Below are positions 1 through 64,000 of a stretch of DNA of 64,000 nt, in pieces (position 1 is the first letter of the stretch; every line of letters begins with the position of its first letter). The notes below the pieces were generated by a model. That model had not been told where the DNA came from. It searched no databases and was given only the letters and a program-made list of their open reading frames with translations. Position numbers and translations under genes: made by a program. The stretch is from assembly GCF_023558375.1 (NCBI RefSeq), contig NZ_CP083761.1, forward strand, positions 186,001-250,000, written 5' to 3'. Source of the stretch: Chroococcidiopsis sp. CCMEE 29. Lineage in GTDB: Bacteria; Cyanobacteriota; Cyanobacteriia; Cyanobacteriales; Chroococcidiopsidaceae.

Positions 1-87
1 AAAAGTACTGGCAACGAAGTGCTAAAGCAAGTTAGTACTCTACTCCAAGCCTACGCTCCCAACTTTGAGCAAACACACATTTGGTAG
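1..87 (+). CDS. C-terminal end of an unidentified protein (5' truncated by window)
   Basis: Frame 1 is open from the first base to a TAG at 85-87 and encodes 28 residues ending in FEQTHIW. The reading is soluble in character, with alternating hydrophobic and polar residues. A GC-rich imperfect hairpin follows at about 98-130 and could end the transcript. The stretch is too short to assign a family, and it may not be coding at all. Confidence 0.3.
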   Translation, partial: KSTGNEVLKQVSTLLQAYAPNFEQTHIW

Positions 88-356
88 CAGCCATATAGTC
101 CCCGCTGCCTGTTAGAGGCCAGCGCGGGCTTTCCTGGTAGTAAACACCTAAAGTTACAGTGTGCTTCACTAACTCTTCACATAACGGTAGTAACTTAACA
201 AAGTCTTATTAGTTTTTTCGTATACCTGCGGATAGGATTAGGCACACTAGAAGGGGGAGATTGTTACAGCTTCTGGTTTTAAGAACCTATGCTTTAAGCT
301 CTAGACCAAAAAATGTGGCAGTTGAGCAACTTTGGTGGTTGTGGGAGAGAAGAGTA

Positions 357-545
357 ATGCTGGAGAAATTATTGATAGCCGTCGCGATTACGTTTTGCCT
401 CAACCTGTTCTTAGGAGTCCACTTAATAAATGCCAACAAGCCTACTTCTAGTTACCATCTGGTAAAAACGCAAAACCCCTTAATGAGAATATTATTAACT
501 CATGGTTTCCGCCGTAAATTACTGTTACCGTCTTATGGCGGCTAG
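357..545 (+). CDS. small putative membrane protein, unknown family
   Basis: A 62-residue frame starts at the ATG at 357, preceded by a purine-rich GGGAGAGAAGAG that could act as ribosome binding site; a longer frame from 261 has no such signal. The N-terminal third is one hydrophobic segment (about residues 3-22, LLIAVAITFCLNLFLGVHLI), and the rest is polar and basic with an arginine/lysine-rich end. A strong intrinsic terminator follows 15 bases after the stop, which supports a real transcription unit. I do not recognise the family. A single-pass or leader-type peptide is possible, as is a chance frame. Confidence 0.35.
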   Translation: MLEKLLIAVAITFCLNLFLGVHLINANKPTSSYHLVKTQNPLMRILLTHGFRRKLLLPSYGG

Positions 546-559
546 AAGCAACAAGGAAG

Positions 560-595
560 GATGAGGGATGGATTGATTCATCCCTTATCTTTTTT
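560..595 (+). terminator. intrinsic terminator
   Basis: Arms 560-570 and 579-589 form an 11-bp stem with one G-T wobble around an 8-base loop, followed by six T residues. It ends the small gene at 357-545 and insulates it from the sigma factor gene downstream. Confidence 0.8.
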
Positions 596-740
596 ATCTA
601 AATCCAGACCGGAGCAGTTTTGATTGAGTAGTAAACCAGTTGGGTAAGGTGAGCCAGCAACAAATCTGGCACTATAGATGGGAACATCCTCGCGATCGCA
701 GTGTCTAATAAATAGGGATGTTTTAGAGCCCTTGGCGTCT

Positions 741-1400
741 ATGAGTCAATCAATTTCTGTAAGCTGGTCAACGGTTGACGCAACTGTTACTCCAGCGCCA
801 GTGCAAGTAGACAAACTGTCTAATTACGATTTAATTTTGCGCTGTCAAGCTGGACTGCGCCCAGAACGAGTTGCCTTTGCAGAGCTACTGCGTCGTTATC
901 AACCTCACGTTGAGCGGGTTTTATACCATCTTGCTCCTGATTGGCAAGACCGGGCAGATCTAGCTCAAGAAATCTGGATTCGGGTTTACCGGAATATTAA
1001 CCGCTTAAATGAGCCGGTCAAGTTCCGGGGCTGGTTGAGCCGCATTGCCACGAACTTGTTTTATGACGAGTTGCGTAAACGCAAGCGGGTTTCTAGTCCT
1101 TTGTCACTGGATGCTCCCCGCTCACTAGAGGATGGCGATATGGATTGGGAAATTGCTGGAGATCATCCTAGCCCAGAGGAAGAGTTGACAACGCGAGAAT
1201 TTTATGAGCAGTTGCATGAGGCGATCGCCGATTTACCAGAGGTGTTTCGCACGACGATTGTGCTCAGAGAAATTGAAGGGCTGCCTTACGAAGAGATTGC
1301 CGAAATTACCCAGGTTTCCCTCGGAACTGTGAAGTCGAGAATCGCTAGAGCTAGGGCTAGACTCCAATCCCAGCTGCAAGGTTATCTAAACGGTCAATAA
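741..1400 (+). CDS. sigG: ECF-type RNA polymerase sigma factor, SigG-like (group 3)
   Basis: The protein directs RNA polymerase to stress-type promoters. Residues about 35-105 form the sigma-70 region 2 (LLRRYQPHVERVLYHL, then DLAQEIWIRVYRNI and FRGWLSRIATNLFYDELRKR). An acidic linker leads to region 4 at about 150-210 (LPEVFRTTIVLREIEGLPYE, then the helix-turn-helix EIAEITQVSLGTVKSRIARA). It resembles the cyanobacterial SigG line. I chose the start at 741 (MSQSISVSW) because the 21 residues encoded from 678 look non-coding; neither start has a clear ribosome binding site. The next gene encodes a membrane anti-sigma factor, the usual pairing for this family, so activity is probably released by an envelope or redox signal. 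Confidence 0.88.
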   Translation: MSQSISVSWSTVDATVTPAPVQVDKLSNYDLILRCQAGLRPERVAFAELLRRYQPHVERVLYHLAPDWQDRADLAQEIWIRVYRNINRLNEPVKFRGWLSRIATNLFYDELRKRKRVSSPLSLDAPRSLEDGDMDWEIAGDHPSPEEELTTREFYEQLHEAIADLPEVFRTTIVLREIEGLPYEEIAEITQVSLGTVKSRIARARARLQSQLQGYLNGQ

Positions 1401-1552
1401 GCTAGGAACCTAAAGTAGGAGGCAAAAGTTGGCGCAATTATGCCTTAAAGAAGAATTCACCCAAAGCCAGTAATTCTACGATCAGGAAGGACTGAATAAC
1501 TGGTGTCACTTAACGGGTGTCTACCCCCGCTTGCCTTGGTAGTGATGTTAAA

Positions 1553-2128
1553 ATGACGACTGAACTCAAGTTGCAAAATCAAACTATTATCCAATTCCCA
1601 GGGGATGTGCTAGCAGATAAGACTGGTCATGCCAATCAATCAATCGGTGCTATGGATATGCTGAAGCGTGATCGCTTCGAATTACTGAGTGCTTACCTCG
1701 ACGGAGAAGTCACTGCTACTGAGCGGCGGCAAGTAGAAGAATGGCTGGCAACTGATCCAGAAATTAAGCGTCTGTATGCGCGACTGTTGCAGCTGCGCCA
1801 GGGCTTGCGAACAATGCCAGTGCCACCAGCAGAACAACCTGTAGAACAGACAGTTCAGCAAGTATACCACCGCTTGCATCGCCGCTCTCGTCGAGCGATG
1901 GTTATGGGTGGAAGCGCGATTGCTGCTCTGTTTATTGGGGCTTTATCAGGTGTTCTCCCAAGTCTTGAATCCTTCCAGATAGCGAAATCACCCGAGGCAA
2001 CTACACCCGTTGAACCGCTGATGGTTGCTCTAAATGCTCCAGTTGTGGAAATTCCCAAGGCACCGATCGCGGCTCCAGAAAAACCAAGTTACCAAATTGA
2101 ATTTCCTCCAAGTAAGGAATTTAATTAA
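1553..2128 (+). CDS. membrane-anchored anti-sigma factor (partner of the SigG-like factor)
   Basis: Residues about 36-90 resemble the helical anti-sigma domain (RFELLSAYLDGEVTATERR, then VEEWLATDPEIKRLYARLLQ). It lacks the HxxxCxxC zinc motif of ZAS-type proteins, so it should not be a zinc-based thiol switch. One transmembrane segment follows at about 115-138 (GGSAIAALFIGALSGVLP), and the proline-rich tail should lie on the far side of the membrane. It sits 152 bases after the sigma gene in the same direction. A GTG at 1517 would add 12 residues; the ATG at 1553 is preferred because the family N-terminus begins with polar residues. The role is inferred from the domain and context. Confidence 0.75.
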   Translation: MTTELKLQNQTIIQFPGDVLADKTGHANQSIGAMDMLKRDRFELLSAYLDGEVTATERRQVEEWLATDPEIKRLYARLLQLRQGLRTMPVPPAEQPVEQTVQQVYHRLHRRSRRAMVMGGSAIAALFIGALSGVLPSLESFQIAKSPEATTPVEPLMVALNAPVVEIPKAPIAAPEKPSYQIEFPPSKEFN

Positions 2129-2553
2129 AGGGTGACACTCCACCATCCGTCTGGAACGAGAACACCGCCAAAGCAGTGAACTTGTTCTAAAGTCATCAAA
2201 TACGTCCAAGCCAAGCCAAGGCAAGCAGAGTCTGTACCAAAGGTCTCAATTTCTTGTCGGTTGTATTCGTTGTCTATTGCCGGTCTTTGCGAGTCGTAAC
2301 CTTCTAACCAGTCGAGATGGCGCAAAATCTCGGAATCGGCAAATGATAGTAAATATCCTTGAACCGGGGAGCTACCAAGAGTCATTGCCGGGTAGCCTAA
2401 GGGAAGTGCAAACAGTTGACCAAGAGCGATCGCTCTTTTGGCTGACACTACCTTGCCTGCGCAGTAAACTTGGTAATTTGCTTCCCCAGGTTTGAGGGTG
2501 CCATAGACAAATACTTTAGTCAGACCTTTTGGATGCTGTTTAAATTTACCCAT
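2125..2553 (-). CDS. gamma-glutamylcyclotransferase-like (AIG2/GGCT family) protein
   Basis: A 142-residue single-domain protein. Near the N-terminus it has the family signature VFVYGTLKPGEANY (substrate loop YGTL at about residues 16-20) and in the middle an acidic LDWLEGYD stretch consistent with the catalytic glutamate region. Family members release 5-oxoproline from gamma-glutamyl amines or peptides, but the substrate here cannot be told. Its end overlaps the end of the anti-sigma gene on the other strand by four bases, so the two genes converge without a spacer. Confidence 0.8.
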   Translation of the reverse strand: MGKFKQHPKGLTKVFVYGTLKPGEANYQVYCAGKVVSAKRAIALGQLFALPLGYPAMTLGSSPVQGYLLSFADSEILRHLDWLEGYDSQRPAIDNEYNRQEIETFGTDSACLGLAWTYLMTLEQVHCFGGVLVPDGWWSVTL

Positions 2554-2632
2554 GCGATTGCGAGGTTAGTTTTTAGCACCTTAGAGAACTGTTCCAGCGC
2601 AATTAGGCGTTGCAGAAAAGATAGTCGCGTGC

Positions 2633-2899
2633 TTATTCAACTACGATGCGCCATTCGTATAGGTGATAATCAACACAATCATTTTGTACTAGGGGATCTT
2701 GAGACACAATTGCTAGCGCTTCATCCATCGAAGCTGCCTCGAACAGCATCATACCGCCTCCGCGACACCCCCAATAACCACTACGCGCTTTGTGTCCCTT
2801 AGCGATCAAATCCCGAACATAGGCTTGATGGGCAGGTACATATTGATCGAAAGTGGCTTTATCAACGATGCCTTTTTCAATCTTGACAAACCAAGGCAT
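2633..2899 (-). CDS. YciI family protein
   Basis: An 88-residue protein with the YciI ferredoxin-like fold pattern: MPWFVKIEKG at the start, a central HQAYVRDLIAKGH with the conserved histidine, then GGGMMLFEAASMDEALAIV and a C-terminal DPLVQNDCVDYHLYEW. YciI proteins are small dimeric putative enzymes with a His/Asp pair; their reactions are mostly unknown. It lies 79 bases upstream of the GGCT-like gene on the same strand, so the two may be co-transcribed. Confidence 0.85.
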   Translation of the reverse strand: MPWFVKIEKGIVDKATFDQYVPAHQAYVRDLIAKGHKARSGYWGCRGGGMMLFEAASMDEALAIVSQDPLVQNDCVDYHLYEWRIVVE

Positions 2900-2962
2900 T
2901 AACTCTCATCCTCTAGACTTGTATGTAGTATTTTCTAGTTGTGATCGCCGTCTCTGAACACT

Positions 2963-3526
2963 TTGAATCAATCACCAAGCCTGTTCTTCATTGCTCTGCT
3001 ACCACCACCAGACATTCAAACTTACGCCAATCAGATTAAACAACATTTTGCCGATCGCTATGCTAGCCGCGCCGCCCAAAAATCTCCGCCACACATTACC
3101 CTACAGCCCCCGTTTAAATGGTCAAATGAAGCATTGCCAATACTAAAACAATGCCTCAGTCAGTTTGTGATGAATCGAGTGCCAGTACCAGTCACACTCC
3201 AAGGGTTTGCAGCTTTTCCCCCCCGTGTCATTTATATTAATGTGCTCAAAACTGAGGAGTTGCTTACTTTACAAGCTGAGTTAATGGCAGATCTGGAAGC
3301 CAAGCTGGGAATTGTCGATCCAGTCTCTAAAACCCGTCCATTTGCACCTCACGTGACTGTTGCCTTTAAGGACTTAACGAAACAAAACTTTAGGGCAGCA
3401 TGGGCAGAATTTCAGCAGCAACAGTTAGAATTTGAGTTTACAGCTACTGATTTAACGCTACTCGTACATGATGGTAGGCAGTGGAACGTTAGTGCAGAGT
3501 TTCCATTTTCGCTGAAGGATGAATAA
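2963..3526 (+). CDS. 2'-5' RNA ligase / cyclic phosphodiesterase family (2H superfamily)
   Basis: The 187-residue protein has the two catalytic HxT motifs of the 2H phosphoesterases: PPHITLQPPF near residue 45 and FAPHVTVAF near residue 135. It starts FIALLPPP as ThpR/LigT-like proteins do. Such enzymes open or close 2',3'-cyclic phosphates or join RNA by 2'-5' bonds. The only suitable start is a TTG at 2963, which places the first beta-strand at the correct distance. It is divergent from the YciI gene, with only 63 bases for both promoters. Confidence 0.83.
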   Translation: MNQSPSLFFIALLPPPDIQTYANQIKQHFADRYASRAAQKSPPHITLQPPFKWSNEALPILKQCLSQFVMNRVPVPVTLQGFAAFPPRVIYINVLKTEELLTLQAELMADLEAKLGIVDPVSKTRPFAPHVTVAFKDLTKQNFRAAWAEFQQQQLEFEFTATDLTLLVHDGRQWNVSAEFPFSLKDE

Positions 3527-3566
3527 TACTTAATCTTCCCCTGCTTCCCCTGCCTTCCCTGCTCCC

Positions 3567-4847
3567 TCAGTTGGCAGCCTTACTACCCGGGCGTTGGATA
3601 GTTGTTTCTATAACCCGCCGCTTTGCCTTTGGATCGATCCCTACTAGGCGGACATATTCTCCTTCATGCTCAGCTAAGCATGATTCCACAGCTGCGATCG
3701 CCTGCGATTCGCCATTAATTTGGTTAGTCACACAGCTTTTCCAAGAACCTGTACGAAATCGGCGCTCATCTACATATTCGATACCAATCCGACAACCTTG
3801 AGCCAAAATTTGACGAATCTGTTCTACTATCTCTGGACTTAATTGCGTACTCGTCGCCTGCTGTTTATTTAACCCGTTGCCACTCTCAGATTTCCTTCCA
3901 TTGGTTGACTGATTGGCAATTGGTGCAAGAGTAGAAGTAGGAATTGGTGCAGGTTGAGAATTTAAGTTTACACCGCGATTGTACTCTGACACTAACTGAG
4001 AACTCTCTACTCGTTGTTGTTCTCTAACCAGGAAATTACCAGACTCGATTAAGTGAGACAGGCTGAAATCAGGCTTTCTAAATTCTGGTGGCTTATCTGC
4101 ACTGTTAACTACACGCAAGGAGACGCGCTCAAATCCTACTTGATGGATGAAGTCGCGGATTTGTTCGTCATAGATGCGCGATCGCAAAGCGCTGAAAAAG
4201 TCAATTGACTGTCTTGGGAAAGTATCGACTAGCTGTTCAACTTCTCGGCGAGAAAGTCCATCTTCGGCAAAAATTCCGCTAACAATCCCCACCTTGTCAT
4301 CGCGATCAGGTTCCCAGTAGAATTTCTCCATCCGTCCGTCCCGAATCAACGGCGCATATAGCGTGGAAAAATCATTTCCTGTCACAATAATCGGCACCCG
4401 ATGTAAAGGTGTTGAGTCGTAACTCCCTGGTAGTTGTACATCGGTGGGATTATCAGCAATATTCATCAGTGTGGCATTCACCAACTGAGTATTTACGGTG
4501 TACTGAGTGCCTTCATCAAACCGCCCTGCGCCAGCGTCCAAATCGTTGATCATCAAAACACACATTTTGCCACGCACCCGGATCAATTCCGCTGTTTCCC
4601 GATAGCGCAGACGAATCAAACGTGCTGGATCTCCAGCATCCGGACTTTCCAGTTCTCCGCCAGATATGTGAGTTACCTCGATGCCCATTCTCTCGAATAC
4701 TAACTCACATTGGAAAGTCTTTCCCTCTCCCTTGCGTCCATGAATTCCTAGAATCAAAGGCATACGGACTCCAGGAATATCTAAGTAATTTTTTGTGATG
4801 TGAACTGCAAGTTTATCTAGAAAGCGGGGAGAAATGTAGTAGCTCAT
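3567..4847 (-). CDS. rca: RuBisCO activase with C-terminal RbcS-like (SSUL) domain
   Basis: An AAA+ ATPase that remodels sugar-phosphate-inhibited RuBisCO. Residues about 30-290 form the AAA+ module with Walker A GRKGEGKT near residue 37, a Walker B region CVLMINDLD near 95, and the arginine-rich [20 protein letters not shown] polar low-complexity linker (about 290-335) leads to an RbcS-like domain at about 336-420 ([20 protein letters not shown] ... WKSCVTNQ). In cyanobacteria this domain recruits activase to RuBisCO and carboxysomes. Two cysteines (KSC and ESC) in this domain match the redox pair described for SSUL modules. It lies downstream of rbcLXS on the same strand, separated by a GDSL hydrolase. 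Confidence 0.95.
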
Positions 4848-4849
4848 GA

Positions 4850-4885
4850 TGATTTTGGATTTTAGATTTTTGATTTTGGATTGAA
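4850..4885. repeat. short tandem GATTTTGG/GATTTTAG-type repeat upstream of rca
   Basis: A run of near-heptameric ATTTTGG, ATTTTAG and ATTTTTG units lies just before the rca start. The same unit occurs in the rbcL-rbcX spacer at about 6535-6600. These are the short tandemly repeated sequences common in cyanobacterial spacers. Confidence 0.6.
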
Positions 4886-4924
4886 CAAGTTATGGTACTT
4901 TAGCGACAGGGCAAAGAATTACCC

Positions 4925-5548
4925 TTAGTGTTTTACAATAGGGAAAAAATTTAACCAGGCTTCCCAGTTTTGCACTATTTGTGCAAATTCTGCATAACCT
5001 GCTGCCCTGGGATGAGCACCGTCGTTTGCTCTTGCTTCCTCTATCCAAATATGTGACCTTTCTAAGATCGCAAAAACGTCTAGATAAGGCACATTCAGTT
5101 CATTACCAACCATAGCAAACTGTTTAGATAAATCAGCAATTCTTTGATTTTGTTCCTTGTCTGTACACGGCGGTGGACCAACCATCAAAACAGGATATAG
5201 CTGTTGAGCTTCACTCAAAATAGTGCGGGTATTTGCAATTGATTCTGTTACCTCAACACGAGTTTTACCATTTTCTAGTGTTGTATCATTGACTCCAAAA
5301 GAAAATACAATTCTGCCATCATATTCTTTAGGTAGGCGACTGGTAACTTCTCTTAGCCAACGAACTTTTAGCTCAGCACTAGTTTCCCGCCTAACTCCTA
5401 AATTATAGTAAGTAATGTCATAACCTTTTCTATTAGCATCAACGCAGATTCTTCCTGCCCAACCAAGGCATTCTGGATCGCCAGCACCGTTAACGAATGA
5501 TTCGCCAAAAAAGCAAATTCTTACTTGGGATAGATGTTTTGACTGCAC
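4925..5548 (-). CDS. SGNH/GDSL-type esterase-lipase family protein
   Basis: The 207-residue protein has the SGNH block I as FFGESFVNGAGD (serine near residue 17, with GES in place of the usual GDS), block III as FSFGVND with the oxyanion asparagine, and a C-terminal NDGAHP carrying the Asp-x-x-His pair. It should hydrolyse an ester, but the substrate is unknown. It has no signal peptide, so it is probably cytosolic. It lies between rbcS and rca on the same strand, but a terminator-like hairpin after rbcS suggests its own promoter. Confidence 0.85.
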   Translation of the reverse strand: MQSKHLSQVRICFFGESFVNGAGDPECLGWAGRICVDANRKGYDITYYNLGVRRETSAELKVRWLREVTSRLPKEYDGRIVFSFGVNDTTLENGKTRVEVTESIANTRTILSEAQQLYPVLMVGPPPCTDKEQNQRIADLSKQFAMVGNELNVPYLDVFAILERSHIWIEEARANDGAHPRAAGYAEFAQIVQNWEAWLNFFPIVKH

Positions 5549-5633
5549 GAAAATATATTTTGAAGTCTTTAGTATTTAGTTGGACTTTACCCCCTACCAA
5601 TCTTGATCGTAAATGTTTTTGTGATTATTTCTT

Positions 5634-5663
5634 AAATAAAGAGAGGCGGATGGCTCCACCTCT
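5634..5663 (-). terminator. probable intrinsic terminator of the rbcLXS operon
   Basis: On the minus strand, arms at 5663-5656 and 5649-5642 form an 8-bp GC-rich stem with one G-T pair around six bases, followed by TTTATTT. It lies about 60 bases after the rbcS stop. Confidence 0.55.
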
Positions 5664-5723
5664 CCCTAGCGAGGATAGCTAGATTGATTACTGCTTCCCC
5701 TGTACTATTTCAAACCCACTAGC

Positions 5724-6059
5724 TTAGTACCTGCTTTGATTGGGTTTGTGAACGATAAAGCTGAGAACCTGGCACTGCTTGATGTTATCAAAACCGACAA
5801 CACGGATGTAGGAGTTGCCAGACTGAGAACGACAAGCTTGGACTTCATTCAGCACTTCTTGAGTGCTGCTAGCGCCAAACAACGGCAGTTTCCACAGCGT
5901 CCAGTAATGTTCCTCTGGCTCCGAACTTTCATTGAACTCGATCGCCGGAATATAACCCTGATTCAGAATGTACTGAATTTGCTTGGCAATTTGAGCATCT
6001 GAGAGCGGAGGTAGATATGAAAGGGTTTCATACCGACGCTCTTTTGGTAAAGTTTGCAT
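5724..6059 (-). CDS. rbcS: RuBisCO small subunit
   Basis: The 111-residue protein has the normal cyanobacterial length. It begins with the family pattern [16 protein letters not shown] and continues with [30 protein letters not shown] and [20 protein letters not shown]. It caps the L8 core to form L8S8 form IB RuBisCO. It follows rbcX by 44 bases on the same strand. Confidence 0.98.
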
Positions 6060-6103
6060 AGCTTCTTTGCGTTTCTCGATTACAACTACTTACGATGAAT
6101 GAA

Positions 6104-6514
6104 CTAACCGGATAGGTTATCCAAATTAGGCTCGGAGCTTGTTTGTTGTTCGGTATTAGGGCTGGGATTGGATATATCTAGTTGCGTGCTCCGCTCTAGA
6201 TGCTGACGGCGGTGTTCCATATTGGCTTGTTGAATTCCATTGCGAATCATCTCCGGCAGGAAGTCTGCCACTTCCTGGGCTAAGTGTTCCCTGACAGTCA
6301 TGATTCGCAAAGCCAAATCTGCCTTCTCTTGGAACAGATGTTGAATGTATACTTCTCCATCCTGAATTTTGTCAGTGGCGGAGAACCGATGCAGCCAAAG
6401 TGCCAAGGGAGGATTGGTTTCGCTCAATTGAGCAAGGACCGTTCGCACTGCCTGATAAGTCAGGTAGCTTTGCAGCGTCTTGGCTGTGTCTTTCGCAATT
6501 TGTTTAAGATCCAT
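6104..6514 (-). CDS. rbcX: RuBisCO assembly chaperone RbcX
   Basis: A small helical chaperone that clamps the C-terminal tail of RbcL ([12 protein letters not shown] here) during L8 assembly. The sequence shows MDLKQIAKDTAKTLQSYLTY, then QAVRTVLAQLSETNPPLALW and VYIQHLFQEKADLALRIMTV, all typical of the family; the last 30 residues are a polar low-complexity tail. I chose the start at 6514 (MDLKQIAKD); a longer frame adds six residues. It sits between rbcL and rbcS, the usual cyanobacterial order. Confidence 0.97.
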   Translation of the reverse strand: MDLKQIAKDTAKTLQSYLTYQAVRTVLAQLSETNPPLALWLHRFSATDKIQDGEVYIQHLFQEKADLALRIMTVREHLAQEVADFLPEMIRNGIQQANMEHRRQHLERSTQLDISNPSPNTEQQTSSEPNLDNLSG

Positions 6515-6547
6515 GCTTGACCCCAGCCTCATTGATTTTAGATTTTA

Positions 6548-6591
6548 GATTTTGGATTTTAGATTTTATGATTAATCCAAAATCCAAAATC
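6548..6591 (-). repeat. repeat-built hairpin in the rbcL-rbcX spacer
   Basis: Tandem ATTTTGG/ATTTTAG units on one side and their complement on the other make an 18-bp stem (arms 6548-6565 and 6574-6591, one mismatch) with an 8-base loop. It lies directly after the rbcL stop. Such a structure could stabilise the rbcL message or partly terminate or process the operon transcript; that is inference. Confidence 0.6.
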
Positions 6592-6605
6592 GGCAATCCA
6601 AAATA

Positions 6606-8036
6606 TCAAACGGTATCCATTGCTTCGAACTCGAACTTGATTTCCTTCCACAGTTCGCAAGCAACAGCTAGTTCAGGGCTCCACTTGGCAGCTTCACGGA
6701 TAACGTCATTACCTTCACGGGCAAGGCTGCGTCCTTCGTTACGTGCTTGGATGCAAGCTTCTAGAGCAACACGGTTGGCAGTAGCGCCAGGAGCATTACC
6801 CCAGGGGTGTCCAAGGGTGCCGCCACCGAATTGCAGGCAGGAATCATCACCAAAGATTTCCACCAGCGCCGGCATATGCCAAATGTGGATACCACCGGAA
6901 GCTACTGGCATTACACCAGGCATGGAAGCCCAGTCTTGGGTGAAGAAGATACCCCGCGCGCGGTCTTGCTCAACGTAGTTTTCGCGCATCAGGTCAACAA
7001 AGCCCATCGTGATGCCACGCTCACCTTCCAGTTTGCCAACGACGGTACCAGAGTGCAGGTGGTCGCCACCAGACATCCGCAGACACTTGGCAAGAACACG
7101 GAAGTGCATCCCATGGTTCTTTTGACGGTCGATCACAGCGTGCATAGCCCGGTGGATGTGCAGCAGGATGCCATTGTCGCGGCACCACCTAGCTAGAGTA
7201 GTGTTGGCGGTGAAGCCACCGGTGAGGTAGTCGTGCATGATGATCGGCATTTTGAGTTCTTTGGCGAACTCAGCCCGTTTCATCATTTCTTCGCAGGTGG
7301 GGGCGGTAACGTTCAGGTAGTGACCTTTGATTTCGCCCGTTTCGGCTTGTGATTTGTGAATCGCTTCGGCAACGAATAAGAAGCGATCGCGCCAACGCAT
7401 GAATGGCTGCGAGTTAATATTTTCGTCGTCTTTGGTGAAGTCTAGACCACCGCGCAGACACTCGTATACAGCCCGACCGTAGTTCTTAGCAGACAGACCT
7501 AACTTGGGTTTGATCGTGCAACCCAATAAGGGACGACCATACTTGTTCAGTTTGTCGCGCTCAACTTGGATGCCGTGGGGCGGTCCTTGGAAGGTTTTGA
7601 GGTAAGCTACGGGAATCCGTAAGTCTTCCAGACGCAGCGCCCGCAATGCTTTGAAACCAAATACGTTCCCCACGATCGAGGTCAACATATTGGTAACAGA
7701 GCCTTCTTCAAACAGATCCAAGGGATAGGCAACGAAGCAAATAAACTGGTTGTCTTCACCAGGAACTGGTTCGATATCGTAGCAACGACCTTTGTAGCGA
7801 TCTAGGTCGGTTAGCAAGTCCGTCCATACAGTTGTCCATGTACCTGTGGAAGACTCAGCAGCTACGGCTGCTCCTGCCTCTTCAGGGGGAACTCCTGGCT
7901 GGGGAGTAACGCGGAAAGCCGCCAAAATATCTGTATCTTTTGGTGTGTAATCTGGGGTGTAATAAGTCAGTCTGTAATCCTTAACCCCTGCCTGATACCC
8001 AGTTTTGGTCTGGGTTTTTGTTTGAGCGTAAGACAT
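6606..8036 (-). CDS. rbcL: RuBisCO large subunit, form IB
   Basis: The 476-residue protein carries the active-site motifs of RuBis[22 protein letters not shown] with the carbamylated lysine and the metal ligands Asp and Glu, [14 protein letters not shown], the [13 protein letters not shown] segment, and the loop 6 region [11 protein letters not shown]. The N-terminus [20 protein letters not shown] is typical of cyanobacterial form IB. It is the first gene of the rbcL-rbcX-rbcS operon. It has a 264-base AT-rich upstream region with a plausible promoter. Confidence 0.99.
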
Positions 8037-8138
8037 GTTTTTCTTCCAAGAAGTAAATTACTTCCACTTGCTAACCTGCAAGCTTTTTAACAATATATCA
8101 AGAATTCAGTTAACTAAAATTTTAATATACTGTACATA

Positions 8139-8167
8139 TTTATAAATAAATGTTATTAATATTGCAA
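8139..8167 (-). promoter_or_regulatory. candidate sigma-70 promoter for rbcLXS
   Basis: Read on the minus strand, TTGCAA (8167-8162) is followed after 17 bases by TATAAA (8144-8139). Initiation would fall near 8132, giving a leader of about 95 bases before rbcL. The surrounding spacer is very AT-rich. I saw no perfect NtcA or RbcR site. Confidence 0.45.
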
Positions 8168-8300
8168 ATTGTTAATTTTGTTATAGATAGCGCAAAATAT
8201 TGTAAAGGGAACTTAATTAGCTAAAAACGCTAGAAATAAAAGCATAGCTGGCAATTGCGATCGCAGCTCTAGCTGATAACAAAGGTAAAAAATAACTGAT

Positions 8301-9086
8301 ATGGCAATAACAACCCAGCAATTAATGCAATGGAAACAACAGGGACGTCCGATTGTGGCGTTGACAGCTTGGGATTATACCTCTGCCCAGTTGTTAGATA
8401 AAGCTGGGGTGGATTTAATTTTAGTAGGGGATTCTTTAGCAGTAATTTTGGGGTATGAAACAACGCTGCCGATAACGCTAGAAGAAATGCTGCACCATGC
8501 TAAAGCAGTCCGAAGAGGCGTGAACCGAGCGTTAATGGTTGTAGATTTACCGTTTTTGACTTATCAAGAAAGTCTCCAGCAAGCGATGCATTCAGCGGGA
8601 AGAGTGTTGAAAGAAACGGGTGCACAAGCTGTGAAGTTGGAGGGAGGATATCCAGCAATGGCAAGCACAGTTGCTCAATTAGTACAAGCTGGAATTCCGG
8701 TGATGGGACACGTTGGTCTAACACCCCAATCTGTACATCAAATTGGCCTACGGCAGCAGGGAAAGACACCTGAAGCGGAAACAAGGATTTTAGAAGAAGC
8801 GATCGCCCTAGAACAAGCTGGAGCCTTTTCTATCGTCTTGGAACATATTCCCGCCCAGTTGGCTTTGCAGATTACCCAAAAGCTATCAATCCCCACGATC
8901 GGCATTGGTGCAGGACCACACTGTGATGGTCAGGTATTAGTTACCGCTGATTTACTCGGACTTTCGGAGCGGCAACCACCGTTTGCTAAGTCTTATGCAA
9001 ATTTACGGGAAACTATAACGCAGGCAGTGCAAAGTTACGCTATTGAGGTGCGAGAACATAAATTTCCATACAATGTAGAAACATAA
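8301..9086 (+). CDS. panB: 3-methyl-2-oxobutanoate hydroxymethyltransferase
   Basis: The first committed enzyme of pantothenate (coenzyme A) synthesis, which adds a hydroxymethyl group to ketoisovalerate using methylene-tetrahydrofolate. The 261-residue length is typical. Family motifs are present in order: [36 protein letters not shown] (metal-binding aspartate), [30 protein letters not shown] with the catalytic glutamate, and [17 protein letters not shown]. It is divergent from rbcL and shares the 264-base spacer. Confidence 0.97.
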
Positions 9087-9117
9087 GAGCGAACTCTTCG
9101 ACGAAGCTCTGCGATCG

Positions 9118-9364
9118 CTAAATGTAGAGCAGCTGATTGGTGAATTTATCCACAGCCAACCCATTCAGCAAAACATAGCTGTTTGCGCCACTTCTCAACT
9201 TGACAAAGGCATCAGTAACCATCACGTCAGACAATGCCAGTGCTTCTTCTATGAAATTGATGATTTACCTTTGGCTGATCAACACTCCACACTTGGGGAC
9301 GATAGGCTTTGGCATAGCCCAGTAACCGGAAGAGATGAGCGTTAGGGGTTGGTAAAGCAATCAT
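9118..9364 (-). pseudogene. decayed small gene in two reading frames
   Basis: On the minus strand a frame from the ATG at 9364 reads MIALPTPNAHLFRLLGYAKA and on to a stop near 9227. A neighbouring frame opens immediately after a TAA in that region and reads ALSDVMVTDAFVKLRSGANS and on to a TAG at 9118. Both readings look like protein and they abut, so a frameshift or small deletion in one ancestral gene is likely. I do not recognise the family. Confidence 0.35.
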
Positions 9365-9393
9365 GGTCGAAGCTCGATTGGGAGAGGGGTAGA

Positions 9394-10140
9394 ATGAGAG
9401 AACTATCGCTTGAAGCACGAGGGATTATGCTGCCGTCCGAACTCAAGCAATCTCTGCCTAGTAGCGAGGAACTGCCCTGTTCTGACGATACACCTGTGGA
9501 TAATGAAGACCAAAACCTTTTGCCCAATGTGCTGTTGTTTTTGTTGAGTACTATCTGGGCAGAGCGGATGGATTGGTACTTCGGCGTAGATATGGCGATT
9601 TACCATACAACAGGTGCCAACCCCAGGGTGCCTGTGGTGCCGGATGGGTTTTTGAGTGTGGGCGTAGAGCGCCGCAAGGGGGGGAAGTCGCGACGCAGCT
9701 ATGTGGTCTGGGAAGAAGATGGGGTGGTGCCGATTTTGACGCTGGAGATGGTGTCGCACTCGCCGGGAGGAGAGTACGATGAGAAGCTGAATATTTACGC
9801 TGGCTTAGGCGTGTTGTACTACGTGGTTTATAACCCAGAGTTTTGGCGACGGGACGGACATCAGCCGTTTGAGGTCTACAAGTTAGTGAATGGGGTGTAT
9901 GAACTTCAAATCGGCGAACCCTTTTGGATGCCAGAGGTGGGGTTGGGGATTGGGCGGTGCCAGATGACGTTTGGGAATGTCCCGCAAGAGCAGTTAGCCT
10001 GGTTTGACCAAAGGGGCGATCGCTATTTAAGCGAAGCAGAAGCAGAACGACAACGAACAGAAGCAGAACGGCGGGAGAAGGAGCGACTGGCACAACATTT
10101 GCGGTCGCTAGGTATTGACCCGGAGCGTTTACCTGAGTAG
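9394..10140 (+). CDS. Uma2 family (DUF820) endonuclease-like protein
   Basis: A PD-(D/E)XK-fold protein of the family greatly expanded in cyanobacteria. The core shows PVVPDGFLSVGVERRKGGKS, then VPILTLEMVSHSPGGEYDEK and YYVVYNP, matching the D-x-n-E-x-K-like layout. The last 45 residues are a charged helix (EAEAERQRTEAERREKERLA) ending GIDPERLPE, a tail often seen in this family. The start at 9394 is chosen because GAGAGGGG precedes it; the frame from 9349 lacks this. Biological function is unknown for the family. Confidence 0.85.
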   Translation: MRELSLEARGIMLPSELKQSLPSSEELPCSDDTPVDNEDQNLLPNVLLFLLSTIWAERMDWYFGVDMAIYHTTGANPRVPVVPDGFLSVGVERRKGGKSRRSYVVWEEDGVVPILTLEMVSHSPGGEYDEKLNIYAGLGVLYYVVYNPEFWRRDGHQPFEVYKLVNGVYELQIGEPFWMPEVGLGIGRCQMTFGNVPQEQLAWFDQRGDRYLSEAEAERQRTEAERREKERLAQHLRSLGIDPERLPE

Positions 10141-10169
10141 CGGGTTTATCGCCCCTCGTCCTTGAGTGA

Positions 10170-10472
10170 TCACTTAGCACATAATGTGTAGAGTTGTTCG
10201 AGTAGGCGAGTGCCATCCGCAGGTTGATCGAATTTCCCCTAGATGAAATAGCCGCGCTTTGCCGTAATTGGTTTATAGAGTTCCTGCACTAACGCTGATT
10301 TGCCAATTGCAGTATAGCCAGAAACCAGCATCATCTCGATTTTGGAAGGATAATTCTCTTCATTCCCTTTTTCTGCTACTCTCTCAAACGCTGTCAGTAA
10401 TGCTACAATCTCTGCTTCTCGTCCATATAATTTTTGAGGAATCTGAAACCGATCCGAAACATCTTGCAGACC
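10170..10472 (-). pseudogene. relic of the AAA-ATPase region of a multidomain Ser/Thr or histidine kinase
   Basis: Minus-strand translation gives LQDVSDRFQIPQKLYGREAE, then EMMLVSGYTAIGKSALVQEL with a Walker A, then KPITAKRGYFI, a TAG stop, and GKFDQ. This is the signature of the AAA ATPase between the kinase and GAF domains of large cyanobacterial signalling proteins. In relatives a serine codon stands where the TAG is. Only about 80 residues remain, and the downstream part (DGTRLLEQLYTLCAK) no longer matches the family as I know it. It abuts the DUF5615 gene. Confidence 0.75.
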
Positions 10473-10475
10473 TAT

Positions 10476-10800
10476 TTAGGATGTTTCTATCCGCACTATC
10501 TCGCCTTTTTTGAGGTTTTCCAGCACCAGAAGTGCTTGAGGTACAAGTGGCCTCAATGCTTTAATAGTATTTCTTCTGGCAACAAGAACAAGAATAGCTA
10601 TCTTTGAGTCCTTTAAATTCTGTTGATACTCGATACCTTTGGTCAACAGTAATCAGAACATCAAATTTACCAGTCGCTTGAGTCAATAAATCCCTGTCTT
10701 TTAAACCCTTAAATCCTGCTTCGGTAACGGTAGAAACTTCGTATTGAGGGAAGTCTTGCCTGATTCCTTGAGGGACACATTCATCAAGCAGTAACTTCAT
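10476..10800 (-). pseudogene. DUF5615 PIN-like toxin gene, frameshifted
   Basis: The frame opens MKLLLDECVPQGIRQDFPQY and runs to ITVDQRY, with the family's DxC and LITVD motifs. It then leaves frame at an AAA run near 10638-10641 and stops at 10561. The neighbouring frame continues the family sequence: EYQQNLKDSKIAILVLVARR, then LVPQALLVLENLKKGEIVRI and a TAA at 10476. One inserted A (CAAAGG for CAAGG) explains it. DUF5615 proteins have a PIN-domain core and are thought to be RNase toxins. The upstream DUF433 antitoxin gene is intact and overlaps by 17 bases. Confidence 0.85.
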
Positions 10801-11008
10801 AGCTGGTTAGGAGTGTTTGTTGTGACACCTCAAGGACACCACGTACCTGTTCTCGGGTTACACTGGGAAATTGATTAAGGAACTCATCAATACTTTCACC
10901 GCTCTCCAAGTAGTCAAAGAGGCTCTTTATAGGAACGCGAGTGCCTGCAAACACAGGTGTGCCACCAAGTTTTTCTTTATCTATCTCTATTAACTCACGT
11001 GCGTTCAT
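10784..11008 (-). CDS. DUF433 antitoxin
   Basis: The 74-residue protein begins RELIEIDKEKLGGTPVFAGT and continues TRVPIKSLFDYLESGESIDE and FPSVTREQVRGVLE, the DUF433 pattern with a C-terminal winged/HTH-like part. In cyanobacteria DUF433 and DUF5615 genes are usually paired as a type II-like toxin-antitoxin module, as here. It is intact although its partner is frameshifted. Confidence 0.88.
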   Translation of the reverse strand: MNARELIEIDKEKLGGTPVFAGTRVPIKSLFDYLESGESIDEFLNQFPSVTREQVRGVLEVSQQTLLTSYEVTA

Positions 11009-11145
11009 TATAAATTGATACCAGGAAGAAGCTTTACACAGGAGATAATAACAAAATTTACATTGGCAAGGTAGAAAATATACTTCTTGAGTCGAGGAAA
11101 TAAACGTGTTGCTTAAGTCTGAATGTCACATTTGATCGCAACAAA

Positions 11146-11418
11146 CCTCAAAAAAGCCGTCAGGAGTTGGAAGAAATGCTAGGATTAAATCAGTTAAAAT
11201 AGACAAAGGTTTATCAAGAGGCACTGGCAGAGGGAAAGCAGGTAAAAGAGTTAACCATCGTTGTGCGCCTACTCACACGGCGGCTGGGATCTCTTGAACC
11301 ACAGCTACAGGAGCAGATTGAGCAACTATCTAGTGCTCAAGTAGAAGAATTGGCTGCAGCTTTATTAGAGTTTTCTAGTTCAGCAGATTTAGTAGCTTGG
11401 CTGCAAAATCATCAATAG
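11146..11418 (+). pseudogene. broken C-terminal fragment of an Rpn/DUF4351-like gene, copy A
   Basis: Translation gives PQKSRQELEEMLGLNQLK, a TAG at 11200-11202, then TKVYQEALAEGKQVKELTIV and on to LAAALLEFSSSADLVAWLQN. It is close to residues 85-174 of the frame at 14284-14808, where CAG stands in place of the TAG. The 40 bases before it also match the region before that other copy, but about 300 bases in between are missing, as if deleted between two short AAACCT-like repeats. It is a dead fragment of a recombination-promoting nuclease-type family. Confidence 0.75.
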
Positions 11419-11463
11419 GAACAATCACTCTCTATTATCTCACTTTGGAATAGCACCTCATCC

Positions 11464-11653
11464 TTCATGAGGCGAGTACTCAACTGGTTTTTTTCTCAAA
11501 CTATCTCAAAGAGCGATCGCATCTTCACCTCAATTATTACCCGCGATCGCACCTGAGTATTCTAGACAAGCACAAAGCGATCGCATATTTCACTCTCTTG
11601 GTGTGGTGATCGCATCTTTGCCTCAAGTGTTACCCTTGATTGTCACTCCATGA
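11464..11653. repeat. HIP1-studded dispersed repeat, copy 1
   Basis: A stretch of about 190 bases with four HIP1-type octamers at near regular spacing, carrying the conserved phrases TCAAACTATCT, TTCACCTCAA, GAGTATTCTAGACAAGCAC, CATATTTCACTCTCTTGG and GCCTCAAGTGTTACC. The same ordered phrases recur at 13420-13510, 14084-14222, 14866-14957 plus 16181-16227, and 16906-17052. Confidence 0.75.
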
Positions 11654-11661
11654 TTAGGTTG

Positions 11662-11697
11662 AACCTCACACATTGGGGTTTTGTGTGAGGTTGTTTT
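11662..11697 (+). terminator. perfect 10-bp hairpin followed by T-rich tract
   Basis: AACCTCACAC (11662-11671) pairs with GTGTGAGGTT (11683-11692), followed by GTTTT. It lies just before the unknown gene cassette and is conserved, though mutated, before the second copy at about 16233-16270. It could terminate upstream transcription or be part of the duplicated repeat. Confidence 0.4.
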
Positions 11698-11712
11698 AGA
11701 AAATTAAGCATA

Positions 11713-12058
11713 ATGGCAAGGTTATCGGATCAAATCTTAACCGCTATCTTTAGCTTGCAGCGACATTTACTGGAAGGTATCAACGAGACAGCAGCAACAG
11801 AATTAGCAATTTTTGAACAGTTCGGGGAGACAGAAATAACAATTCCAGCACTAGAGCAACTCCAGAATGCCAGACAACGTCTGACAGATCCTTGTTCTCG
11901 TCTGTAGTACGCTTTTGCTTAGAGTTGCAGAATCTCAACCCACAACTCCTACTGCTATGCTAAATTTACTAGTCCAAACTATCGAACAAGCGCAAGGTGC
12001 TGTTGATGCATCGGCAGCAAGCATCCGAGAAGCCAAGAGGGGTTTTGACTTACTATGA
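11713..12058 (+). pseudogene. unknown cassette protein 1, copy A (frameshifted)
   Basis: Nearly identical to the intact 114-residue gene at 16288-16632. The frame begins MARLSDQILTAIFSLQRHLL and stays open for 64 residues, then hits TAG where one extra A (CTGTAGTACGC against TTGTGTACAC) shifts the frame near 11905. Past the shift the sequence still matches copy B to the last base, ending in an ATGA overlap with the next gene. The protein is helical and soluble; I do not recognise a family. Confidence 0.7.
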
Positions 12059-12261
12059 CTGATCTTAAAAAACTTCCAGATCCAGAGAAAGTCAAGCGTA
12101 CAGTTGAGCGGTTGCGCGCCAGCAACCAACAGCTTGAGGCTGTTACATTGGCACTAGATGAATTGATTGCGATCGTGGAAGCTGATATTCGCCACACTCC
12201 TTTAACAGCTTACTGCATAGACCAGTACGAGTGCATACCATCTCAGGAAAGTGTGAAATAG
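12055..12261 (+). CDS. unknown cassette protein 2, copy A
   Basis: A 68-residue protein (MTDLKKLPDPEKVKRTVERL, then RASNQQLEAVTLALDELIAI) predicted to be a charged helical hairpin. Its first 46 residues match the copy B gene at 16629-16829 almost exactly; the last 20 residues differ. The start overlaps the stop of the upstream cassette gene by four bases, so the two were translationally coupled. It stays intact although gene 1 is frameshifted. Function unknown. Confidence 0.6.
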   Translation: MTDLKKLPDPEKVKRTVERLRASNQQLEAVTLALDELIAIVEADIRHTPLTAYCIDQYECIPSQESVK

Positions 12262-12336
12262 TCAACACTGCGATCACTGCTGGTTCATCAGGCACTTGGG
12301 GAAGAAGATCGCACTAGCAGCATTGGGTGAGGGTTT

Positions 12337-12543
12337 TTAGCTCTGGCTTCTCTTATGTTCTCGGTTAACTTTTGCAATCACCTCAGCTAGAGGCGCGGTG
12401 TCTGACAAGGAATGAACTGCTAGAACAGGCTCTGTTGCTAGTTTGTCTATGTAGGCATGGAAAGCTTCCCGATCATCTCGATGCTCCAGAACATAGGCAC
12501 GTAATTCTGCTCTGCCCATTGCTTGGAAGTCAGGCTTCATCAC
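12337..12543 (-). CDS. DUF6887 family small protein
   Basis: The 68-residue protein starts MKPDFQAMGRAELRAYVLEH and continues RDDREAFHAYIDKLATEP, the pattern of a small cyanobacterial family usually found beside a DUF6888 gene. It is charged and helical. Its start overlaps the end of the DUF6888-like frame by four bases. The pair may act as a toxin-antitoxin-like module, but no activity is known to me. Confidence 0.65.
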   Translation of the reverse strand: MMKPDFQAMGRAELRAYVLEHRDDREAFHAYIDKLATEPVLAVHSLSDTAPLAEVIAKVNREHKRSQS

Positions 12544-12731
12544 AGGAGTCTCCTTATACCACTTCGGTCAATTAAGATTTCAGTTTCTTCTCCAGCTAGG
12601 ACATACACTTCGTCTGTGCGCTCATCCAACCGAATCAGAAAAATAGGCAAGTACATTGCTGTTAGCGTTTGGCAGGCAATAAAACAACTGAGGGCTTGAT
12701 CTGCTGTAGGAATAGTAAGTTCGTCCTTCAC
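12540..12731 (-). CDS. DUF6888 family small protein
   Basis: A 63-residue protein (IPTADQALSCFIACQTLTAM, then YLPIFLIRLDERTDEVYVLA and GEETEILI) matching the small DUF6888 family that travels with DUF6887. The start is a GTG that overlaps the stop codon of the truncated MazF frame as GTGA, so its translation is now coupled to the mazEF transcript. Function unknown. Confidence 0.6.
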   Translation of the reverse strand: MKDELTIPTADQALSCFIACQTLTAMYLPIFLIRLDERTDEVYVLAGEETEILIDRSGIRRLL

Positions 12732-12931
12732 ACAGTATTACTATTATATACCTCACCGATTGCAGCAGCCCGTCTGAGATTAGAAGTCAATGCGCAAACA
12801 ATCACGGTTCTAATTCGAGAATTGTTAAGGACATCGTTTTGAATCACCACATACGGACGGACATACGCTGGTTCTGATCCGATTGGCTCTGCCAAGTCAA
12901 TCCAATAAACATCTCCCTGGCGAATTACCAT
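12728..12931 (-). pseudogene. mazF: MazF/PemK-like toxin, C-terminally truncated
   Basis: The frame begins with the MazF signature VIRQGDVYWIDLAEPIGSEP, then YVRPYVVIQNDVLNNSRIRT and VIVCALTSNLRRAAAIGEV. It stops after 67 residues where family members have about 110. The missing part holds the final strands and helices and the QS-V...D segment that completes the fold. The truncation point coincides with the start of the DUF6888 gene, so recombination probably replaced the toxin's end. The antitoxin gene is intact and overlaps it by seven bases. Confidence 0.8.
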
Positions 12932-13182
12932 TCCTTCTCCAACAACTGCCGCTGGTGACGACGCATCCTTTCTAACATGGCTTGCTCTGACGGATCTAGA
13001 TCATCTGCATACGCTTCATTGATACTCTGTAGCAGATTTCGTCGATTGCGATTGCGTTGCAGATATTCCTCCAAGGCTAGGGCGAATAACTCGCTTTGAG
13101 AGATTTGCATTTCGTTCGCTAAAGCAGTTGCCTGTTCATAAAGTGAATCTTGGATTAGAATCGCTGTTTCAACTGTTGCCAT
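12925..13182 (-). CDS. mazE: MazE-type antitoxin (ribbon-helix-helix)
   Basis: The 85-residue protein has an N-terminal ribbon-helix-helix (TAILIQDSLYEQATALANEM, then QISQSELFALALEEYLQRNR) and an acidic, flexible C-terminal part that would wrap the toxin. It is first in the pair and overlaps mazF by seven bases, the usual autoregulated arrangement. Confidence 0.85.
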   Translation of the reverse strand: MATVETAILIQDSLYEQATALANEMQISQSELFALALEEYLQRNRNRRNLLQSINEAYADDLDPSEQAMLERMRRHQRQLLEKEW

Positions 13183-13354
13183 ACTGTACGATCCGCTTTT
13201 TGATTGAAGACAAGGTGTAGCTCTACTTTAGCTAAATGCAACCCTTGACGCTAACCTTTCACTGTGGAGAGATCGCTGCATGACTGGTCTCAAACAGAGC
13301 GATCGCATCTTAATACTGTTTCTTGATTTACTTGCACTTTGATGAAATCTCTCT

Positions 13355-13386
13355 GCCCCCCTTTTGAAGGGGGGTTGGGGGGATCA
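13355..13386. repeat. C/G-rich palindromic repeat (CCCCCCTT...AAGGGGGG type)
   Basis: A run of C residues followed by TTTTGAAGGGGGG forms a strong stem, followed by TTGGGGGGATC. Related pieces occur near 31605, 32105, 32170 and 33410, and in frame inside the WD40 gene at about 60381, 60912 and 61069. It is a mobile-looking dispersed repeat. Confidence 0.55.
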
Positions 13387-13419
13387 AAAAACGTGTAACC
13401 TTAAGCAGAATTGGTATTA

Positions 13420-13510
13420 GTATTCTAGACAAGCATAAAGCGATCGCATATTTCACTCTGTTGATCTGGCGATCGCATCTTTTCCTCAAGTTTTACTTGC
13501 GATCGCTCTG
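13420..13510. repeat. HIP1-studded dispersed repeat, copy 2 (partial)
   Basis: Contains GTATTCTAGACAAGCATAAA, then HIP1, CATATTTCACTCTGTTGAT, HIP1, and TTCCTCAAGTTTTACTTG, in the same order as copy 1 but without its left part. Confidence 0.65.
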
Positions 13511-13525
13511 TTCTTTCCTCAAAAA

Positions 13526-13702
13526 TTAGATGTTTTCTTCACTAGAAAAAAGCACTTCTAAGTCGCGGTAGCCACTGACACATCACTGTTTTCTAATTCT
13601 ATCTTTAAATCTTCTAGCAGTAGCAGGGCTGAAACGAACAAGATAGCTGTTGATTTCCTTGAGGTCTTGTTTAGCTGAAGGAGCTAAGATATATCGACTC
13701 AT
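13526..13702 (-). pseudogene. parE: ParE/RelE-type toxin with internal deletion and stop
   Basis: From the ATG at 13702 the frame reads MSRYILAPSAKQDLKEINSY, then LVRFSPATARRFKDRIRKQ, then TGA. In the same frame it resumes CVSGYRDLEVLFSSEENI and ends at TAA. The first part is the N-terminus and the second the C-terminus of a ParE toxin. About 45 residues between them, including the core beta-sheet, are deleted. The start overlaps the parD stop as ATGA. Confidence 0.82.
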
Positions 13703-13986
13703 GCTTTAATTTCTTCAGCTTGCTGCATTTGCACTTCTACATGTTGAATATCTTCCTCAAGTTCGGCAAAGACTTCTTCACCATCAATGCCCTCACCACG
13801 CTCAAGTTCTTCTATGCCCTCGCGGATTTTCTCTTTCAATTCTGCTAAACGTGGCTCATCAAGGCGATCGCGCTCGTCTAGTAATCGCAGCCCTTCCCTA
13901 ATGACTTCACTAGCAGATAAGTATCTACCACTCTTAACTTTATCTTGAATTAATTGCTCAAGCTCTGGAGTTAAGGATATGTCCAT
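13699..13986 (-). CDS. parD: ParD-type antitoxin
   Basis: The 95-residue protein starts with the ribbon-helix-helix MDISLTPELEQLIQDKVKSG, then RYLSASEVIREGLRLLDERD, as ParD/CopG antitoxins do. A long acidic tail follows (EELERGEGIDGEEVFAELEE). It is intact, while the linked parE is destroyed, so it may survive as a solo regulator or anti-addiction gene. Confidence 0.88.
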   Translation of the reverse strand: MDISLTPELEQLIQDKVKSGRYLSASEVIREGLRLLDERDRLDEPRLAELKEKIREGIEELERGEGIDGEEVFAELEEDIQHVEVQMQQAEEIKA

Positions 13987-14083
13987 AACAATGATGCCTA
14001 AGATATAGTTTCTGCCTCAATTTTACTGTGGCGATTGCCCCCTCTTCACTTGCAAACCAGCAGGCGTACCACTTAACCGCAGG

Positions 14084-14222
14084 TGATCGCTCAACTCTTT
14101 ACTCAAACTATCTTAAAAAGCGATCGCATTTTCACCTCAAGTCTTACTGGCAATCACACCTTAGTATTATAGATAAGCACAAAGCGATCGCATATTTCAC
14201 TCTGGTGGTCTGGTAATCTGAA
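14084..14222. repeat. HIP1-studded dispersed repeat, copy 3
   Basis: Shows GATCGCTCAACTCTTTACTC, AAACTATCTTAAAAAGCGAT, TTCACCTCAAGTCTTACTGG, AGTATTATAGATAAGCACAA and CATATTTCACTCTGGTGG in the common order. It immediately precedes the copy B Rpn-like fragment. Confidence 0.7.
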
Positions 14223-14283
14223 TGCCGCATTTGGTCGCAATAAACCCTAAACTGAAGGAAATATCAATGTTGCCTCAGCAACT

Positions 14284-14808
14284 GTGAAAAAGGAAATAGC
14301 ACCGTATCGCGTACTGCTAGAGAGTCCGCAAGTACAGCGAGTGTATTTGAATCAGCTAGAGGAAGCCACAGAAAGTTCGTTGGGAATTGGAATTGTGCAG
14401 TTGGTAGTGGAAACTCCAAAAAAGGCTCCCAGCCGAGCGAAGCACTTACTGGCAAAAGCGAACCAGGAGGTTAATAATGCTGCTCTCAAACTAGAAATCA
14501 TACAATTGATAGAAATGATTGTGTTGTACAAATTCCCTCAAAAAAGCCGTCAGGAGTTGGAAGAAATGCTGGGATTAAATCAGTTAAAACAGACGAAGGT
14601 TTATCAAGAGGCACTGGCAGAGGGGAAGCAGGTAGGAGAGGTAACCATCGTTCTGCGCCAACTCAAACGGCGGCTGGGATCTGTTGAGGCACAGCTACAA
14701 GAGCAGATTCAGCAGCTATCTAGTGCTCAAGTAGCAGAATTGGCTGAAGCTTTATTAGAGTTTTCTAGTTCAGCAGATCTAGTAGCTTGGTTGCAAAGTC
14801 ATCAATAG
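14284..14808 (+). pseudogene. C-terminal part of an Rpn/DUF4351-like gene, copy B (N-terminally truncated)
   Basis: The frame opens at a GTG within a sequence that should be internal: EIAPYRVLLESPQVQRVYLN resembles the middle of recombination-promoting nuclease/putative transposase proteins. It ends with the family tail LRQLKRRLGSVEAQLQEQIQ and LAEALLEFSSSADLVAWLQS. The PD-(D/E)XK nuclease half is missing upstream, where only the HIP1 repeat and stops are found. It could still yield a 174-residue helical protein. A second, more decayed copy lies at 11146-11418. Confidence 0.65.
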
Positions 14809-14865
14809 GAACGATCGCCTTCTATTCTCTACACCTTAGAATAGCACTTCGTCCTGCATCAGGCG

Positions 14866-14957
14866 ATCGCTCAACTCTTTGGTTAAACTAGCTTAAAAAG
14901 TGATCGCATTTTCACCTAGAGAAGTAGAAAGTGATCGCAGATTTCACTCTCTTGGTC
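14866..14957. repeat. HIP1-studded dispersed repeat, copy 4, left half
   Basis: Phrases GCTCAACTCTTTGGTTAAAC, TTCACC, AAAGTGATCGCAG and ATTTCACTCTCTTGGTC. The copy is cut by the IS630-like element and resumes at 16181 with GCGATCGCGTCTTTGCCTCA. Confidence 0.7.
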
Positions 14958-16180
14958 TAGTAGACCACCACGCTGATTTTGACAAGCGGAATGAGATTGG
15001 AGAAACTAAAGAAAAACCAGAAACTCCAATGCCAGAAAAATTCATTGTCAACCTCAATACAGAAGAACGAGAATACTTGCATCAATTAACGCATAAGGGT
15101 AAATGTCCAGCTCGTGTGTTCAAGCGAGCACATATCCTGTTGCTTGCCGATGAAGGACATGCTGATGAAACAATTGCTCAAATGCTACATGTGGGAGAAT
15201 CAACGGTACATCGGACTCGTCAAAAGTGTGTAGATGGTGGAGTTAAGTTTGCCTTGAGCGAGCAACCTCGTCCAGGCGGAAAACGTAAATTGGATGGACG
15301 CGCAGAAGCTTTTCTGATAGCAACGGCTTGTAGTGATGCGCCGACAGGACAGAAACGATGGACGATGCAGATGTTAGCAGATCGCCTCGTGGAACTACAG
15401 CTAGTGGACAGCATCTCAGACGAGACGGTACGACGAGTGTTAGAAAAAACGACATCAAGCCGTGGTTAAACCAACAGTGGTGCATTTCACAGGTGAATGC
15501 AGATTTTATCTGGCGGATGGAGGAGGTTTTAGACTTGTACGAGCAACCCTACAATCCATGTGAGCCGGTGGTTTGCTTTGATGAGCGCCCCGTGCAACTA
15601 GTGAGCGAAACCCGCACCCCACTTCCTCGAGAACCAGGAAAACCAAAGCGTTATGACTATGAGTACAAGCGTGAAGGCACGTGCAATCTATTTGCCTTTT
15701 TTCAACCGTTAGCACAGTGGCGACATATCAAAGTGACTGACCAACGCACTGCACAAGATTTTGCCTTGTGTATGCAGTATTTGGTGGATGTCTTATTCCC
15801 ATTTGCACACCTAATTCATGTTGTGTTGGACAACTTGAACACCCATACGCCCGCTGCTTTGTATCAAACCTTTGACGCGGTTGAAGCTCGTCGTATTCTC
15901 GAGAAGTTACAGTTTCACTACACTCCAGTTCATGGCAGTTGGTTAAATATGGTCGAACTGGAACTATCGGTTTTATCTGGTCAATGTTTAGAGCGTCGCA
16001 TTCCGTCCACTGAAGAACTGTCTAGAGAAGTCGCAGCATGGGAAGCATCTCGTAATCAGGCTCAAGCAAGCGTGAACTGGCGTTTCACTAACACTCAAGC
16101 ACGAATCAAGCTAGAACGTTTGTATCCTCAACCAAGCCTGTCAGAATCTAGCCTGTCAAAATTGTAGTGGTGGTCTACTA
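14958..16180 (+). mobile_element. IS630-family insertion sequence with TA target duplication
   Basis: The ends TAGTAGACCACCAC (from 14958) and its complement (to 16180) match perfectly over 14 bases, and the inverted repeat goes on as TTTTGACA(A/G)GC after a 5-6 base mismatch. Both outer dinucleotides are TA, as expected for IS630/Tc1 insertion into TA. The element is about 1.22 kb and has one transposase in two overlapping frames. It interrupts a HIP1 repeat whose uninterrupted relatives (for example 11590-11625) show the empty site. Confidence 0.92.
15029..16167 (+). CDS. IS630-family transposase, needs a -1 frameshift at A6
   Basis: The first frame (15029-15469) encodes the helix-turn-helix part (LHQLTHKGKCPARVFKRAHI, ADETIAQMLHVGESTVHRTR, KRWTMQMLADRLVELQLVDS). 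It ends soon after VRRVLEK. The -1 frame continues NDIKPWLNQQWCI and holds the DDE domain: VCFDERPVQLVSETRTPLPR, IHVVLDNLNTH, and HYTPVHGSWLNMVELELSVL with the last acid. Slipping back one base on AAAAAA at 15444-15449 joins E-K-N-D exactly as in unbroken relatives. That fits programmed frameshifting, though a one-base deletion would look the same. Start chosen at MPEKFIVNL. Confidence 0.85.
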
Positions 16181-16227
16181 GCGATCGCGTCTTTGCCTCA
16201 AGTGTTACCCTTGATTGTTACTCCATG
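16181..16227. repeat. HIP1-studded dispersed repeat, copy 4, right half
   Basis: GCGATCGCGTCTTTGCCTCA then AGTGTTACCCTTGATTGTTA and CTCCATGA, matching 11607-11653. It is separated from its left half by the IS630-like element. Confidence 0.7.
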
Positions 16228-16287
16228 ATGATGTTAAGTCTCGCGCATTGGGGCTTGGTGTGAGGTTGTTTTAAAGAATTAAGCATA

Positions 16288-16632
16288 ATGGCAAGGTTAC
16301 CGGATCAAATCTTAACCGCTATCTTTAGCTTGCAGCGACATTTACTGGAAGGTATCAACGAGACAGCAGCAACAGAATTAGCAATTTTTGAACAGTTCGG
16401 GGAGACAGAAATAACAATTCCAGCACTAGAGCAACTCCAGAATGCTAGGCAGCGTCTGACAGATCCTTATTCTCGTTTGTGTACACTTTTGCTTAGAGTT
16501 GCAGAATCTCAACCCACAACTCCTACTGCTATGCTAAATTTACTAGTTCAAACTATCGAACAAGCGCAAGCTGCTGTTGATGCTTCAGAAGCAAGTATTC
16601 GAGAAGCCAAAAGGGATTTTGACTTACTATGA
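16288..16632 (+). CDS. unknown cassette protein 1, copy B (intact)
   Basis: A 114-residue soluble, helix-rich protein: MARLPDQILTAIFSLQRHLL, EGINETAATELAIFEQFGET, LEQLQNARQRLTDPYSRLCT and, near the end, LVQTIEQAQAAVDASEASIR. I recognise no family and see no catalytic motif; the heptad-like spacing would suit helical packing with a partner. Its ATGA overlap with the next gene implies coupled translation and a complex. A frameshifted near-identical copy is at 11713-12058. Confidence 0.6.
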   Translation: MARLPDQILTAIFSLQRHLLEGINETAATELAIFEQFGETEITIPALEQLQNARQRLTDPYSRLCTLLLRVAESQPTTPTAMLNLLVQTIEQAQAAVDASEASIREAKRDFDLL

Positions 16633-16829
16633 CTGATCTTAAAAAACTTCCAGATCCAGAGAAAGTTAAGCGCACAGTTGAGCGGTTGCGCGCCAGCAAC
16701 CAACAGCTTGAGGCTGTTACATTGGCACTGGATGAACTAATTGCAATGGTAGAAGCTGATACTCGCCATAGTTCTTTGACAACTTATCGCATAGGCAAGT
16801 ATAAGCCTCTGGCATCTGAGGAAAAGTGA
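16629..16829 (+). CDS. unknown cassette protein 2, copy B
   Basis: A 66-residue charged helical protein (LPDPEKVKRTVERLRASNQQ, then LEAVTLALDELIAMVEADTR). It is almost identical to the copy at 12055-12261 up to residue 46, then diverges. It begins in the stop codon of the upstream cassette gene. The pair layout (two short coupled genes amid toxin-antitoxin modules) invites a TA-like role, but nothing in the sequence proves it. Confidence 0.55.
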   Translation: MTDLKKLPDPEKVKRTVERLRASNQQLEAVTLALDELIAMVEADTRHSSLTTYRIGKYKPLASEEK

Positions 16830-16905
16830 TTAAAAAGCTGGGGCGGCTTCAGGAGCCAGATATTCAAGCTTTCCGAAATCTTTTGCAGGCTATCTTGGGT
16901 TGACA

Positions 16906-17052
16906 AAAACAGCGATCACATCTTCGCCTCAAGTTTTACTGGCGATCGCACCTGAGTATTCTAGACAAGCACAAAGCGATCGCATATTTCACTCTCTTGA
17001 TCCGGCGATCGCACCTTCACCTTAAGTATCACACTTAATTTTCACTCCATGA
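16906..17052. repeat. HIP1-studded dispersed repeat, copy 5
   Basis: CTTCGCCTCAAGTTTTACTG, then HIP1, ACCTGAGTATTCTAGACAAG, HIP1, CATATTTCACTCTCTTGATC, HIP1, and TTTTCACTCCATGA. The rest of the gap to 17344 holds the decayed continuation of this repeat and a minus-strand fragment reading GTEDFGYIIIRAYEDSLLVV with no start or recognised family. Confidence 0.7.
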
Positions 17053-17344
17053 TCGTATTGAATATCACGCACTGGGGCTCTGTTAAAAGCGCGGGCGATC
17101 GCGTTTCATCCCAACCTTGCGTTTCAGTTTTGCACCCAAGGGCACTACGAAGTCTTTGCGTGGTTGATCCTTTGAGAGTCATGGTATTAGTTGCTTTATC
17201 CCGAGGTTAAAACCGTAATTGCCGTTGGTTCATCCAGTACTACCAAAAGGGAATCCTCATATGCTCTGATGATAATGTAACCAAAGTCCTCAGTGCCTAA
17301 AGCCTGCAATTTGCGTCAGCAAATTGCTATTATGTTCCACTAGA

Positions 17345-18151
17345 CTATCCGTAGGATTCTATTCTTTCACTCCCATCTGGCACACCAGGAACGAATTTTT
17401 TTAAGCCTAGATACTGTAAAAATATGTTCCACACGTAAAGAGGATTGAGTATTACATAGCGCCGCCACAAGCGCTTGGGTTCTTGAATCAAGCGATATAA
17501 CCACTCTAAGCCAAGATCTTGCATAATCTTTGGTGCTTGAGGTAAGGTTCCTGCATGGAAATCGAAGGCAGCACCAACAGCTAAAATGGGAATGTTTACA
17601 AGATTGCGATATTCATAAGCCCATATCTCTTGTCTAGGGCAACCCAAACCCAAAAAAATAGCATTTGCACCGGAAGCCTTAATGCGGTCTGCAAGTTCTG
17701 TACGCTCGTATTCGGTCAGTCTACGAAATTTTGATGGTTCCATACCTGCAATCTTTAGCTCTGGGAAGCGTTGAGTAAGGTTTTGTGCGAACTTATTCAA
17801 GACTTCCTGCTTGCTTCCGTACAGATAGACGCTCAATCCACGTTCTGCAAAAGCTTCAGCAACACGCTGAGTAAGATTTGGACCGTACACGCGATCAGTT
17901 AATCGCTTTTTGTATAACCACCTTAGAGCCCAACGCACAGGTTGACCATCCGGCACTACAAGATCCATACCATTCAAACGCCGTGCATGTACCGAGTCCA
18001 TAAACCCAGTCATCACACCATGCACTGCTAAAGCACTTACAGAGCAGGGAGACTTTGTTTCAGCTGCTGAAATAATCTTCGCTACGGCGAAGTCATAGTC
18101 TACAGCGTGTACATTTACGCCAAGAATAGAGTACTTACCTTCGTTAATCAC
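17345..18151 (-). CDS. WecG/TagA/CpsF family glycosyltransferase (GT26)
   Basis: Adds a (often N-acetylmannosaminyl-type) sugar to an undecaprenyl-linked intermediate. The 268-residue protein shows the family motifs [20 protein letters not shown] (catalytic Asp in PDG), [31 protein letters not shown], and [17 protein letters not shown], ending with [18 protein letters not shown]. There is no transmembrane segment; it should act at the inner face of the membrane. It is the last gene of the minus-strand exopolysaccharide cluster and overlaps the epimerase gene by four bases. Confidence 0.92.
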
Positions 18152-19215
18152 TGGTTAGCCCACCTTCCACTATTATGTTCGTAAATCTCACGCAGAATTT
18201 GCGGAACACTATATTTAATTGACCAACTTGGATATTTGGCCTTGAATTTTGAAAGATCGCTGATGTACCAGATATGATCGCCGCTGCGATTATCTTCTGT
18301 GTAGGAGTAATCAAGCTCTCTGCCAGTGATTTCTTGACACAATTCAATAGCTTCTAGCATTGAGCAGTTGCTCTCACGACCGCCCCCTATGTTATAGACT
18401 TCACCAATACCAGGGTCTATATAAAATTCATAGAATGCGGCAATGAGATCGGATGAATGAATGTTGTCGCGAACTTGTTTTCCCCTATACCCAAAGATAG
18501 TATAGGGTGTTCCAGTCATTGCACATTTTATTAAGTAAGCTAAAAAGCCGTGCAATTGTGTTCCCGAATGATTTGGTCCTGTGAGGCATCCTCCTCGAAA
18601 AGACACTGTTTTCATCCCAAAGTAGCGGCCATATTCTTGAACAAGGACATCAGCAGCAACTTTGGAAGCTCCAAACAAAGAATGCTTACTTTGATCGATA
18701 CTCATATCTTCAAATATTCCCGAGGAATATTTATGCGATGGATCGATCTCCCAACGCTTTTCCAGTTCAGCTAAAGGTAAGTAGTTTGGCAGATCACCAT
18801 ACACTTTGTTTGTAGATGTGAAAATGAATGGAGCTTCTGGACAATATTCGCGTGTTGCTTGTAACAGGTTAAGGGTGCCATTAGCATTGACGGAAAAGTC
18901 TGAGAATGGATCGCGAGCTGCCCAGTCGTGAGAAGGTTGGGCAGCTGTATGAATAATCAGCGATATCTTTTTGCCAAAGTACTTAAAAATTCCTTCAATT
19001 TTCGAGTAGTTTCGTATATCGATGTCGTGGTGCTTGTAGTTTTTTACATTTTCTTCTAAGCACTTGCGATTCCAGGTAGTTGAAGCTTCTTCCCCAAAAA
19101 AGAACTTACGCATGTCGTTATCAATACCTATAACATGCATGCCAAGCTTACTAAAAAACCTTACTGCCTCGGAACCAATTAGACCAGCTGAGCCCGTTAT
19201 GACTACTACACTCAT
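18148..19215 (-). CDS. NAD-dependent epimerase/dehydratase (extended SDR, CDP-paratose/tyvelose epimerase-like)
   Basis: An extended SDR of 355 residues that should remodel a nucleotide sugar for the polysaccharide. The N-terminus [18 protein letters not shown] is the GxxGxxG NAD site, and [20 protein letters not shown] and [14 protein letters not shown] resemble CDP-tyvelose/paratose epimerases. Where SDR enzymes have YxxxK this protein reads FGASK, so the usual catalytic tyrosine is phenylalanine. C-terminal motifs [28 protein letters not shown] and YNIGGG are normal for the family. The true substrate is unknown. It overlaps the WecG-type gene by four bases. Confidence 0.85.
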
Positions 19216-19986
19216 TTTTTACTCTCAAGGTTTAAAGGCACTTATTACTACTCGTGGCTAGAATTTACTATGAAAGATTGCACGGCTTGTCTGCTTTCAA
19301 ATTAAAAAGACTTTAGCTGCATTGCATAGATTTTGAAAATCGGTAAAACTCAGAGGAATATCATAAAAACATCATAGGAAATTCATAAGTATGAAAAGAG
19401 TTTTTTTGTCTTGTTATCTGCCGTTGGTATAAATAAATTTGCCAAGCTAAAGCGATAGCTTTTCTTATGAGAGCTATTGTGTGATCCGAAAAAGGCGCTT
19501 ATTTGAAAAACAACCTTTTATCACATTCACATGCACTTGATGAAAGCCGTGACTTTAGCATGAGCATGATCTTTATGGGTTTAGCAAAGTGTTTTATGCT
19601 CAATTACCTTATTGCTTGGTTAAGACCGTTTAAACACCTGTTAATCTGTATAGGCGAACTTATCCGGTGCAATTCTGGTCTGAATCACAAATGAGAGAAG
19701 CTATTACAAATAACGCAGTTAGAGTAAAAGTTTTTTGTGTTGCAAACAAAGCAGAGCTATAAACTAGAATTTCTGTAAAATAGCCTACTAAAAGTCGGAG
19801 TAGCCAAGAAGCGAAAAAATTATAAAGTCGTTAATTTTTGTTACCTAGAGATATAAAATCATTACTATTTGTACACTTCATCACTAAGCTGTAAGCTAGT
19901 ACGACTCATTTATATGGGGCAGGCAATAAAGTGTGATTAGCTATAAGTTTACATTTTATTGAGCGCCTTATGCTCTGGCGAATAAC
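19216..19986. other. AT-rich spacer without a supported gene
   Basis: About 770 bases, strongly AT-rich, between the two parts of the exopolysaccharide cluster. A 63-codon frame at 19503 has no ribosome binding site or protein-like composition. It holds a leader for the epimerase-wecG pair, and perhaps decayed DNA. I see no repeat, tRNA or insertion sequence. Confidence 0.5.
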
Positions 19987-21111
19987 TCATATAAATTTAG
20001 AATAAAACTCAAGATGTTGACTTGATGAACTCGCTTTTGAGAATAGAGTTATTATATCAGGTGTACTGTTCGGATGAGGCTGTTGTAGGCAATTAACAAT
20101 AGCTTGCGAGAGATTTTTGAGAGGTTCATCTTGCAAGTTAAAATAAGTACATTTAGAAGCTCCAATCTCTCTAAATATAGGAATGTTTGAGCAGACTACC
20201 TTACATGAAAAGTACAATGCCTCAGCTAGCGGCAAACAAAACCCTTCAGTAGAAGAAGGAGATATGAAAAGATCGCAGTTTTGATACAACCAGCATAACT
20301 CGCCATCATCTATTGATGAAAGCAATAGCACATGCTCTTGAACAGATAGCCTCGATATAAGAGAACGAATATTTTCAGTCTCACCTCCAGAGCTACCAAC
20401 GATAATAAGTTTAGTTTGCTTCTGAATTTTATCTTTATTTATTAGGTAAGAATACGATTTAATCAATAAATCTAAATTTTTATTCTTACGATGCTGAGCA
20501 ACACTTAGCAGGAAGGGAAATTCAGTAATATTATTTACTTTTGGAATTTTAGGAGGAGTATAGCTGAAATCTATGTAATTGTAAATTACATCTGTTTGCT
20601 TCCGTAAAGTAATATTTACAAAATGGCTCTTCAGGCGTTCTAGCGTGCAATGGGAAACACATATAATACCATCACTGTTATTTATACATTGCTTTAAGAA
20701 TAAACGATTGAATAAAGCATTGGGAAAACCAAAGTTTGCAGGAAAATCATAAGGGTAAAGATCGTGAACAGTTACAATAATTGGAGATGAGAAAAGTGAG
20801 CGAAAAAATGGGATCGGGAAAGATAAATGAACAATATCAGAATCAAGGCTATTAGCCAGCCTCGGTAGGCTGTATGCAAACCAAACATTCCTTGAAAGTG
20901 AGTTATTTTTAATATCTACAGAAACTAGAGTAATTTTATCTAAGTCAAGCTTGAAGGATGTTTGAAAGTAATACTTTTGCCACGCCCCTACTACCAAAGT
21001 AATTTTGGAAGCTTTATTAGAAATAGCAAGGCACTGAGCCAGATTTGCAGCATGCCGGCAAAGACCAGTAGGTTTTGAGAACCTGCTCAGAGCAGAAATT
21101 AATATGTGCAC
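19987..21111 (-). CDS. glycosyltransferase family 4
   Basis: The 374-residue protein has the GT-B fold pattern. The N-terminal domain begins MHILISALSRFSKPTGLCRH. The acceptor side has IVHLSFPIPFFRS and VTVHDLYPYDFP. The C-terminal domain shows FPFLLSVAQHRKNKNLDLLI, LIIVGSSGG, YQNCDLFISPSSTEGFCLPL with the EGFGLP-type E-x7-E motif, and EALYFSCKVVCSNIPIFREI. It transfers a sugar from a nucleotide donor with retention. Base composition is clearly more AT-rich than its neighbours, which suggests separate acquisition. Confidence 0.88.
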   Translation of the reverse strand: MHILISALSRFSKPTGLCRHAANLAQCLAISNKASKITLVVGAWQKYYFQTSFKLDLDKITLVSVDIKNNSLSRNVWFAYSLPRLANSLDSDIVHLSFPIPFFRSLFSSPIIVTVHDLYPYDFPANFGFPNALFNRLFLKQCINNSDGIICVSHCTLERLKSHFVNITLRKQTDVIYNYIDFSYTPPKIPKVNNITEFPFLLSVAQHRKNKNLDLLIKSYSYLINKDKIQKQTKLIIVGSSGGETENIRSLISRLSVQEHVLLLSSIDDGELCWLYQNCDLFISPSSTEGFCLPLAEALYFSCKVVCSNIPIFREIGASKCTYFNLQDEPLKNLSQAIVNCLQQPHPNSTPDIITLFSKASSSSQHLEFYSKFI

Positions 21112-21205
21112 AAAGTCTCCTATGAACTTGTATCAGAGAGAATATCACTTTTGATAATAAGTATATTTGCTATAGTAACTTTGTAGCACTCATACAATAG
21201 CACCC

Positions 21206-22564
21206 TCATTGTGTCGGCTTTTCTACTAATATGGGTGACGGACCAATATCTAGATAGGTTGAGGCTGGCAATATACGCCTAGCTCCAGTCAAGTTTCTTA
21301 CCTGGTGTACCCGCCAAGTCTTAGGTACTTTGAAGGTTAAGTTGCGCTCTGGATTCCATACAATCCAGGCGGTATAGCCACCACTACGAGTCAATCGACA
21401 AATCCAAGTTTTCTGAGTATTGGATTTACACTCACTCATCTTTGCCCCCACCAACCACTTCTGAGTCTCAGCATAGGCTCTGGCAGGGAGCTTTACAGTT
21501 TTACCATCCACCTCAGTCAACCCCATCACTTGATTATCCCAGGCGTACCAGTAAAAACGTTCTAAACCTGCTGCCCATGCCAAAATTAATGATCGTGCCA
21601 CGTAAGCTGCCGCCTCATCTGCTGTCAGCACTTTCATGTTCTCAGGGAAACCAACCAGTTTTGGATTGACTGAACCGCTTGAGTTGGCGATCGCCCACCC
21701 TGCTTCTGTATTCCACAAAGGTTTATTACTGACGCCGTGCCTTGCCATAATCTGCTGAACTTTTCTAACAAGCGGCACGATTGCTTCAGGGGGCTTGGGA
21801 GTCACATAAAAGTGATAGCCAATCACATCAGCGTAGGCTCCGCCGCCTCTGCGAAGATATTTTTCCAGCCAAGATGGACCCGTATCATCGCCGGTGGCAG
21901 ATGGAGAAACTACTATGATTGATGGATCTATTTCCTTGAGAATCAGGTAAGCCTCACGCGATAGCATTTCCATCTGCTCTACAGTACCAGAATAAAACTG
22001 TTGTAGATTTGGTTCGTTCCAGATTTCGTAGTACCGAATTCGACCCTTGTAGCGCGTTGCAACTGTCCGCACATAGTTGCGCCAGTCCTCTATATTCCTT
22101 GGCTCAGCCGCAAATCCAGGAGAATAAGCCGATCGCTCCGTTGGTCGATCTGAGGCCCAAGCCGGGGACAAGCCTAGCGGTAGCAGCACTTCAACGTGAT
22201 GTTTATCAGCCAAGTTGAGATATTTATCCAACACTTCAAAATGCCACTCACCTTTTTTGGGTTCTAGATTAGGCCAAGCTACATAAGCATCCCACAAGCG
22301 CCAGGTTGTAAAAGGAACGGTGGGCCATGGCGTTGTCTTAGCGCTCCGGTGAATATGCATACCAAATAAGTTGGCTGGGACAGCAGCAAGCGGTGGTTCA
22401 AGATAAACTCTCTGGGCAAAAGAAATGCTCTTGAAGACCACAATGTTAACCAAGGCGAACAGTAGGAAAAGAATTATCCAGTGTTTAGGTCGAATCCAAA
22501 TCGACCTCTTCTTGGTTCTCTTCTTGGTTCTCACTCGGTTTGAATGACTTACCTGTAAAATCAT
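21206..22564 (-). CDS. membrane-anchored glycoside hydrolase (clan A, GH39/GH5-like)
   Basis: An N-terminal basic stretch and one transmembrane helix at about residues 27-48 (HWIILFLLFALVNIVVF) anchor a beta/alpha barrel outside the cytoplasm. The acid/base glutamate lies in YYEIWNEPNLQQFYS (about residue 190) and the likely nucleophile in PLWNTEAGWA (about residue 290), the two-glutamate layout of clan GH-A. A small beta-rich tail follows. In the exopolysaccharide cluster it may trim or release polymer chains. The exact family and substrate are open. Confidence 0.83.
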   Translation of the reverse strand: MILQVSHSNRVRTKKRTKKRSIWIRPKHWIILFLLFALVNIVVFKSISFAQRVYLEPPLAAVPANLFGMHIHRSAKTTPWPTVPFTTWRLWDAYVAWPNLEPKKGEWHFEVLDKYLNLADKHHVEVLLPLGLSPAWASDRPTERSAYSPGFAAEPRNIEDWRNYVRTVATRYKGRIRYYEIWNEPNLQQFYSGTVEQMEMLSREAYLILKEIDPSIIVVSPSATGDDTGPSWLEKYLRRGGGAYADVIGYHFYVTPKPPEAIVPLVRKVQQIMARHGVSNKPLWNTEAGWAIANSSGSVNPKLVGFPENMKVLTADEAAAYVARSLILAWAAGLERFYWYAWDNQVMGLTEVDGKTVKLPARAYAETQKWLVGAKMSECKSNTQKTWICRLTRSGGYTAWIVWNPERNLTFKVPKTWRVHQVRNLTGARRILPASTYLDIGPSPILVEKPTQ

Positions 22565-22637
22565 GGCTGTATTGCTGACAGGCTTGTCAGCATCATCAAC
22601 TTAATTGGTATTGGCAAAAAATCTTTCTTTAATTTTC

Positions 22638-23819
22638 CTAGGAGGAAATCCCTTTGTTTAATGCCTGGTTTTTGGTAATAGGCTGTGCAACGGAAGTATC
22701 ATTAATACCCAAGCAAACTCGTATGTCGTTTACAACTAGGTCTGCAACTTCGCCACAGGTTTTCAGTCGAGATTGGTCAGGAGGTGCAATCTGACCTGCC
22801 AATGCTCTTGCTAATGCGCCTACAAAATCATCTAAATTCAGTGGATCGAAGATGTTCTCACTAGGGAGTAATTCCTTAGCACAACCTGCATACTTTGATG
22901 AAAGCACAGGCATACCTGACCAAAGGGCTTCATTCACCACCAGTCCCCACGGATCATCTAGAGTCGGAAACACCAAACAATTAGCGCTACGATAAATGCT
23001 GGGCATTGCCTCTGGTGATTGGGCAGGATAGAAGTGCACGTTCTGCAAACCTAGTTTTTGAGCCAGAGTCTCAAGCGATTCCTTTTCTGCTCCACTCCCG
23101 ACCAAAAGGAGCGAAAAGTGATGTCCCTCCTGCTGTAGTCTGGCGGCTGCTTCTAAGAGTTTATCTACTCCTTTCCTGCGTATCAGCTGCCCTACATACA
23201 GAAATACAGGCTTGGATTCGAGATTCACGGCTGGCACCGCAGACTGAAGATACAGCTGCTCATCTACACAATTTTGAAGTTGCAAAATCCGCTCTCGATG
23301 AATTCCTAAACTTAGGAGATACTCTGTTGCGGTTTCTCCGTAGCTAATCCAGTGCTTTGCCCAGTGCGAGATTAACCAACGCAAAGCCTTTTTCAGCAGT
23401 CCTATAGAGCGTTCTGTATGCAGTGTTACTCCCGAATAAACCCAAACTGGTTTGTGTAAGATTGTTCCATACAGCAAAGCTACCAATGTACGGAAACCCA
23501 TTTCATTAGTAATTACTGCATCTGGGTTATATCTCAAAAGGTCGAAGAAGTAACCAGGAGTTAAGTGAACAAACTTATAATCGTATACACCATTGTTAAT
23601 CCTCTGGCGAAAGCTTAGCGTAAGCCCCCAAGAACGTTTAATGTTTATACCGCTGAGCTTTTTCTCTACGTTCTGCCAAGAAGTCCTATTCTGTTCCTGC
23701 CCTCCGTAGAAGATGCTTAAGTCAAAGAAGGAGCCAATTAGCTTATATATAGGTACTCGATAAGGAGCAATAATATTCACTAAAATAGCGACTTTATACT
23801 TCTGCTGCTCTTGTTTCAT
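22638..23819 (-). CDS. glycosyltransferase family 4
   Basis: A 393-residue GT-B enzyme. N-terminal VAILVNIIAPYRVPIYKLIG; C-terminal donor domain FLYVGQLIRRKGVDKLLEAA, SLLLVGSGAEKESLETLAQK, YRSANCLVFPTLDDPWGLVV (E-x7-E motif as DPWGLVVNEALW) and SKYAGCAKELL. The type resembles polysaccharide-assembly mannosyl/glucosyl transferases. The start codon overlaps the end of the upstream GT4 gene by four bases, so the two are coupled. Confidence 0.9.
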   Translation of the reverse strand: MKQEQQKYKVAILVNIIAPYRVPIYKLIGSFFDLSIFYGGQEQNRTSWQNVEKKLSGINIKRSWGLTLSFRQRINNGVYDYKFVHLTPGYFFDLLRYNPDAVITNEMGFRTLVALLYGTILHKPVWVYSGVTLHTERSIGLLKKALRWLISHWAKHWISYGETATEYLLSLGIHRERILQLQNCVDEQLYLQSAVPAVNLESKPVFLYVGQLIRRKGVDKLLEAAARLQQEGHHFSLLLVGSGAEKESLETLAQKLGLQNVHFYPAQSPEAMPSIYRSANCLVFPTLDDPWGLVVNEALWSGMPVLSSKYAGCAKELLPSENIFDPLNLDDFVGALARALAGQIAPPDQSRLKTCGEVADLVVNDIRVCLGINDTSVAQPITKNQALNKGISS

Positions 23820-25009
23820 AAAAGACTAAACTCACCTTTTGGATTCAGAATCTGTTGGTAAAGGTTTTCCAGTACGCTAGTCTGCTTGTGTAAGTTAAAC
23901 AAAGTATGTACTCGGTGTTGCCCATTTTCGCTGAAACAATGCCATAAGATTTCTTCCTCAAGTAGCAACAGAATGTGCATAGTCAGCTCCTCCCATTTGC
24001 GTTCAGTTACCAGAAAACCCGTTTCGCCATGCTTCACTGCTTCAAGAATCCCGCCACTAGCAAAGCTCACTACTGGTAACCCTATAGCTTGAGCCTCGGC
24101 AAATACCATGCCGAACCCCTCTGAATCACCTGACTCAGCAGTGACACTAGGAACACAAAACACCTTGGCTCGATTCATCCAAGCTCGCACGCTTTCTGGA
24201 GGTTGTACCCCAAGGAAGCGGTAGCGGCGCAACATTTCTCCAGCCAGCCTCTCAAGGGAGGGACGAAGTAGCCCCTCCCCAATCACCACTAGCTCTACTT
24301 CAGGCATTGCTGCCTGCACCCCCTTCATAGCTCGGATCAGGTACTCGCAACCCTTCTTTTCCGTCAATCGACCCACAAACAGCACTATCGGTTCACGCAC
24401 CACCACTGGGTTAGGTCGGAATAGCTCAGTGTCTATACCGATATAATGCACTACTATCTTTTCTGGAGGAAAATCCTGCTCCAGTAACTTTTTCTTGATA
24501 AATTCCGAAACAGCAATAAACATTTGAGTCTCATGTTTGAGTAACTCTCTACGGCGAAGGTAGAGTTGGTGGCTGTAGAAGGAGCGACGGGCATACTCAT
24601 CTTTCCCCGCAGCGTCAAAGCCATGAAAGGTGATTAATAGTGGCACCCGTAAATTCCTTGCTAAAGGCAAAGCAAGAGCGCCGTCCGAGCCAAAATGGGC
24701 GTGAATTATCTCAGGGTTGAGATTCCTTACTTGCTGGAAGAAAGTGGGTGCAAACCCCCAGAGTTTAAAAGAGTATTCGTTCGCCTTACCCAACAATCTG
24801 TGCCCTCGGTTTATCACTAAAGTTCGCTCTTTAGGAACGGGCAAGCCCTGCACAAGGCGAGAACCTACATAGTATGGGGTAAAGTGCTGCAAGGCTTCTG
24901 CCTGCGCGCGCACGAAAGTTTCAGAGGCTGGAAGCAGGTGATCTCGATAAATGATTATGCTTTGCTTTTTAGACATCTCTGACGCATCTTGTTGTGCTTG
25001 GGTTTTCAC
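23816..25009 (-). CDS. glycosyltransferase family 4
   Basis: A 397-residue GT-B enzyme with the acceptor-side motifs ETFVRAQAEALQHFTPYYVG and HAHFGSDGALALPLARNL, then LITFHGFDA. The donor side has VLFVGRLTEKKGCEYLIRAM, LVVIGEGLLRPSLERLAGEM, FCVPSVTAESGDSEGFGMVF (E-x7-E motif) and PVVSFASGGILEAV. It is related to colanic-acid type transferases such as WcaL. Its start lies 41 bases inside the upstream polymerase gene, and it overlaps the downstream GT4 gene. Confidence 0.92.
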   Translation of the reverse strand: MKTQAQQDASEMSKKQSIIIYRDHLLPASETFVRAQAEALQHFTPYYVGSRLVQGLPVPKERTLVINRGHRLLGKANEYSFKLWGFAPTFFQQVRNLNPEIIHAHFGSDGALALPLARNLRVPLLITFHGFDAAGKDEYARRSFYSHQLYLRRRELLKHETQMFIAVSEFIKKKLLEQDFPPEKIVVHYIGIDTELFRPNPVVVREPIVLFVGRLTEKKGCEYLIRAMKGVQAAMPEVELVVIGEGLLRPSLERLAGEMLRRYRFLGVQPPESVRAWMNRAKVFCVPSVTAESGDSEGFGMVFAEAQAIGLPVVSFASGGILEAVKHGETGFLVTERKWEELTMHILLLLEEEILWHCFSENGQHRVHTLFNLHKQTSVLENLYQQILNPKGEFSLL

Positions 25010-26237
25010 TCAAGGTATTTGTTTTGCTCCCTTGAGCATGTCGCTGAATGGTCATAGAAAGACCTATAGTCACATAGAGAAGCCAGAGGATGTTGTTTTG
25101 CGATAGAAGTACACTTTCAGTTTGGTTAATTAACAACAGAAATATCATGTACATCAGCGGCCAAAAACCTTCTGCTGTTTTAGTTAAGCGTACCCAGTTG
25201 GCTGCTTTTATACAAACACTTAGAAAGCCAAGCATAAATACTGTCAAACCTATCAAACCCAAGTTCAGGTATAGATCCAAAAATGCATTGTGAGCATGAT
25301 TAGGGTGCCATGGGTGCATACTCCAGACAGAACTAGACCCATCCCCCTGCCAACCTAGCCAAAACGCATTGTATCCAAATCCCAGCCAAGGGCGGTCTTG
25401 GCTTGCGTCCACTAAAGTTGACCATAGGGGTAAGCGTCCAGTAAGCGTACTATCTCTCCCCAAAGAAGTTAGAACGCCTTCCTGAATATTTATAAACCAC
25501 GTAGCTATACCTCCACTTAGTATTACTACAATCATAAAAAAATGTACTTTTAGCCCAGAATTCCACCGTAAGGCATTGAAGAAGGGTAATAGAATCACTA
25601 AGACTATAAAGATGACTAGAGAAGTTTTTGACCTTGAAAGTAGCAGCATACTGAATGACAGACAAAAGCCAGTCCATAGAACCCAGCGGTACCTGTGGCT
25701 GCTTAGGCTCTTAAGCAAAAAAAACACTGAGCTTAAGCTCATTAAGCGACCTAAGATGTTTTTCTGATGGTATATACCCTGCCAAGCTCCAGCGTGAATT
25801 CCACTGTCAATACCGTAAATCGGCATGGTTAGACAAAACACTAGGTTGAGCAGCACCAAAATACCAAACGTCCAACATAACAAACGCACCTGCTGATTCA
25901 GAGCATAGCGCGTAGCCAAGTAAGCCCCAAGCATAGTTGTACACAATAAAGCAAAGCTACGACGTAAGGTAAACCCTGGAGCAGCAGACCATAAAACTGA
26001 AACTAGAGCAATTCCTACCAACAGTAGTAGGAGTTTACCTTTTGTAAAGACATAAATAAATCGTCTCCATCGCACAAGAATTAAAAGAAAGGTGATTATA
26101 TATACTACATACCAAGTCGCCTGTGTTAATCCACCTGCTGCTGGCATAAGGTGGAAAAAAGGAGTTGTAGAAAACAAAAGAACGAAAACCACAAAACTCA
26201 TTTCAATACGTCTTAAAATAGTTTTCATATCTAACAA
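24969..26237 (-). CDS. O-antigen polymerase/ligase family (Wzy/WaaL-like) membrane protein
   Basis: The 422-residue protein has about ten hydrophobic segments and one long external loop with HPWHPNHAHNAFLDLYLNLG, the histidine/asparagine motif of the Wzy_C family. It should join lipid-linked repeat units into a chain (or ligate them) at the outer face of the plasma membrane. It lies between the flippase and the GT4 genes, as expected for a Wzx/Wzy-dependent system. Its C-terminal 41 bases overlap the next gene. Confidence 0.87.
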   Translation of the reverse strand: MLDMKTILRRIEMSFVVFVLLFSTTPFFHLMPAAGGLTQATWYVVYIITFLLILVRWRRFIYVFTKGKLLLLLVGIALVSVLWSAAPGFTLRRSFALLCTTMLGAYLATRYALNQQVRLLCWTFGILVLLNLVFCLTMPIYGIDSGIHAGAWQGIYHQKNILGRLMSLSSVFFLLKSLSSHRYRWVLWTGFCLSFSMLLLSRSKTSLVIFIVLVILLPFFNALRWNSGLKVHFFMIVVILSGGIATWFINIQEGVLTSLGRDSTLTGRLPLWSTLVDASQDRPWLGFGYNAFWLGWQGDGSSSVWSMHPWHPNHAHNAFLDLYLNLGLIGLTVFMLGFLSVCIKAANWVRLTKTAEGFWPLMYMIFLLLINQTESVLLSQNNILWLLYVTIGLSMTIQRHAQGSKTNTLSENPSTTRCVRDV

Positions 26238-26348
26238 GTTTAGAAAATTAACAATCTTAAAACACCTAATAATATAAGCATTTCGAACTCTAATTTTATC
26301 TTGACGTATCCTCTGCTACAAACGCCGAATAAGTGATGGCTTTCATAT

Positions 26349-27650
26349 TTAATTATCATTCTCCTCAAGCCTTTGAATTTGAACAGGTTGCTTAGAGAGA
26401 TAAGCTACTAATAACCAGAGGCTTAGCATTAGAAAAGCATCTGAAACCAAACTAGACCATGCAGCTCCTTTCCAAGAATAAAGAGGAATCAGCCACAGGT
26501 TTACTAAGATATTAAATACAGCAATAATTACCTGTATTGCACTACGCCATCCTTGAAATCCGGCTCCCGTGAGGGCATCTGCAGCAAAATAATGCATGGC
26601 TTTTAGAAGAGGTAATAATGCTAACCAACGCAATGCTTCTACTGAGTTTGCGTATTCATTACCTAACAAGTACGGCACAACTGGAGCTAGCAAAAATAAC
26701 GCAATTCCAGAGGCAATGCTATAGCTAGCTGCAATTGGTAACAGGCGCTTGGCAAAACCTATGCTTCCGCCAATTCCAGCAACTCCATGCTGAAAAAACT
26801 TTGTATAGGCAGCTCGCAAAATTGAACTCACAGGGACAAATGCGACATCAATCAAACGGTAAGCAGCTGCATATATACCTGTAGCTTCTAACGATGAAAG
26901 GCGAGCTAACATTGTTTTATCTATATCGTTATATATAGTTTGAGCAGATAGGCTAACTGAAAAGTAAAAGCCCTCAAGAATCTCAGGCTTGATACGTGAT
27001 AACGTTAGTTTGGGAAACCCTAATGAGCGATGAACGAGTAAAACCGCAATCAATGCAGAAATTGCCGTGCTAATAAGATACAAAAAGGCCCATTCTAGTG
27101 CACTTGGATTTGGAAAGAAGCTAACTAAAGAGAGTGCTGCAATCAACCTTGTTGCTTGTGGCAGAATATTAAGCTGAGCTGTCTTACTGAGCCAGAGCAC
27201 AGCCTGAAAAGCTTGACCAGATGTATCTAAAAGCCTAGCAAAAATTAAGTCACTTATAGCAACTAAAAATATCAGCAATAGAGAAATTGTTTTAGGCAAG
27301 AAAGTTTTTGCTATAAATAGTATAAAAAACATTAATCCTAGCCCAGAAACAAAACTCATGAATAGAGCATTTCCCCAATATTCGCTAAATAAAGCTCTAT
27401 TTCTAGACACATTTTTAATCAATAAATTCCCGCCTCCGAAACTGGCAAAAGGAGCTATAATCGCCACTAGTGCTGTTGCACCAACAAATGCTCCATACTG
27501 TTCTACCCCCAGGGCTCGGGCAATAATGACAAAGTAGGCAGCTTGCAGAACCAAACGCATTCCTTGAGCAAGCAACATCCATAAAGTATCCCGTGCCAAA
27601 GAGTTCTTACCAAAGCGACCAATCCAGAGTTTTAACTTGTCTAAATTCAT
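26349..27650 (-). CDS. polysaccharide flippase, Wzx/MOP family
   Basis: A 433-residue protein of about twelve transmembrane segments. The N-terminus LARDTLWMLLAQGMRLVLQA and VIIARALGVEQYGAFVGATA is characteristic of MOP/Wzx exporters, which flip undecaprenyl-linked oligosaccharides across the plasma membrane. The internal TMLARLSSLEATGIYAAAYR is typical too. It sits between the Wzc-type gene and the polymerase on the same strand. Confidence 0.92.
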   Translation of the reverse strand: MNLDKLKLWIGRFGKNSLARDTLWMLLAQGMRLVLQAAYFVIIARALGVEQYGAFVGATALVAIIAPFASFGGGNLLIKNVSRNRALFSEYWGNALFMSFVSGLGLMFFILFIAKTFLPKTISLLLIFLVAISDLIFARLLDTSGQAFQAVLWLSKTAQLNILPQATRLIAALSLVSFFPNPSALEWAFLYLISTAISALIAVLLVHRSLGFPKLTLSRIKPEILEGFYFSVSLSAQTIYNDIDKTMLARLSSLEATGIYAAAYRLIDVAFVPVSSILRAAYTKFFQHGVAGIGGSIGFAKRLLPIAASYSIASGIALFLLAPVVPYLLGNEYANSVEALRWLALLPLLKAMHYFAADALTGAGFQGWRSAIQVIIAVFNILVNLWLIPLYSWKGAAWSSLVSDAFLMLSLWLLVAYLSKQPVQIQRLEENDN

Positions 27651-27699
27651 CTTTAAAAAAGCTGTAGAGCCAACAGTCTTAAGACAAGTTTTAGCTCAC

Positions 27700-29880
27700 C
27701 TACACTACTTTGTGATTAACCTTAGGTAATTCGCGAGTTGTAGCATCCTCTTCAGCAAAGTATTCCTTGGCATAGTGTTCATTTTCCAGACTTACACCAT
27801 TGACCACTAAACCTAAGACGTTCTGGCACGATTGCTCCAACAACTGTTTAGCACTAGCAGCACTGGCAGAATTCCCTACCCCAGGTCGTGCTACCAACAA
27901 AACACCATCCGCCATCTTGCCTAAGGTAAGAGCGTCGGCTGCCAACACCAACGGAGGCGCATCAATAATGACGAAATCATAGTGTTCTGAAAAATACTCA
28001 ACCAACGAAGCCATTCGCTTGGAATCAAGCAGAGCTAATGGATTGGGAGGAATTACCCCGGAGGGCAGAACATCCAGGTTAGGCATCACTTGGGTTACAG
28101 CCGCCTTAAATTCTGCCTGACCAACAATAACATCGCTCAGACCTGCTGCATTCGTTAGCTCCCATATATGGTGTTGCAACGGACGACGCATATCTGCATC
28201 CACCAACAAGACCCGCCGCTCCAATTGAGCTATTGCCGCAGCCAAATTAGCAGAAACTGTAGACTTGCCCTCTTTAGAGACAGAACTCGTGACGACAATA
28301 ACTTTTAGCGCTTTATCTGAACTGAGAAACTTCAGATTAGCTTGAAGCATCCGATACGCTTCACTAATCGGCGAGTAGGGGTTGTTTATAACAGGGAGTT
28401 CTGGAACCGTCCATTCTTTATCCTTACCACGAGGAATAGATTTCTTATTCAAAGCAGGAATAACTCCTAGCAAGGTATAGCCAAACAGATCCAGCGCCTC
28501 TTTGAGCGTTTTGATTGATGTGTCTTTGACTTCTAAAATTACGACAGTAGCTCCAGCAACCAGGATACCCAGCACATTCCCTAAGAGTATGATGATGGCT
28601 GGTTTAAGAAGCGAAGGCTTTTTAGGAACCAGAGATGGCTCAATAATCCTGGCATTACCAATGTTTTGGTTTACTGCAACCCTAACTTCTTGGAGCTTTT
28701 TCAACAGAGTTTCATACGTAGATTGGGCAGCTGCAAGTCGTCGCTCTAGCTCCCGTTGCTCCTGTTCCAATTTAGGAAGGATATTCACTCTTTGTTTGTA
28801 AGTGGCTTGGGCTTCAGAGAGTGAAGCCAACCTACTAACCAAACCCGAACGTTCCTTCTCCGATCTGATCAGGTCTTCATTCAGTTTTTGCTTGCTCTCA
28901 CCAATCTGCAACTTTCCACTAGACACTTGTTGTCGAGCACCAGTACCTTCTATCCGCCCTTGTAGCAAAGCTTTTAAAGCAGCTTCCTTAAGCTTCAGGT
29001 CAACTATGATGGGATGGTTTTCTCGCAGGCGAGTGCGCTGAACTGCCAGCTGGTCTTCTACCTGTTGAAATTCTTCCAGTACCTTTTGTACCCCAGAAGA
29101 TTGGTTAAGGGAGTTCATCGCTATAGCCTGCTCTGAATTTATCCCCACTTTCTTCTGAATATTTGCAGACTGGGCATTTGCATCCGCCAGTGCAGCCTGA
29201 GTTGCGTTAATTTGGCTTTCTAGATCCTTAATCACCTCTACTGCCGATTTCGCTTCCTCATCTAGGGCAACAATGTGGTTCTGTTCTTTAAATTGGCGTA
29301 ACGCCGCTTCTGCTTGCCGAACCGTTGCCTCAGTTTTAGGCAACTGCTTAGCAATAAACTCAACAGCCGCAACTGCCTCAGCCCGATTAGTTAGGACATT
29401 ATTTTCTATATAAGTGTCCATCAGTTTGTTAACTACTGCTGCGCCTTCTTCAGGGTCAGTACTTTGATAAGAAAGTTGCAACACATCCGTTGCCGCAAGC
29501 TGTTTTATCTTCAGTTTTTTCAGAAAGTCTTCGGGTTCGAGAGGAGCGCCGTCTTCATCTTTGAGATTAAGTTCAGTTATAGACTTTTGTGCCAGAGGTA
29601 TGGAACGAATTACCTCTGTCTCTGTTTTGAGAGGGTTAGATTGTTGAGCTAACGCATTCAATTCTCCTATCTGTTCTCCCAGCCCTGTTGCAGCAGAAGC
29701 CTGATCTATCTTCTTAAGCAAGAGCTTTCCTTCTGCTTTATAAACTGGCTTCTGCAATAAGACAGCCAAGATTGCTAGCCCAACAACAGAGCTAAAAACG
29801 CTGACAGCAGGCAACCAACGCCGTTTTAGGATCAACCAGATCTTGTGAAAATCCAAATCTATAGCTTCTGTAGATTCCAT
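27700..29880 (-). CDS. Wzc-type polysaccharide co-polymerase with BY-kinase domain
   Basis: The 726-residue protein sets chain length and export. Residues about 1-180 form the Wzz domain with a first transmembrane helix near 20-42. About 180-420 form long coiled coils, and a second helix with the proline-rich start LVPKKPSLLKPAIIILLGNV follows. The cytosolic kinase at about 500-690 has Walker A SSVSKEGKST, A' VLLVDADMRRP and B VIIDAPPLV. The C-terminal tail carries only two tyrosines (ENEHYAKEYFAEED), so the tyrosine cluster for phosphorylation is short. It is the second gene of the operon. Confidence 0.95.
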   Translation of the reverse strand: MESTEAIDLDFHKIWLILKRRWLPAVSVFSSVVGLAILAVLLQKPVYKAEGKLLLKKIDQASAATGLGEQIGELNALAQQSNPLKTETEVIRSIPLAQKSITELNLKDEDGAPLEPEDFLKKLKIKQLAATDVLQLSYQSTDPEEGAAVVNKLMDTYIENNVLTNRAEAVAAVEFIAKQLPKTEATVRQAEAALRQFKEQNHIVALDEEAKSAVEVIKDLESQINATQAALADANAQSANIQKKVGINSEQAIAMNSLNQSSGVQKVLEEFQQVEDQLAVQRTRLRENHPIIVDLKLKEAALKALLQGRIEGTGARQQVSSGKLQIGESKQKLNEDLIRSEKERSGLVSRLASLSEAQATYKQRVNILPKLEQEQRELERRLAAAQSTYETLLKKLQEVRVAVNQNIGNARIIEPSLVPKKPSLLKPAIIILLGNVLGILVAGATVVILEVKDTSIKTLKEALDLFGYTLLGVIPALNKKSIPRGKDKEWTVPELPVINNPYSPISEAYRMLQANLKFLSSDKALKVIVVTSSVSKEGKSTVSANLAAAIAQLERRVLLVDADMRRPLQHHIWELTNAAGLSDVIVGQAEFKAAVTQVMPNLDVLPSGVIPPNPLALLDSKRMASLVEYFSEHYDFVIIDAPPLVLAADALTLGKMADGVLLVARPGVGNSASAASAKQLLEQSCQNVLGLVVNGVSLENEHYAKEYFAEEDATTRELPKVNHKVV

Positions 29881-29932
29881 AGAAGACTTATCTCATGGGT
29901 AAGGGTTTAACAACAGGAGACTTGTTATTTAC

Positions 29933-31378
29933 CTAATAAGCACCTCTTTTTCCCAGAACCACAGTGATTGTTTGTAGCAAAATTTGCAAGTCTAACCCGA
30001 GTGACCAGTTTTCCATGTAGGTTACATCCAGACCTACTACTTTTTCAAAATCGGTAATTTCTGACCGACCAGAGACTTGCCAAAGACCTGTAATGCCAGG
30101 TAAAACTTTGTGACGAATGAAATGTTTTTCAGAAAACTTCTCTACATCTCTAACAGGTAAAGGGCGAGGACCTACTAAACTCATTTCGCCAAAAATGACA
30201 TTAAACAGTTGCGGCAACTCGTCCAAACTATAACGCCGAAGAAACTTACCGACACGAGTAATACGAGGGTCATTTTTCATTTTAAAGAGAACCCCATCTT
30301 TCATTTCATTACTCGCTTCTAAATCCTTTTGAAGCCGATCTGCATTAACAACCATAGTGCGGAATTTCCAGACTTTAAAAGGTTTTCCATGTAGACCAAT
30401 ACGAGTTTGCTTGTAAAAAACTGGACCTGGAGAATCTAGTTTGATCAGCGAAGCAATAAACAAATAGAGGGGTGCCGCTGCTATGACGAAGAAAGTAGCA
30501 CAAAAAAAATCAAAGCACCGCTTTACTAAAAAATCACTACCTGTAATTAAAGGTGGAGAAAGTTTGAGCGCAGGTATTCCACCTAACATCCTCAGCTCTA
30601 ACTTTTGTTCAACACTTTCTAAGTCAATGGGCAGAATATGTAACGTAATACCTGCATTCCTCAAATTCCAGTAAAGGAACATGCGACTTTTAATAGCTGC
30701 CCACGAACAGACAAAAACTTCTGAAACTCCTAAACTAGATATCCGTTCTAAGGTAGTATCAAAACTAAGTTGATCCACTAATAGAGAGTTAATATCTGTC
30801 CATCCAAGGAGGTTATAACAATTTTCTATACCAATTAAATTGGCAGCCTTTTCCTTTTCTTCCGGACGGCAAATGAGGAATGCAGGATAACAAACTGCAC
30901 CTCGTTTACGAATATATCTAATAGCAGTGTTTACACCAAATCTAGCAATGCAAGTAAGAGCTACACTCAAGATCCAAGACAGAATAAAATTAGAGCGTGA
31001 AACAACGTTAGGTGATTGATAGAATAACGCGAAGAGCAGCAAATAGGAAAACGTGATGGTCTTAATAAGGCTAAAATAGTCACAACGCTTTTGCCCCGAA
31101 GTATAAAGTCCTTGGGCTGCAATTAAACCAATTTGAAGCGTAATAATTGATAATAAAAAAGCTGAGTTTTGCTGTAGATTCAAAAAAGAATCTATGGCAG
31201 TTTCATAAAACTCAGCTATTCGCCATGCCATATACAAACCACTGGCATCTAGCAAAATAAGTATAATGTTTCGAAGCCACCTTCCACCAGTTCCTCGACG
31301 TAACCGTGTAAGTAGGGGCGCGCGCAAGTCTAGCTGAGAATTGTTTGATAAGGAAGAAGTAGTAGTAGTAGCCGTCAT
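29933..31378 (-). CDS. exopolysaccharide initiating sugar-phosphate transferase (WbaP/CpsE-like)
   Basis: The 481-residue polyprenyl glycosylphosphotransferase starts the repeat unit by moving a sugar-1-phosphate to undecaprenyl phosphate. Four to five N-terminal helices and a CoA-binding-like region precede the catalytic domain at about 285-480. This domain has KRCFDFFCATFFVIAAAPLY, SPGPVFYKQTRIGLHGKPFK, WKFRTMVVNAD, RRYSLDELPQLFNVIFGEMS and LVGPRPLP, the full signature of the family. It is the first gene of the minus-strand cluster, so the main promoter should lie in 31379-31460. Confidence 0.95.
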   Translation of the reverse strand: MTATTTTSSLSNNSQLDLRAPLLTRLRRGTGGRWLRNIILILLDASGLYMAWRIAEFYETAIDSFLNLQQNSAFLLSIITLQIGLIAAQGLYTSGQKRCDYFSLIKTITFSYLLLFALFYQSPNVVSRSNFILSWILSVALTCIARFGVNTAIRYIRKRGAVCYPAFLICRPEEKEKAANLIGIENCYNLLGWTDINSLLVDQLSFDTTLERISSLGVSEVFVCSWAAIKSRMFLYWNLRNAGITLHILPIDLESVEQKLELRMLGGIPALKLSPPLITGSDFLVKRCFDFFCATFFVIAAAPLYLFIASLIKLDSPGPVFYKQTRIGLHGKPFKVWKFRTMVVNADRLQKDLEASNEMKDGVLFKMKNDPRITRVGKFLRRYSLDELPQLFNVIFGEMSLVGPRPLPVRDVEKFSEKHFIRHKVLPGITGLWQVSGRSEITDFEKVVGLDVTYMENWSLGLDLQILLQTITVVLGKRGAY

Positions 31379-31463
31379 AATTCTATGGCTTCAAATTTAG
31401 GGCACAGATGATGGGAACATTATTTGAAATCAGCTCATGACTGTTGGCTATTAGACAAGACCT

Positions 31464-31547
31464 AACCTCACCCTCGCTTTTAGCTGCGCTAAAATCTTTC
31501 CCTCTCCTTACCAAGGAGAGGGATGCCCGACAGGGCAGGGTGAGGTT
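31464..31547. repeat. 84-bp nested inverted repeat (MITE-like)
   Basis: Outer arms AACCTCACCCT (31464-31474) and AGGGTGAGGTT (31537-31547) enclose three smaller perfect or near-perfect hairpins (around 31479-31494, 31500-31522 and 31525-31536). It has no coding capacity. It resembles non-autonomous palindromic elements of cyanobacterial spacers. Confidence 0.65.
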
Positions 31548-32227
31548 CCGAAGAAATTTTGAGTCATTTGATGACTTGTGTGTACACAGTAGCCCTTAAC
31601 AAAGGGAGCTAGGGGGGATTGATTCAGGTCAAGAATCTCAGCATTAAAGATTTGCTGCATAGGTTACAATCTCTTAAAGATGCTGTCTATCCAGCATCAG
31701 GGTCAACTTTTTTATTAATTCCAGGTTCAAGACTGATAGCACCTTATTTGGCAAAGAAATACTGCATAGCCATAATTCCAATTAGCACTGGAGAGCAGAT
31801 ATCACTTGAGTCATAGAAATAGGTAACTCCATTAACACTCAGTACCAAAGAATATATCCCTCTCTAGATTGATAATTGGTCTTTTTTCTGTCTCAAACAC
31901 CTTATCCAATCTGCATAGACTTGCAAATCGGTAAAAATCAGAAAAAGATCAGAAAAACCTCTTGTAAAACTCATCGAAAAAACCTCAACTACGATAAGAA
32001 CCACCCTGAGAAAAGCTGGAGGATGCTTTATCAGTGAGGCACTGAAGTTAATATTGCCTCTTGTCGAGAAGAAAGACACTCCTCTTGGCGTTGATGAAAT
32101 CTCTTTGCCCCCTTTTGAAGGCTAGTGTGTACACACAAATAGCTTGTGGTCAGCAACTTCAGCCTTCGATCCCCCCTAGCTCCCATTGAGAAAGAGAGAA
32201 CTAGATTCAAAGTCCCCTTGAGAAAGG
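31548..32227. other. spacer with palindromic repeat fragments, no supported gene
   Basis: Contains TGTGTACACA palindromes at 31579-31588 and 32126-32135. It also holds GGGAGCTAGGGGGGAT near 31603 and its inverted copy near 32170, and a partial C/G-rich repeat near 32107. Frames at 31619 and 31864 lack protein character and start signals. Confidence 0.5.
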
Positions 32228-33399
32228 CAGGGCTGTTTCAAAGTCAAGGAAGAAAAACTAGACTGAGTTCAAGTCTACTCTACTGGATTTGACAAGTGCG
32301 ATGAATCTGATTGAATGTCTTCAACAAGTGCCGGAGTTTCGTGCCGCTCGCGGTCAACGACATCCGCTGTGGCTGGTGCTGCTGCTAATTATCCTGGGTG
32401 CAATGATGGGCTACTGGGGGTATCGTCCCTTAGCCGAATTTGTCGAAGTCTATGGCGAGCAGTTGCGCCGCAAGTTAAATCTGGCACAAGAGACTAAGCT
32501 ACCATCTTATTCCACGTTTCGACGGGTGATGCAGCAACTGGATTTTCAGGCTTTAGCAGCCAGTTTTAGTGACTAGGCACAAACATACACAGAGGTAGAG
32601 AGTGGGGAGTGGCTGGCGATGGATGGCAAAAGCATCAAAAGCAGTGTGACTAACTACGACAGTTGTGAGCAGAACTTTGTCAGTCTCGTGTCGCTGTTTT
32701 CTCACCAGCGTGGTGTGGTACAAGCAGTGATGCCAATGGAGAACAAAGTCATCAGCGAACAAGAAGTGGTACGCCTGCTATTGTCAGCAGTGGGATTGAG
32801 CGGCATTGGAGTGACCTTAGATGCATTGCACTGTCAAAAAAACTCTTGAGCAGATTGTCGCACAGCAAAACGATTACTTGGTGTGTGTCAAAGCGAATCA
32901 AGGTCGGCTTTATCAATGGATTGAATCTCAGTGGCAAACTAGTTTGCCATGCAGCGTTTACCAGGAGCAAGAACAAAGTCATGGACGCATTGTCGAGAGC
33001 GCCGTCTTTGCGTGTTTGACTGCTTGGGAGAATTTGCTCAAGAATGGGCAGGACTGCAACGATGCATTAGCGTCGAACGCCGAGGGCTCCGAGATGGAAA
33101 AGCATTTGCCGAGCGGCAGTACTACATTAGTAGTGTGGCAACGACAGCGATTGAGTTCCAGGCGATAATTCGCGGACATTGGACGATTGAAAACCAACTG
33201 CACTGGGTTAAGGATGTCATCTTCAATGAAGACCACGCGCCACAGCGAGGGAAATTTGCCGCTGCTAACTGGTCAGTAGTACGCAATTTCTTCATCACTT
33301 TTGCTCGCTCTTTGGGCTTCACCTCTATTGCTAGGGCAAAGCGCCAGTTAGCGAATCAGTTAGACAAGATTTTTCCTCTCCTACAATGAAACAGCCCTG
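32228..33399 (+). mobile_element. ISAs1-family insertion sequence, decayed, with 12-bp target duplication
   Basis: The 13-bp perfect terminal inverted repeats CAGGGCTGTTTCA (32228-32240) and its complement (33387-33399) are typical of ISAs1 elements. CCTTGAGAAAGG is present directly before (32216-32227) and after (33400-33411), a 12-bp direct repeat. That is longer than the 8-10 bp I would expect, so part of it may be chance. The element is 1172 bp. It landed in a palindromic repeat; joining the flanks restores a CCCCTTGAGAAAGGGGGA hairpin. Confidence 0.9.
32301..33389 (+). pseudogene. ISAs1-family transposase, inactivated
   Basis: The reading begins MNLIECLQQVPEFRAARGQR and runs to a TAG at 32574-32576 that replaces what is probably a tryptophan codon. 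The same frame goes on with WLAMDGKSIKSSVTNYDSCE (the first DDE acid region) up to ALHCQKN, then leaves frame at an A7 run near 32837. It continues as TLEQIVAQQNDYLVCVKANQ, and shifts again near 33000 into FDCLGEFAQEWAGLQRC, YYISSVATTAIEFQAII and WTIENQLHWVKDVIFNEDHA with the last acid. One nonsense change and two frameshifts make it non-functional. Confidence 0.9.
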
Positions 33400-33502
33400 C
33401 CTTGAGAAAGGGGGATTTGCAACCCTTGACGGCTCTACCCACAACCTATGTGTACACCTAGAAAAACCTATAATTTATACCTGAAGTCATCCATCTCGTG
33501 AA

Positions 33503-33539
33503 TGCGATCGCATGAGTCAGCAGTGCTGGGCGATCGCTC
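33503..33539. repeat. HIP1-flanked palindromic repeat (TA-island type), copy 1
   Basis: GCGATCGC, ATGAGT, the palindrome CAGCAGTGCTG, then GGCGATCGC. Related copies occur at 34139-34172, 35609-35639 and 37000-37032, each between small toxin-antitoxin genes. Confidence 0.6.
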
Positions 33540-33608
33540 AACACCCCACGACTTGCTACCCTAAAGCTAGCTAATTAATATACAAAGTCCTTCAAATAGT
33601 AAGTTTTT

Positions 33609-33806
33609 ATGAACACTAAAGAACTCATCCTCCAAGAACTCGAAGCCGTTCCAGAACTCCTACTAGCTGAGGTTTTAGACTTTGTTCGCTTCCTGAAGGC
33701 AAAGCAAGCACAAGAACTAGAAAACCAGCAAGACCTGGAAGATGCCCGTACTGCTCTAATAGAAGCCAAAGCGCAGGGAACTGTCTCTCTAGAGACTTTT
33801 AAGTAA
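33609..33806 (+). CDS. DUF2281-like small protein (probable antitoxin)
   Basis: A 65-residue protein beginning MNTKELILQELEAVPELLLA, then EVLDFVRFLKAKQAQELENQ, the DUF2281 pattern often found as first gene of VapBC/RelBE-like pairs. Acidic and helical. No toxin gene follows on the same strand; the next 100 bases are non-coding. The 45 bases around its start are repeated at about 34230-34275 without the rest of the gene, so a second copy once existed. Confidence 0.65.
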   Translation: MNTKELILQELEAVPELLLAEVLDFVRFLKAKQAQELENQQDLEDARTALIEAKAQGTVSLETFK

Positions 33807-33902
33807 ACCAATTTCTGGAGGAGCGAGGGTAATCGCCAGGGTTAAATTTGTCGGTCATGCAGAGGGAGGGTGACTATCTAGTGCAATTCTTCTTCAGTTA
33901 GC

Positions 33903-34100
33903 TCAGCTATCTTCATCTTGGGCTGTGTCCTCCAACGGCTGGCTGTTATGGGCGACCTCAAGCCATCCTTCAATAGCATCTTTAAGATTAGCCATCAATT
34001 CTTCCCAGGTATCACCCTCAGTAATACAGCCAGGTAGGGCGGGAACTTCTGCCCAGTATCCACCTTCTTCTGCAGGATGAACAATTGCTTTAACCTTCAT
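33903..34100 (-). CDS. HicB-type antitoxin, solitary
   Basis: The 65-residue protein shows the HicB partial RNase H fold: VKAIVHPAEEGGYWAEVPAL, then PGCITEGDTWEELMANLKDA and IEGWLEVA. No HicA gene is next to it on either side; only a short frame (MKIAELTEEELH) overlaps its end. It would be an orphan antitoxin or a regulator. Confidence 0.8.
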   Translation of the reverse strand: MKVKAIVHPAEEGGYWAEVPALPGCITEGDTWEELMANLKDAIEGWLEVAHNSQPLEDTAQDEDS

Positions 34101-34138
34101 GCTGAATACGTCACAAGCTATTTAAACTGATGATACCA

Positions 34139-34172
34139 ACGATCGCATGAGTCAGCAGTTTTGCGCGATCGC
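34139..34172. repeat. HIP1-flanked palindromic repeat, copy 2
   Basis: CGATCGCATGAGTCAGCAGT followed by TTTGCGCGATCGCAC. Followed by a sequence (about 34230-34275) that duplicates the upstream and start region of the DUF2281-like gene. Confidence 0.55.
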
Positions 34173-34280
34173 ACTCGCAAAGTACAAGCTAGAAATTCAG
34201 ACCCAGCCATATATCGAGTTTTACCGTCAATGTACAAAGTCCTTCAAATAGCAAGTTTTCTATAACCACTAAATTCTGAT

Positions 34281-34847
34281 TCAAAAAGGTAGGTTGAGGA
34301 TGAATCCAGGCAAAACGTTTTCGCCAGATAAGATGACTGGAAATCCCACAACTTCTACGGCGCGATCGGGACGGTAAATTTCCGCTTGCTCATTTTGAGG
34401 ATTAATTAGCCAGCCTAAGCGCAAGCCACTGTTGAGGTATTCCTGCATTTTTTCCTGTAGCGGTTGGAGTGAATCTGTGCGTGACCTTAGTTCAATGACA
34501 AAATCAGGACAAATAGGTGGAAATCCTTCTTGTTCTTCTGGGGTGAGATTCTCCCAGTGGTCTAACCTGACCCAAGCTGCATCAGGGGATCTATCTCCAC
34601 CATTAGGCAGTTTAAAAACGGTTGAGGAGCTGAAAACCTTGCCTTGTCTGCTTTGGCGGTTCCATATATTTAATTCGGTAATTAAATCTGCTTCTCGATT
34701 ACCGCTTCTACCTCCCACAGGTGGCACGATTACTAACTCTCCTCTAGCGGTTCGCTCCAGCTGCAAGTCTCGATTTACCTGACACAGACGGTAGAATTGC
34801 TCGTTTGTTAGGTTTACAGTTGCTAGATTAAGAACGACAGGCAACAT
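34281..34847 (-). CDS. Uma2 family (DUF820) endonuclease-like protein
   Basis: The 188-residue protein follows the family layout: LTNEQFYRLCQVNRDLQLER, GELVIVPPVGGRSGNREADL, FKLPNGGDRSPDAAWVRLDH, ICPDFVIELRSRTDSLQPLQ with the D-x-n-E-x-R/K-like core, and KMQEYLNSGLRLGWLINPQN. It is a PD-(D/E)XK-fold protein of unknown role, common in many copies in cyanobacteria. It is complete and probably folded. Confidence 0.92.
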   Translation of the reverse strand: MLPVVLNLATVNLTNEQFYRLCQVNRDLQLERTARGELVIVPPVGGRSGNREADLITELNIWNRQSRQGKVFSSSTVFKLPNGGDRSPDAAWVRLDHWENLTPEEQEGFPPICPDFVIELRSRTDSLQPLQEKMQEYLNSGLRLGWLINPQNEQAEIYRPDRAVEVVGFPVILSGENVLPGFILNLPF

Positions 34848-35153
34848 TGCTATTGATTGAACATTTCTGCATCAGTATTATTGTAGAATTAAGGAAAAAT
34901 AATTGCTCTGAAACAATGGAGTTGAATAGTCTGGCTGAAACTCAAGCAGATAGCCGCTTAAACTGAGCAGACTATCTACACGCTCAAGCGCAGTTTGCTG
35001 TTTAAGTACCCAATTCAGCAGCTTAAGAATCCAGCAATTCCCATTAGCCTTGCATAAATCCTAATAATTTTAACTTGAAGGCTAGAGCTACCGTGACATT
35101 TAACACTTATTTACTTGATGAGATTCTTGCCCACCGTCAGGACAGGTTAGAGC
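34848..35153. other. spacer with a possible truncated leader of a nucleotidyltransferase gene
   Basis: No complete gene. Just before hicB a frame (GTG near 35092) reads TFNTYLLDEILAHRQDRLEH. That looks like the N-terminal helix of an MNT-type nucleotidyltransferase cut off where hicB begins. The rest is AT-rich with no clear signal. Confidence 0.3.
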
Positions 35154-35372
35154 ATGAAATTCCAGGTTGTTTTCACTTTTGATCCAGAATATCAAGGTTA
35201 TGTAGCTACTGTGCCGGAGCTCCCAGGATGCATGAGCCAGGGAAAGACCTTAGATGAAGCAGTTACTAACATAAAAGATGCTATCACTGGCTATCTTCAT
35301 GTCCAGGCTATGCATGGTAAGCCTTACACTCCCAATGAATTCCAATCTTTCATTGGAGAAGTTGCACTCTGA
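35154..35372 (+). CDS. hicB: HicB antitoxin
   Basis: The 72-residue protein shows FQVVFTFDPEYQGYVATVPE, LPGCMSQGKTLDEAVTNIKD and AITGYLHVQAMHGKP, the HicB fold. It precedes hicA with a one-base overlap (TGATG), so translation is coupled. HicB usually neutralises HicA and represses the operon. Confidence 0.92.
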   Translation: MKFQVVFTFDPEYQGYVATVPELPGCMSQGKTLDEAVTNIKDAITGYLHVQAMHGKPYTPNEFQSFIGEVAL

Positions 35373-35590
35373 TGGGGCGTTTGTCAAATATTTCAGGCAA
35401 GGTAGCTGTCAAGATTTTTGAGAAGTTTGGCTATGTGTTAGATCATCAAACTGGCAGCCACATGATTCTTTGGCACGAATCAAAACCGACTTTATCGATT
35501 CCGAATCACCGAGAATTAGCGCCTGGACTGCTAAGAAGCTTGATTCGACAGGCAGGACTTGCGGTAGATGAGTTTCTTGAAAAGAATTAA
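35372..35590 (+). CDS. hicA: HicA mRNA interferase toxin
   Basis: The 72-residue double-stranded-RNA-binding-like fold has VAVKIFEKFGYVLDHQTGSH with the catalytic histidine in GSH, then MILWHESKPTLSIPNHRELA and LLRSLIRQAGLAVDEFLEKN. All the expected elements are present, so this is one of the few apparently intact toxins of the window. Confidence 0.92.
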   Translation: MGRLSNISGKVAVKIFEKFGYVLDHQTGSHMILWHESKPTLSIPNHRELAPGLLRSLIRQAGLAVDEFLEKN

Positions 35591-35608
35591 ACTGATAATA
35601 CCAATGCT

Positions 35609-35639
35609 CGCATGAGTCAAAACTGGCAGGCGATCGCAC
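35609..35639. repeat. HIP1-flanked palindromic repeat, copy 3 (diverged)
   Basis: CTCGCATGAGTCAAAACTGG then CAGGCGATCGCAC, preceded like copy 2 by AAACTGAT(A/G)ATACCAA. Confidence 0.45.
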
Positions 35640-35699
35640 TAGAGGAAGATCTGCTAAAATCACAAACCTCGCAATAAATCTAGCTACACCGTCATACGG

Positions 35700-35987
35700 A
35701 GTGCTACACAAAGGGCTTAATTGTGAGGAAATGAATTTGTCGTGAATTCTGTATAAATCACCCAACAATGCTTTTGGCTGTGCGTCCATGCTTTTTAATG
35801 GCAATTGGTTTGAGTTGGTGTAACCATTGCTAAAGTTGACCGTTTTGACCCGCAATAGCGCAATTAAAAATGCTGCTAGAAAGCTCAATCTAGCACCATG
35901 CCAAGAAAGATGAGGACGCAAGGCATCTCGAAGTAGAGTAACCTGATTTATAGGGGTTTCATGCTTGAAGAATGTGATAATTCTCAT
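35700..35987 (-). pseudogene. N-terminal remnant of an IS4-type transposase
   Basis: The minus-strand frame begins MRIITFFKHETPINQVTLLR, then DALRPHLSWHGARLSFLAAF and LIALLRVKTVNFS, the N-terminus of a known cyanobacterial IS4-like transposase. After about 55 residues the family match ends, and the frame runs on as unrelated sequence across hicA. Only about 160 bases are true transposase. No terminal repeats were found. Confidence 0.6.
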
Positions 35988-36097
35988 GAATCCTTTTCCT
36001 GTAGTCTATTTGCAAGGTTTTGTCCTGTACTTAGCTGCTGATATTAAAGCTCAAATGAAGAACATGCCGTTGAAAGGTTAGGTAATAGAGAAGAAAT

Positions 36098-36469
36098 ATG
36101 GCTAGAACCGTACTAGATTTAACTACTGAAGAATTACTTTCCTATAAGCCTGATAGAAACTCTGAGCAGCAGGTGCCCCTGCAACGGTGGGAGCAAGCTT
36201 GGGAATTAGCGCGTCAATTAGCACATTTACTCCGCGAGAGGTTTGGCGCTACCCGGGTGGTTGCTTTCGGCTCCCTCGTTCGCCGTGAGTGTTTTAGCTC
36301 CTGGTCAGACATAGATTTGGCTGCCTGGGGAGTTTCAGCTAGCCAGTTCTATCAGGCAGTGGCTACTGTTACTGATGCCAGTCAGGATTTCCAGGTGGAT
36401 CTAGTAGATCCAGCAGATTGTCGGCTAGCAATACGCCAGTCCATTGAAGAGGAAGGAATTGACCTTTGA
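36098..36469 (+). CDS. mntA: MNT-type nucleotidyltransferase (MntA-like antitoxin)
   Basis: The 123-residue protein has the minimal nucleotidyltransferase core FGATRVVAFGSLVRRECFSS followed by WSDIDLAAWG: a GS motif, eleven residues, then DxD, with a third acid in FQVDLVDPAD. MntA proteins AMPylate the tyrosine of the partner HEPN toxin and so silence it. The gene overlaps the next by four bases (ATGA). Confidence 0.87.
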   Translation: MARTVLDLTTEELLSYKPDRNSEQQVPLQRWEQAWELARQLAHLLRERFGATRVVAFGSLVRRECFSSWSDIDLAAWGVSASQFYQAVATVTDASQDFQVDLVDPADCRLAIRQSIEEEGIDL

Positions 36470-36951
36470 ATGAACAACTCCTCAACCTGGCACAACGCAT
36501 TCCTAATGAGTTGAGTGAGTTAGAGCGGTTAGTCAAGCGTGCTCAGGAAGGGTGGCGTCGAATTCAGCAGTTCTCTGATGATCTTTACTTGGACGGTGTA
36601 GCTTTGAACCTTCATAGTTTTTATAGCGGTTTAGAACGGCTTTTCGAACTCATAGCTATAGTTATTGACCACAAGTTACCTCAGGGGTCTAATTGGCACC
36701 GGAGTTTGCTAGAGCAGATGTCAGTGGAAATGCCAGGTATACGCCCTGCTGTGATTTCTGGAAAAACCTATGAAGCACTGCAGGAGTATCGAGGCTTTCG
36801 TCATGTGGTGCGGCATGTTTACACATTTCAATTAGATGTAGAGAAAATACGACCATTAGTAGAGGAAGTACCAACAGTAATGGCTCAAGTGCACCTAGAG
36901 CTGCTAGCTTTTGCTAGCTTCCTCGAAAAACGAGTGCAGATAGACACTTAA
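36466..36951 (+). CDS. hepT: HepT-like HEPN ribonuclease toxin
   Basis: The 161-residue all-helical protein carries YRGFRHVVRHVYTFQLD near residue 110, which contains the R-x4-H-x-Y motif of HEPN RNases (R, H and the modifiable Y). The N-terminal SELERLVKRAQEGWRRIQQF and LNLHSFYSGLERLFELIAIV are typical helices. It is paired with the nucleotidyltransferase upstream and looks intact, so this is a likely active toxin-antitoxin module. Confidence 0.87.
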   Translation: MNEQLLNLAQRIPNELSELERLVKRAQEGWRRIQQFSDDLYLDGVALNLHSFYSGLERLFELIAIVIDHKLPQGSNWHRSLLEQMSVEMPGIRPAVISGKTYEALQEYRGFRHVVRHVYTFQLDVEKIRPLVEEVPTVMAQVHLELLAFASFLEKRVQIDT

Positions 36952-36999
36952 AGATAAAAACAACCCATACAGCTTAAACAGTAAGTTATATGCTTGGAC

Positions 37000-37032
37000 G
37001 CGATCGCATGAGTCAATAGTGCCGGGCGATTG
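37000..37032. repeat. HIP1-flanked palindromic repeat, copy 4
   Basis: GCGATCGCATGAGTCAATAG then TGCCGGGCGATTG, diverged at the right HIP1. It follows the HepT-like gene. Confidence 0.5.
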
Positions 37033-37173
37033 TTGTAGAAGAATCACAGGCTCAGCGAGCCATTGAGATCTATCATCAGGTGTTGCAGACTTTGGGGGCG
37101 ATCGCTCTAACTTAGCAGTGGCAAGGAGTTGAAAGCTGAGAAAACTACAATAATGAATACAGTCAAAATCGCT

Positions 37174-37404
37174 ATGACTACTCAACTACCGGAAGTTAAT
37201 CAATCGGCTCTTTACGACCAGGATTATTGTCTATGGTTAGAAACAACAGTCAAGCTGTTACGAGAGCGACGCTTTGAAGCGTTAGATCTAGATAGCCTAG
37301 TTGAGGAAATAGAAGGATTGGCTAAAGCCGACAAACGCGATCTCAGAAATCGATTAACTATACTACTAGAAACATCCGATGTGGACATTGCTATTTACTT
37401 CTAA
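37174..37404 (+). pseudogene. DUF29 protein, C-terminally truncated
   Basis: The frame starts MTTQLPEVNQSALYDQDYCL, then WLETTVKLLRERRFEALDLD and SLVEEIEGLAKADKRDLRNR, the DUF29 N-terminus. It ends after about 76 residues with a non-family tail, where DUF29 proteins have about 150. Two further ATGs upstream (37129, 37153) are in frame but unsupported. The function of DUF29 is unknown. Confidence 0.7.
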
Positions 37405-37863
37405 ATAGTCTGCGTGGATTCCGAACTCTCAAGTTTTGAACAATACTGTCGCTCAAGGTGTAAACCAACCAATAGACCCAGTTGGGGATAAATTTAGAGA
37501 GCATGAGTGGTAGGACAAGGCTCAAGCCAGGAAGAATCTCCTGAATAATTTAGGCTTAGTCATTCAACCGGTTACCTTCTTTAATTTAATGAAGCCTTGG
37601 CTAATCGGATTGCCAATTTCACATCTAGCGATTGGTTTTCTAACACTAGTTGCTTTAATGAATCGAAGGCGAGGCGCCATCCCCTCCCCTTTAGAATCCA
37701 AGGATTTCTTATTTTCCTCCGCCTAGAGTGATGAAAAAGCGCTAATCGCGATCGCACTCAAGTAATTCCTCTTTCTGGTGGGCTGAGGTAGGATAGTCTG
37801 GCTTTAGCCTCGTACCCTACCTCAACATTTAGCACCCCAGCTTGATTCAGGAATACTGCGGGT
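37405..37863. other. spacer with decayed coding sequence
   Basis: A short plus-strand frame at about 37590-37725 reads MKPWLIGLPISHLAIGFLTL and VALMNRRRGAIPSPL, and upstream of it FREHEW, a stop, then KAQARKNLLNNLGLVIQPVT in the same general direction. It looks like relic coding sequence of unknown family. The region ends in the last bases of the GT9 gene on the other strand. Confidence 0.35.
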
Positions 37864-38823
37864 CTAGCCACCCCAAACACGCTCCAAAACGGCTTGAGGT
37901 GAGATGTCTGCCATTCGACCCGTGGGGGATTTAATTTCGATAAAGCGATCGCTCGCAGGTAAGAATTTTTGTGATTCTGTCGGTCCAAATAAAGCGATAG
38001 TGTAGGTCTGCACTGCCACCGCTAGATGCATTGGCGCACTATCCGTACATAGCATCAGATTTGCACTAGCAATCATTGCCGCTAACTTCCCAATATCAGC
38101 TGGGGAGGTTACTTTAATCTCAGTAAAAGACTGCAACAGCTCTTGCAGCAGTTGCTCATCCTCTGGTTCCTGAATCACCACAATTGGCAAATCTGGCTGC
38201 CGTTGTTGGAAGTCTTGAATAATTTGCTTCCACTTTTCTAGTGGATAAATTTTATCAATCCCTCTAACCGGAGCTACCTGGCTCGAACCTCCGTGAATCA
38301 GAACATAGCCAGTTTCTTGAATTCCCAGCCGCTTCTGTTCGCTTTCTGCCCAATCAATATCTAGTTTAGGCACATTGATTGCTAGCTCTGGACAAGGAGT
38401 GTTGATGCCTAATCCTTTTAGCAAGTCGTGGTACATAGCAGCGGCATACTGCTCTGTTTTAAGTGGCACGGAGTTGGTGAGAAACATGTTTCCCGGACCA
38501 CTGTAGCCAATGCGTGTGGAAATTCCAGTTAGCCACAACAATAGACTCACAAACCGGTGTTGTCCTAGAAAAATGGCAACATCGTATTCGCGATCGCGAA
38601 TCACACCGACTAAATTGACCCAGTCTGCCAAACTGTTGCGGTTTTTAAAATCAAAGGGGATGACTTCATGAACTGACTTACACACCCGGTAGGCACCCTT
38701 TGATTGGGGTTCCACCACAACATCTATCTGAGTGTCGGGGTAATACCGCTTCAGGTCATCCAAGGTGGGAAAGAATAGAATTTGGTCGCCAATCCCGCCA
38801 GGGACTAAGGCTACTACTCGCAT
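37864..38823 (-). CDS. glycosyltransferase family 9 (heptosyltransferase-like)
   Basis: The 319-residue GT-B enzyme begins MRVVALVPGGIGDQILFFPT, the GDxLL-like GT9 start. It has the central GYVLIHGGSSQVAPVRGI and IYPLEKWKQIIQDFQQRQPD, and the C-terminal donor motif LMLCTDSAPMHLAVAVQTYT and IALFGPT. In proteobacteria such enzymes add heptose to LPS core; in cyanobacteria the sugar is not settled. It is divergent from ispD. Confidence 0.9.
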   Translation of the reverse strand: MRVVALVPGGIGDQILFFPTLDDLKRYYPDTQIDVVVEPQSKGAYRVCKSVHEVIPFDFKNRNSLADWVNLVGVIRDREYDVAIFLGQHRFVSLLLWLTGISTRIGYSGPGNMFLTNSVPLKTEQYAAAMYHDLLKGLGINTPCPELAINVPKLDIDWAESEQKRLGIQETGYVLIHGGSSQVAPVRGIDKIYPLEKWKQIIQDFQQRQPDLPIVVIQEPEDEQLLQELLQSFTEIKVTSPADIGKLAAMIASANLMLCTDSAPMHLAVAVQTYTIALFGPTESQKFLPASDRFIEIKSPTGRMADISPQAVLERVWGG

Positions 38824-38941
38824 AATATTTCTTTACGCTTACTAGCTCACTATTTTAAGAGAACATATACCTAGGTGAAATAAATATTACAGGGGCAAGT
38901 GGCGAGTTGTGAGTTGTGAGCGCTAAGACGAGAGGGAAATT

Positions 38942-39631
38942 GTGCATTTATTAATTCCAGCAGCTGGGATGGGGCGGCGGATGGGCAGCGAGCGCAACAA
39001 ACTTCTGTTGACATTGCGCTCGCTACCTTTGATTACTTGGACTTTGCTAGCAGTTGAGGCATCGCGTTCCATCAGTTGGATAGGCATTATTGCCCAACCA
39101 ATTGACTGGTCAGAGCTGAAAGAAATTTTAGCAACGCTATCCTTTACCAAACACGTACAACTGATTGAGGGAGGAGCCACCCGCCAGGAATCAGTCTACA
39201 ACGGTTTGCAAGCACTACCACCAGAAGCAAAGCAAGTTTTGATTCATGATGGAGCCAGGTGTCTTGCCACGCCAGAGCTGTTCGATCGGTGTGCCGAGGC
39301 AATTCTCCAGTGTTCTGGTTTGATTGCTGCTGTGGCGGTGAAGGACACGATTAAAGTTGTAGATCGGACTGGGTTGATTCAAAGTACACCAGATCGGCGA
39401 CAACTGTGGGCAGCTCAAACTCCCCAGGCATTTGATGTACAGCTATTGAAACAGTGCCACGCCAAAGGTCGCGATCGAGGTTGGGAAGTTACTGACGATG
39501 CAGCATTGTTTGAAAAGTGCGGTCTACCAGTGCGAATTGTCCAGGGAGAGGAAACAAATTTAAAGTTGACAACTCCAGTTGATTTAGCGATCGCCGAATT
39601 TATCCTTGAACAACGCTTGGGAAAAGGGTAA
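38942..39631 (+). CDS. ispD: 2-C-methyl-D-erythritol 4-phosphate cytidylyltransferase
   Basis: The third step of the MEP isoprenoid pathway: it transfers CMP to methylerythritol phosphate. The 229-residue protein has the CTP-binding LIPAAGMGRRMGSERNK (with conserved Arg and Lys), GGATRQESVYNGLQALP, VLIHDGARCLATPELFD, and AAVAVKDTIKVVDRTGLIQS, WAAQTPQAF and TDDAALFEKCG. It starts with GTG. Confidence 0.97.
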   Translation: MHLLIPAAGMGRRMGSERNKLLLTLRSLPLITWTLLAVEASRSISWIGIIAQPIDWSELKEILATLSFTKHVQLIEGGATRQESVYNGLQALPPEAKQVLIHDGARCLATPELFDRCAEAILQCSGLIAAVAVKDTIKVVDRTGLIQSTPDRRQLWAAQTPQAFDVQLLKQCHAKGRDRGWEVTDDAALFEKCGLPVRIVQGEETNLKLTTPVDLAIAEFILEQRLGKG

Positions 39632-39644
39632 GTGGCAACCGCAT

Positions 39645-39944
39645 CTAAACCCCTGCCTCTAACAGCAGGGGTTGAATAGTTTCCCAAGAGAGTCCTTGCT
39701 GGATATAGTGCGGCGATTGGGAATCGTAAGGGCTGGCTACTCTGTCAATCGTGAGAATGTTTGCCTCATCTGGCAAGACTGGCACATCGGGATCAAATGC
39801 CGTAGGGCGCATTAAGGAACTGGAAAAGCCTTTGAAGATGGCAATTTGATCCAGTTCTCCAGCAATTTCTAGTGTCACGATCAGTACTTCATTTAATCGC
39901 TTAGCAGTATATTGTTCCAGACGCTTAGCAATAGAATTATTCAT
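39645..39944 (-). CDS. conserved cyanobacterial/plastid-type protein (DUF7734-like)
   Basis: The 99-residue protein reads IAKRLEQYTAKRLNEVLIVT, LEIAGELDQIAIFKGFSSSL, MRPTAFDPDVPVLPDEANIL and TIDRVASPYDSQSPHYIQQG. I think this corresponds to a small family shared by cyanobacteria and plants; the DUF number is from memory and uncertain. No catalytic motif is visible. It overlaps the DUF3177 gene by four bases, so the two form an operon. Confidence 0.7.
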   Translation of the reverse strand: MNNSIAKRLEQYTAKRLNEVLIVTLEIAGELDQIAIFKGFSSSLMRPTAFDPDVPVLPDEANILTIDRVASPYDSQSPHYIQQGLSWETIQPLLLEAGV

Positions 39945-40537
39945 TGTGGAAGTGCAGAACGTCCTTGCTTACCTAGCTTGACTAAAACAAAATAGCCTAA
40001 GCAAAGCACGTAAGCTATCAAACCAACAATGCCAAGAAAACCTAAAAATTGGGGAGTGGAATTGGGATGGAAATATTCTCTAAAGAGTAAGGCAGGCTCT
40101 GACCAAGCTTGGCATAGGGGAATGGCGTTCGCCTTTTGCGAAAAAGCACACTGCAAGACAGGTATCTGAGCGATCGCGCCCAAAATATTGTATAGAGTAA
40201 CCGCCCAACGCCAAGAGTTGAAAGTAAGTTTTAAAGCTCCATTGGGTTGATCCTCAATTTCTTCGTTGAGATCAATCCAAAACCACAGCGCTATGGGAAT
40301 GAGAACGCGAGCTATTATCCCTGAAATAAATCCTACCGGTAATCCAGCGATCAACAGGTAGATCGAAATCGCTAGCAAACTTGCCACTCGCCAGTAAATC
40401 GTTAATAAACGTTGCATTGCTTCTGCTTTTTGGACAAATGCCCACAGCAGCAAAATCAGGGGAATAGCTACGGTGAACAATAGCGCTAGTCGATAATCCA
40501 TCCAGATCAGCGGTCGAAACCAAATTTCGTTTTGCAT
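39941..40537 (-). CDS. DUF3177 family membrane protein
   Basis: The 198-residue protein begins with the family pattern FRPLIWMDYRLALLFTVAIP and has five hydrophobic segments. A conserved NSWRWAVTLYNILGAIAQIP stretch follows the fourth, and two cysteines (LQCAFSQKANAIPLCQAW) lie between segments. It is restricted to cyanobacteria as far as I know; function unknown. Confidence 0.9.
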   Translation of the reverse strand: MQNEIWFRPLIWMDYRLALLFTVAIPLILLLWAFVQKAEAMQRLLTIYWRVASLLAISIYLLIAGLPVGFISGIIARVLIPIALWFWIDLNEEIEDQPNGALKLTFNSWRWAVTLYNILGAIAQIPVLQCAFSQKANAIPLCQAWSEPALLFREYFHPNSTPQFLGFLGIVGLIAYVLCLGYFVLVKLGKQGRSALPQ

Positions 40538-40617
40538 AGTTTATACATAAGGGGTCAGGGGTCGGGGCTCAGGGGTTAGGGAGAATTTACTATTCACTCG
40601 GCAAAGTGCTTGATGTA

Positions 40618-40670
40618 ACAAAAAAAAACAAGCAACGCAGGGTACATCATCGAGAGTCCCAGTTGCTTGT
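40618..40670 (-). terminator. intrinsic terminator of cp12
   Basis: On the minus strand ACAAGCAAC (40670-40662) pairs with GTTGCTTGT (40636-40628), separated by a 25-base loop that can pair further, and is followed by nine T residues. It lies about 40 bases after the cp12 stop. Confidence 0.8.
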
Positions 40671-40709
40671 TGATTTGGTGGCTTGACGAAGAACTCACCG
40701 ACTTAAGCT

Positions 40710-40931
40710 CTATTCGTCGTATACTCGGCACTCAGCAGCGTCAGGATTGTCATCACAATACTGTTCTAAAGAATTCTTTGGCTTAACTTGCCGCTGGTGA
40801 GATGCTTCTGCTTGTAGTTCTTCTACAGCATCCCAAGCTGCTGCACATTCCGCAGAGTTATCGCCTTTGGAATCACATGCAAGCCGAGCCTGCTCTCTCT
40901 CTTGTTCGATTTGTTCTTGGATGTTGCTCAT
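40710..40931 (-). CDS. cp12: CP12, Calvin-cycle regulatory protein
   Basis: A small intrinsically disordered protein that, when oxidised, ties GAPDH and phosphoribulokinase into an inactive complex. The 73-residue product has the N-terminal cysteine pair (ARLACDSKGDNSAECAAAWD), the core AWDAVEELQAEASHQR, and the C-terminal pair QYCDDNPDAAECRVYD that enters the GAPDH site. I took the start at 40931 (MSNIQEQIEQ); the longer frame adds 16 residues that do not match. Confidence 0.97.
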   Translation of the reverse strand: MSNIQEQIEQEREQARLACDSKGDNSAECAAAWDAVEELQAEASHQRQVKPKNSLEQYCDDNPDAAECRVYDE

Positions 40932-40979
40932 AGATGTTGTGGTTTCAGTGAACTTCCTTACAGTATAGAAAAACTTCAA

Positions 40980-41304
40980 GGGTTGCAGTTTCTGTCAGAA
41001 GCGAATGTACTCTAAAGCCGCTGAATAGGGCGTTTCGCCTGGGGCTAACGCTAAAGCAACTTTTGAACTAAACCCAGTTACTGAGTTAGCTAGTGTACAA
41101 AGCTGTACTGTCTCTTATTGATAGCAAGCAACTGGAGTGTTATTACTATATCGATTCTATGTTTTAACATTTTGTGGAGCTCGCATAAAAAAAGAATTTC
41201 TGACCGACACTTCCAGGTGGAAAGGGCAAAAATAACTTGAGTAGGATGCTTTTAATTGAATCCAGCAGTGACAATGTAATAAAGCTCAGCCTAAAAAGGG
41301 AGAG
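40980..41304. other. divergent promoter region of cp12 and the FIST gene
   Basis: About 325 bases with no gene. A GGGAGAG ribosome binding site lies directly before 41305. I could not place convincing -35/-10 elements for either gene. Confidence 0.4.
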
Positions 41305-42525
41305 ATGGTAGAACTTATGGCAGACACAATGCAGTGGGCAAATGCCCTGTCAACCCGTCCTTCTCTAGAGGCAGCTGTTGCAGAAGTGGTGGAACGCGCT
41401 TCCTCATCTTTACAAGCACCGGCAGATTTAGGGCTAGTATTTATTTCGTCTGCTTTTACCAGTGAGTATCCTCGGCTGCTCCCCTTGCTACACGAACGGC
41501 TGTCGGTGCCAGTGCTAATTGGCTGTGGTGGTGGCGGCATCATTGGTATGACTCAGCAGGGGCAGATGCAAGAACTAGAAGGCTTGCCAGCTCTGAGCTT
41601 AAGCCTAGCACACCTGCCTGGAGTCAAGGTGCAAGCTTTTCATATTGTGGGGGAAGAATTACCTGACCTAGATAGCCCTCCTGATGCTTGGGTAGAGCTA
41701 ATTGGTGTACCACCTTCACCTACACCGCAGTTCATTTTGCTAAGCGATCCCTTCTCGTCTCAAATCAATGACTTACTCCAAGGGCTAGATTTTGCTTATC
41801 CTGGCTCGGTTTCCGTGGGAGGATTGGCTAATGGTAGCTTGATGGGTGGTCGAATTGGTTTATTTATTAATCAGCGGCTCTATAGAGAAGGAACGGTTGG
41901 CGTAGCTTTGAGTGGGAACATTGTTTTAGAAACGATAGTAGCGCAGGGATGCCGCCCAATTGGCCAGCCCTACCAGGTGAGTAAAGGAGAGCGCAATATT
42001 GTGCTGGAACTCGAAGAGCAACCGCCACTAGAAGTGCTGCAGGATTTGATTGAAAATCTCAGCGAGTCAGACAGACAATTAGCACAGCAATCTTTGTTTG
42101 TCGGTATAGCGCGAGATGAATTTAAGCAGAATTTAGAGCATGGGGACTTTTTAATCCGCACTTTGCTGGGGGTAGATCCCAAACTTGGGGCGATCGCAAT
42201 TGGCGATCGGGTTCGTCCTGGTCAACGTATTCAGTTCCACCTGCGAGATGCTCAAACTTCTGCTGAGGATCTAGAATGGCTCCTCCAAAGGTATCAAAAA
42301 CAAACTCATTCTCACCCCGCTGCTGCCGGTGCACTACTGTTCTCCTGTCTAGGGCGAGGAGAAGGACTATACAACAAACCGAATTTTGATTCTCAGCTAT
42401 TTAGTCGCTACCTGGATAATATTCCTTTGGGAGGGTTCTTCTGTGGTGGTGAAATTGGTCCTGTTGGAGGCAGAACATTCCTCCACGGCTATACTTCGGT
42501 ATTTGGAATCTGTCGTCAGCCTTGA
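41305..42525 (+). CDS. FIST domain (FIST_N/FIST_C) small-ligand sensor protein
   Basis: The 406-residue protein has the FIST N-terminal region with LGLVFISSAFTSEYPRLLPL and VPVLIGCGGGGIIGM, then SVSVGGLANGSLMGGRIGLF. The C-terminal half has GTVGVALSGNIVLETIVAQG, CRPIGQPYQVSKGERNIVLE and AAGALLFSCLGRGEGLYN followed by IPLGGFFCGGEIGPVGGRTF. FIST domains are thought to sense amino-acid-like ligands and often couple to kinases or cyclases. Here it is a stand-alone cytosolic protein. The start may be 41305 or the ATG at 41317; the ribosome binding site favours the first. Confidence 0.92.
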   Translation: MVELMADTMQWANALSTRPSLEAAVAEVVERASSSLQAPADLGLVFISSAFTSEYPRLLPLLHERLSVPVLIGCGGGGIIGMTQQGQMQELEGLPALSLSLAHLPGVKVQAFHIVGEELPDLDSPPDAWVELIGVPPSPTPQFILLSDPFSSQINDLLQGLDFAYPGSVSVGGLANGSLMGGRIGLFINQRLYREGTVGVALSGNIVLETIVAQGCRPIGQPYQVSKGERNIVLELEEQPPLEVLQDLIENLSESDRQLAQQSLFVGIARDEFKQNLEHGDFLIRTLLGVDPKLGAIAIGDRVRPGQRIQFHLRDAQTSAEDLEWLLQRYQKQTHSHPAAAGALLFSCLGRGEGLYNKPNFDSQLFSRYLDNIPLGGFFCGGEIGPVGGRTFLHGYTSVFGICRQP

Positions 42526-42580
42526 GGAGGGGCGAGGGGTTAGGGGTTAGGGATTAGGGAATGAAAATATATCTCTCCCT

Positions 42581-42625
42581 GCTTCCCCTGCTTCCCCTGC
42601 TTCCCCTGCTTCCCCTGCTTCCCCT
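42581..42625. repeat. tandem repeat, five copies of a 9-bp unit
   Basis: GCTTCCCCT repeated five times, preceded by GGGGTTA-type repeats at about 42537-42560. Shorter runs of the same unit occur at 3540-3565 and 5690-5700. It lies between the FIST gene and trmB. Confidence 0.85.
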
Positions 42626-42641
42626 GCTCTATCCGTATCCC

Positions 42642-42657
42642 AGGAGGATAAATTTTG
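42642..42657 (+). promoter_or_regulatory. strong Shine-Dalgarno that fixes a TTG start for trmB
   Basis: AGGAGG at 42642-42647 lies seven bases before TTG at 42655. The next possible start, GTG at 42664, would be 16 bases away, too far. Confidence 0.8.
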
Positions 42658-43287
42658 GCACCTGTGCGAGTACGTCAACACGTTAATCCATTGTCACAGA
42701 AGTATCAGACACCAGTTAGCTCTGTTGATTGGGAGAAGGTTTATACAATTCCTACTCAACCGCTGCATTTGGATATTGGGTGCGGGAAAGGGCGGTTTTT
42801 GTTGAGCATGGCGACATTGGAACCAAATTGGAATTTTCTGGGGTTAGAAATTCGGGAACCCTTGGTCCAGGAGGCAAATCATTGGCGGCACGAGTTGGGA
42901 CTGACTAATTTGCACTATGTGTTTTGTAATGTCAATAATTCGCTGCGATCGCTTCTTAGTTCTCTCCCCTCTGGAACATTGCAGCGGGTGACGATCCAGT
43001 TTCCTGATCCCTGGTTTAAAAATCGACACGCTAAACGGCGAGTGGTGCAACCACACTTAGTAGCAGAATTAGCAACTTACCTTGCTAGTGGGGGGATTGT
43101 ATTTCTCCAGTCGGATGTTAAAGGAGTGGCAGAGGAAATGCGCGATCGCTTTGAGGCTCACCCCTCTTTCCAAAGACAAGGTGAACAATGGTTGGCAGAA
43201 AACCCGTTACCCGTTCCTACTGAACGGGAAAAATCCACACTGTCACGGAGAGAACCTGTTTATCGAGCCGTGTTTGTTCGGTTTTAA
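42655..43287 (+). CDS. trmB: tRNA (guanine-N7-)-methyltransferase
   Basis: Methylates G46 of tRNAs with S-adenosylmethionine. The 210-residue protein shows [20 protein letters not shown] (SAM site), [35 protein letters not shown] (the catalytic PDPW(P/F)KxRHxKRR motif) and, near the end, [20 protein letters not shown]. The length is standard. It starts at TTG, supported by a strong Shine-Dalgarno. Confidence 0.97.
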
Positions 43288-43301
43288 TGCCTTAATTTGG
43301 T

Positions 43302-44741
43302 TTAGATCCAAGAACGAAACCACATCCGCAATCCATAACTTGCAGGAGATAATGGCAGCCCCAAATAAATGGGCATCCAAAAGACAAATGCTAGTAGGAT
43401 GAGAAAGATAATAGTGACACCTAGCGCCCTAAGTTCACTTCGGTAATTGTGCAGCCATTGGTCAACTAGCCATGCGAGGGCTAGCCCGGAAAACACAGAA
43501 GCACCCATGTAATGGTAGAGAAATATACAGCGAGTAACCCTTGCCCAAGGTAGCCAGTTAGCCAGCCAGTTAAGAACTAGGTAAAGGGCAGTCCAGGTAA
43601 TGGGAAGTGAAGGGCGAGAGTAAGGCACTTGCCGATTGCCGATTACCCAACTAATTACGCTTTGAGCCAGTATCCACAGTAAAAACAAGATAGTAGCAGT
43701 TGAGAGCCACCATAAAATCGGATTGCCGATCGCGTGAACATCGTAAATAACTTTGCTGTCAGCAGTGGCATTTTGAGCTGTTTTGTAAAAGTATGCAACC
43801 GGGCGCAGCATCAAAGGCCAAGTATACCAAGCAGAACAGTAAGGATGCACCTCAGGACCACTCCCAATCCGTTGGTGATACATTAAAATCTGCTTTTGCA
43901 TTTCCCAGAATCCGGGCTTAGGAATGAGCAGTAGGTGAGGAATCCAGCTAATGCTGTAGGTCAAGACTGGGATGATGCCTAGATAAAACAGAATGTGCCA
44001 AATTTTTAGCTGAGTTAGGTTTTGTAGGGGAGTTTGAATTCTGGCTTGGCTGTAACTAAGATATGCGGGTTGCAGTCTCTGCAACCACCGTATAACCCAA
44101 GCCGCCATCCAAATCAAATAGGCACCTAATAGAAACCACAAACCATTCCACTTAATCGCAGCTGAAGCGCCAAAACTAATTCCAGCAAGAGCTAGCCATA
44201 ACCCACGTCGCCTATGCTGCCTTGCTAATCCTAGTAATAAAAACAACTGTCCTAGTAGCCCAAAAATCACCAAATAGACATTATTTAAGGCGTAGCGAGA
44301 CTCTACCAAAAACAGACCGTCAGTGGCTGCAAATAAAGCGGCAATGAAGGCATAGCTGCGACGGTGATTAATTTGGTAAGCAATTCCCGCCACAACCAAG
44401 GGAATGAATGAGCCAGTCAGGGCATTTAGCCAACGGTAACTCCAAGTAGAACGTAAGGAACCTGTGAGAGGATTGACTGTATCTTGCCCAAATGGCAGAT
44501 GGCTGCCAATCCAGATCCCAATTGCTATTAGGTATTGACTCAGGGGCGGATGAGCATTAAAAAACTGGGTATGGGTGAGATAGTTGTTAGCAAATTTGGC
44601 GTAGTAAACTTCATCGAATACTAGAGTGTTAAATCGGCTTAATCCCCAAAATCGCAAGGTGGCGCTGAGTAAGAACACAGCAGCCATCCCCATCCAGAAC
44701 CACGGGAATTGCTGGATAGAAGGCTTTTTGAAGAAGAACAT
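43302..44741 (-). CDS. PMT-family (GT39-like) membrane glycosyltransferase
   Basis: The 479-residue protein has about ten transmembrane helices and the GT-C hallmarks in the first loop: VFDEVYYAKFANNYLTHTQF with the acidic pair, then FNAHPPLSQYLIAIGIWIGS. Later YHQRIGSGPEVHPYCSAWYT and WPLMLRPVAYFY match the dolichyl-phosphate-mannose-protein mannosyltransferase family. It should use a lipid-linked sugar at the outer face of the plasma membrane. The acceptor is unknown. Its stop is 14 bases from the trmB stop on the opposite strand. Confidence 0.9.
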   Translation of the reverse strand: MFFFKKPSIQQFPWFWMGMAAVFLLSATLRFWGLSRFNTLVFDEVYYAKFANNYLTHTQFFNAHPPLSQYLIAIGIWIGSHLPFGQDTVNPLTGSLRSTWSYRWLNALTGSFIPLVVAGIAYQINHRRSYAFIAALFAATDGLFLVESRYALNNVYLVIFGLLGQLFLLLGLARQHRRRGLWLALAGISFGASAAIKWNGLWFLLGAYLIWMAAWVIRWLQRLQPAYLSYSQARIQTPLQNLTQLKIWHILFYLGIIPVLTYSISWIPHLLLIPKPGFWEMQKQILMYHQRIGSGPEVHPYCSAWYTWPLMLRPVAYFYKTAQNATADSKVIYDVHAIGNPILWWLSTATILFLLWILAQSVISWVIGNRQVPYSRPSLPITWTALYLVLNWLANWLPWARVTRCIFLYHYMGASVFSGLALAWLVDQWLHNYRSELRALGVTIIFLILLAFVFWMPIYLGLPLSPASYGLRMWFRSWI

Positions 44742-44756
44742 AAACTACGACGCTTT

Positions 44757-47198
44757 CTAGCTCAGTGTTTTCGCTTCTACTTCAGCTACCATAAGCAGCG
44801 TCTTTAGTACAGAATCAGGGTTGAGACTGATTGAGTCAATACCCAGTTCAACCAAAAACTGGGCAAACTCAGGGTAATCGCTGGGAGCTTGACCGCAGAT
44901 GCCAATTTTGCGACCGTTCTTTTTAGCTGTGGTGATCGCCATCTTCACCATCCGCTTCACACCCTCATTACGCTCATCAAACAAATCAGCAACCAGTGCC
45001 GAATCCCGGTCTAAACCCAATGTCAGCTGAGTTAAGTCATTTGAACCGATGGAAAACCCATCAAATACTTTACTAAACTCCTCAGCCATTATCACATTGT
45101 TGGGCAACTCACACATCACATAGACTTCTAGACCGTTCTTGCCTCGCTCCAAACCGTGTTTCGCCATTTCCGCCAACACCCGACGACCTTCTTCCGGTGT
45201 TCGACAGAACGGAATCATCGGGATTACATTTGTTAAACCCATTTCTTCCCGCACCTGTTTCAGCGCCTGACACTCCAAGGCATAAGCACTACGGTAGCGT
45301 CGATCGTAGTAGCGAGCAGCACCCCGCCATCCCAGCATGGGGTTTTCTTCCTTCGGTTCAAATTGTTTCCCACCTAAGAGATTGGCATATTCATTCGTTT
45401 TGAAGTCACTCATCCGCACCACTACCGGATTGGGGTAGAAGGCAGCAGCGAGCGTACCCACCCCTTGAGCTAGCTTCTCCACAAAGTACCGTGGCTTGTC
45501 TTCATAAAGCGCCGTTAGTTCCTCAATTTTTGCTTTAACGGATTCATCCTCCAATTCGTCATAGTGAAGCAGCGCTAGAGGATGTACCTGGATTTGATTA
45601 GCAATAATAAACTCTAACCGAGTCAAACCTACGCCATCATTGGGAATGGCAGCAAGACTGAACGCTTCAGACGGATTGCCTACATTCATCAAGATTTTGG
45701 TACGGGTGCGGGGCAGGTTTTCCAGCGCTACCTCTTTCACCGCAAACGGCAGCAGTCCCTGATAAACTCGTCCCTCTTCCCCTTCAGCACAAGAAATCGT
45801 CACTTCTTGACCGGATTTCAACACAGTTGTGGCATTGCCGCAGCCGACAATGGCTGGGATACCCATCTCACGAGCAATAATCGCGGCGTGGCAGGTGCGT
45901 CCGCCTTGATTAGTGACGATCGCACTCGCTTTTTTCAAAATTGGTTCCCAATCCGGATCAGTCTTATCCGTTACCAAGACTTCTCCATCGCGGAAATGGT
46001 CGATTTTATTCACATCTATAATGACTGTGGCTTTCCCCTGACCGATGGAAGCGCCGACACTACGCCCTGTTATGAGCACCTCACCCTGATCCTGAAGGTG
46101 GTAGCTACGCAGGACATTCTTGCTCCGCTGGGATTGTACCGTTTCCGGACGGGCTTGGACGATAAATAGTTCGCCGGTGATGCCATCCTTCGCCCACTCG
46201 ATGTCCATTGGTGTATCTGTGCTGCGCACCTGAGAATAGTGTTCCTCAATTAAGCAAGCCCAGTGTGCTAGTTGGAGAATTTCTTCATCTTGGAGGACAA
46301 ATTTTTCCCGTTCACTCGGCAGTACGGGGACATTTTTGGTGAATTTAGAGCCACCAATGTCATAGATCATTTTGAACTCTTTCGTCCCCAGTCTTTTTGC
46401 CAAAATCGGACGAAATCCTTGTTGTAAGGTTGGTTTAAAAACATAGTATTCATCAGGGTTGATGGCTCCTTGGACAATGTTTTCCCCCAAACCATAAGCG
46501 GCTGTAACTAAGGCGGCATTTTTGAAGCCAGTTTCGGTGTCAATGGAGAACATCACCCCCGAGGATGCCAGATCGGAGCGCACCATTTTTTGCACTCCAA
46601 CCGAAAGAGCAACACTGAAGTGGTCGAATCCCCGACTTTGGCGGTAGGAAATGGCACGATCGGTAAACAAGGAGGCAAAACAGCGATGACAGGCTGCCAA
46701 AACTGCTTCGATGCCGTTAATGTTGAGGTAGGTTTCCTGCTGACCCGCAAAACTGGCATCCGGGAGGTCTTCAGCGGTAGCACTGGAGCGGACAGCTACA
46801 TCTGTATCGGCACCGTAAGTTTCACACAGTTTATCGTAAGCGGTGGCGATCGCTTCTTTTAATTCGTCTGGGAATGGCGTGTTTAGCAGCAGTGACCGAG
46901 CTTGCTTGCCTCGTTGCCGTAAGTTGTTAACATCCTCTATATCGAGGTCAGAAAACAGCGATCGCAGTTTCTCTTCTAACCCAGCCGCCTGAATGAAGTA
47001 ACGATAGGCATAAGCTGTGGTCGCAAACCCGTTGGGAACATTGACTCCACGCGGAGCTAGCTGTTGGATCATTTCTCCGAGTGAAGCATTCTTGCCACCC
47101 ACCAGAGAGATATCGTCGATCCCAACTTCATTCAACCAAAGAACGAGCGATCGCTCTTTGGCGGACTGGAAAGACTGTTCTTTAGCCGCTGTAACCAT
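44757..47198 (-). CDS. ppsA: phosphoenolpyruvate synthase
   Basis: Converts pyruvate, ATP and water to PEP, AMP and phosphate. The 813-residue protein has the N-terminal ATP-grasp domain (VGGKNASLGEMIQQLAPRGV, VAVRSSATAEDLPDASFAGQ), the swivelling phosphohistidine domain GGRTCHAAIIAREMGIPAIV with the catalytic His near residue 425, and the PEP-binding barrel ending MCELPNNVIMAEEF, FSIGSNDLTQLTLGLDRDS and GICGQAPSDYPEF with the catalytic Cys. Length and order are typical. It lies 15 bases downstream of nothing but the PMT-type gene start, so the two may share a transcript. Confidence 0.97.
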   Translation of the reverse strand: MVTAAKEQSFQSAKERSLVLWLNEVGIDDISLVGGKNASLGEMIQQLAPRGVNVPNGFATTAYAYRYFIQAAGLEEKLRSLFSDLDIEDVNNLRQRGKQARSLLLNTPFPDELKEAIATAYDKLCETYGADTDVAVRSSATAEDLPDASFAGQQETYLNINGIEAVLAACHRCFASLFTDRAISYRQSRGFDHFSVALSVGVQKMVRSDLASSGVMFSIDTETGFKNAALVTAAYGLGENIVQGAINPDEYYVFKPTLQQGFRPILAKRLGTKEFKMIYDIGGSKFTKNVPVLPSEREKFVLQDEEILQLAHWACLIEEHYSQVRSTDTPMDIEWAKDGITGELFIVQARPETVQSQRSKNVLRSYHLQDQGEVLITGRSVGASIGQGKATVIIDVNKIDHFRDGEVLVTDKTDPDWEPILKKASAIVTNQGGRTCHAAIIAREMGIPAIVGCGNATTVLKSGQEVTISCAEGEEGRVYQGLLPFAVKEVALENLPRTRTKILMNVGNPSEAFSLAAIPNDGVGLTRLEFIIANQIQVHPLALLHYDELEDESVKAKIEELTALYEDKPRYFVEKLAQGVGTLAAAFYPNPVVVRMSDFKTNEYANLLGGKQFEPKEENPMLGWRGAARYYDRRYRSAYALECQALKQVREEMGLTNVIPMIPFCRTPEEGRRVLAEMAKHGLERGKNGLEVYVMCELPNNVIMAEEFSKVFDGFSIGSNDLTQLTLGLDRDSALVADLFDERNEGVKRMVKMAITTAKKNGRKIGICGQAPSDYPEFAQFLVELGIDSISLNPDSVLKTLLMVAEVEAKTLS

Positions 47199-47366
47199 AA
47201 ATATTTCTCCTATCTTGGTTTCAGTGTAGCCACGAGCAACCCCTGGTTGGGTTCCAGCACTTTGTCATTTTTTTAGTAATTTCTTTGAGTAGGGGTGGGT
47301 TTAAAGACCTATTTGTAGGAACACAAATAATTCAGAACAACCCGCCCCTACGACCCCTGACCCCTT

Positions 47367-48365
47367 CTAAACGTAGCTAGCCAAATCCACCAGACGATTC
47401 GTATAGCCCCACTCGTTGTCATAATATGCCAGCACTTTGACGAAGTTTTGGCCAAGAACATTCGTTGAGGGTAGATTCACAACTGCTGAGTGACCATCGC
47501 CTATACAGTCTGAGGACACTAAGGGTACCTCACTCACCTTAAGAATTCCGCTCATACCATTCGTAGCGTAATGGCGAAAAGCTTCATTTACCTCATCAAC
47601 TGTGACCGATTTTTCTAACACTGCACTTAAGTCTGTCACTGAGCCAGTAGCAGTGGGGACACGCAAAGCCATACCATCAAGCCGCCCTTTCAGTTCAGGC
47701 AAGACCAATGCTACAGCAGTAGCGGCTCCTGTAGTTGTGGGGACGATATTCTGCGCTGCACCACGACCCCGCGCCCACTCTTCAGGATGTCCCATGTCTA
47801 CCAAACGCTGATCGGCTGTGTAGGCGTGGACTGTAGTCATCAGTGCTTTCTCAATGCCAAACTCGTCATGTAGAATTTTGGCGATCGGTGTTAGGCAGTT
47901 GGTTGTACAAGAAGCAGCAGAAATTACGTTGTCTCGATCGCGATCGTAAGTTTCATGATTAACGCCATACACAAAAGTTGGCACCGAGGAACCTTTGGCT
48001 GGCGCACTGATAATTACTTTTTTGGCTCCCGCTTGTAGGTGCATTCCAGCTTTTTCGACAGTGCGAAATATTCCGGTAGACTCGATAACGACATCAATTC
48101 CCATTGACTTCCAGGCAAGGGCAGCTGGATCTCTTTCAGCTAACAAGTCAATTCGCTGGTCACCAATAATCAGACCTTTTTCGTCGTAGCCTACTTCAGC
48201 AGGAAAGCGCCGATATACAGAGTCGTATTGCAGTAGGTATGCGGCTACATCCGGTTTCAAGGCAATGTCGTTGATGGCTACGACTTCTAACTCTGGCTTG
48301 GAATGGGCGATGCGTAAGAAAGCGCGTCCGATCCGTCCAAATCCGTTGATGGCTACTCTTTTCAT
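47367..48365 (-). CDS. gap: type I glyceraldehyde-3-phosphate dehydrogenase, atypical isoform
   Basis: The 332-residue protein has the Rossmann start RVAINGFGRIGRAFLRIAHS, the catalytic SAASCTTNCLTPIAKIL and TTVHAYTADQRLVDMGH, GRGAAQNIVPTTTGAATAVA, and the end YYDNEWGYTNRLVDLA. The segment MALRVPTATGSVTDLSAVLE differs from the PTPNVSVVDL of plant/cyanobacterial Gap1 and Gap2, and INDIALKPDVAAYLLQYDSV also differs from Gap2. So I would not call it the Calvin-cycle NADPH enzyme. It may serve gluconeogenesis or glycolysis with the nearby ppsA, or be a third isoform. Coenzyme preference cannot be read safely. Confidence 0.9.
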   Translation of the reverse strand: MKRVAINGFGRIGRAFLRIAHSKPELEVVAINDIALKPDVAAYLLQYDSVYRRFPAEVGYDEKGLIIGDQRIDLLAERDPAALAWKSMGIDVVIESTGIFRTVEKAGMHLQAGAKKVIISAPAKGSSVPTFVYGVNHETYDRDRDNVISAASCTTNCLTPIAKILHDEFGIEKALMTTVHAYTADQRLVDMGHPEEWARGRGAAQNIVPTTTGAATAVALVLPELKGRLDGMALRVPTATGSVTDLSAVLEKSVTVDEVNEAFRHYATNGMSGILKVSEVPLVSSDCIGDGHSAVVNLPSTNVLGQNFVKVLAYYDNEWGYTNRLVDLASYV

Positions 48366-48821
48366 ATTTGCCTCTTTGATTTCAGCGATTAGTGATTAGC
48401 TAACTGCTAACAGTTAAGAGTTAACTATGCCGTAATCTAGGACACGGCTAGGTCAGGTTTAAGCTTTTAAACATCTAATTTGCCTGTTAGGGCAGAGCAG
48501 GGGGAGAAGAATTAATTGCTCCAGTTCAGAAATCTGCAAGTTCAATGTGCAATAGCTTAATTCAGTGTCTAGATATCTCTGTTGAGAACATCGGACGCTT
48601 CAAGAACGCTTCAAGAACGCTTCAAGAACGCCTGCTTTGATAGTTTGGTGTCATCGACCCAATTAAGAGAAGCTTCTATGACAAACGATGAAGTGCAAAC
48701 CCGTTTACGTTTAAAGGTGCTTTCCCCTGCCTCCCCTAACAGAAGTTAAGCAACAGGGCTTCCAGGGGTATAGAGGGTCATATAGATATACCAAGTTTAG
48801 AAATTAAGAGGTGAAAGTTCG
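48366..48821. promoter_or_regulatory. upstream region of the biosynthetic cluster
   Basis: A 456-base spacer. It holds the three 11-bp direct repeats (48596-48628), a possible -10 GATAGT at 48639-48644, and a short frame at 48678-48749 that may be a leader peptide or relic (MTNDEVQTRLRLKVL). An AGAGG-like sequence lies close to the methyltransferase start. Confidence 0.45.
48596..48628 (+). repeat. three perfect 11-bp direct repeats (putative SARP-type operator)
   Basis: CGCTTCAAGAA occurs three times head to tail with no spacing, and a fourth unit starts (CGCCTG). A period of 11 bases equals one helical turn, so all units face the same side of the DNA, as in operators of SARP-family activators. 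A weak -10 (GATAGT) begins ten bases after the last unit and no -35 is needed in such promoters. A gene for a SARP-domain protein lies 8.5 kb downstream. The functional reading is inference. Confidence 0.5.
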
Positions 48822-49874
48822 ATGAATGAAGCAAAGCTTAAAACATTCGTGGAGCAGATGGTCACCGATATGGCTGCTGCTATGTCAGGCGTGATGACTA
48901 ACATTGGACACAAACTCGGTTTTTACAAGGCGATGGCGGGTGCAGGTCCTCTAACACCTGCCCAGTTAGCGCAAAAAACCAATACTCACGAACGCTATGT
49001 GCTGGAATGGTTGAATAATCAAGCTGCTGGAGGCTACGTCACCTACGACCCCAGCAGTGGCACCTACGAGTTACCGGATGAACAGGCAATGGTACTAGCT
49101 AACCTAGACAGTCCGGTATTTATGGCTCCCGGTGTCGACACCATCTCTTCTGTGTGGTTGGACGAGGATAAAGTTATCGATGCCTTCCGAACTGGTAAGG
49201 GCATCGGCTGGCACGAACATCATCACCGACTGTTCTGTGGTACTGAAGCCTTTTTCCGCACGGGCTATCGATTTCACTTGACAACTGAATGGATTCCTGC
49301 TCTCGAAGGAGTCGAAGCAAAGTTGAAGGCAGGAGCGAAAGTGGCTGATGTAGGCTGCGGTCACGGTGCCTCCACTATTGTCATGGCTCAGGCTTATCCA
49401 AACTCCACCTTTTTCGGCTTCGACTATCACGATGAGTCAATTGAAACGGCTCGTCAACGAGCCAAGGAAGCCGGAGTTGCTGATCGAGTTAAATTTGAGG
49501 TTGCCGCTGCCAAGAATTTTCCTGGCTCTGGCTACGATTTGGTTTGCTTCATGGATTGTCTCCACGATATGGGAGATCCGGTGGGGGCTGCCAAACATAC
49601 TCGGCAAGTGCTGGCGCAAGATGGGACAGTGTTGCTCGTAGAACCGTTCGCTGGCAGGAACATTGAGGACAACCTCAATCCTGTGGGTCGGCTGTTTTAT
49701 GCTGCTTCAACGGCAGTCTGCACGCCCTGCTCGCTGTCCCAAGAAGTAGGACTCGGACTCGGAGCGCAAGCGGGCGAACGCAGGCTCTCTGAAGTTATGG
49801 CTGAGGCTGGGTTTACGCGCTTCCGCCGCGCCACGCAGACTCCGTTCAATCTCGTCTTAGAGGCGCGACCTTAA
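48822..49874 (+). CDS. class I SAM-dependent methyltransferase with N-terminal winged helix
   Basis: The 350-residue protein begins with a dimerisation/winged-helix part (GFYKAMAGAGPLTPAQLAQK, YVLEWLNNQAAGGYVTYDPS). Its Rossmann-like methyltransferase domain starts at about 165 with KVADVGCGHGASTIVMAQAY, the SAM motif, followed by FFGFDYHDESIETARQRAKE and DLVCFMDCLHDMGDPVGAAK. The layout resembles O-methyltransferases of natural-product pathways and the Rv2258c-type family. It is the first gene of the seven-gene plus-strand cluster and follows the 11-bp repeats. Confidence 0.88.
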   Translation: MNEAKLKTFVEQMVTDMAAAMSGVMTNIGHKLGFYKAMAGAGPLTPAQLAQKTNTHERYVLEWLNNQAAGGYVTYDPSSGTYELPDEQAMVLANLDSPVFMAPGVDTISSVWLDEDKVIDAFRTGKGIGWHEHHHRLFCGTEAFFRTGYRFHLTTEWIPALEGVEAKLKAGAKVADVGCGHGASTIVMAQAYPNSTFFGFDYHDESIETARQRAKEAGVADRVKFEVAAAKNFPGSGYDLVCFMDCLHDMGDPVGAAKHTRQVLAQDGTVLLVEPFAGRNIEDNLNPVGRLFYAASTAVCTPCSLSQEVGLGLGAQAGERRLSEVMAEAGFTRFRRATQTPFNLVLEARP

Positions 49875-49970
49875 ATCTGGAAGGTGCTGGCGATCGCGCC
49901 GATAAAACCTGTCGCTGGTGGAGTCAGCGTGCAGATTGCAGATTAATGAACGTAAAAAGGCAAGGTAAAT

Positions 49971-51251
49971 ATGGATACACTTTTGTATCCTCCCGGTCTT
50001 AAGACTGCTTTAGATTTCCCGCTGGTGGAGGCATTGTTTGGCAGGCGAGCTCGTCGTTTCTCTCTCGGTGCCTCGATTCCTGATGGACCCCTAGCGTTCA
50101 CATCGCGCCACGATCCGTTACCACTCACCGAGCTAGAGCAGATGATGGTGTTAACAGCAGCCGCTGGCAACACAGGGTGGCATCACATGATTACGCGCCA
50201 CGCCAGATATGCCCCTCACTTGTCGAACTACTCTGCCGCTGCTGGAGGGCGCACCTTTCCTTCAGCTGCAGGTTTCCATACCAGCGAAATCTTTTTCACC
50301 AACGACGATGGAGTTTATTTCTTTGCAACTCGCGATGCAGGCGCTCTGGTTGAGCGGAAAGCAGATAAGGGTTTAGATCTGAATGCTCTGTTAGAAGCCC
50401 ATCACACCCGAATTCGCAAGCTAGCTGATGGTCGTCTGTACATCCCAGCGGCTGAACCCTACATGGAAGGACATAACACCTGGTGCGTCAATCGTCCTGG
50501 GAGCTTACTAATCATTCCTGTCGGCGACATCGCTCAGCACATGATCGCCAACCTGTGCTTCCTGGTGCAGAATGGCTACTGCATTTATGACGACGTAAAC
50601 CGGGAACAGATCCCAGGGTTGGAGCGCTTCCGGCAGCTTGTGAATGTGGACGAACCCTTCCCGATGACCTATATTGACCAGTATGCCCTCACGGAATGCA
50701 CTGCTGAACTTTCAACCTGTTGCTACGCCGGTATGCTGATGCTCCAAGCGATGGGATTAGGTGGCTGGATGTTTGATGGTATCGATCGCCACGTGGTGCT
50801 GGGTGCTAGTGGAGAGCCGAATGTACCAGGGTTAGGTTTCCGCTACGACACTGACGATCGCTGGGCGCTTCCCAACCCGACGGGCTTAGCGGGTGTGTTC
50901 GAGGCATTTTGTCCACCCCACTATCCCGATATGCGTGCCGCCGTCGAAGCCTTTGCCAAGCGGAAGTTTGGAGCAGGAGGACCATTTCATCCAGACACCC
51001 CCGGACCCTGGAAAGAGAGTGCTAAGGTGCGCGGAAGCGCTGAGGTTCACAGCGAAGAGTTCAAGGAATGCGTTGCCCTGATGGCGCAATATATCTGCGA
51101 TCGCTTCGGCAAATTCCCCGGTACGGTACCGAGCGTATTTATTCTCACCTATCTCCAAGCCCATCACTTAGATCTAGAGTTCTACGACCATCACTTCCAG
51201 CCAGAAGCCTACCTGGAGACTCATACTCAGCATATGGCGAATTGGCATTAA
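49971..51251 (+). CDS. uncharacterised protein, possibly nitroreductase-fold
   Basis: I do not firmly recognise this 426-residue protein. The N-terminal LVEALFGRRARRFSLGASIP and PLPLTELEQMMVLTAAAGNT resemble the arginine-rich FMN site and first helix of nitroreductases, and AMGLGGWMFDGIDRHVVLGA resembles their C-terminal glycine loop. The size is about double that of a simple nitroreductase, so it may be an internal fusion or a distinct family. Aromatic and His-rich stretches (TEFYDHHF-like LEFYDHHFQPEAYLETHTQH) close the protein. It has no signal peptide. It lies between the methyltransferase and the flavin oxidase in a likely operon. Confidence 0.6.
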   Translation: MDTLLYPPGLKTALDFPLVEALFGRRARRFSLGASIPDGPLAFTSRHDPLPLTELEQMMVLTAAAGNTGWHHMITRHARYAPHLSNYSAAAGGRTFPSAAGFHTSEIFFTNDDGVYFFATRDAGALVERKADKGLDLNALLEAHHTRIRKLADGRLYIPAAEPYMEGHNTWCVNRPGSLLIIPVGDIAQHMIANLCFLVQNGYCIYDDVNREQIPGLERFRQLVNVDEPFPMTYIDQYALTECTAELSTCCYAGMLMLQAMGLGGWMFDGIDRHVVLGASGEPNVPGLGFRYDTDDRWALPNPTGLAGVFEAFCPPHYPDMRAAVEAFAKRKFGAGGPFHPDTPGPWKESAKVRGSAEVHSEEFKECVALMAQYICDRFGKFPGTVPSVFILTYLQAHHLDLEFYDHHFQPEAYLETHTQHMANWH

Positions 51252-51294
51252 CGAAATTTAGAGAGGTTACTGCTCAAGCAAAAGGGGGAGCAAT

Positions 51295-52743
51295 ATGGTA
51301 AACCCATCTGTTACTACCACTACAGGTGAAGAAACCGTCCTTGAGGAAGCAGTAGTGGAGGCATTGAAGTCAAGCCTGCGCGGTGAGTTGCTGCGTCCTG
51401 GTGATGCAGGCTATGACGACGCTCGCCCAGTCTGGAACGGCATGATTGATCGCTACCCAGCACTCATCGCCCGTTGCACTGGCGAGTCGGATGTCATCAC
51501 TACTGTCAACTTTGCCCGCACTCACAATCTGCTGGTAGCCGTGCGCGGCGGTGGTCACAACGTTGCTGGCAACGCCACGTGCGATCGCGGTCTGGTCATT
51601 GACTTATCACTAATGAAGAGTGTCCGCGTAGATCCCAAAGCTCGTGTAGCTCGTGTCCAGGGAGGTGCTACTTGGGGCGACGTTGACCGGGAGACCCAAA
51701 GCTTCAACTTGGCGACTCCCGGCGGTCTGGTTTCGGAAACAGGAATTGCTGGATTAACCCTGGGTGGAGGCTTCGGCTGGCTGCGTGGTAAGTACGGTCT
51801 AAGCTGCGATAATCTCATCTCAGTAGATGTCGTCACGGCAGACGGTCAACTCCTGAAGGCGAGCGAGACGGAGAACAGCGATCTTTTCTGGGCTATTCGC
51901 GGTGGCGGCGGCAACTTCGGCATCGTCACCTCGTTTGAGTACCGCCTCCATCCTGTCGGTCCAGAAGTCATGTTTGTGTTTGTCTTTCATCACGGCGACA
52001 AGACGAGGGATGCATTGCGCTTTTACCGGGAATACTGTGCCACGGCTGTCGATGAGGTTACTTCCCTGGCCGTCTGCGGCATCATCCCCAGCAAGGAGCC
52101 ATTTCCTGAGGAAATTTATGGCATGCCCTTTGTCCTGTTTGCTGCTTGCTATGCCGGTGCCGTTGAGGAAGGCAAGCAAGTCCTGCAACCCTTACGGGAT
52201 TTCAGCGAACCCCTCATCGACTTCAGCGGAGCTATGCCTTATCTACAAGTGCAAACTATCTTTGATGAAGACTACCCGGCTCACAAGTTGCGCTACTACT
52301 GGAAAGCACTCAACTTGAAGGAAATGAGTGACGAAGCGATCGCCCGCATCGTCGAGCATGCTAGAAGCCAGGTATCACCACTAGCCACCACAGATATCTG
52401 GCAGATTAGCGGAGCCGTTCGCCAAATTGGTGAAGCGGAAACTGCTTTCAGCGGTCGTCAAGCTGCCTTCATGTTCAATGTCGAGGCAAACTGGATAGAC
52501 CCGCAAGAGGATGAGGCGAATATTACTTGGGTGCGCCAATTCGTCGATGCCATGCAGGAGTTCTCTGACGGTAGCCGCTACTTCAATTTCCCCGGATTCC
52601 TGGAGGAAGGTGATGCGGCGGTGCAAGCAACGTTTGGAGCCAAATATGAACGTCTGGTTGCCCTGAAAAACAAATACGATCCGACCAACTTGTTCCGCTT
52701 GAACCAGAACATCAAGCCAACCGGGGCTGTGTCCTATAGTTGA
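51295..52743 (+). CDS. FAD-dependent oxidoreductase, berberine-bridge-enzyme (BBE) type
   Basis: The 482-residue protein has the VAO/PCMH FAD domain VAVRGGGHNVAGNATCDRGL, whose His in GGGH is the usual 8-alpha attachment point. LVSETGIAGLTLGGGFGWLR and GKYGLSCDNLISVDVVTADG carry the cysteine that in BBE proteins gives a second flavin bond. The C-terminal BBE motif NKYDPTNLFRLNQNIKP is present. Such enzymes oxidise alcohols, sugars or cyclise natural products. It is 43 bases after the previous gene. Confidence 0.92.
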   Translation: MVNPSVTTTTGEETVLEEAVVEALKSSLRGELLRPGDAGYDDARPVWNGMIDRYPALIARCTGESDVITTVNFARTHNLLVAVRGGGHNVAGNATCDRGLVIDLSLMKSVRVDPKARVARVQGGATWGDVDRETQSFNLATPGGLVSETGIAGLTLGGGFGWLRGKYGLSCDNLISVDVVTADGQLLKASETENSDLFWAIRGGGGNFGIVTSFEYRLHPVGPEVMFVFVFHHGDKTRDALRFYREYCATAVDEVTSLAVCGIIPSKEPFPEEIYGMPFVLFAACYAGAVEEGKQVLQPLRDFSEPLIDFSGAMPYLQVQTIFDEDYPAHKLRYYWKALNLKEMSDEAIARIVEHARSQVSPLATTDIWQISGAVRQIGEAETAFSGRQAAFMFNVEANWIDPQEDEANITWVRQFVDAMQEFSDGSRYFNFPGFLEEGDAAVQATFGAKYERLVALKNKYDPTNLFRLNQNIKPTGAVSYS

Positions 52744-52826
52744 CACAAAATTTGGAGGTACCTTATGCAACTAGAAGCACCTTTTCGAGCAGCTACAATT
52801 AGTGACTGCTACAAAGAGGAGTTTAA

Positions 52827-53762
52827 ATGGCAAGATACAAATTTTACACTGCGGATGTGTTTACTAATGTTATTTTCGGCGGTAACCAACTGGCAGTGTT
52901 TCCAGATGGACGAGGAATTCCTGACAGCCTGATGCAGAAAATAGCTAGGGAATTTAACTTATCGGAGACAGCGTTCGTGTTTCCGCCCAAAGAACCTCGC
53001 CATACCAAGCAACTAAGAATTTTCACACCTGCTACTGAACTGCCTTTCGCCGGACACCCGACCGTTGGTACAGCTTACGTTTTGGCTACCATTGGTGAGA
53101 TTCTGCTGGAAGAGGAAACTACGAAAGTTGTATTTGAGGAGGGAGTTGGTCCGGTCGGTGTCGCGATCCATTCACAAAATGGCAAGCCTGTATCAGCATA
53201 TCTCACGGCTGCTCAACTGCCGCAATCTGGTCCGAATCCTCCTGAACCATCGACCCTTGCCGCAATCCTCTGTTTGAATGAAGACGATCTTCTCGTTGGG
53301 GAGTGGAGTTCAGCTGCTGTTTCGTGTGGGGTTCCCTTCCTGTTTGTCCCAGTGCGCGATCGCGATGCGCTGCGTCGGGCATCCGTAAATCGGGAACATT
53401 GGAACAGCCACCTGAAATCGTTCTGGGCTCCCCATCTGTACGTGTTCTGCTTCGAGCCCGAACGTCAAGGCTCGGATTTACGGGCGCGAATGTTTGCGCC
53501 AGCGATGGGTATTGAGGAAGATCCTGCTACAGGTGCAGCTGCATCTGCCCTGGCTGGGTATCTTGGCGTTCGCAACTCCATCTCTAGCGGTGTACTTCAG
53601 TGGACGGTGGAGCAGGGCTTTGAAATGGGTCGTCCCAGCATCCTAGATGTGCAAGCGGAGAAGGTAGATGGGCAAATAGTAGCGGTACGGGTTGGCGGTC
53701 AATCGGTCATGGTGAGTGAAGGAGCGATTGAGATCCCAGAAGGATTGCTGAAAAATGATTGA
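52827..53762 (+). CDS. PhzF family isomerase-like protein
   Basis: The 311-residue protein has the two similar halves of the DapF/PhzF fold. It starts [20 protein letters not shown], then [20 protein letters not shown] with the catalytic glutamate in [25 protein letters not shown] and, in the second half, [20 protein letters not shown]. PhzF makes the phenazine precursor by isomerising DHHA, but most relatives act on other compounds. It follows the oxidase by 83 bases (which hold a short frame MQLEAPFRAATISDCYKEE of unclear meaning) and overlaps the next gene by eight bases. Confidence 0.92.
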
Positions 53763-54327
53763 GCGACAATTTGCTCAGTTGATGGAATGTATGGATGAAC
53801 CAATTCGAATCACAACGCAACGATTAGAGGCGATCGCCCTCTATCCCGAACTGGCACGAGCCGCCGTTGTAGACCGAGACAAGCTATCTCGGATGCTAAA
53901 TGCCAAAGTGCCGGATGAATTTCCGCCTGAGAGCATGGCAGACGTAATGGAGTACTTTGCTCAACGCTTGGAAGCAGACCCAAATTTGGTCGGTTGGTGG
54001 GGCTGGTATCTAGTGCGGCATGAACCAGGTAGAGAACGGGTGTTGATTGGGACTGCTGGGTTTAATGGCTACCCCGACCAGGATGGCAACTTACTCATGG
54101 GATACGCGGTACTGAGTTCCTATGAGGGACAAGGTTATGCAACAGAAGCCGTTGGAGGACTGTTGAAATGGGCATTCCAGCATCCTCAAGTCATGGCTGT
54201 GACTGCTGAGACGTTTCCTGAGCACAAAGCCTCAATTCGAGTCATGGAAAAGAACAATATGGTTTTTTTGGGAGCAGGCAGTGAGGAGGGAACGGTTAAG
54301 TATGGGATTAGGCGCGTCACTACCTGA
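53755..54327 (+). CDS. GNAT acetyltransferase (RimJ/RimL type)
   Basis: The protein transfers an acetyl group from acetyl-CoA to an unknown amine. It has the recognition segment RITTQRLEAIALYPELARAA, the strand LIGTAGFNGYPDQDGNLLMG, the CoA loop LSSYEGQGYATEAVGGLLKW and the C-terminal FPEHKASIRVMEKNNMVFLG. The annotated start at 53755 overlaps the phzF-like gene by eight bases; an internal ATG at 53791 fits the domain better. It belongs to the same operon. Confidence 0.88.
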   Translation: MIERQFAQLMECMDEPIRITTQRLEAIALYPELARAAVVDRDKLSRMLNAKVPDEFPPESMADVMEYFAQRLEADPNLVGWWGWYLVRHEPGRERVLIGTAGFNGYPDQDGNLLMGYAVLSSYEGQGYATEAVGGLLKWAFQHPQVMAVTAETFPEHKASIRVMEKNNMVFLGAGSEEGTVKYGIRRVTT

Positions 54328-54344
54328 GTTTAAGAGATTGAATC

Positions 54345-55589
54345 ATGAACATTCAAGAAGCGTTTAATGCTGCTGCTACCAATTATGATTACCTCCGTCG
54401 CACGCTGATTCCGTGTTTTGATGACTTTTACGGCACAGCCGTTGAGATGATCCCTGGCGATCGCACTGCTCCCTTAAAGGTTCTCGACTTGGGTGCAGGT
54501 ACCGGACTTTTCTCAGGTATGGTTCAGGCAGTCTTTCCCAACGCCGAATTGACGCTGCTGGACATCGCAACTGAGATGTTGGAGCAGGCAAAGGCTCGCT
54601 TTCATCAGCTGGGGAAATCTCCCAGCATTTTGATTGGCGACTACATTAAAACAGATCTCGGCGGTTCATACGACCTGATCGTTTCTGCCTTGTCTATTCA
54701 TCACCTACCCGATTCAGATAAAGAGCGCCTGTATCAGCGAATCTACAATGCGCTCAAGCCAGGAGGTATGTTTATTAATGCCGAGCAAGTTTTAGGCAGA
54801 ACGCCTGAGCTAGAGCAGTTTTATCAACAACAGTGGCTAGATACCGTACGCGATCGCGGCATTTCAGACGAACATCTGCGCGCCGCCCAGCATCGGATGA
54901 CCTACGATGATCTGGCAACCCTTGACGCTCAATTACAATGGCTGGAAGCCACAGGATTTGAGAATGTAGATTGTTGGTACAAGCATTTCAGCTTTGCCGT
55001 GTTTGGCGGCTATCGTCCTGAACAAGAGCCAAAAACGCAACAGCCGACGCTCCACACTCAGCGGCTGATCCTGCGTCCCTTCACACTGACTGATGCACCC
55101 GATGTGCAACGGTTAGCTGGCGCGCGCGAAGTTGCTGCCATGACGCTGGCGATTCCCCATCCCTACAAAGATGGCATGGCAGAGGGGTGGATTAAGACTC
55201 ATCCCGCAGCATTTGAAAAAAAAAAGGCAGTTAACTTGGCGATCGCTCTGCGAGAAACTGGAGAACTTTGTGGGGCGATCGGTTTAGGAATTGATGCCGA
55301 AAATAACAACGCTGAAATAGGCTACTGGATTGGCAAACCTTACTGGGGGCAAGGTTACTGTACTGAAGCCGCAGCAGTTTTGCTGCAATACGGTTTTGAG
55401 GTACTTGGACTGCACCGCATCCACTCTACCCACTTCTCGCACAACCCAGCTTCAGGACGAGTGATGCAGAAGATTGGCATGAGCTACGAAGGATGCCGCC
55501 GTGAATACACGCTGAAATGGGGAAAGTTTGAGGATCTCGTACTGTACGGCATTTTAAAAAGTGATTGGCAGCAAAGGCAAAAGCCATGA
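54345..55589 (+). CDS. fusion: SAM-dependent methyltransferase + GNAT acetyltransferase
   Basis: Residues about 1-225 form a class I methyltransferase: NIQEAFNAAATNYDYLRRTL, then LKVLDLGAGTGLFSGMVQAV (SAM motif), LTLLDIATEMLEQAKARF and DLIVSALSIHHLPDSDKERL. Residues about 235-410 form a RimJ/RimL-type acetyltransferase: LHTQRLILRPFTLTDAPDVQ, IGYWIGKPYWGQGYCTEAAA with the CoA loop, and HSTHFSHNPASGRVMQKIGM. Both halves look complete. A two-domain enzyme acting on one product is likely. The stop overlaps the next start as ATGA. Confidence 0.88.
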   Translation: MNIQEAFNAAATNYDYLRRTLIPCFDDFYGTAVEMIPGDRTAPLKVLDLGAGTGLFSGMVQAVFPNAELTLLDIATEMLEQAKARFHQLGKSPSILIGDYIKTDLGGSYDLIVSALSIHHLPDSDKERLYQRIYNALKPGGMFINAEQVLGRTPELEQFYQQQWLDTVRDRGISDEHLRAAQHRMTYDDLATLDAQLQWLEATGFENVDCWYKHFSFAVFGGYRPEQEPKTQQPTLHTQRLILRPFTLTDAPDVQRLAGAREVAAMTLAIPHPYKDGMAEGWIKTHPAAFEKKKAVNLAIALRETGELCGAIGLGIDAENNNAEIGYWIGKPYWGQGYCTEAAAVLLQYGFEVLGLHRIHSTHFSHNPASGRVMQKIGMSYEGCRREYTLKWGKFEDLVLYGILKSDWQQRQKP

Positions 55590-56419
55590 CACAACAATCC
55601 TTGAAACCAAAGATCGCTATTTTAGACACCACTATGCGGGATGGGGAACTAATGCCGGATGTCAAAATGGATATTCAGCAAAAAATCAGCCTTGCCCAGC
55701 TGCTGGAGGAAATGCGCGTTGATGTGATTGAGGTAGGATATCCAGGAGCTTTCAGGCAAGATTTTGATGCACTCTTCATGGTCTCAAAGCAAATTAAACA
55801 AGCAACGATTTGCGGGTTGGCGAGTTCCAAGCTAGATGAAGTGGTTGATGTTGCCTTAGCGATCAAACCAGCTGCGCGTGGCAGAATTCATGTTTACACG
55901 CCAGTGAACCTGAAGCAACAATCGTCATGGACTGAAGCACAAACCCTAGAAGCAATACACGACAGTGTTGGACTTGCTAGAAATTACTGCGCCGACGTGG
56001 AATGGAGTGGATTTGATGCTCCCAGAAGTGAACCAGATTTTCTCTGTAAAGCCATCGAAACAGCAATTAAAAGCGGTGCAACGACAGTTAATATTCCTGA
56101 CAGTTTAGGGTTGTTGTCACTAGCAGAGTTCTCCCAACTTTTAGAGATGCTCTTCAACCGTATACCTAATATTGATCGCGCTACGGTTTCTGTTCACTGT
56201 CATGATGACTTAGGGTTAGCTGTGGAGAATTCGCTCGTTGCTCTTGCTTGTGGTGCGCGACAAATTGAATGCTCAATTAATGGACTGGGGGCACGCAAGG
56301 GAAATGCCGATTTAGGAGCAGTGGTAAGGGCGATTTCCAATCATCCAGACTACAGCGTTGATGTTGAAACTGCTTTGCTCGATAAAGTTTCAGAGTTAGT
56401 GACTCAAATTACTGGGTAA
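55586..56419 (+). CDS. HMGL-like (isopropylmalate/homocitrate synthase-type) short enzyme
   Basis: A TIM-barrel of the DRE-TIM metallolyase family that condenses an acyl-CoA with an oxoacid or cleaves such a product. The start [17 protein letters not shown] is the divergent form of DTTLRDGEQ. Metal ligands appear in [20 protein letters not shown]. The usual GxGERxGN reads [15 protein letters not shown]. At 277 residues it lacks the communication and regulatory domains of LeuA. I chose the ATG at 55586, which overlaps the upstream stop. It is probably a pathway enzyme and not a leucine enzyme. Confidence 0.87.
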
Positions 56420-56803
56420 TTCTCAACTGCCCCTAATGCCTTCAACGCTATCTTCTGAGCCTCTGTCAAACCCTTAACTCCAGCGATATTTATGCCTTCA
56501 TAGGGACGTTCAGCTCGGAGGGTTTGCAGGCATTCACCCGTCTCGACATCCCAAATCTTGATGAGCCTCCTTTCCCTTTCTTATCCCCCGTTCGCCCAGC
56601 GCATGACTGAGCAGTTTCCAGAGTTTGGGACCCACTCCTTGTTTGAGGTAGCTGGCAGAGTATCCGTAGGCTTCAGCAATTTCTTCATAGGTTTGCCCTT
56701 GCCAAGCACCTTGCAGAACCGCCACTTCTACGTCAGTTAGTCATCTCCCGGTATTGGCAAAAATGATTGTGTTTGCAACCCCAAGTGCTTGCTCGAAGTT
56801 CAT
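56404..56803 (-). pseudogene. collapsed NB-ARC/WD40 gene: N-terminal and C-terminal ends only
   Basis: From an ATG at 56803 the minus strand reads MNFEQALGVANTIIFANTGR, TGA, then LTDVEVAVLQGAWQGQTYEE and IAEAYGYSASYLKQGVGPKL, the N-terminal domain that starts many cyanobacterial NB-ARC-WD40 proteins. Near 56570 it jumps, in another frame, to [20 protein letters not shown] and [20 protein letters not shown], the last WD40 strand and C-terminal tail. Everything between is deleted. The tail closely matches residues about 1395-1440 of the giant protein downstream. Its 3' end overlaps the HMGL-like gene by 16 bases on the other strand. Confidence 0.87.
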
Positions 56804-57086
56804 TACCTTCTGTGCCAGCCTTTGTGTCAGATTCTACCTAAACTTTTCAGAGCTTTTGTGAACCAGCAACTTTTTTATACTTCTTCCGTAATCCCCAAAG
56901 ACAAACGTGTTGCGTATTGTAGTCACGTTGCAAATTTAAACTTTTGCAAGTACGTAAATCATATGTGAACCTGATTGTTGTCAAACTTAAGAAGTTATCT
57001 ATAACGACAATTTTGAACAACAGTTATAAGCTGGATGAGATCTAATCCTGAGAGCAAGCAGCTACTAATAGACTGCTAAACGTCAT
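56804..57086 (+). promoter_or_regulatory. upstream region of the giant regulator gene
   Basis: A 283-base AT-rich spacer with no gene. Two TTGCAA words lie 16 bases apart near 56930-56955. No clear ribosome binding site precedes either possible start (57087 or 57123), whose surrounding sequences are near-duplicates of each other. Confidence 0.35.
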
Positions 57087-60000
57087 ATGCTAGCTACTAC
57101 AGACAGGCAGAGCAGACATGATATGCTGGCTACTCTACAGATCAAGTTGCTGGGTGACTTTCGTCTGATCTATGGTGAAAAGCCTGTGACAGAGGTGAAC
57201 GCCGAGCGATCGCAGTCTTTACTGGCTTACTTGGTACTGCATCGCAGTGCGCCCCAGCCCCGGCAGAGGCTTGCCAGTCTCTTCTGGCCTGACTCAACAG
57301 ATGCTCAAGCCCGAACAAACCTGAGGAGAGAACTGCACCACCTACGTCATGTTCTGCCTGATGCTGACCAATTTATAGACGTTGATACCAGAACCTTACA
57401 GTGGCGAGCAGATGCGCCATTTACTCTGGATGTTGCTGAGTTCGAGCAGGCAGTGGCTCAGGCGGAGGAAGCAGCAAGAACAACTGACCTAAAAACTGTT
57501 CGGACGGCTTTAGAGCTAGCAGCCAACCTTTATCAAGGTGACTTGCTTTCTAACTGCTACGATGAGTGGATATTGCCGGAACAGGAACGGCTACGGCAAA
57601 CCTATCTCCGAGTTTTGGAATGGCTAGTGCGCCTATTGATAGAGCGACGGGATACCCGTGCAGCTATGCGCTACGCACAACAGTTGCTTGAGGTCGAGCC
57701 GTTGAACGAGGCAACGTATAAGGATTTGATGCAACTGCACGCACTCAATGGCGATCGCGCTGGTGCTTTGCGGATCTACCACCGCTGCATGACCATTTTG
57801 CGAGAAGAGTTAGGAATCGATCCCAGCCCTGCTATTCGCAATCTCTACAATCGCCTGCTAAATGAAACAGACCCTGAACTTCAACCCCCATCTAACTCAT
57901 CTCCAAATTCCCCCCTCCCCCCACTCTTCGAGAAGCCGCTTGCGCGTCTACGTCCCACTCTTCGAGAAGCCGCTTGCGCGTCTACGCCCCTCGCCCCTCA
58001 CACTGACTGGGGTGAAGCCGTTGATGTTAGCAATTTTTACGGACGGACAAAGGAGTTAAACACACTCAAGCAGTGGATTTTGCAGTATCGCTGTCGGCTA
58101 ATTGCCCTATTAGGGATGGGTGGAATTGGCAAAACCGCTTTATCGGCAAAGCTGGCGCAGGAAATCCAAGGGGAGTTTGATTATGTGATTTGGCGATCGC
58201 TGCGACATGCTCCTAAGCTGGAAACTTTGCTGAGCGACTTACTCGCCTTTTTATCCGATCAACAAGAGACTAAAGGTGAATTGGAGCGCCTGACGTATTG
58301 GCTGCGGACTTCCCGTTGCCTGGTAATCCTGGATAATGCAGAAACCCTTTTGCAAGTGAGTAGTCCAGGGCAATATCGTTCTGGTTATGAGGATTACGGA
58401 GAACTATTGCGGGTAATTGGAGAAACAGCCCACCAAAGTTGCCTAGTTCTAACCAGTCGTGAAAAACCGGCTGAGATCGCCTGGTTGCAAGGCGTAGAAG
58501 TATATAGCGATTCGCCCTTACCCGTACGGACATTGCAACTGGGCGGTTCCCTAGAAGCAGTTAAAGCATTGATTCAAGCAAAAGGGTTGATTGGTTCTGA
58601 GACGCAACAGCAGCAGTTGTGTCACTTTTATGGCTATAACCCGCTAGCGCTGAAGATTGTTGCCACTTCCATTCAAGATGTTTTCGATGGCAAGATTCAA
58701 GATTTCCTCGCCCAAAACACAACGGTTTTCAAGGGGATCAACCGACTCCTAGACGAGCAGTGCCAGCGGTGTTCTCCCTTAGAAAAGACTATCATGTACT
58801 GGCTGGCGAGCAATCGCGAGTGGACAACTTTCTCGGAATTGGCAGCCGATATTGTACCAACCGTTTCTCGTGCAGACCTATTGGAAGCACTGGAATCACT
58901 CAGTTGGCGATCGCTGCTCGAAAAGCAGTCGGGCAGTTACACCCAGCAACCCGTTGTGATGGAGTACGTGACTGAGCAGTTAATTGAAAAAGTCTGCGAG
59001 GAGGTCTTAGGGGTCAGGGAAGATCTACATCCTACTCCCTATTCCCATACAGGTCAGTTTATCAGACAGACTTGTGAGCCAACAAATAAATCAGTTAAAC
59101 CCACCCCTATTTCCTTATTACAGAGCCATGCATTGCTCAAAGCTCAGGGGAAAGACTACATCAGAGACATTCAAATCCAACAAATTGTCAAGCCCGTTCT
59201 CAACACTCTGATTACGCGGCTGAATGGGCAGCAAAATGTGGAGCGGCTACTCACTCAACTAATCGTAAAACTGCGAAATGAATTGTCGCTACAGCCAGGA
59301 TATGCAGGGGGCAACATCCTGAACCTGCTGATTCAACTAGGTAAAGATTTAACGAGCTATGACTTTTCCCATCTTGCTCTCTGGCAGGCTGATCTGCGAG
59401 AGGTGAATCTGCATCAAGTCAATCTTGCCCATGCTGACTTATCAAGGACTGTTTTTACAGAACCCCTCAGCCTTGCTCTAACCGTTGCCTTCAGTCCTGA
59501 TGGACAACTCCTGGCGACAGGCGATACCAACTGCGAGGTGCGGGTGTGGAGAGTGGCCGATGGAAAAAACTTGATAACCTGTCAGGGACACACCAATTGG
59601 GTTTGGTCAATTGCCTTCAGTCCTGATGGGCAAACTCTCGCCAGTGGCAGCGATGACAAGACTATCAAACTGTGGGATCTCTCAACGGGGCAATGTCATC
59701 AAACCTTACGGGAACATACGCACCAAATTTGGTCGATTGCCTTCAGTCCCGATGGTCAAACCTTAGCAAGCGCCAGTGAGGATCGGACAGTCAAACTGTG
59801 GGATCTCTCAACAGGGCAATGTCGTCAAACATTGAATGGACATGAGAAGTGGGTGCGGTCGGTCGCTTTCAGTCCCAATGGGCAAACTCTCGCTAGTGGC
59901 AGCGATGACAAGACTGTCAAACTGTGGGATCTCAGGACAGGCGAATGCTACCAGACGCTACAGGGACACACGAGCTTGGTTTGGTCGGTTGCCTTTAGCC

Positions 60001-63000
60001 CAGATGGTCAAATACTGGCAAGCGGTAGTAGCGATCAAACGATCAAGCTATGGAAGTTCACGACTGGTGAGTGCTGCCAAACCCTCAAAGGGCATGGAAA
60101 TTGGGTGCGAGCGATCGCCTTTAGTCCCGATGGGCAAATCCTAGCTAGTGGCAGTGAAGACCATACAGTAAAGCTGTGGCAAGTTGACACTGGAGAATGC
60201 TACCAGACGCTAAGGGGGCACACAAATTGGGTGCGATCAGTTGCTTTTAGCCCTGACGGAGAAACGCTGGCAAGTGGTAGCGGTGACCATACTGTTAAGC
60301 TGTGGCATTCCTCTACTGGTCAATGTCGGAAAACGCTACAAGGCTACACCAATCGAGTTTGGTCGGTTGCCTTCAGTCCGATCTCCCCAACCCCCCTTAC
60401 CAAGCGGAGCGAAGGGGGGATCTTGGCAAGTGGCAATGACGATCGCACTGTCAAGCTCTGGAATCTGAGCACGGGTAAATGTTTCCGAACGTTGCAGGGG
60501 CATACAAATACAGTTTTTACCGTTGCCTTCAGCCCGGATGGTGGAATTATTGCTAGTGGCAGTGGCGATCAGACAGTGAAACTTTGGGATATTCATACAG
60601 GGGAATGTCGCCAAACATTACGCGGTCACACCAGTCGGATTTGGTCGGTTGTATTTAGTCCCGATGGTCGCACTCTAGCTAGTGGGAGTGATGACCGGAC
60701 GGTAAAACTTTGGGATATTCATACAGGGGAATGCCGCCGGACATTGCAGGGACACACCAGTTGGATCTGTTCTATCGCTTTTAGTCCTGATGGTCAAACT
60801 CTAGCTAGTGGGAGTTATGACCAGACAGTGAAACTTTGGGATATTCATACAGGGGAATGCCGCCGGACATTTCTAGGACACAATAATTGGGTCTGGTCGG
60901 TTGCCTTCAGTTCGCTTCCCCCAACCCCCCTTACTAAAGAGAGCGAAGAGGGGATCTTGGCGAGTGGCAGCGGGGATAGCAGTATCAAGCTATGGGACAT
61001 TCGGACAGGACAGTGCCGCTGCACTCTGGAAGGACATACCAGTCGAGTCTGGTCGGTTGCCTTTAGCCCCATCCCCCCAACCACTCTTAGTAAGGGGGAG
61101 GAAGGTGAAATCCTCGCCAGCGCCAGTAGCGACCAAACAGTGAAGCTTTGGGATGTACAAACGGGCGCTTGTCGCCACACCTTGCAAGGGCATACAAATT
61201 TGGTCTGGTCGGTTGCCTTCAGCCCGGATGGTCGAACTCTTGCCAGTGGCAGCCAGGACGAAACAATTAAGCTTTGGGACGTGCAAACGGGACAAAGCTT
61301 GAAAACCTTGAGGGCTGACCGACCCTACGAGGGAATGAATATCATAGAAGTTACCGGATTAACAGCAGCCCAAAAGTCTGCATTGAAAGCATTGGGAGCA
61401 ATAGAAGACAGAGGAGCAAAAAAAGACAAGGACAGGGGGAAATGGAGAGAATCTCAACTTTCAACTTCTGAATCCCGACTCTCGACTCTCCTAGTAGGGC
61501 GTGAGCAAGAATGGACAACCATCAGCAATTGGGTGGTATCTGCCACGGAAACAGCTGTCTCAGAAATTCTCATGCTAGTTGGCGAATCGGGAATTGGTAA
61601 GACCCGCTTGTTGGAAGAACTTGCTGCCGAAGTGAAAGCTGCCAACGGTCACGTGCTTTGGGGACGTGGGTTTGAGGCTGAAATGCTGCGACCTTATGGA
61701 GCCTGGATTGATGCGCTTCGAGCGATCGCCCTCAATTCAATTGTGGAATTGCCAGCAGAACTGAGTTCATTCTTCCCAGAAGTAGAGGCAAGGCAAGCAA
61801 ATCCGGTTGATCGCAGTCAGTTATTCGATGCGGTTGTACACTTACTGTCTCAGCTTACGAGCAATGGCACGCTGACCGTCATTATTCTGGATGACATTCA
61901 ATGGCTGGATGAGGCATCTACTGCACTGCTGCACTATGCAATTCGATTACTTAGCCATTCGCCAGTCCACTTTGCCTGTGCTGCTCGTCAACGCGAGTTA
62001 GAGGATAATGTACCAGTCTGCAAACTAGTACAAGCCCTGCGGCGGGAACAGCGGCTGCAAACTATTGAGATATCATTATTGAATCAAGAGCAAGTTATTC
62101 AGCTGGCTCACTCGATTAATACTGGCATTGATGGCACCCGAGTATTTATTGACAGTGGTGGTAATCCCTTCTTTGCCATAGAAATCACCCGCGCGATCGC
62201 CGAGCGCGATCCGGCTTGCTCCGATAACTTAGAAGCCCTAATTCAAGACCGACTGAGGCAGCTTGATGAACCGGCTCGCGAACTTTTACCTTGGGCAGCG
62301 GCATTGGGTCGCAGCTTCAGCCCAGCGATTGTGGCGCGAGTTGCAGACTGTCCGCCAATCAAATTACTCGCTGCTATGGAACAACTCGAACAGCAGGGGA
62401 TCGTCTGTCCGGGAGCACCATCCAACGGCGAAATTGGTTATGACTTTGCCCATGATATTGTGCGTCAAGTTGCTTATCAGCAACTGTCGGCACCTCGTCG
62501 CCGATTAGTGCATTTGCAAATCGCTCGTGTTTTGGAAAAACTCTCTGCTCCTGACAATGCTCTTGCCAGTGAGGTAGCGTATCATGCGACACTCGGTAGC
62601 GACCATCTATTGGCAGCTTCGGCTTTCCTAGCTGCAGCTGAACGCTGTCTGCGCCTGTTTGCCTACGCCGAAGCCTCTGAACTGGCTCAGCGGGGAATTC
62701 AGCACTGTCAAGATCTTGATAACGATTTACGGGTTCGTCTAAATATCCGGCTACTCAAAGTTTACGTCTTGGCTGGAGTGACAACAGAGCGAGTTTCTCA
62801 GCTGGAAGATAACCTACACCAGCTAATTGCTGAAGCCAATGCTCGTGGTCTAAAGGATGAAGAAGCGATCAGCTTGGAGGCATTGATCGCACTCAACTAC
62901 GATCGCGGCAACCTCACAAGTGTGCACAAACATTCTCTGCGCGTGGCGGAGCAAGGGCGAGCGGCAAGCCCAGCAATTACTGCACGCATGTTAGCTTATA

Positions 63001-63737
63001 GCGGTTGGTGCCTTGCTGAAATTGAACGTGAAATGCCGCGTGCTGAAGCACTTTTGCTCGAAGCGCAATCGCTTGCAGCGAGAGTAGGGCTGGAAATTAT
63101 CGATATTTCCTGTGGTTTGGGTTGTGTTCGTCGTCATGCGGCTGACTTCGCTGGAGCACGTCCACTCTTGGAAAAAGCATGGCGCATGGCTCAAGCAGAG
63201 CAGGATCACTGGCGAGAATGTGCTTGCTTAACTTACCTAGCGATGACTGAGTTAGAAGCTGGGAAACCAACTGCTGCGATCGCACACTGTCAGGAGCTGG
63301 CAACTGTAGCAGCTAAGATCAGTGGTGAAGGCAGTGAAGGTTCTTTTGCAGTTGTACTCAATTCCCTTGCTAATTATGTCATGGGACAAAGCGATGCGGC
63401 AGCAATAGAGCAAGCCTTATCAACCCTACGCCAGATCGACGCCAACCGCATGCTGGCATATAGTCTCACCTTTGCCGCAGAGATTGATTTGGATAATCAC
63501 CGGATTGAATTGGCGATCGCTCGTGCCCAAGAAGCACTCCAAGCTGCTCAAATTGTAGATTGCTCTAGTGAAATAGCTCTAGCTTGGGTAGCACTGATTC
63601 GGGGAATGCTGATTTTAGGTAAACCTCAGTGTGCACTAGAGTTGTTCCAAGATTTACAGCGTCAAATTGACCGTCGCACCCTGAGTACCCGCGCCCTTAC
63701 TGCTATCGATTGCCTAGCTCAGCACTTGCCAGCTTAG
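57087..63737 (+). CDS. giant SARP/BTAD - NB-ARC - 14x WD40 - AAA ATPase - TPR-like regulator
   Basis: A 2216-residue multidomain protein. Residues about 15-105: OmpR/SARP-type winged helix ([40 protein letters not shown]). About 110-265: BTAD domain. About 315-650: NB-ARC with Walker [14 protein letters not shown] (near 340) and [13 protein letters not shown], then LTSREKP. About 795-1410: fourteen WD40 blades, enough for two propellers. About 1475-1750: a second ATPase of the MalT/AAA_16 type with Walker [16 protein letters not shown] and [14 protein letters not shown]. The remainder is TPR-like helices. The probable job is ligand-gated activation of transcription; no ligand is known. It lies 667 bases after the enzyme cluster in the same direction. 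Confidence 0.9.
57920..57986 (+). repeat. 34-bp tandem duplication inside the giant gene's linker
   Basis: The unit starting CCCACTCTTCGAGAAGCCGC and ending GCGTCTACG occurs twice in a row (57920 and 57954). It encodes [11 protein letters not shown] then [10 protein letters not shown] in two different frames, since 34 is not a multiple of three. It lies between BTAD and NB-ARC, so the linker tolerates it. Confidence 0.8.
60381..60422 (+). repeat. palindromic repeat inserted in frame in WD40 blade 8, first of three
   Basis: Where other blades read FSPDGQ-LASG this one reads [20 protein letters not shown]. The DNA is the dispersed CCCCAACCCCCCTT...AAGGGGGGATC palindrome. Two similar insertions lie at 60912-60957 ([14 protein letters not shown]) and 61069-61110 ([13 protein letters not shown]), all at the same loop position. 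Confidence 0.8.
60912..60957 (+). repeat. palindromic repeat inserted in frame in a WD40 blade, second of three
   Basis: CCCCCAACCCCCCTTACTAA followed by AGAGAGCGAAGAGGGGATC. It replaces the DGQ turn of a blade and adds about ten residues without breaking the frame. Confidence 0.75.
61069..61110 (+). repeat. palindromic repeat inserted in frame in a WD40 blade, third of three
   Basis: CCCCATCCCCCCAACCACTC then TTAGTAAGGGGGAGGAAGG, more diverged than the other two but at the same blade position and of the same length class. Confidence 0.7.
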
Positions 63738-63758
63738 ATCGCCCAACAGGAGTAGAAA

Positions 63759-64000
63759 ATGGTTCGCGTTCTCGTAGAAAAGATTTTCGATCCGCCGATT
63801 ACTGAAGAAAAATGGAATCAAGATGTCGAGCGAGGAATTCCCTGCCACCAAGCACACAATGTTCATTGGATTCGCTCAATGATGTCGCGCGATCGCTGTC
63901 GAGTCGTTTGTGAATTTGAAGCACCAGATGCTGAGACTGTACGCCGCTCTTTCCGTAAGGTTGGCTTACCATTTGCACGGATATGGACAGTTGACATCCT
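63759..64000 (+). CDS. DUF4242 (nickel-binding protein-like), 3' end outside window
   Basis: The frame starts at 63759 after AGGAG (63748-63752, six-base spacing) and is open to the window edge. It reads MVRVLVEKIFDPPITEEKWN, VHWIRSMMSRDRCRVVCEFE and APDAETVRRSFRKVGLPFAR, the pattern of the small DUF4242 alpha/beta barrel family (a Streptomyces member binds nickel). It follows the giant gene by 21 bases, so it is probably co-transcribed. Confidence 0.8.
   Translation, partial: MVRVLVEKIFDPPITEEKWNQDVERGIPCHQAHNVHWIRSMMSRDRCRVVCEFEAPDAETVRRSFRKVGLPFARIWTVDI

Follow-up and report, generated by a model that had tools for sequence, protein, structure and literature searches.

A predicted SARP-type operator of 11-bp direct repeats upstream of a methyltransferase gene in Chroococcidiopsis and its relatives in other cyanobacterial genomes

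The repeat array upstream of a methyltransferase gene in the window (the whole analysed stretch of 64,000 nucleotides from Chroococcidiopsis sp. CCMEE 29) is part of a conserved element whose architecture recurs before a recurring gene set and which co-occurs with orthologs of a SARP-type regulator encoded in the same window. That this element is a conserved, promoter-proximal operator can be held with high confidence and, judged from sequence comparison, the array is probably the operator of a SARP-activated promoter, the predicted site of the SARP ortholog group. SARPs are activators of antibiotic clusters in actinobacteria. It is proposed that at least two SARP-domain subunits of the window regulator would bind side by side on heptamers (GAWCGCT followed by 4 bp) placed one helical turn apart. 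Bound in this way, with the last heptamer 8 bp ahead of TAGTTT, the -10, the subunits would replace the missing -35 contact and recruit RNA polymerase. We infer that such binding would switch on the 48822 methyltransferase gene, probably together with the genes that follow it, and would act in trans on a second methyltransferase gene 38 kb away, and that the NB-ARC/WD40 part of the regulator may sense a signal. The positions of all these features are collected in Table 1.

Table 1. Features of the predicted operator and of the genes that follow it (window coordinates)
Feature	Position	Strand	Basis or remark
Heptamer 1, degenerate, GGACGCT	48593-48599	+	Register from the ungapped 13-site alignment
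Heptamer 2, GAACGCT, then spacer TCAA	48604-48610	+	13-site alignment; match of the leave-own-out model starts here
Heptamer 3, GAACGCT, then spacer TCAA	48615-48621	+	13-site alignment
Heptamer 4, promoter-proximal, GAACGCC	48626-48632	+	13-site alignment
8-bp spacer, last heptamer to -10	48633-48640	+	Equal length in the 13 aligned sites
Predicted -10 TAGTTT, no -35	48641-48646	+	T, A and final T invariant in 13 of 13 sites
First gene downstream, Rv2258c-like methyltransferase, predicted target	48822-49874	+	Pfam PF13847, PF21320; next plus-strand ORF, beginning 229 bp from the start of the operator
Co-directional genes: 426-aa protein without Pfam match, FAD/BBE oxidase, PhzF family, GNAT	49971-54327	+	Possibly further members of the transcript
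Methyltransferase-GNAT fusion gene and HMGL-like gene	54345-56419	+	Unit with the SARP gene kept in G056 and G078 (tblastn synteny, 76-77% identity)
SARP-type regulator, 2216 aa: N-terminal AfsR-like region with BTAD, NB-ARC, WD40 repeats, C-terminal part	57087-63737	+	Predicted activator

The motif family emerged from a 22-mer search of the loci with SARP orthologs, in which one match with 4 mismatches was found in G354 and one with 5 mismatches in G056 (G numbers denote genomes). These two were more alike to each other than to the query, and around them the same kind of repeat was seen upstream of a second Rv2258c-like methyltransferase gene in the CCMEE 29 genome and in G056. A pattern made from the shared positions gave sites in G078, G043, G033, G060 and, with 4 mismatches, G244 (loci in hand), and a looser 24-base pattern applied to 388 genomes brought in G376 as well as additional places. 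At one mismatch the 24-base pattern is at noise level, with 25 genomes matched versus 27 for the reversed pattern; exact matches occurred in 7 genomes, five of which carry a SARP ortholog, the others being G043 and G200. Thirteen sites with promoter context were retained for alignment. Left out by judgement on context were G060:C64, G200, G110, G220, G182, G300, G195, G227, G148, G146, G127, G143, G186 and G003, and left out without a view of context were G096, G029, G134 and G144. Six of the context-inspected dropped matches lie outside ORFs of at least 60 aa (G060:C64, G200, G220, G182, G127 and G143) and the other ones inside an ORF; by eye, TA stands at the expected distance in G220 and not in G060:C64, G200, G110 or G182.

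The 13 sites, which come from nine genomes, align without gaps and consist of two or three GAWCGSTTnnR units, a GAWCGCT-like heptamer, 8 bp and a TAnnTT-like -10. TA at a fixed place served as the anchor of the alignment and is present in all 13, and the final T of the hexamer, also invariant, was no part of this requirement; the 11-bp period runs through all 13 sites as it does through the window array. Comparison with the 12 other sites sets the full window element at 48593-48646. Over two units of the 13 sites, the information content is 1.4-2 bits at most GAWCGSTT positions (0.9-1.0 at W and S) versus 0.4-1.2 at nnR. Nine sites that had not been used for training show, on visual reading, the 8-bp spacing to the -10 as well; most of them had been detected by a model that covers the -10, and their hexamers are TAnnTT in seven cases, TACTAT in G243c and TATCTG in G043d. 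The sequence-only reading had pointed to a GATAGT ten bases past the three copies as a possible -10; this hexamer lies at 48639-48644, after ten intervening bases, and the -10 itself has been moved two bases to the right, to TAGTTT, so that transcription would be expected to start near 48653. No sigma-70-type promoter pair was found in 48366-48830, and upstream of the -10 the match to TTGACA is 2 of 6 at 16 bp, 0 of 6 at 17 bp and 1 of 6 at 18 bp.

This arrangement can be compared with described SARP promoters. According to the available text of the AfsR study (PMC10936776), repeats are spaced by 11 or 22 bp, the 3' one lying 8 bp away from the -10, and the AfsR structure shows contacts to the first 8 bp of each 11-bp repeat and none to the last 3. 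The window site has the 11-bp direct repeats, the conserved heptamer with a less conserved spacer, the 8 bp to the -10 and the missing or poor, overlapped -35 of a SARP operator. Its closest counterpart is the afs box of AfsR from Streptomyces coelicolor (PDB 8hvr, 8jke, 8k60), where 11-bp direct repeats beside the -10 also take the place of a good -35, as far as the account in PMC10936776 goes. AfsR is likewise a large regulator in which a SARP domain is followed by a nucleotide-binding domain, whereas its repeat, given as CGTT(T/C)ATCGNN in the available part of PMC10972967, differs from GAWCGSTTnnR of the window family, its box has two repeats in contrast to four window heptamers, and AfsR ends in TPRs while the window regulator carries WD40 repeats. 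The PimR operator (SARP-LAL, Streptomyces natalensis) is built, in the accessible text of PMC5930380, of three heptamers with four-nucleotide spacers, and binding needs two heptamers. It resembles the window site in this spacing and differs in its heptamer (CGGCAAG), in showing no overlap with the -35 as described in that text, and in belonging to an actinobacterial antibiotic cluster.

As regards the regulator, Pfam recognises BTAD (PF03704, 103.3 bits versus a cut-off of 22.1, 1.9e-29), NB-ARC (9.3e-11) and WD40, and the best PDB sequence matches of the N-terminal part are AfsR (1.5e-13) and EmbR (1.6e-9). Within a 248-residue N-terminal query, residues 24-246 align with AfsR and 5-247 with EmbR, and Pfam gave no DNA-binding match. 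It had been claimed that this is the sole SARP gene of the window; the whole genome has no other strong BTAD/SARP gene, this one scoring 105.9 bits and the two other Pfam BTAD matches 25.5 and 23.6 bits. A single-sequence AlphaFold2 model of the SARP domain was too poor to use (mean pLDDT 58.6, DNA-binding half mostly below 50). The AfsR equivalog NF053617 matches an N-terminal piece of 422 residues with 75.7 bits versus a curated cut-off of 1430, and by these scores the regulator is a SARP relative and not AfsR itself. In most orthologs the position of the AfsR recognition helix is occupied by NLR[RK]xLxxLR or something close to it. The base-contacting T88 and R92 of AfsR, as named in the available text of PMC10936776, are replaced in the orthologs by R or K and by varied residues, respectively, and both are replaced in the window regulator, a change which fits the different repeat sequence without being positive proof. 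The open frame of the regulator exceeds 2100 aa in CCMEE 29, G056 and G078 and measures about 1050-1090 aa in the other carriers of the order; the WD40 part is absent in G033, so the WD40 repeats were gained or lost. An inverted fragment at 56422-56562, between the HMGL-like and SARP genes, shares 72% identity, over 47 residues, with the SARP protein at its WD40 end.

SARP-domain orthologs (at least 48% identity) are present in 10 of 388 genomes of the order, CCMEE 29 included. When model R1, built from all 13 sites, was scanned over 388 genomes of the order, sites at E<=1e-3 appeared in 9 of the 10 carriers (all but G358) versus 3 of 378 others (G043, G159 and G174; Fisher p 4e-15), a statistic that is partly circular because the motif was first seen in SARP loci and nine genomes supplied the model. 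A cut of E<=3e-4 had been chosen after the list was seen, and E<=1e-3 is reported here, which adds the ortholog-less G159 and G174. Among genomes without training sites, 1 of 2 carriers has sites versus 2 of 377 others (p 0.016), and the p-values overstate independence because the genomes are related to different degrees. G243, an untrained carrier, has two sites on the contig that encodes its regulator, one full-length (34 bits) and one partial, together with a weaker third. In a draw of 119 genomes from the phylum, an ortholog of that grade was found only in CCMEE 29 and in G395 (54%), a member of another order, and sites at E<=1e-3 only in these two; genomes with only distant SARP domains (about 23-36% identity) gave no site at E<=1e-3. 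The two sites of G395 are full-length (E 4.6e-7 and 7.7e-7), and neither of its weaker matches (E 0.0025 and 0.019), one of them in or beside other reading frames, was used. The 11 carriers span eight families of two orders. The connection of the repeat with the SARP gene, earlier an inference only, is now backed by comparative data, namely by the SARP geometry and by a motif which is almost confined to genomes with a SARP ortholog.

Direct repeats of 11 bp whose last heptamer stands 8 bp before the -10 are the SARP signature given in the literature, which argues for the SARP protein and against another regulator that would bind a conserved promoter element of the same architecture and only co-occur with the SARP gene, an explanation regarded as unlikely. 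In 7 of the 11 carriers (G000, G056, G033, G060, G244, G354 and G243) a site is also located no more than about 17 kb from the regulator gene. Site and regulator are on different contigs in G078 and G376, and in G395 they are megabases apart, which would suit another regulator, as would the lack of conservation of the base-contacting residues of AfsR. Such a regulator would also suit G043, where sites occur at three places (E<=3e-4) but no BTAD match exceeds 24 bits in an assembly that is 92% complete, and the reverse case of G358, which has a SARP ortholog (48%) yet no site at E<=0.05. If the methyltransferase, which has a winged-helix domain of its own, is taken as such a regulator, it predicts the sites worse than the SARP gene does, since sites are found in 6 of the 28 order genomes with a relative at E<=1e-40.

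Coming back to the array itself, the three perfect head-to-tail copies of CGCTTCAAGAA noticed in the sequence-only reading are found at exactly 48596-48628, with no other exact occurrence in the window, and the perfect array extends over 48595-48631 (3.36 units, period 11 bp, 100% match; Tandem Repeats Finder). It exceeds chance expectation, as ten second-order Markov versions of a 400-kb sample of the own genome contained no perfect array of at least 3 copies and at least 20 bp. A 1.324-Mb sample of the own genome, which includes 10 kb counted twice, holds 77 perfect arrays with at least 3 copies and a period of 5-40: 51 of period 7, 16 of period 9, 5 of period 8, 2 of period 6, 2 of period 5 and 1 of period 11, the last being the window array. 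The genome is rich in short tandem repeats, and the array is unusual in kind and alone insufficient to argue for an operator.

Neutral slippage, by which the array would be one more of the common short tandem repeats of this genome, was favoured at first (the orthologs of the 48822 gene had no upstream array, the cluster was not conserved, and the genome gave no further two-copy match) and was rejected because the motif appeared in other genomes; it is now judged very improbable. The many perfect tandem arrays of the genome would agree with it, and the three window units, being identical at all 11 positions with the spacer included, fit a recent expansion, but no second array of period 11 occurs in the sample, and the element is seen again, its -10 fixed and its spacers diverged, in further families and in a second order. 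Furthermore, when a model trained on the 11 sites from genomes other than the own one was applied to the 1.324 Mb, the window site (48604-48648, E 6e-5, with the alignment extending through the -10) took the first rank and the site of the second methyltransferase the second (E 5.8e-4), the sole further match up to E 1 being one at E 0.21. In stricter whole-genome scans with model R1 the window site reached only E 0.006 and 0.003, despite its place in the training set. The two-copy 22-base query with up to 3 mismatches found no place in the whole genome besides the window array; such an exact 22-mer with 3 mismatches missed the motif family because it was too strict. With up to 2 mismatches, the 24-base pattern is found at only two places of the whole genome, the window and the promoter of the paralogous methyltransferase, 38 kb apart, and the reversed pattern gives six matches, so the two places stand out by exactness and not by number.

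Cyanobacterial short tandemly repeated repeats are perfect short tandem copies in intergenic DNA, period-7-like and dispersed over the genome. The window array, which shares with them the perfect short copies and the intergenic location, was considered as one of them and rejected, as it has a period of 11 in contrast to 7-9 in the own genome, occurs at two places only, keeps a conserved promoter position and has no other two-copy match within 3 mismatches. A perfect 9-bp tandem array of a type common in this genome, CCCTGCTTC x5.8, is present at 42577-42628 of the window.

Regulation of the divergent glyceraldehyde-3-phosphate dehydrogenase gene (47367-48365, minus strand) from the site, for which the position of the array within the shared intergenic region could be quoted, is hardly credible, since the repeats and the -10 face the methyltransferase gene, most other strong sites, so oriented, precede a co-directional gene, and a dispersed repeat separates the array from the dehydrogenase gene. 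This dispersed repeat (48460-48561, just upstream of the operator) is about 50-140 bp long, has at least 10 further genomic places (11 of 97 candidates scored), ends by eye with TAAGCT...AGCTTA and contains internal GCAGGGG repeats in some copies; it looks like a small mobile or structural repeat.

The genes that follow the sites fall into recurring kinds. Methyltransferases of the same kind as that at 48822 stand behind sites in the own genome (twice), G056, G078 and G043, and one of the G395 sites precedes a two-gene unit whose second gene is 77% identical to the own second methyltransferase; a weak site in G174 precedes a 90-aa frame which is 82% identical to it over 78 residues. GNAT proteins follow sites in G244 and G243 (64% mutual identity), and a GNAT of another kind follows one in G395. 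A protein of 173-176 aa, of one family, comes after sites in G056, G078, G033 and G060, at a distance of about 700 bp in the last two. Proteins with a pre-peptidase C-terminal domain are found behind sites in G354 and G376 (83% identical), with a different protein of that domain in G043, and a 309-aa protein follows a site in G043 and a weak site (E 0.002) in G243 (83% identical). Targets seen once are a 596-aa protein in G376 and a membrane methyltransferase-like protein in G243. It is fairly likely that a SARP regulon extends across cyanobacterial families and two orders, in which AfsR-like regulators (with WD40 in some lineages) would act on -35-less GAWCGSTTnnR promoters of methyltransferases, GNAT acetyltransferases, pre-peptidase-domain proteins and other small proteins. 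Operators would have been gained before new gene blocks, for example before the window cluster, whose relatives elsewhere lack them.

The window cluster is not conserved as a unit. In none of the fetched loci are the methyltransferase block and the regulator kept together, and in other carriers the motif precedes other genes; the G056 regulator ortholog keeps the methyltransferase-GNAT fusion, the HMGL-like gene and a 109-aa gene alongside, without the array-proximal block. Neither at ten cyanobacterial orthologs of the 48822 methyltransferase (75-82% identity) nor at nine further loci does an array occur in the 450 bp upstream. Over the stretch that each locus covers, which is short for L057, L069, L071 and L074, no other cluster gene lies nearby, with the exception of L068 and its two distant SARP-like matches. 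Of 90 loci scanned with model R1, 88 surround a relative of the 48822 methyltransferase and 2 a relative of the 426-aa protein; none gave a match at E<=0.1.

Among the literature matches listed, judged by titles and the openings of abstracts and with subscription papers mostly uncovered, no description of a cyanobacterial SARP operator was found, which is weak evidence of absence; SARP operators as such are already known, and the window case would on this evidence belong to a phylum without a described one. An operator with a conserved distance to the -10 offers a testable cyanobacterial activator-promoter pair, and the motif can be used for finding targets in other genomes and may give a way to switch on a silent gene block.

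Some further observations concern single genes of the cluster. The 426-aa protein (49971-51251) has no Pfam or NCBIfam match, and a search of 59 other genomes gave relatives in 2, one of which is split into two matches and has a stop codon. With a proteobacterial protein in L059 (Rhodospirillaceae) the 48822 methyltransferase shares 78% identity, which is as close as its cyanobacterial relatives are (L057-L067) and suggests horizontal transfer. In L068, a Minwuiaceae MAG (a proteobacterium), a 70% identical relative of this methyltransferase lies within about 10 kb of the two SARP-like matches (28% and 32%) and of a second methyltransferase of the same kind; no site is predicted at this locus by model R1.
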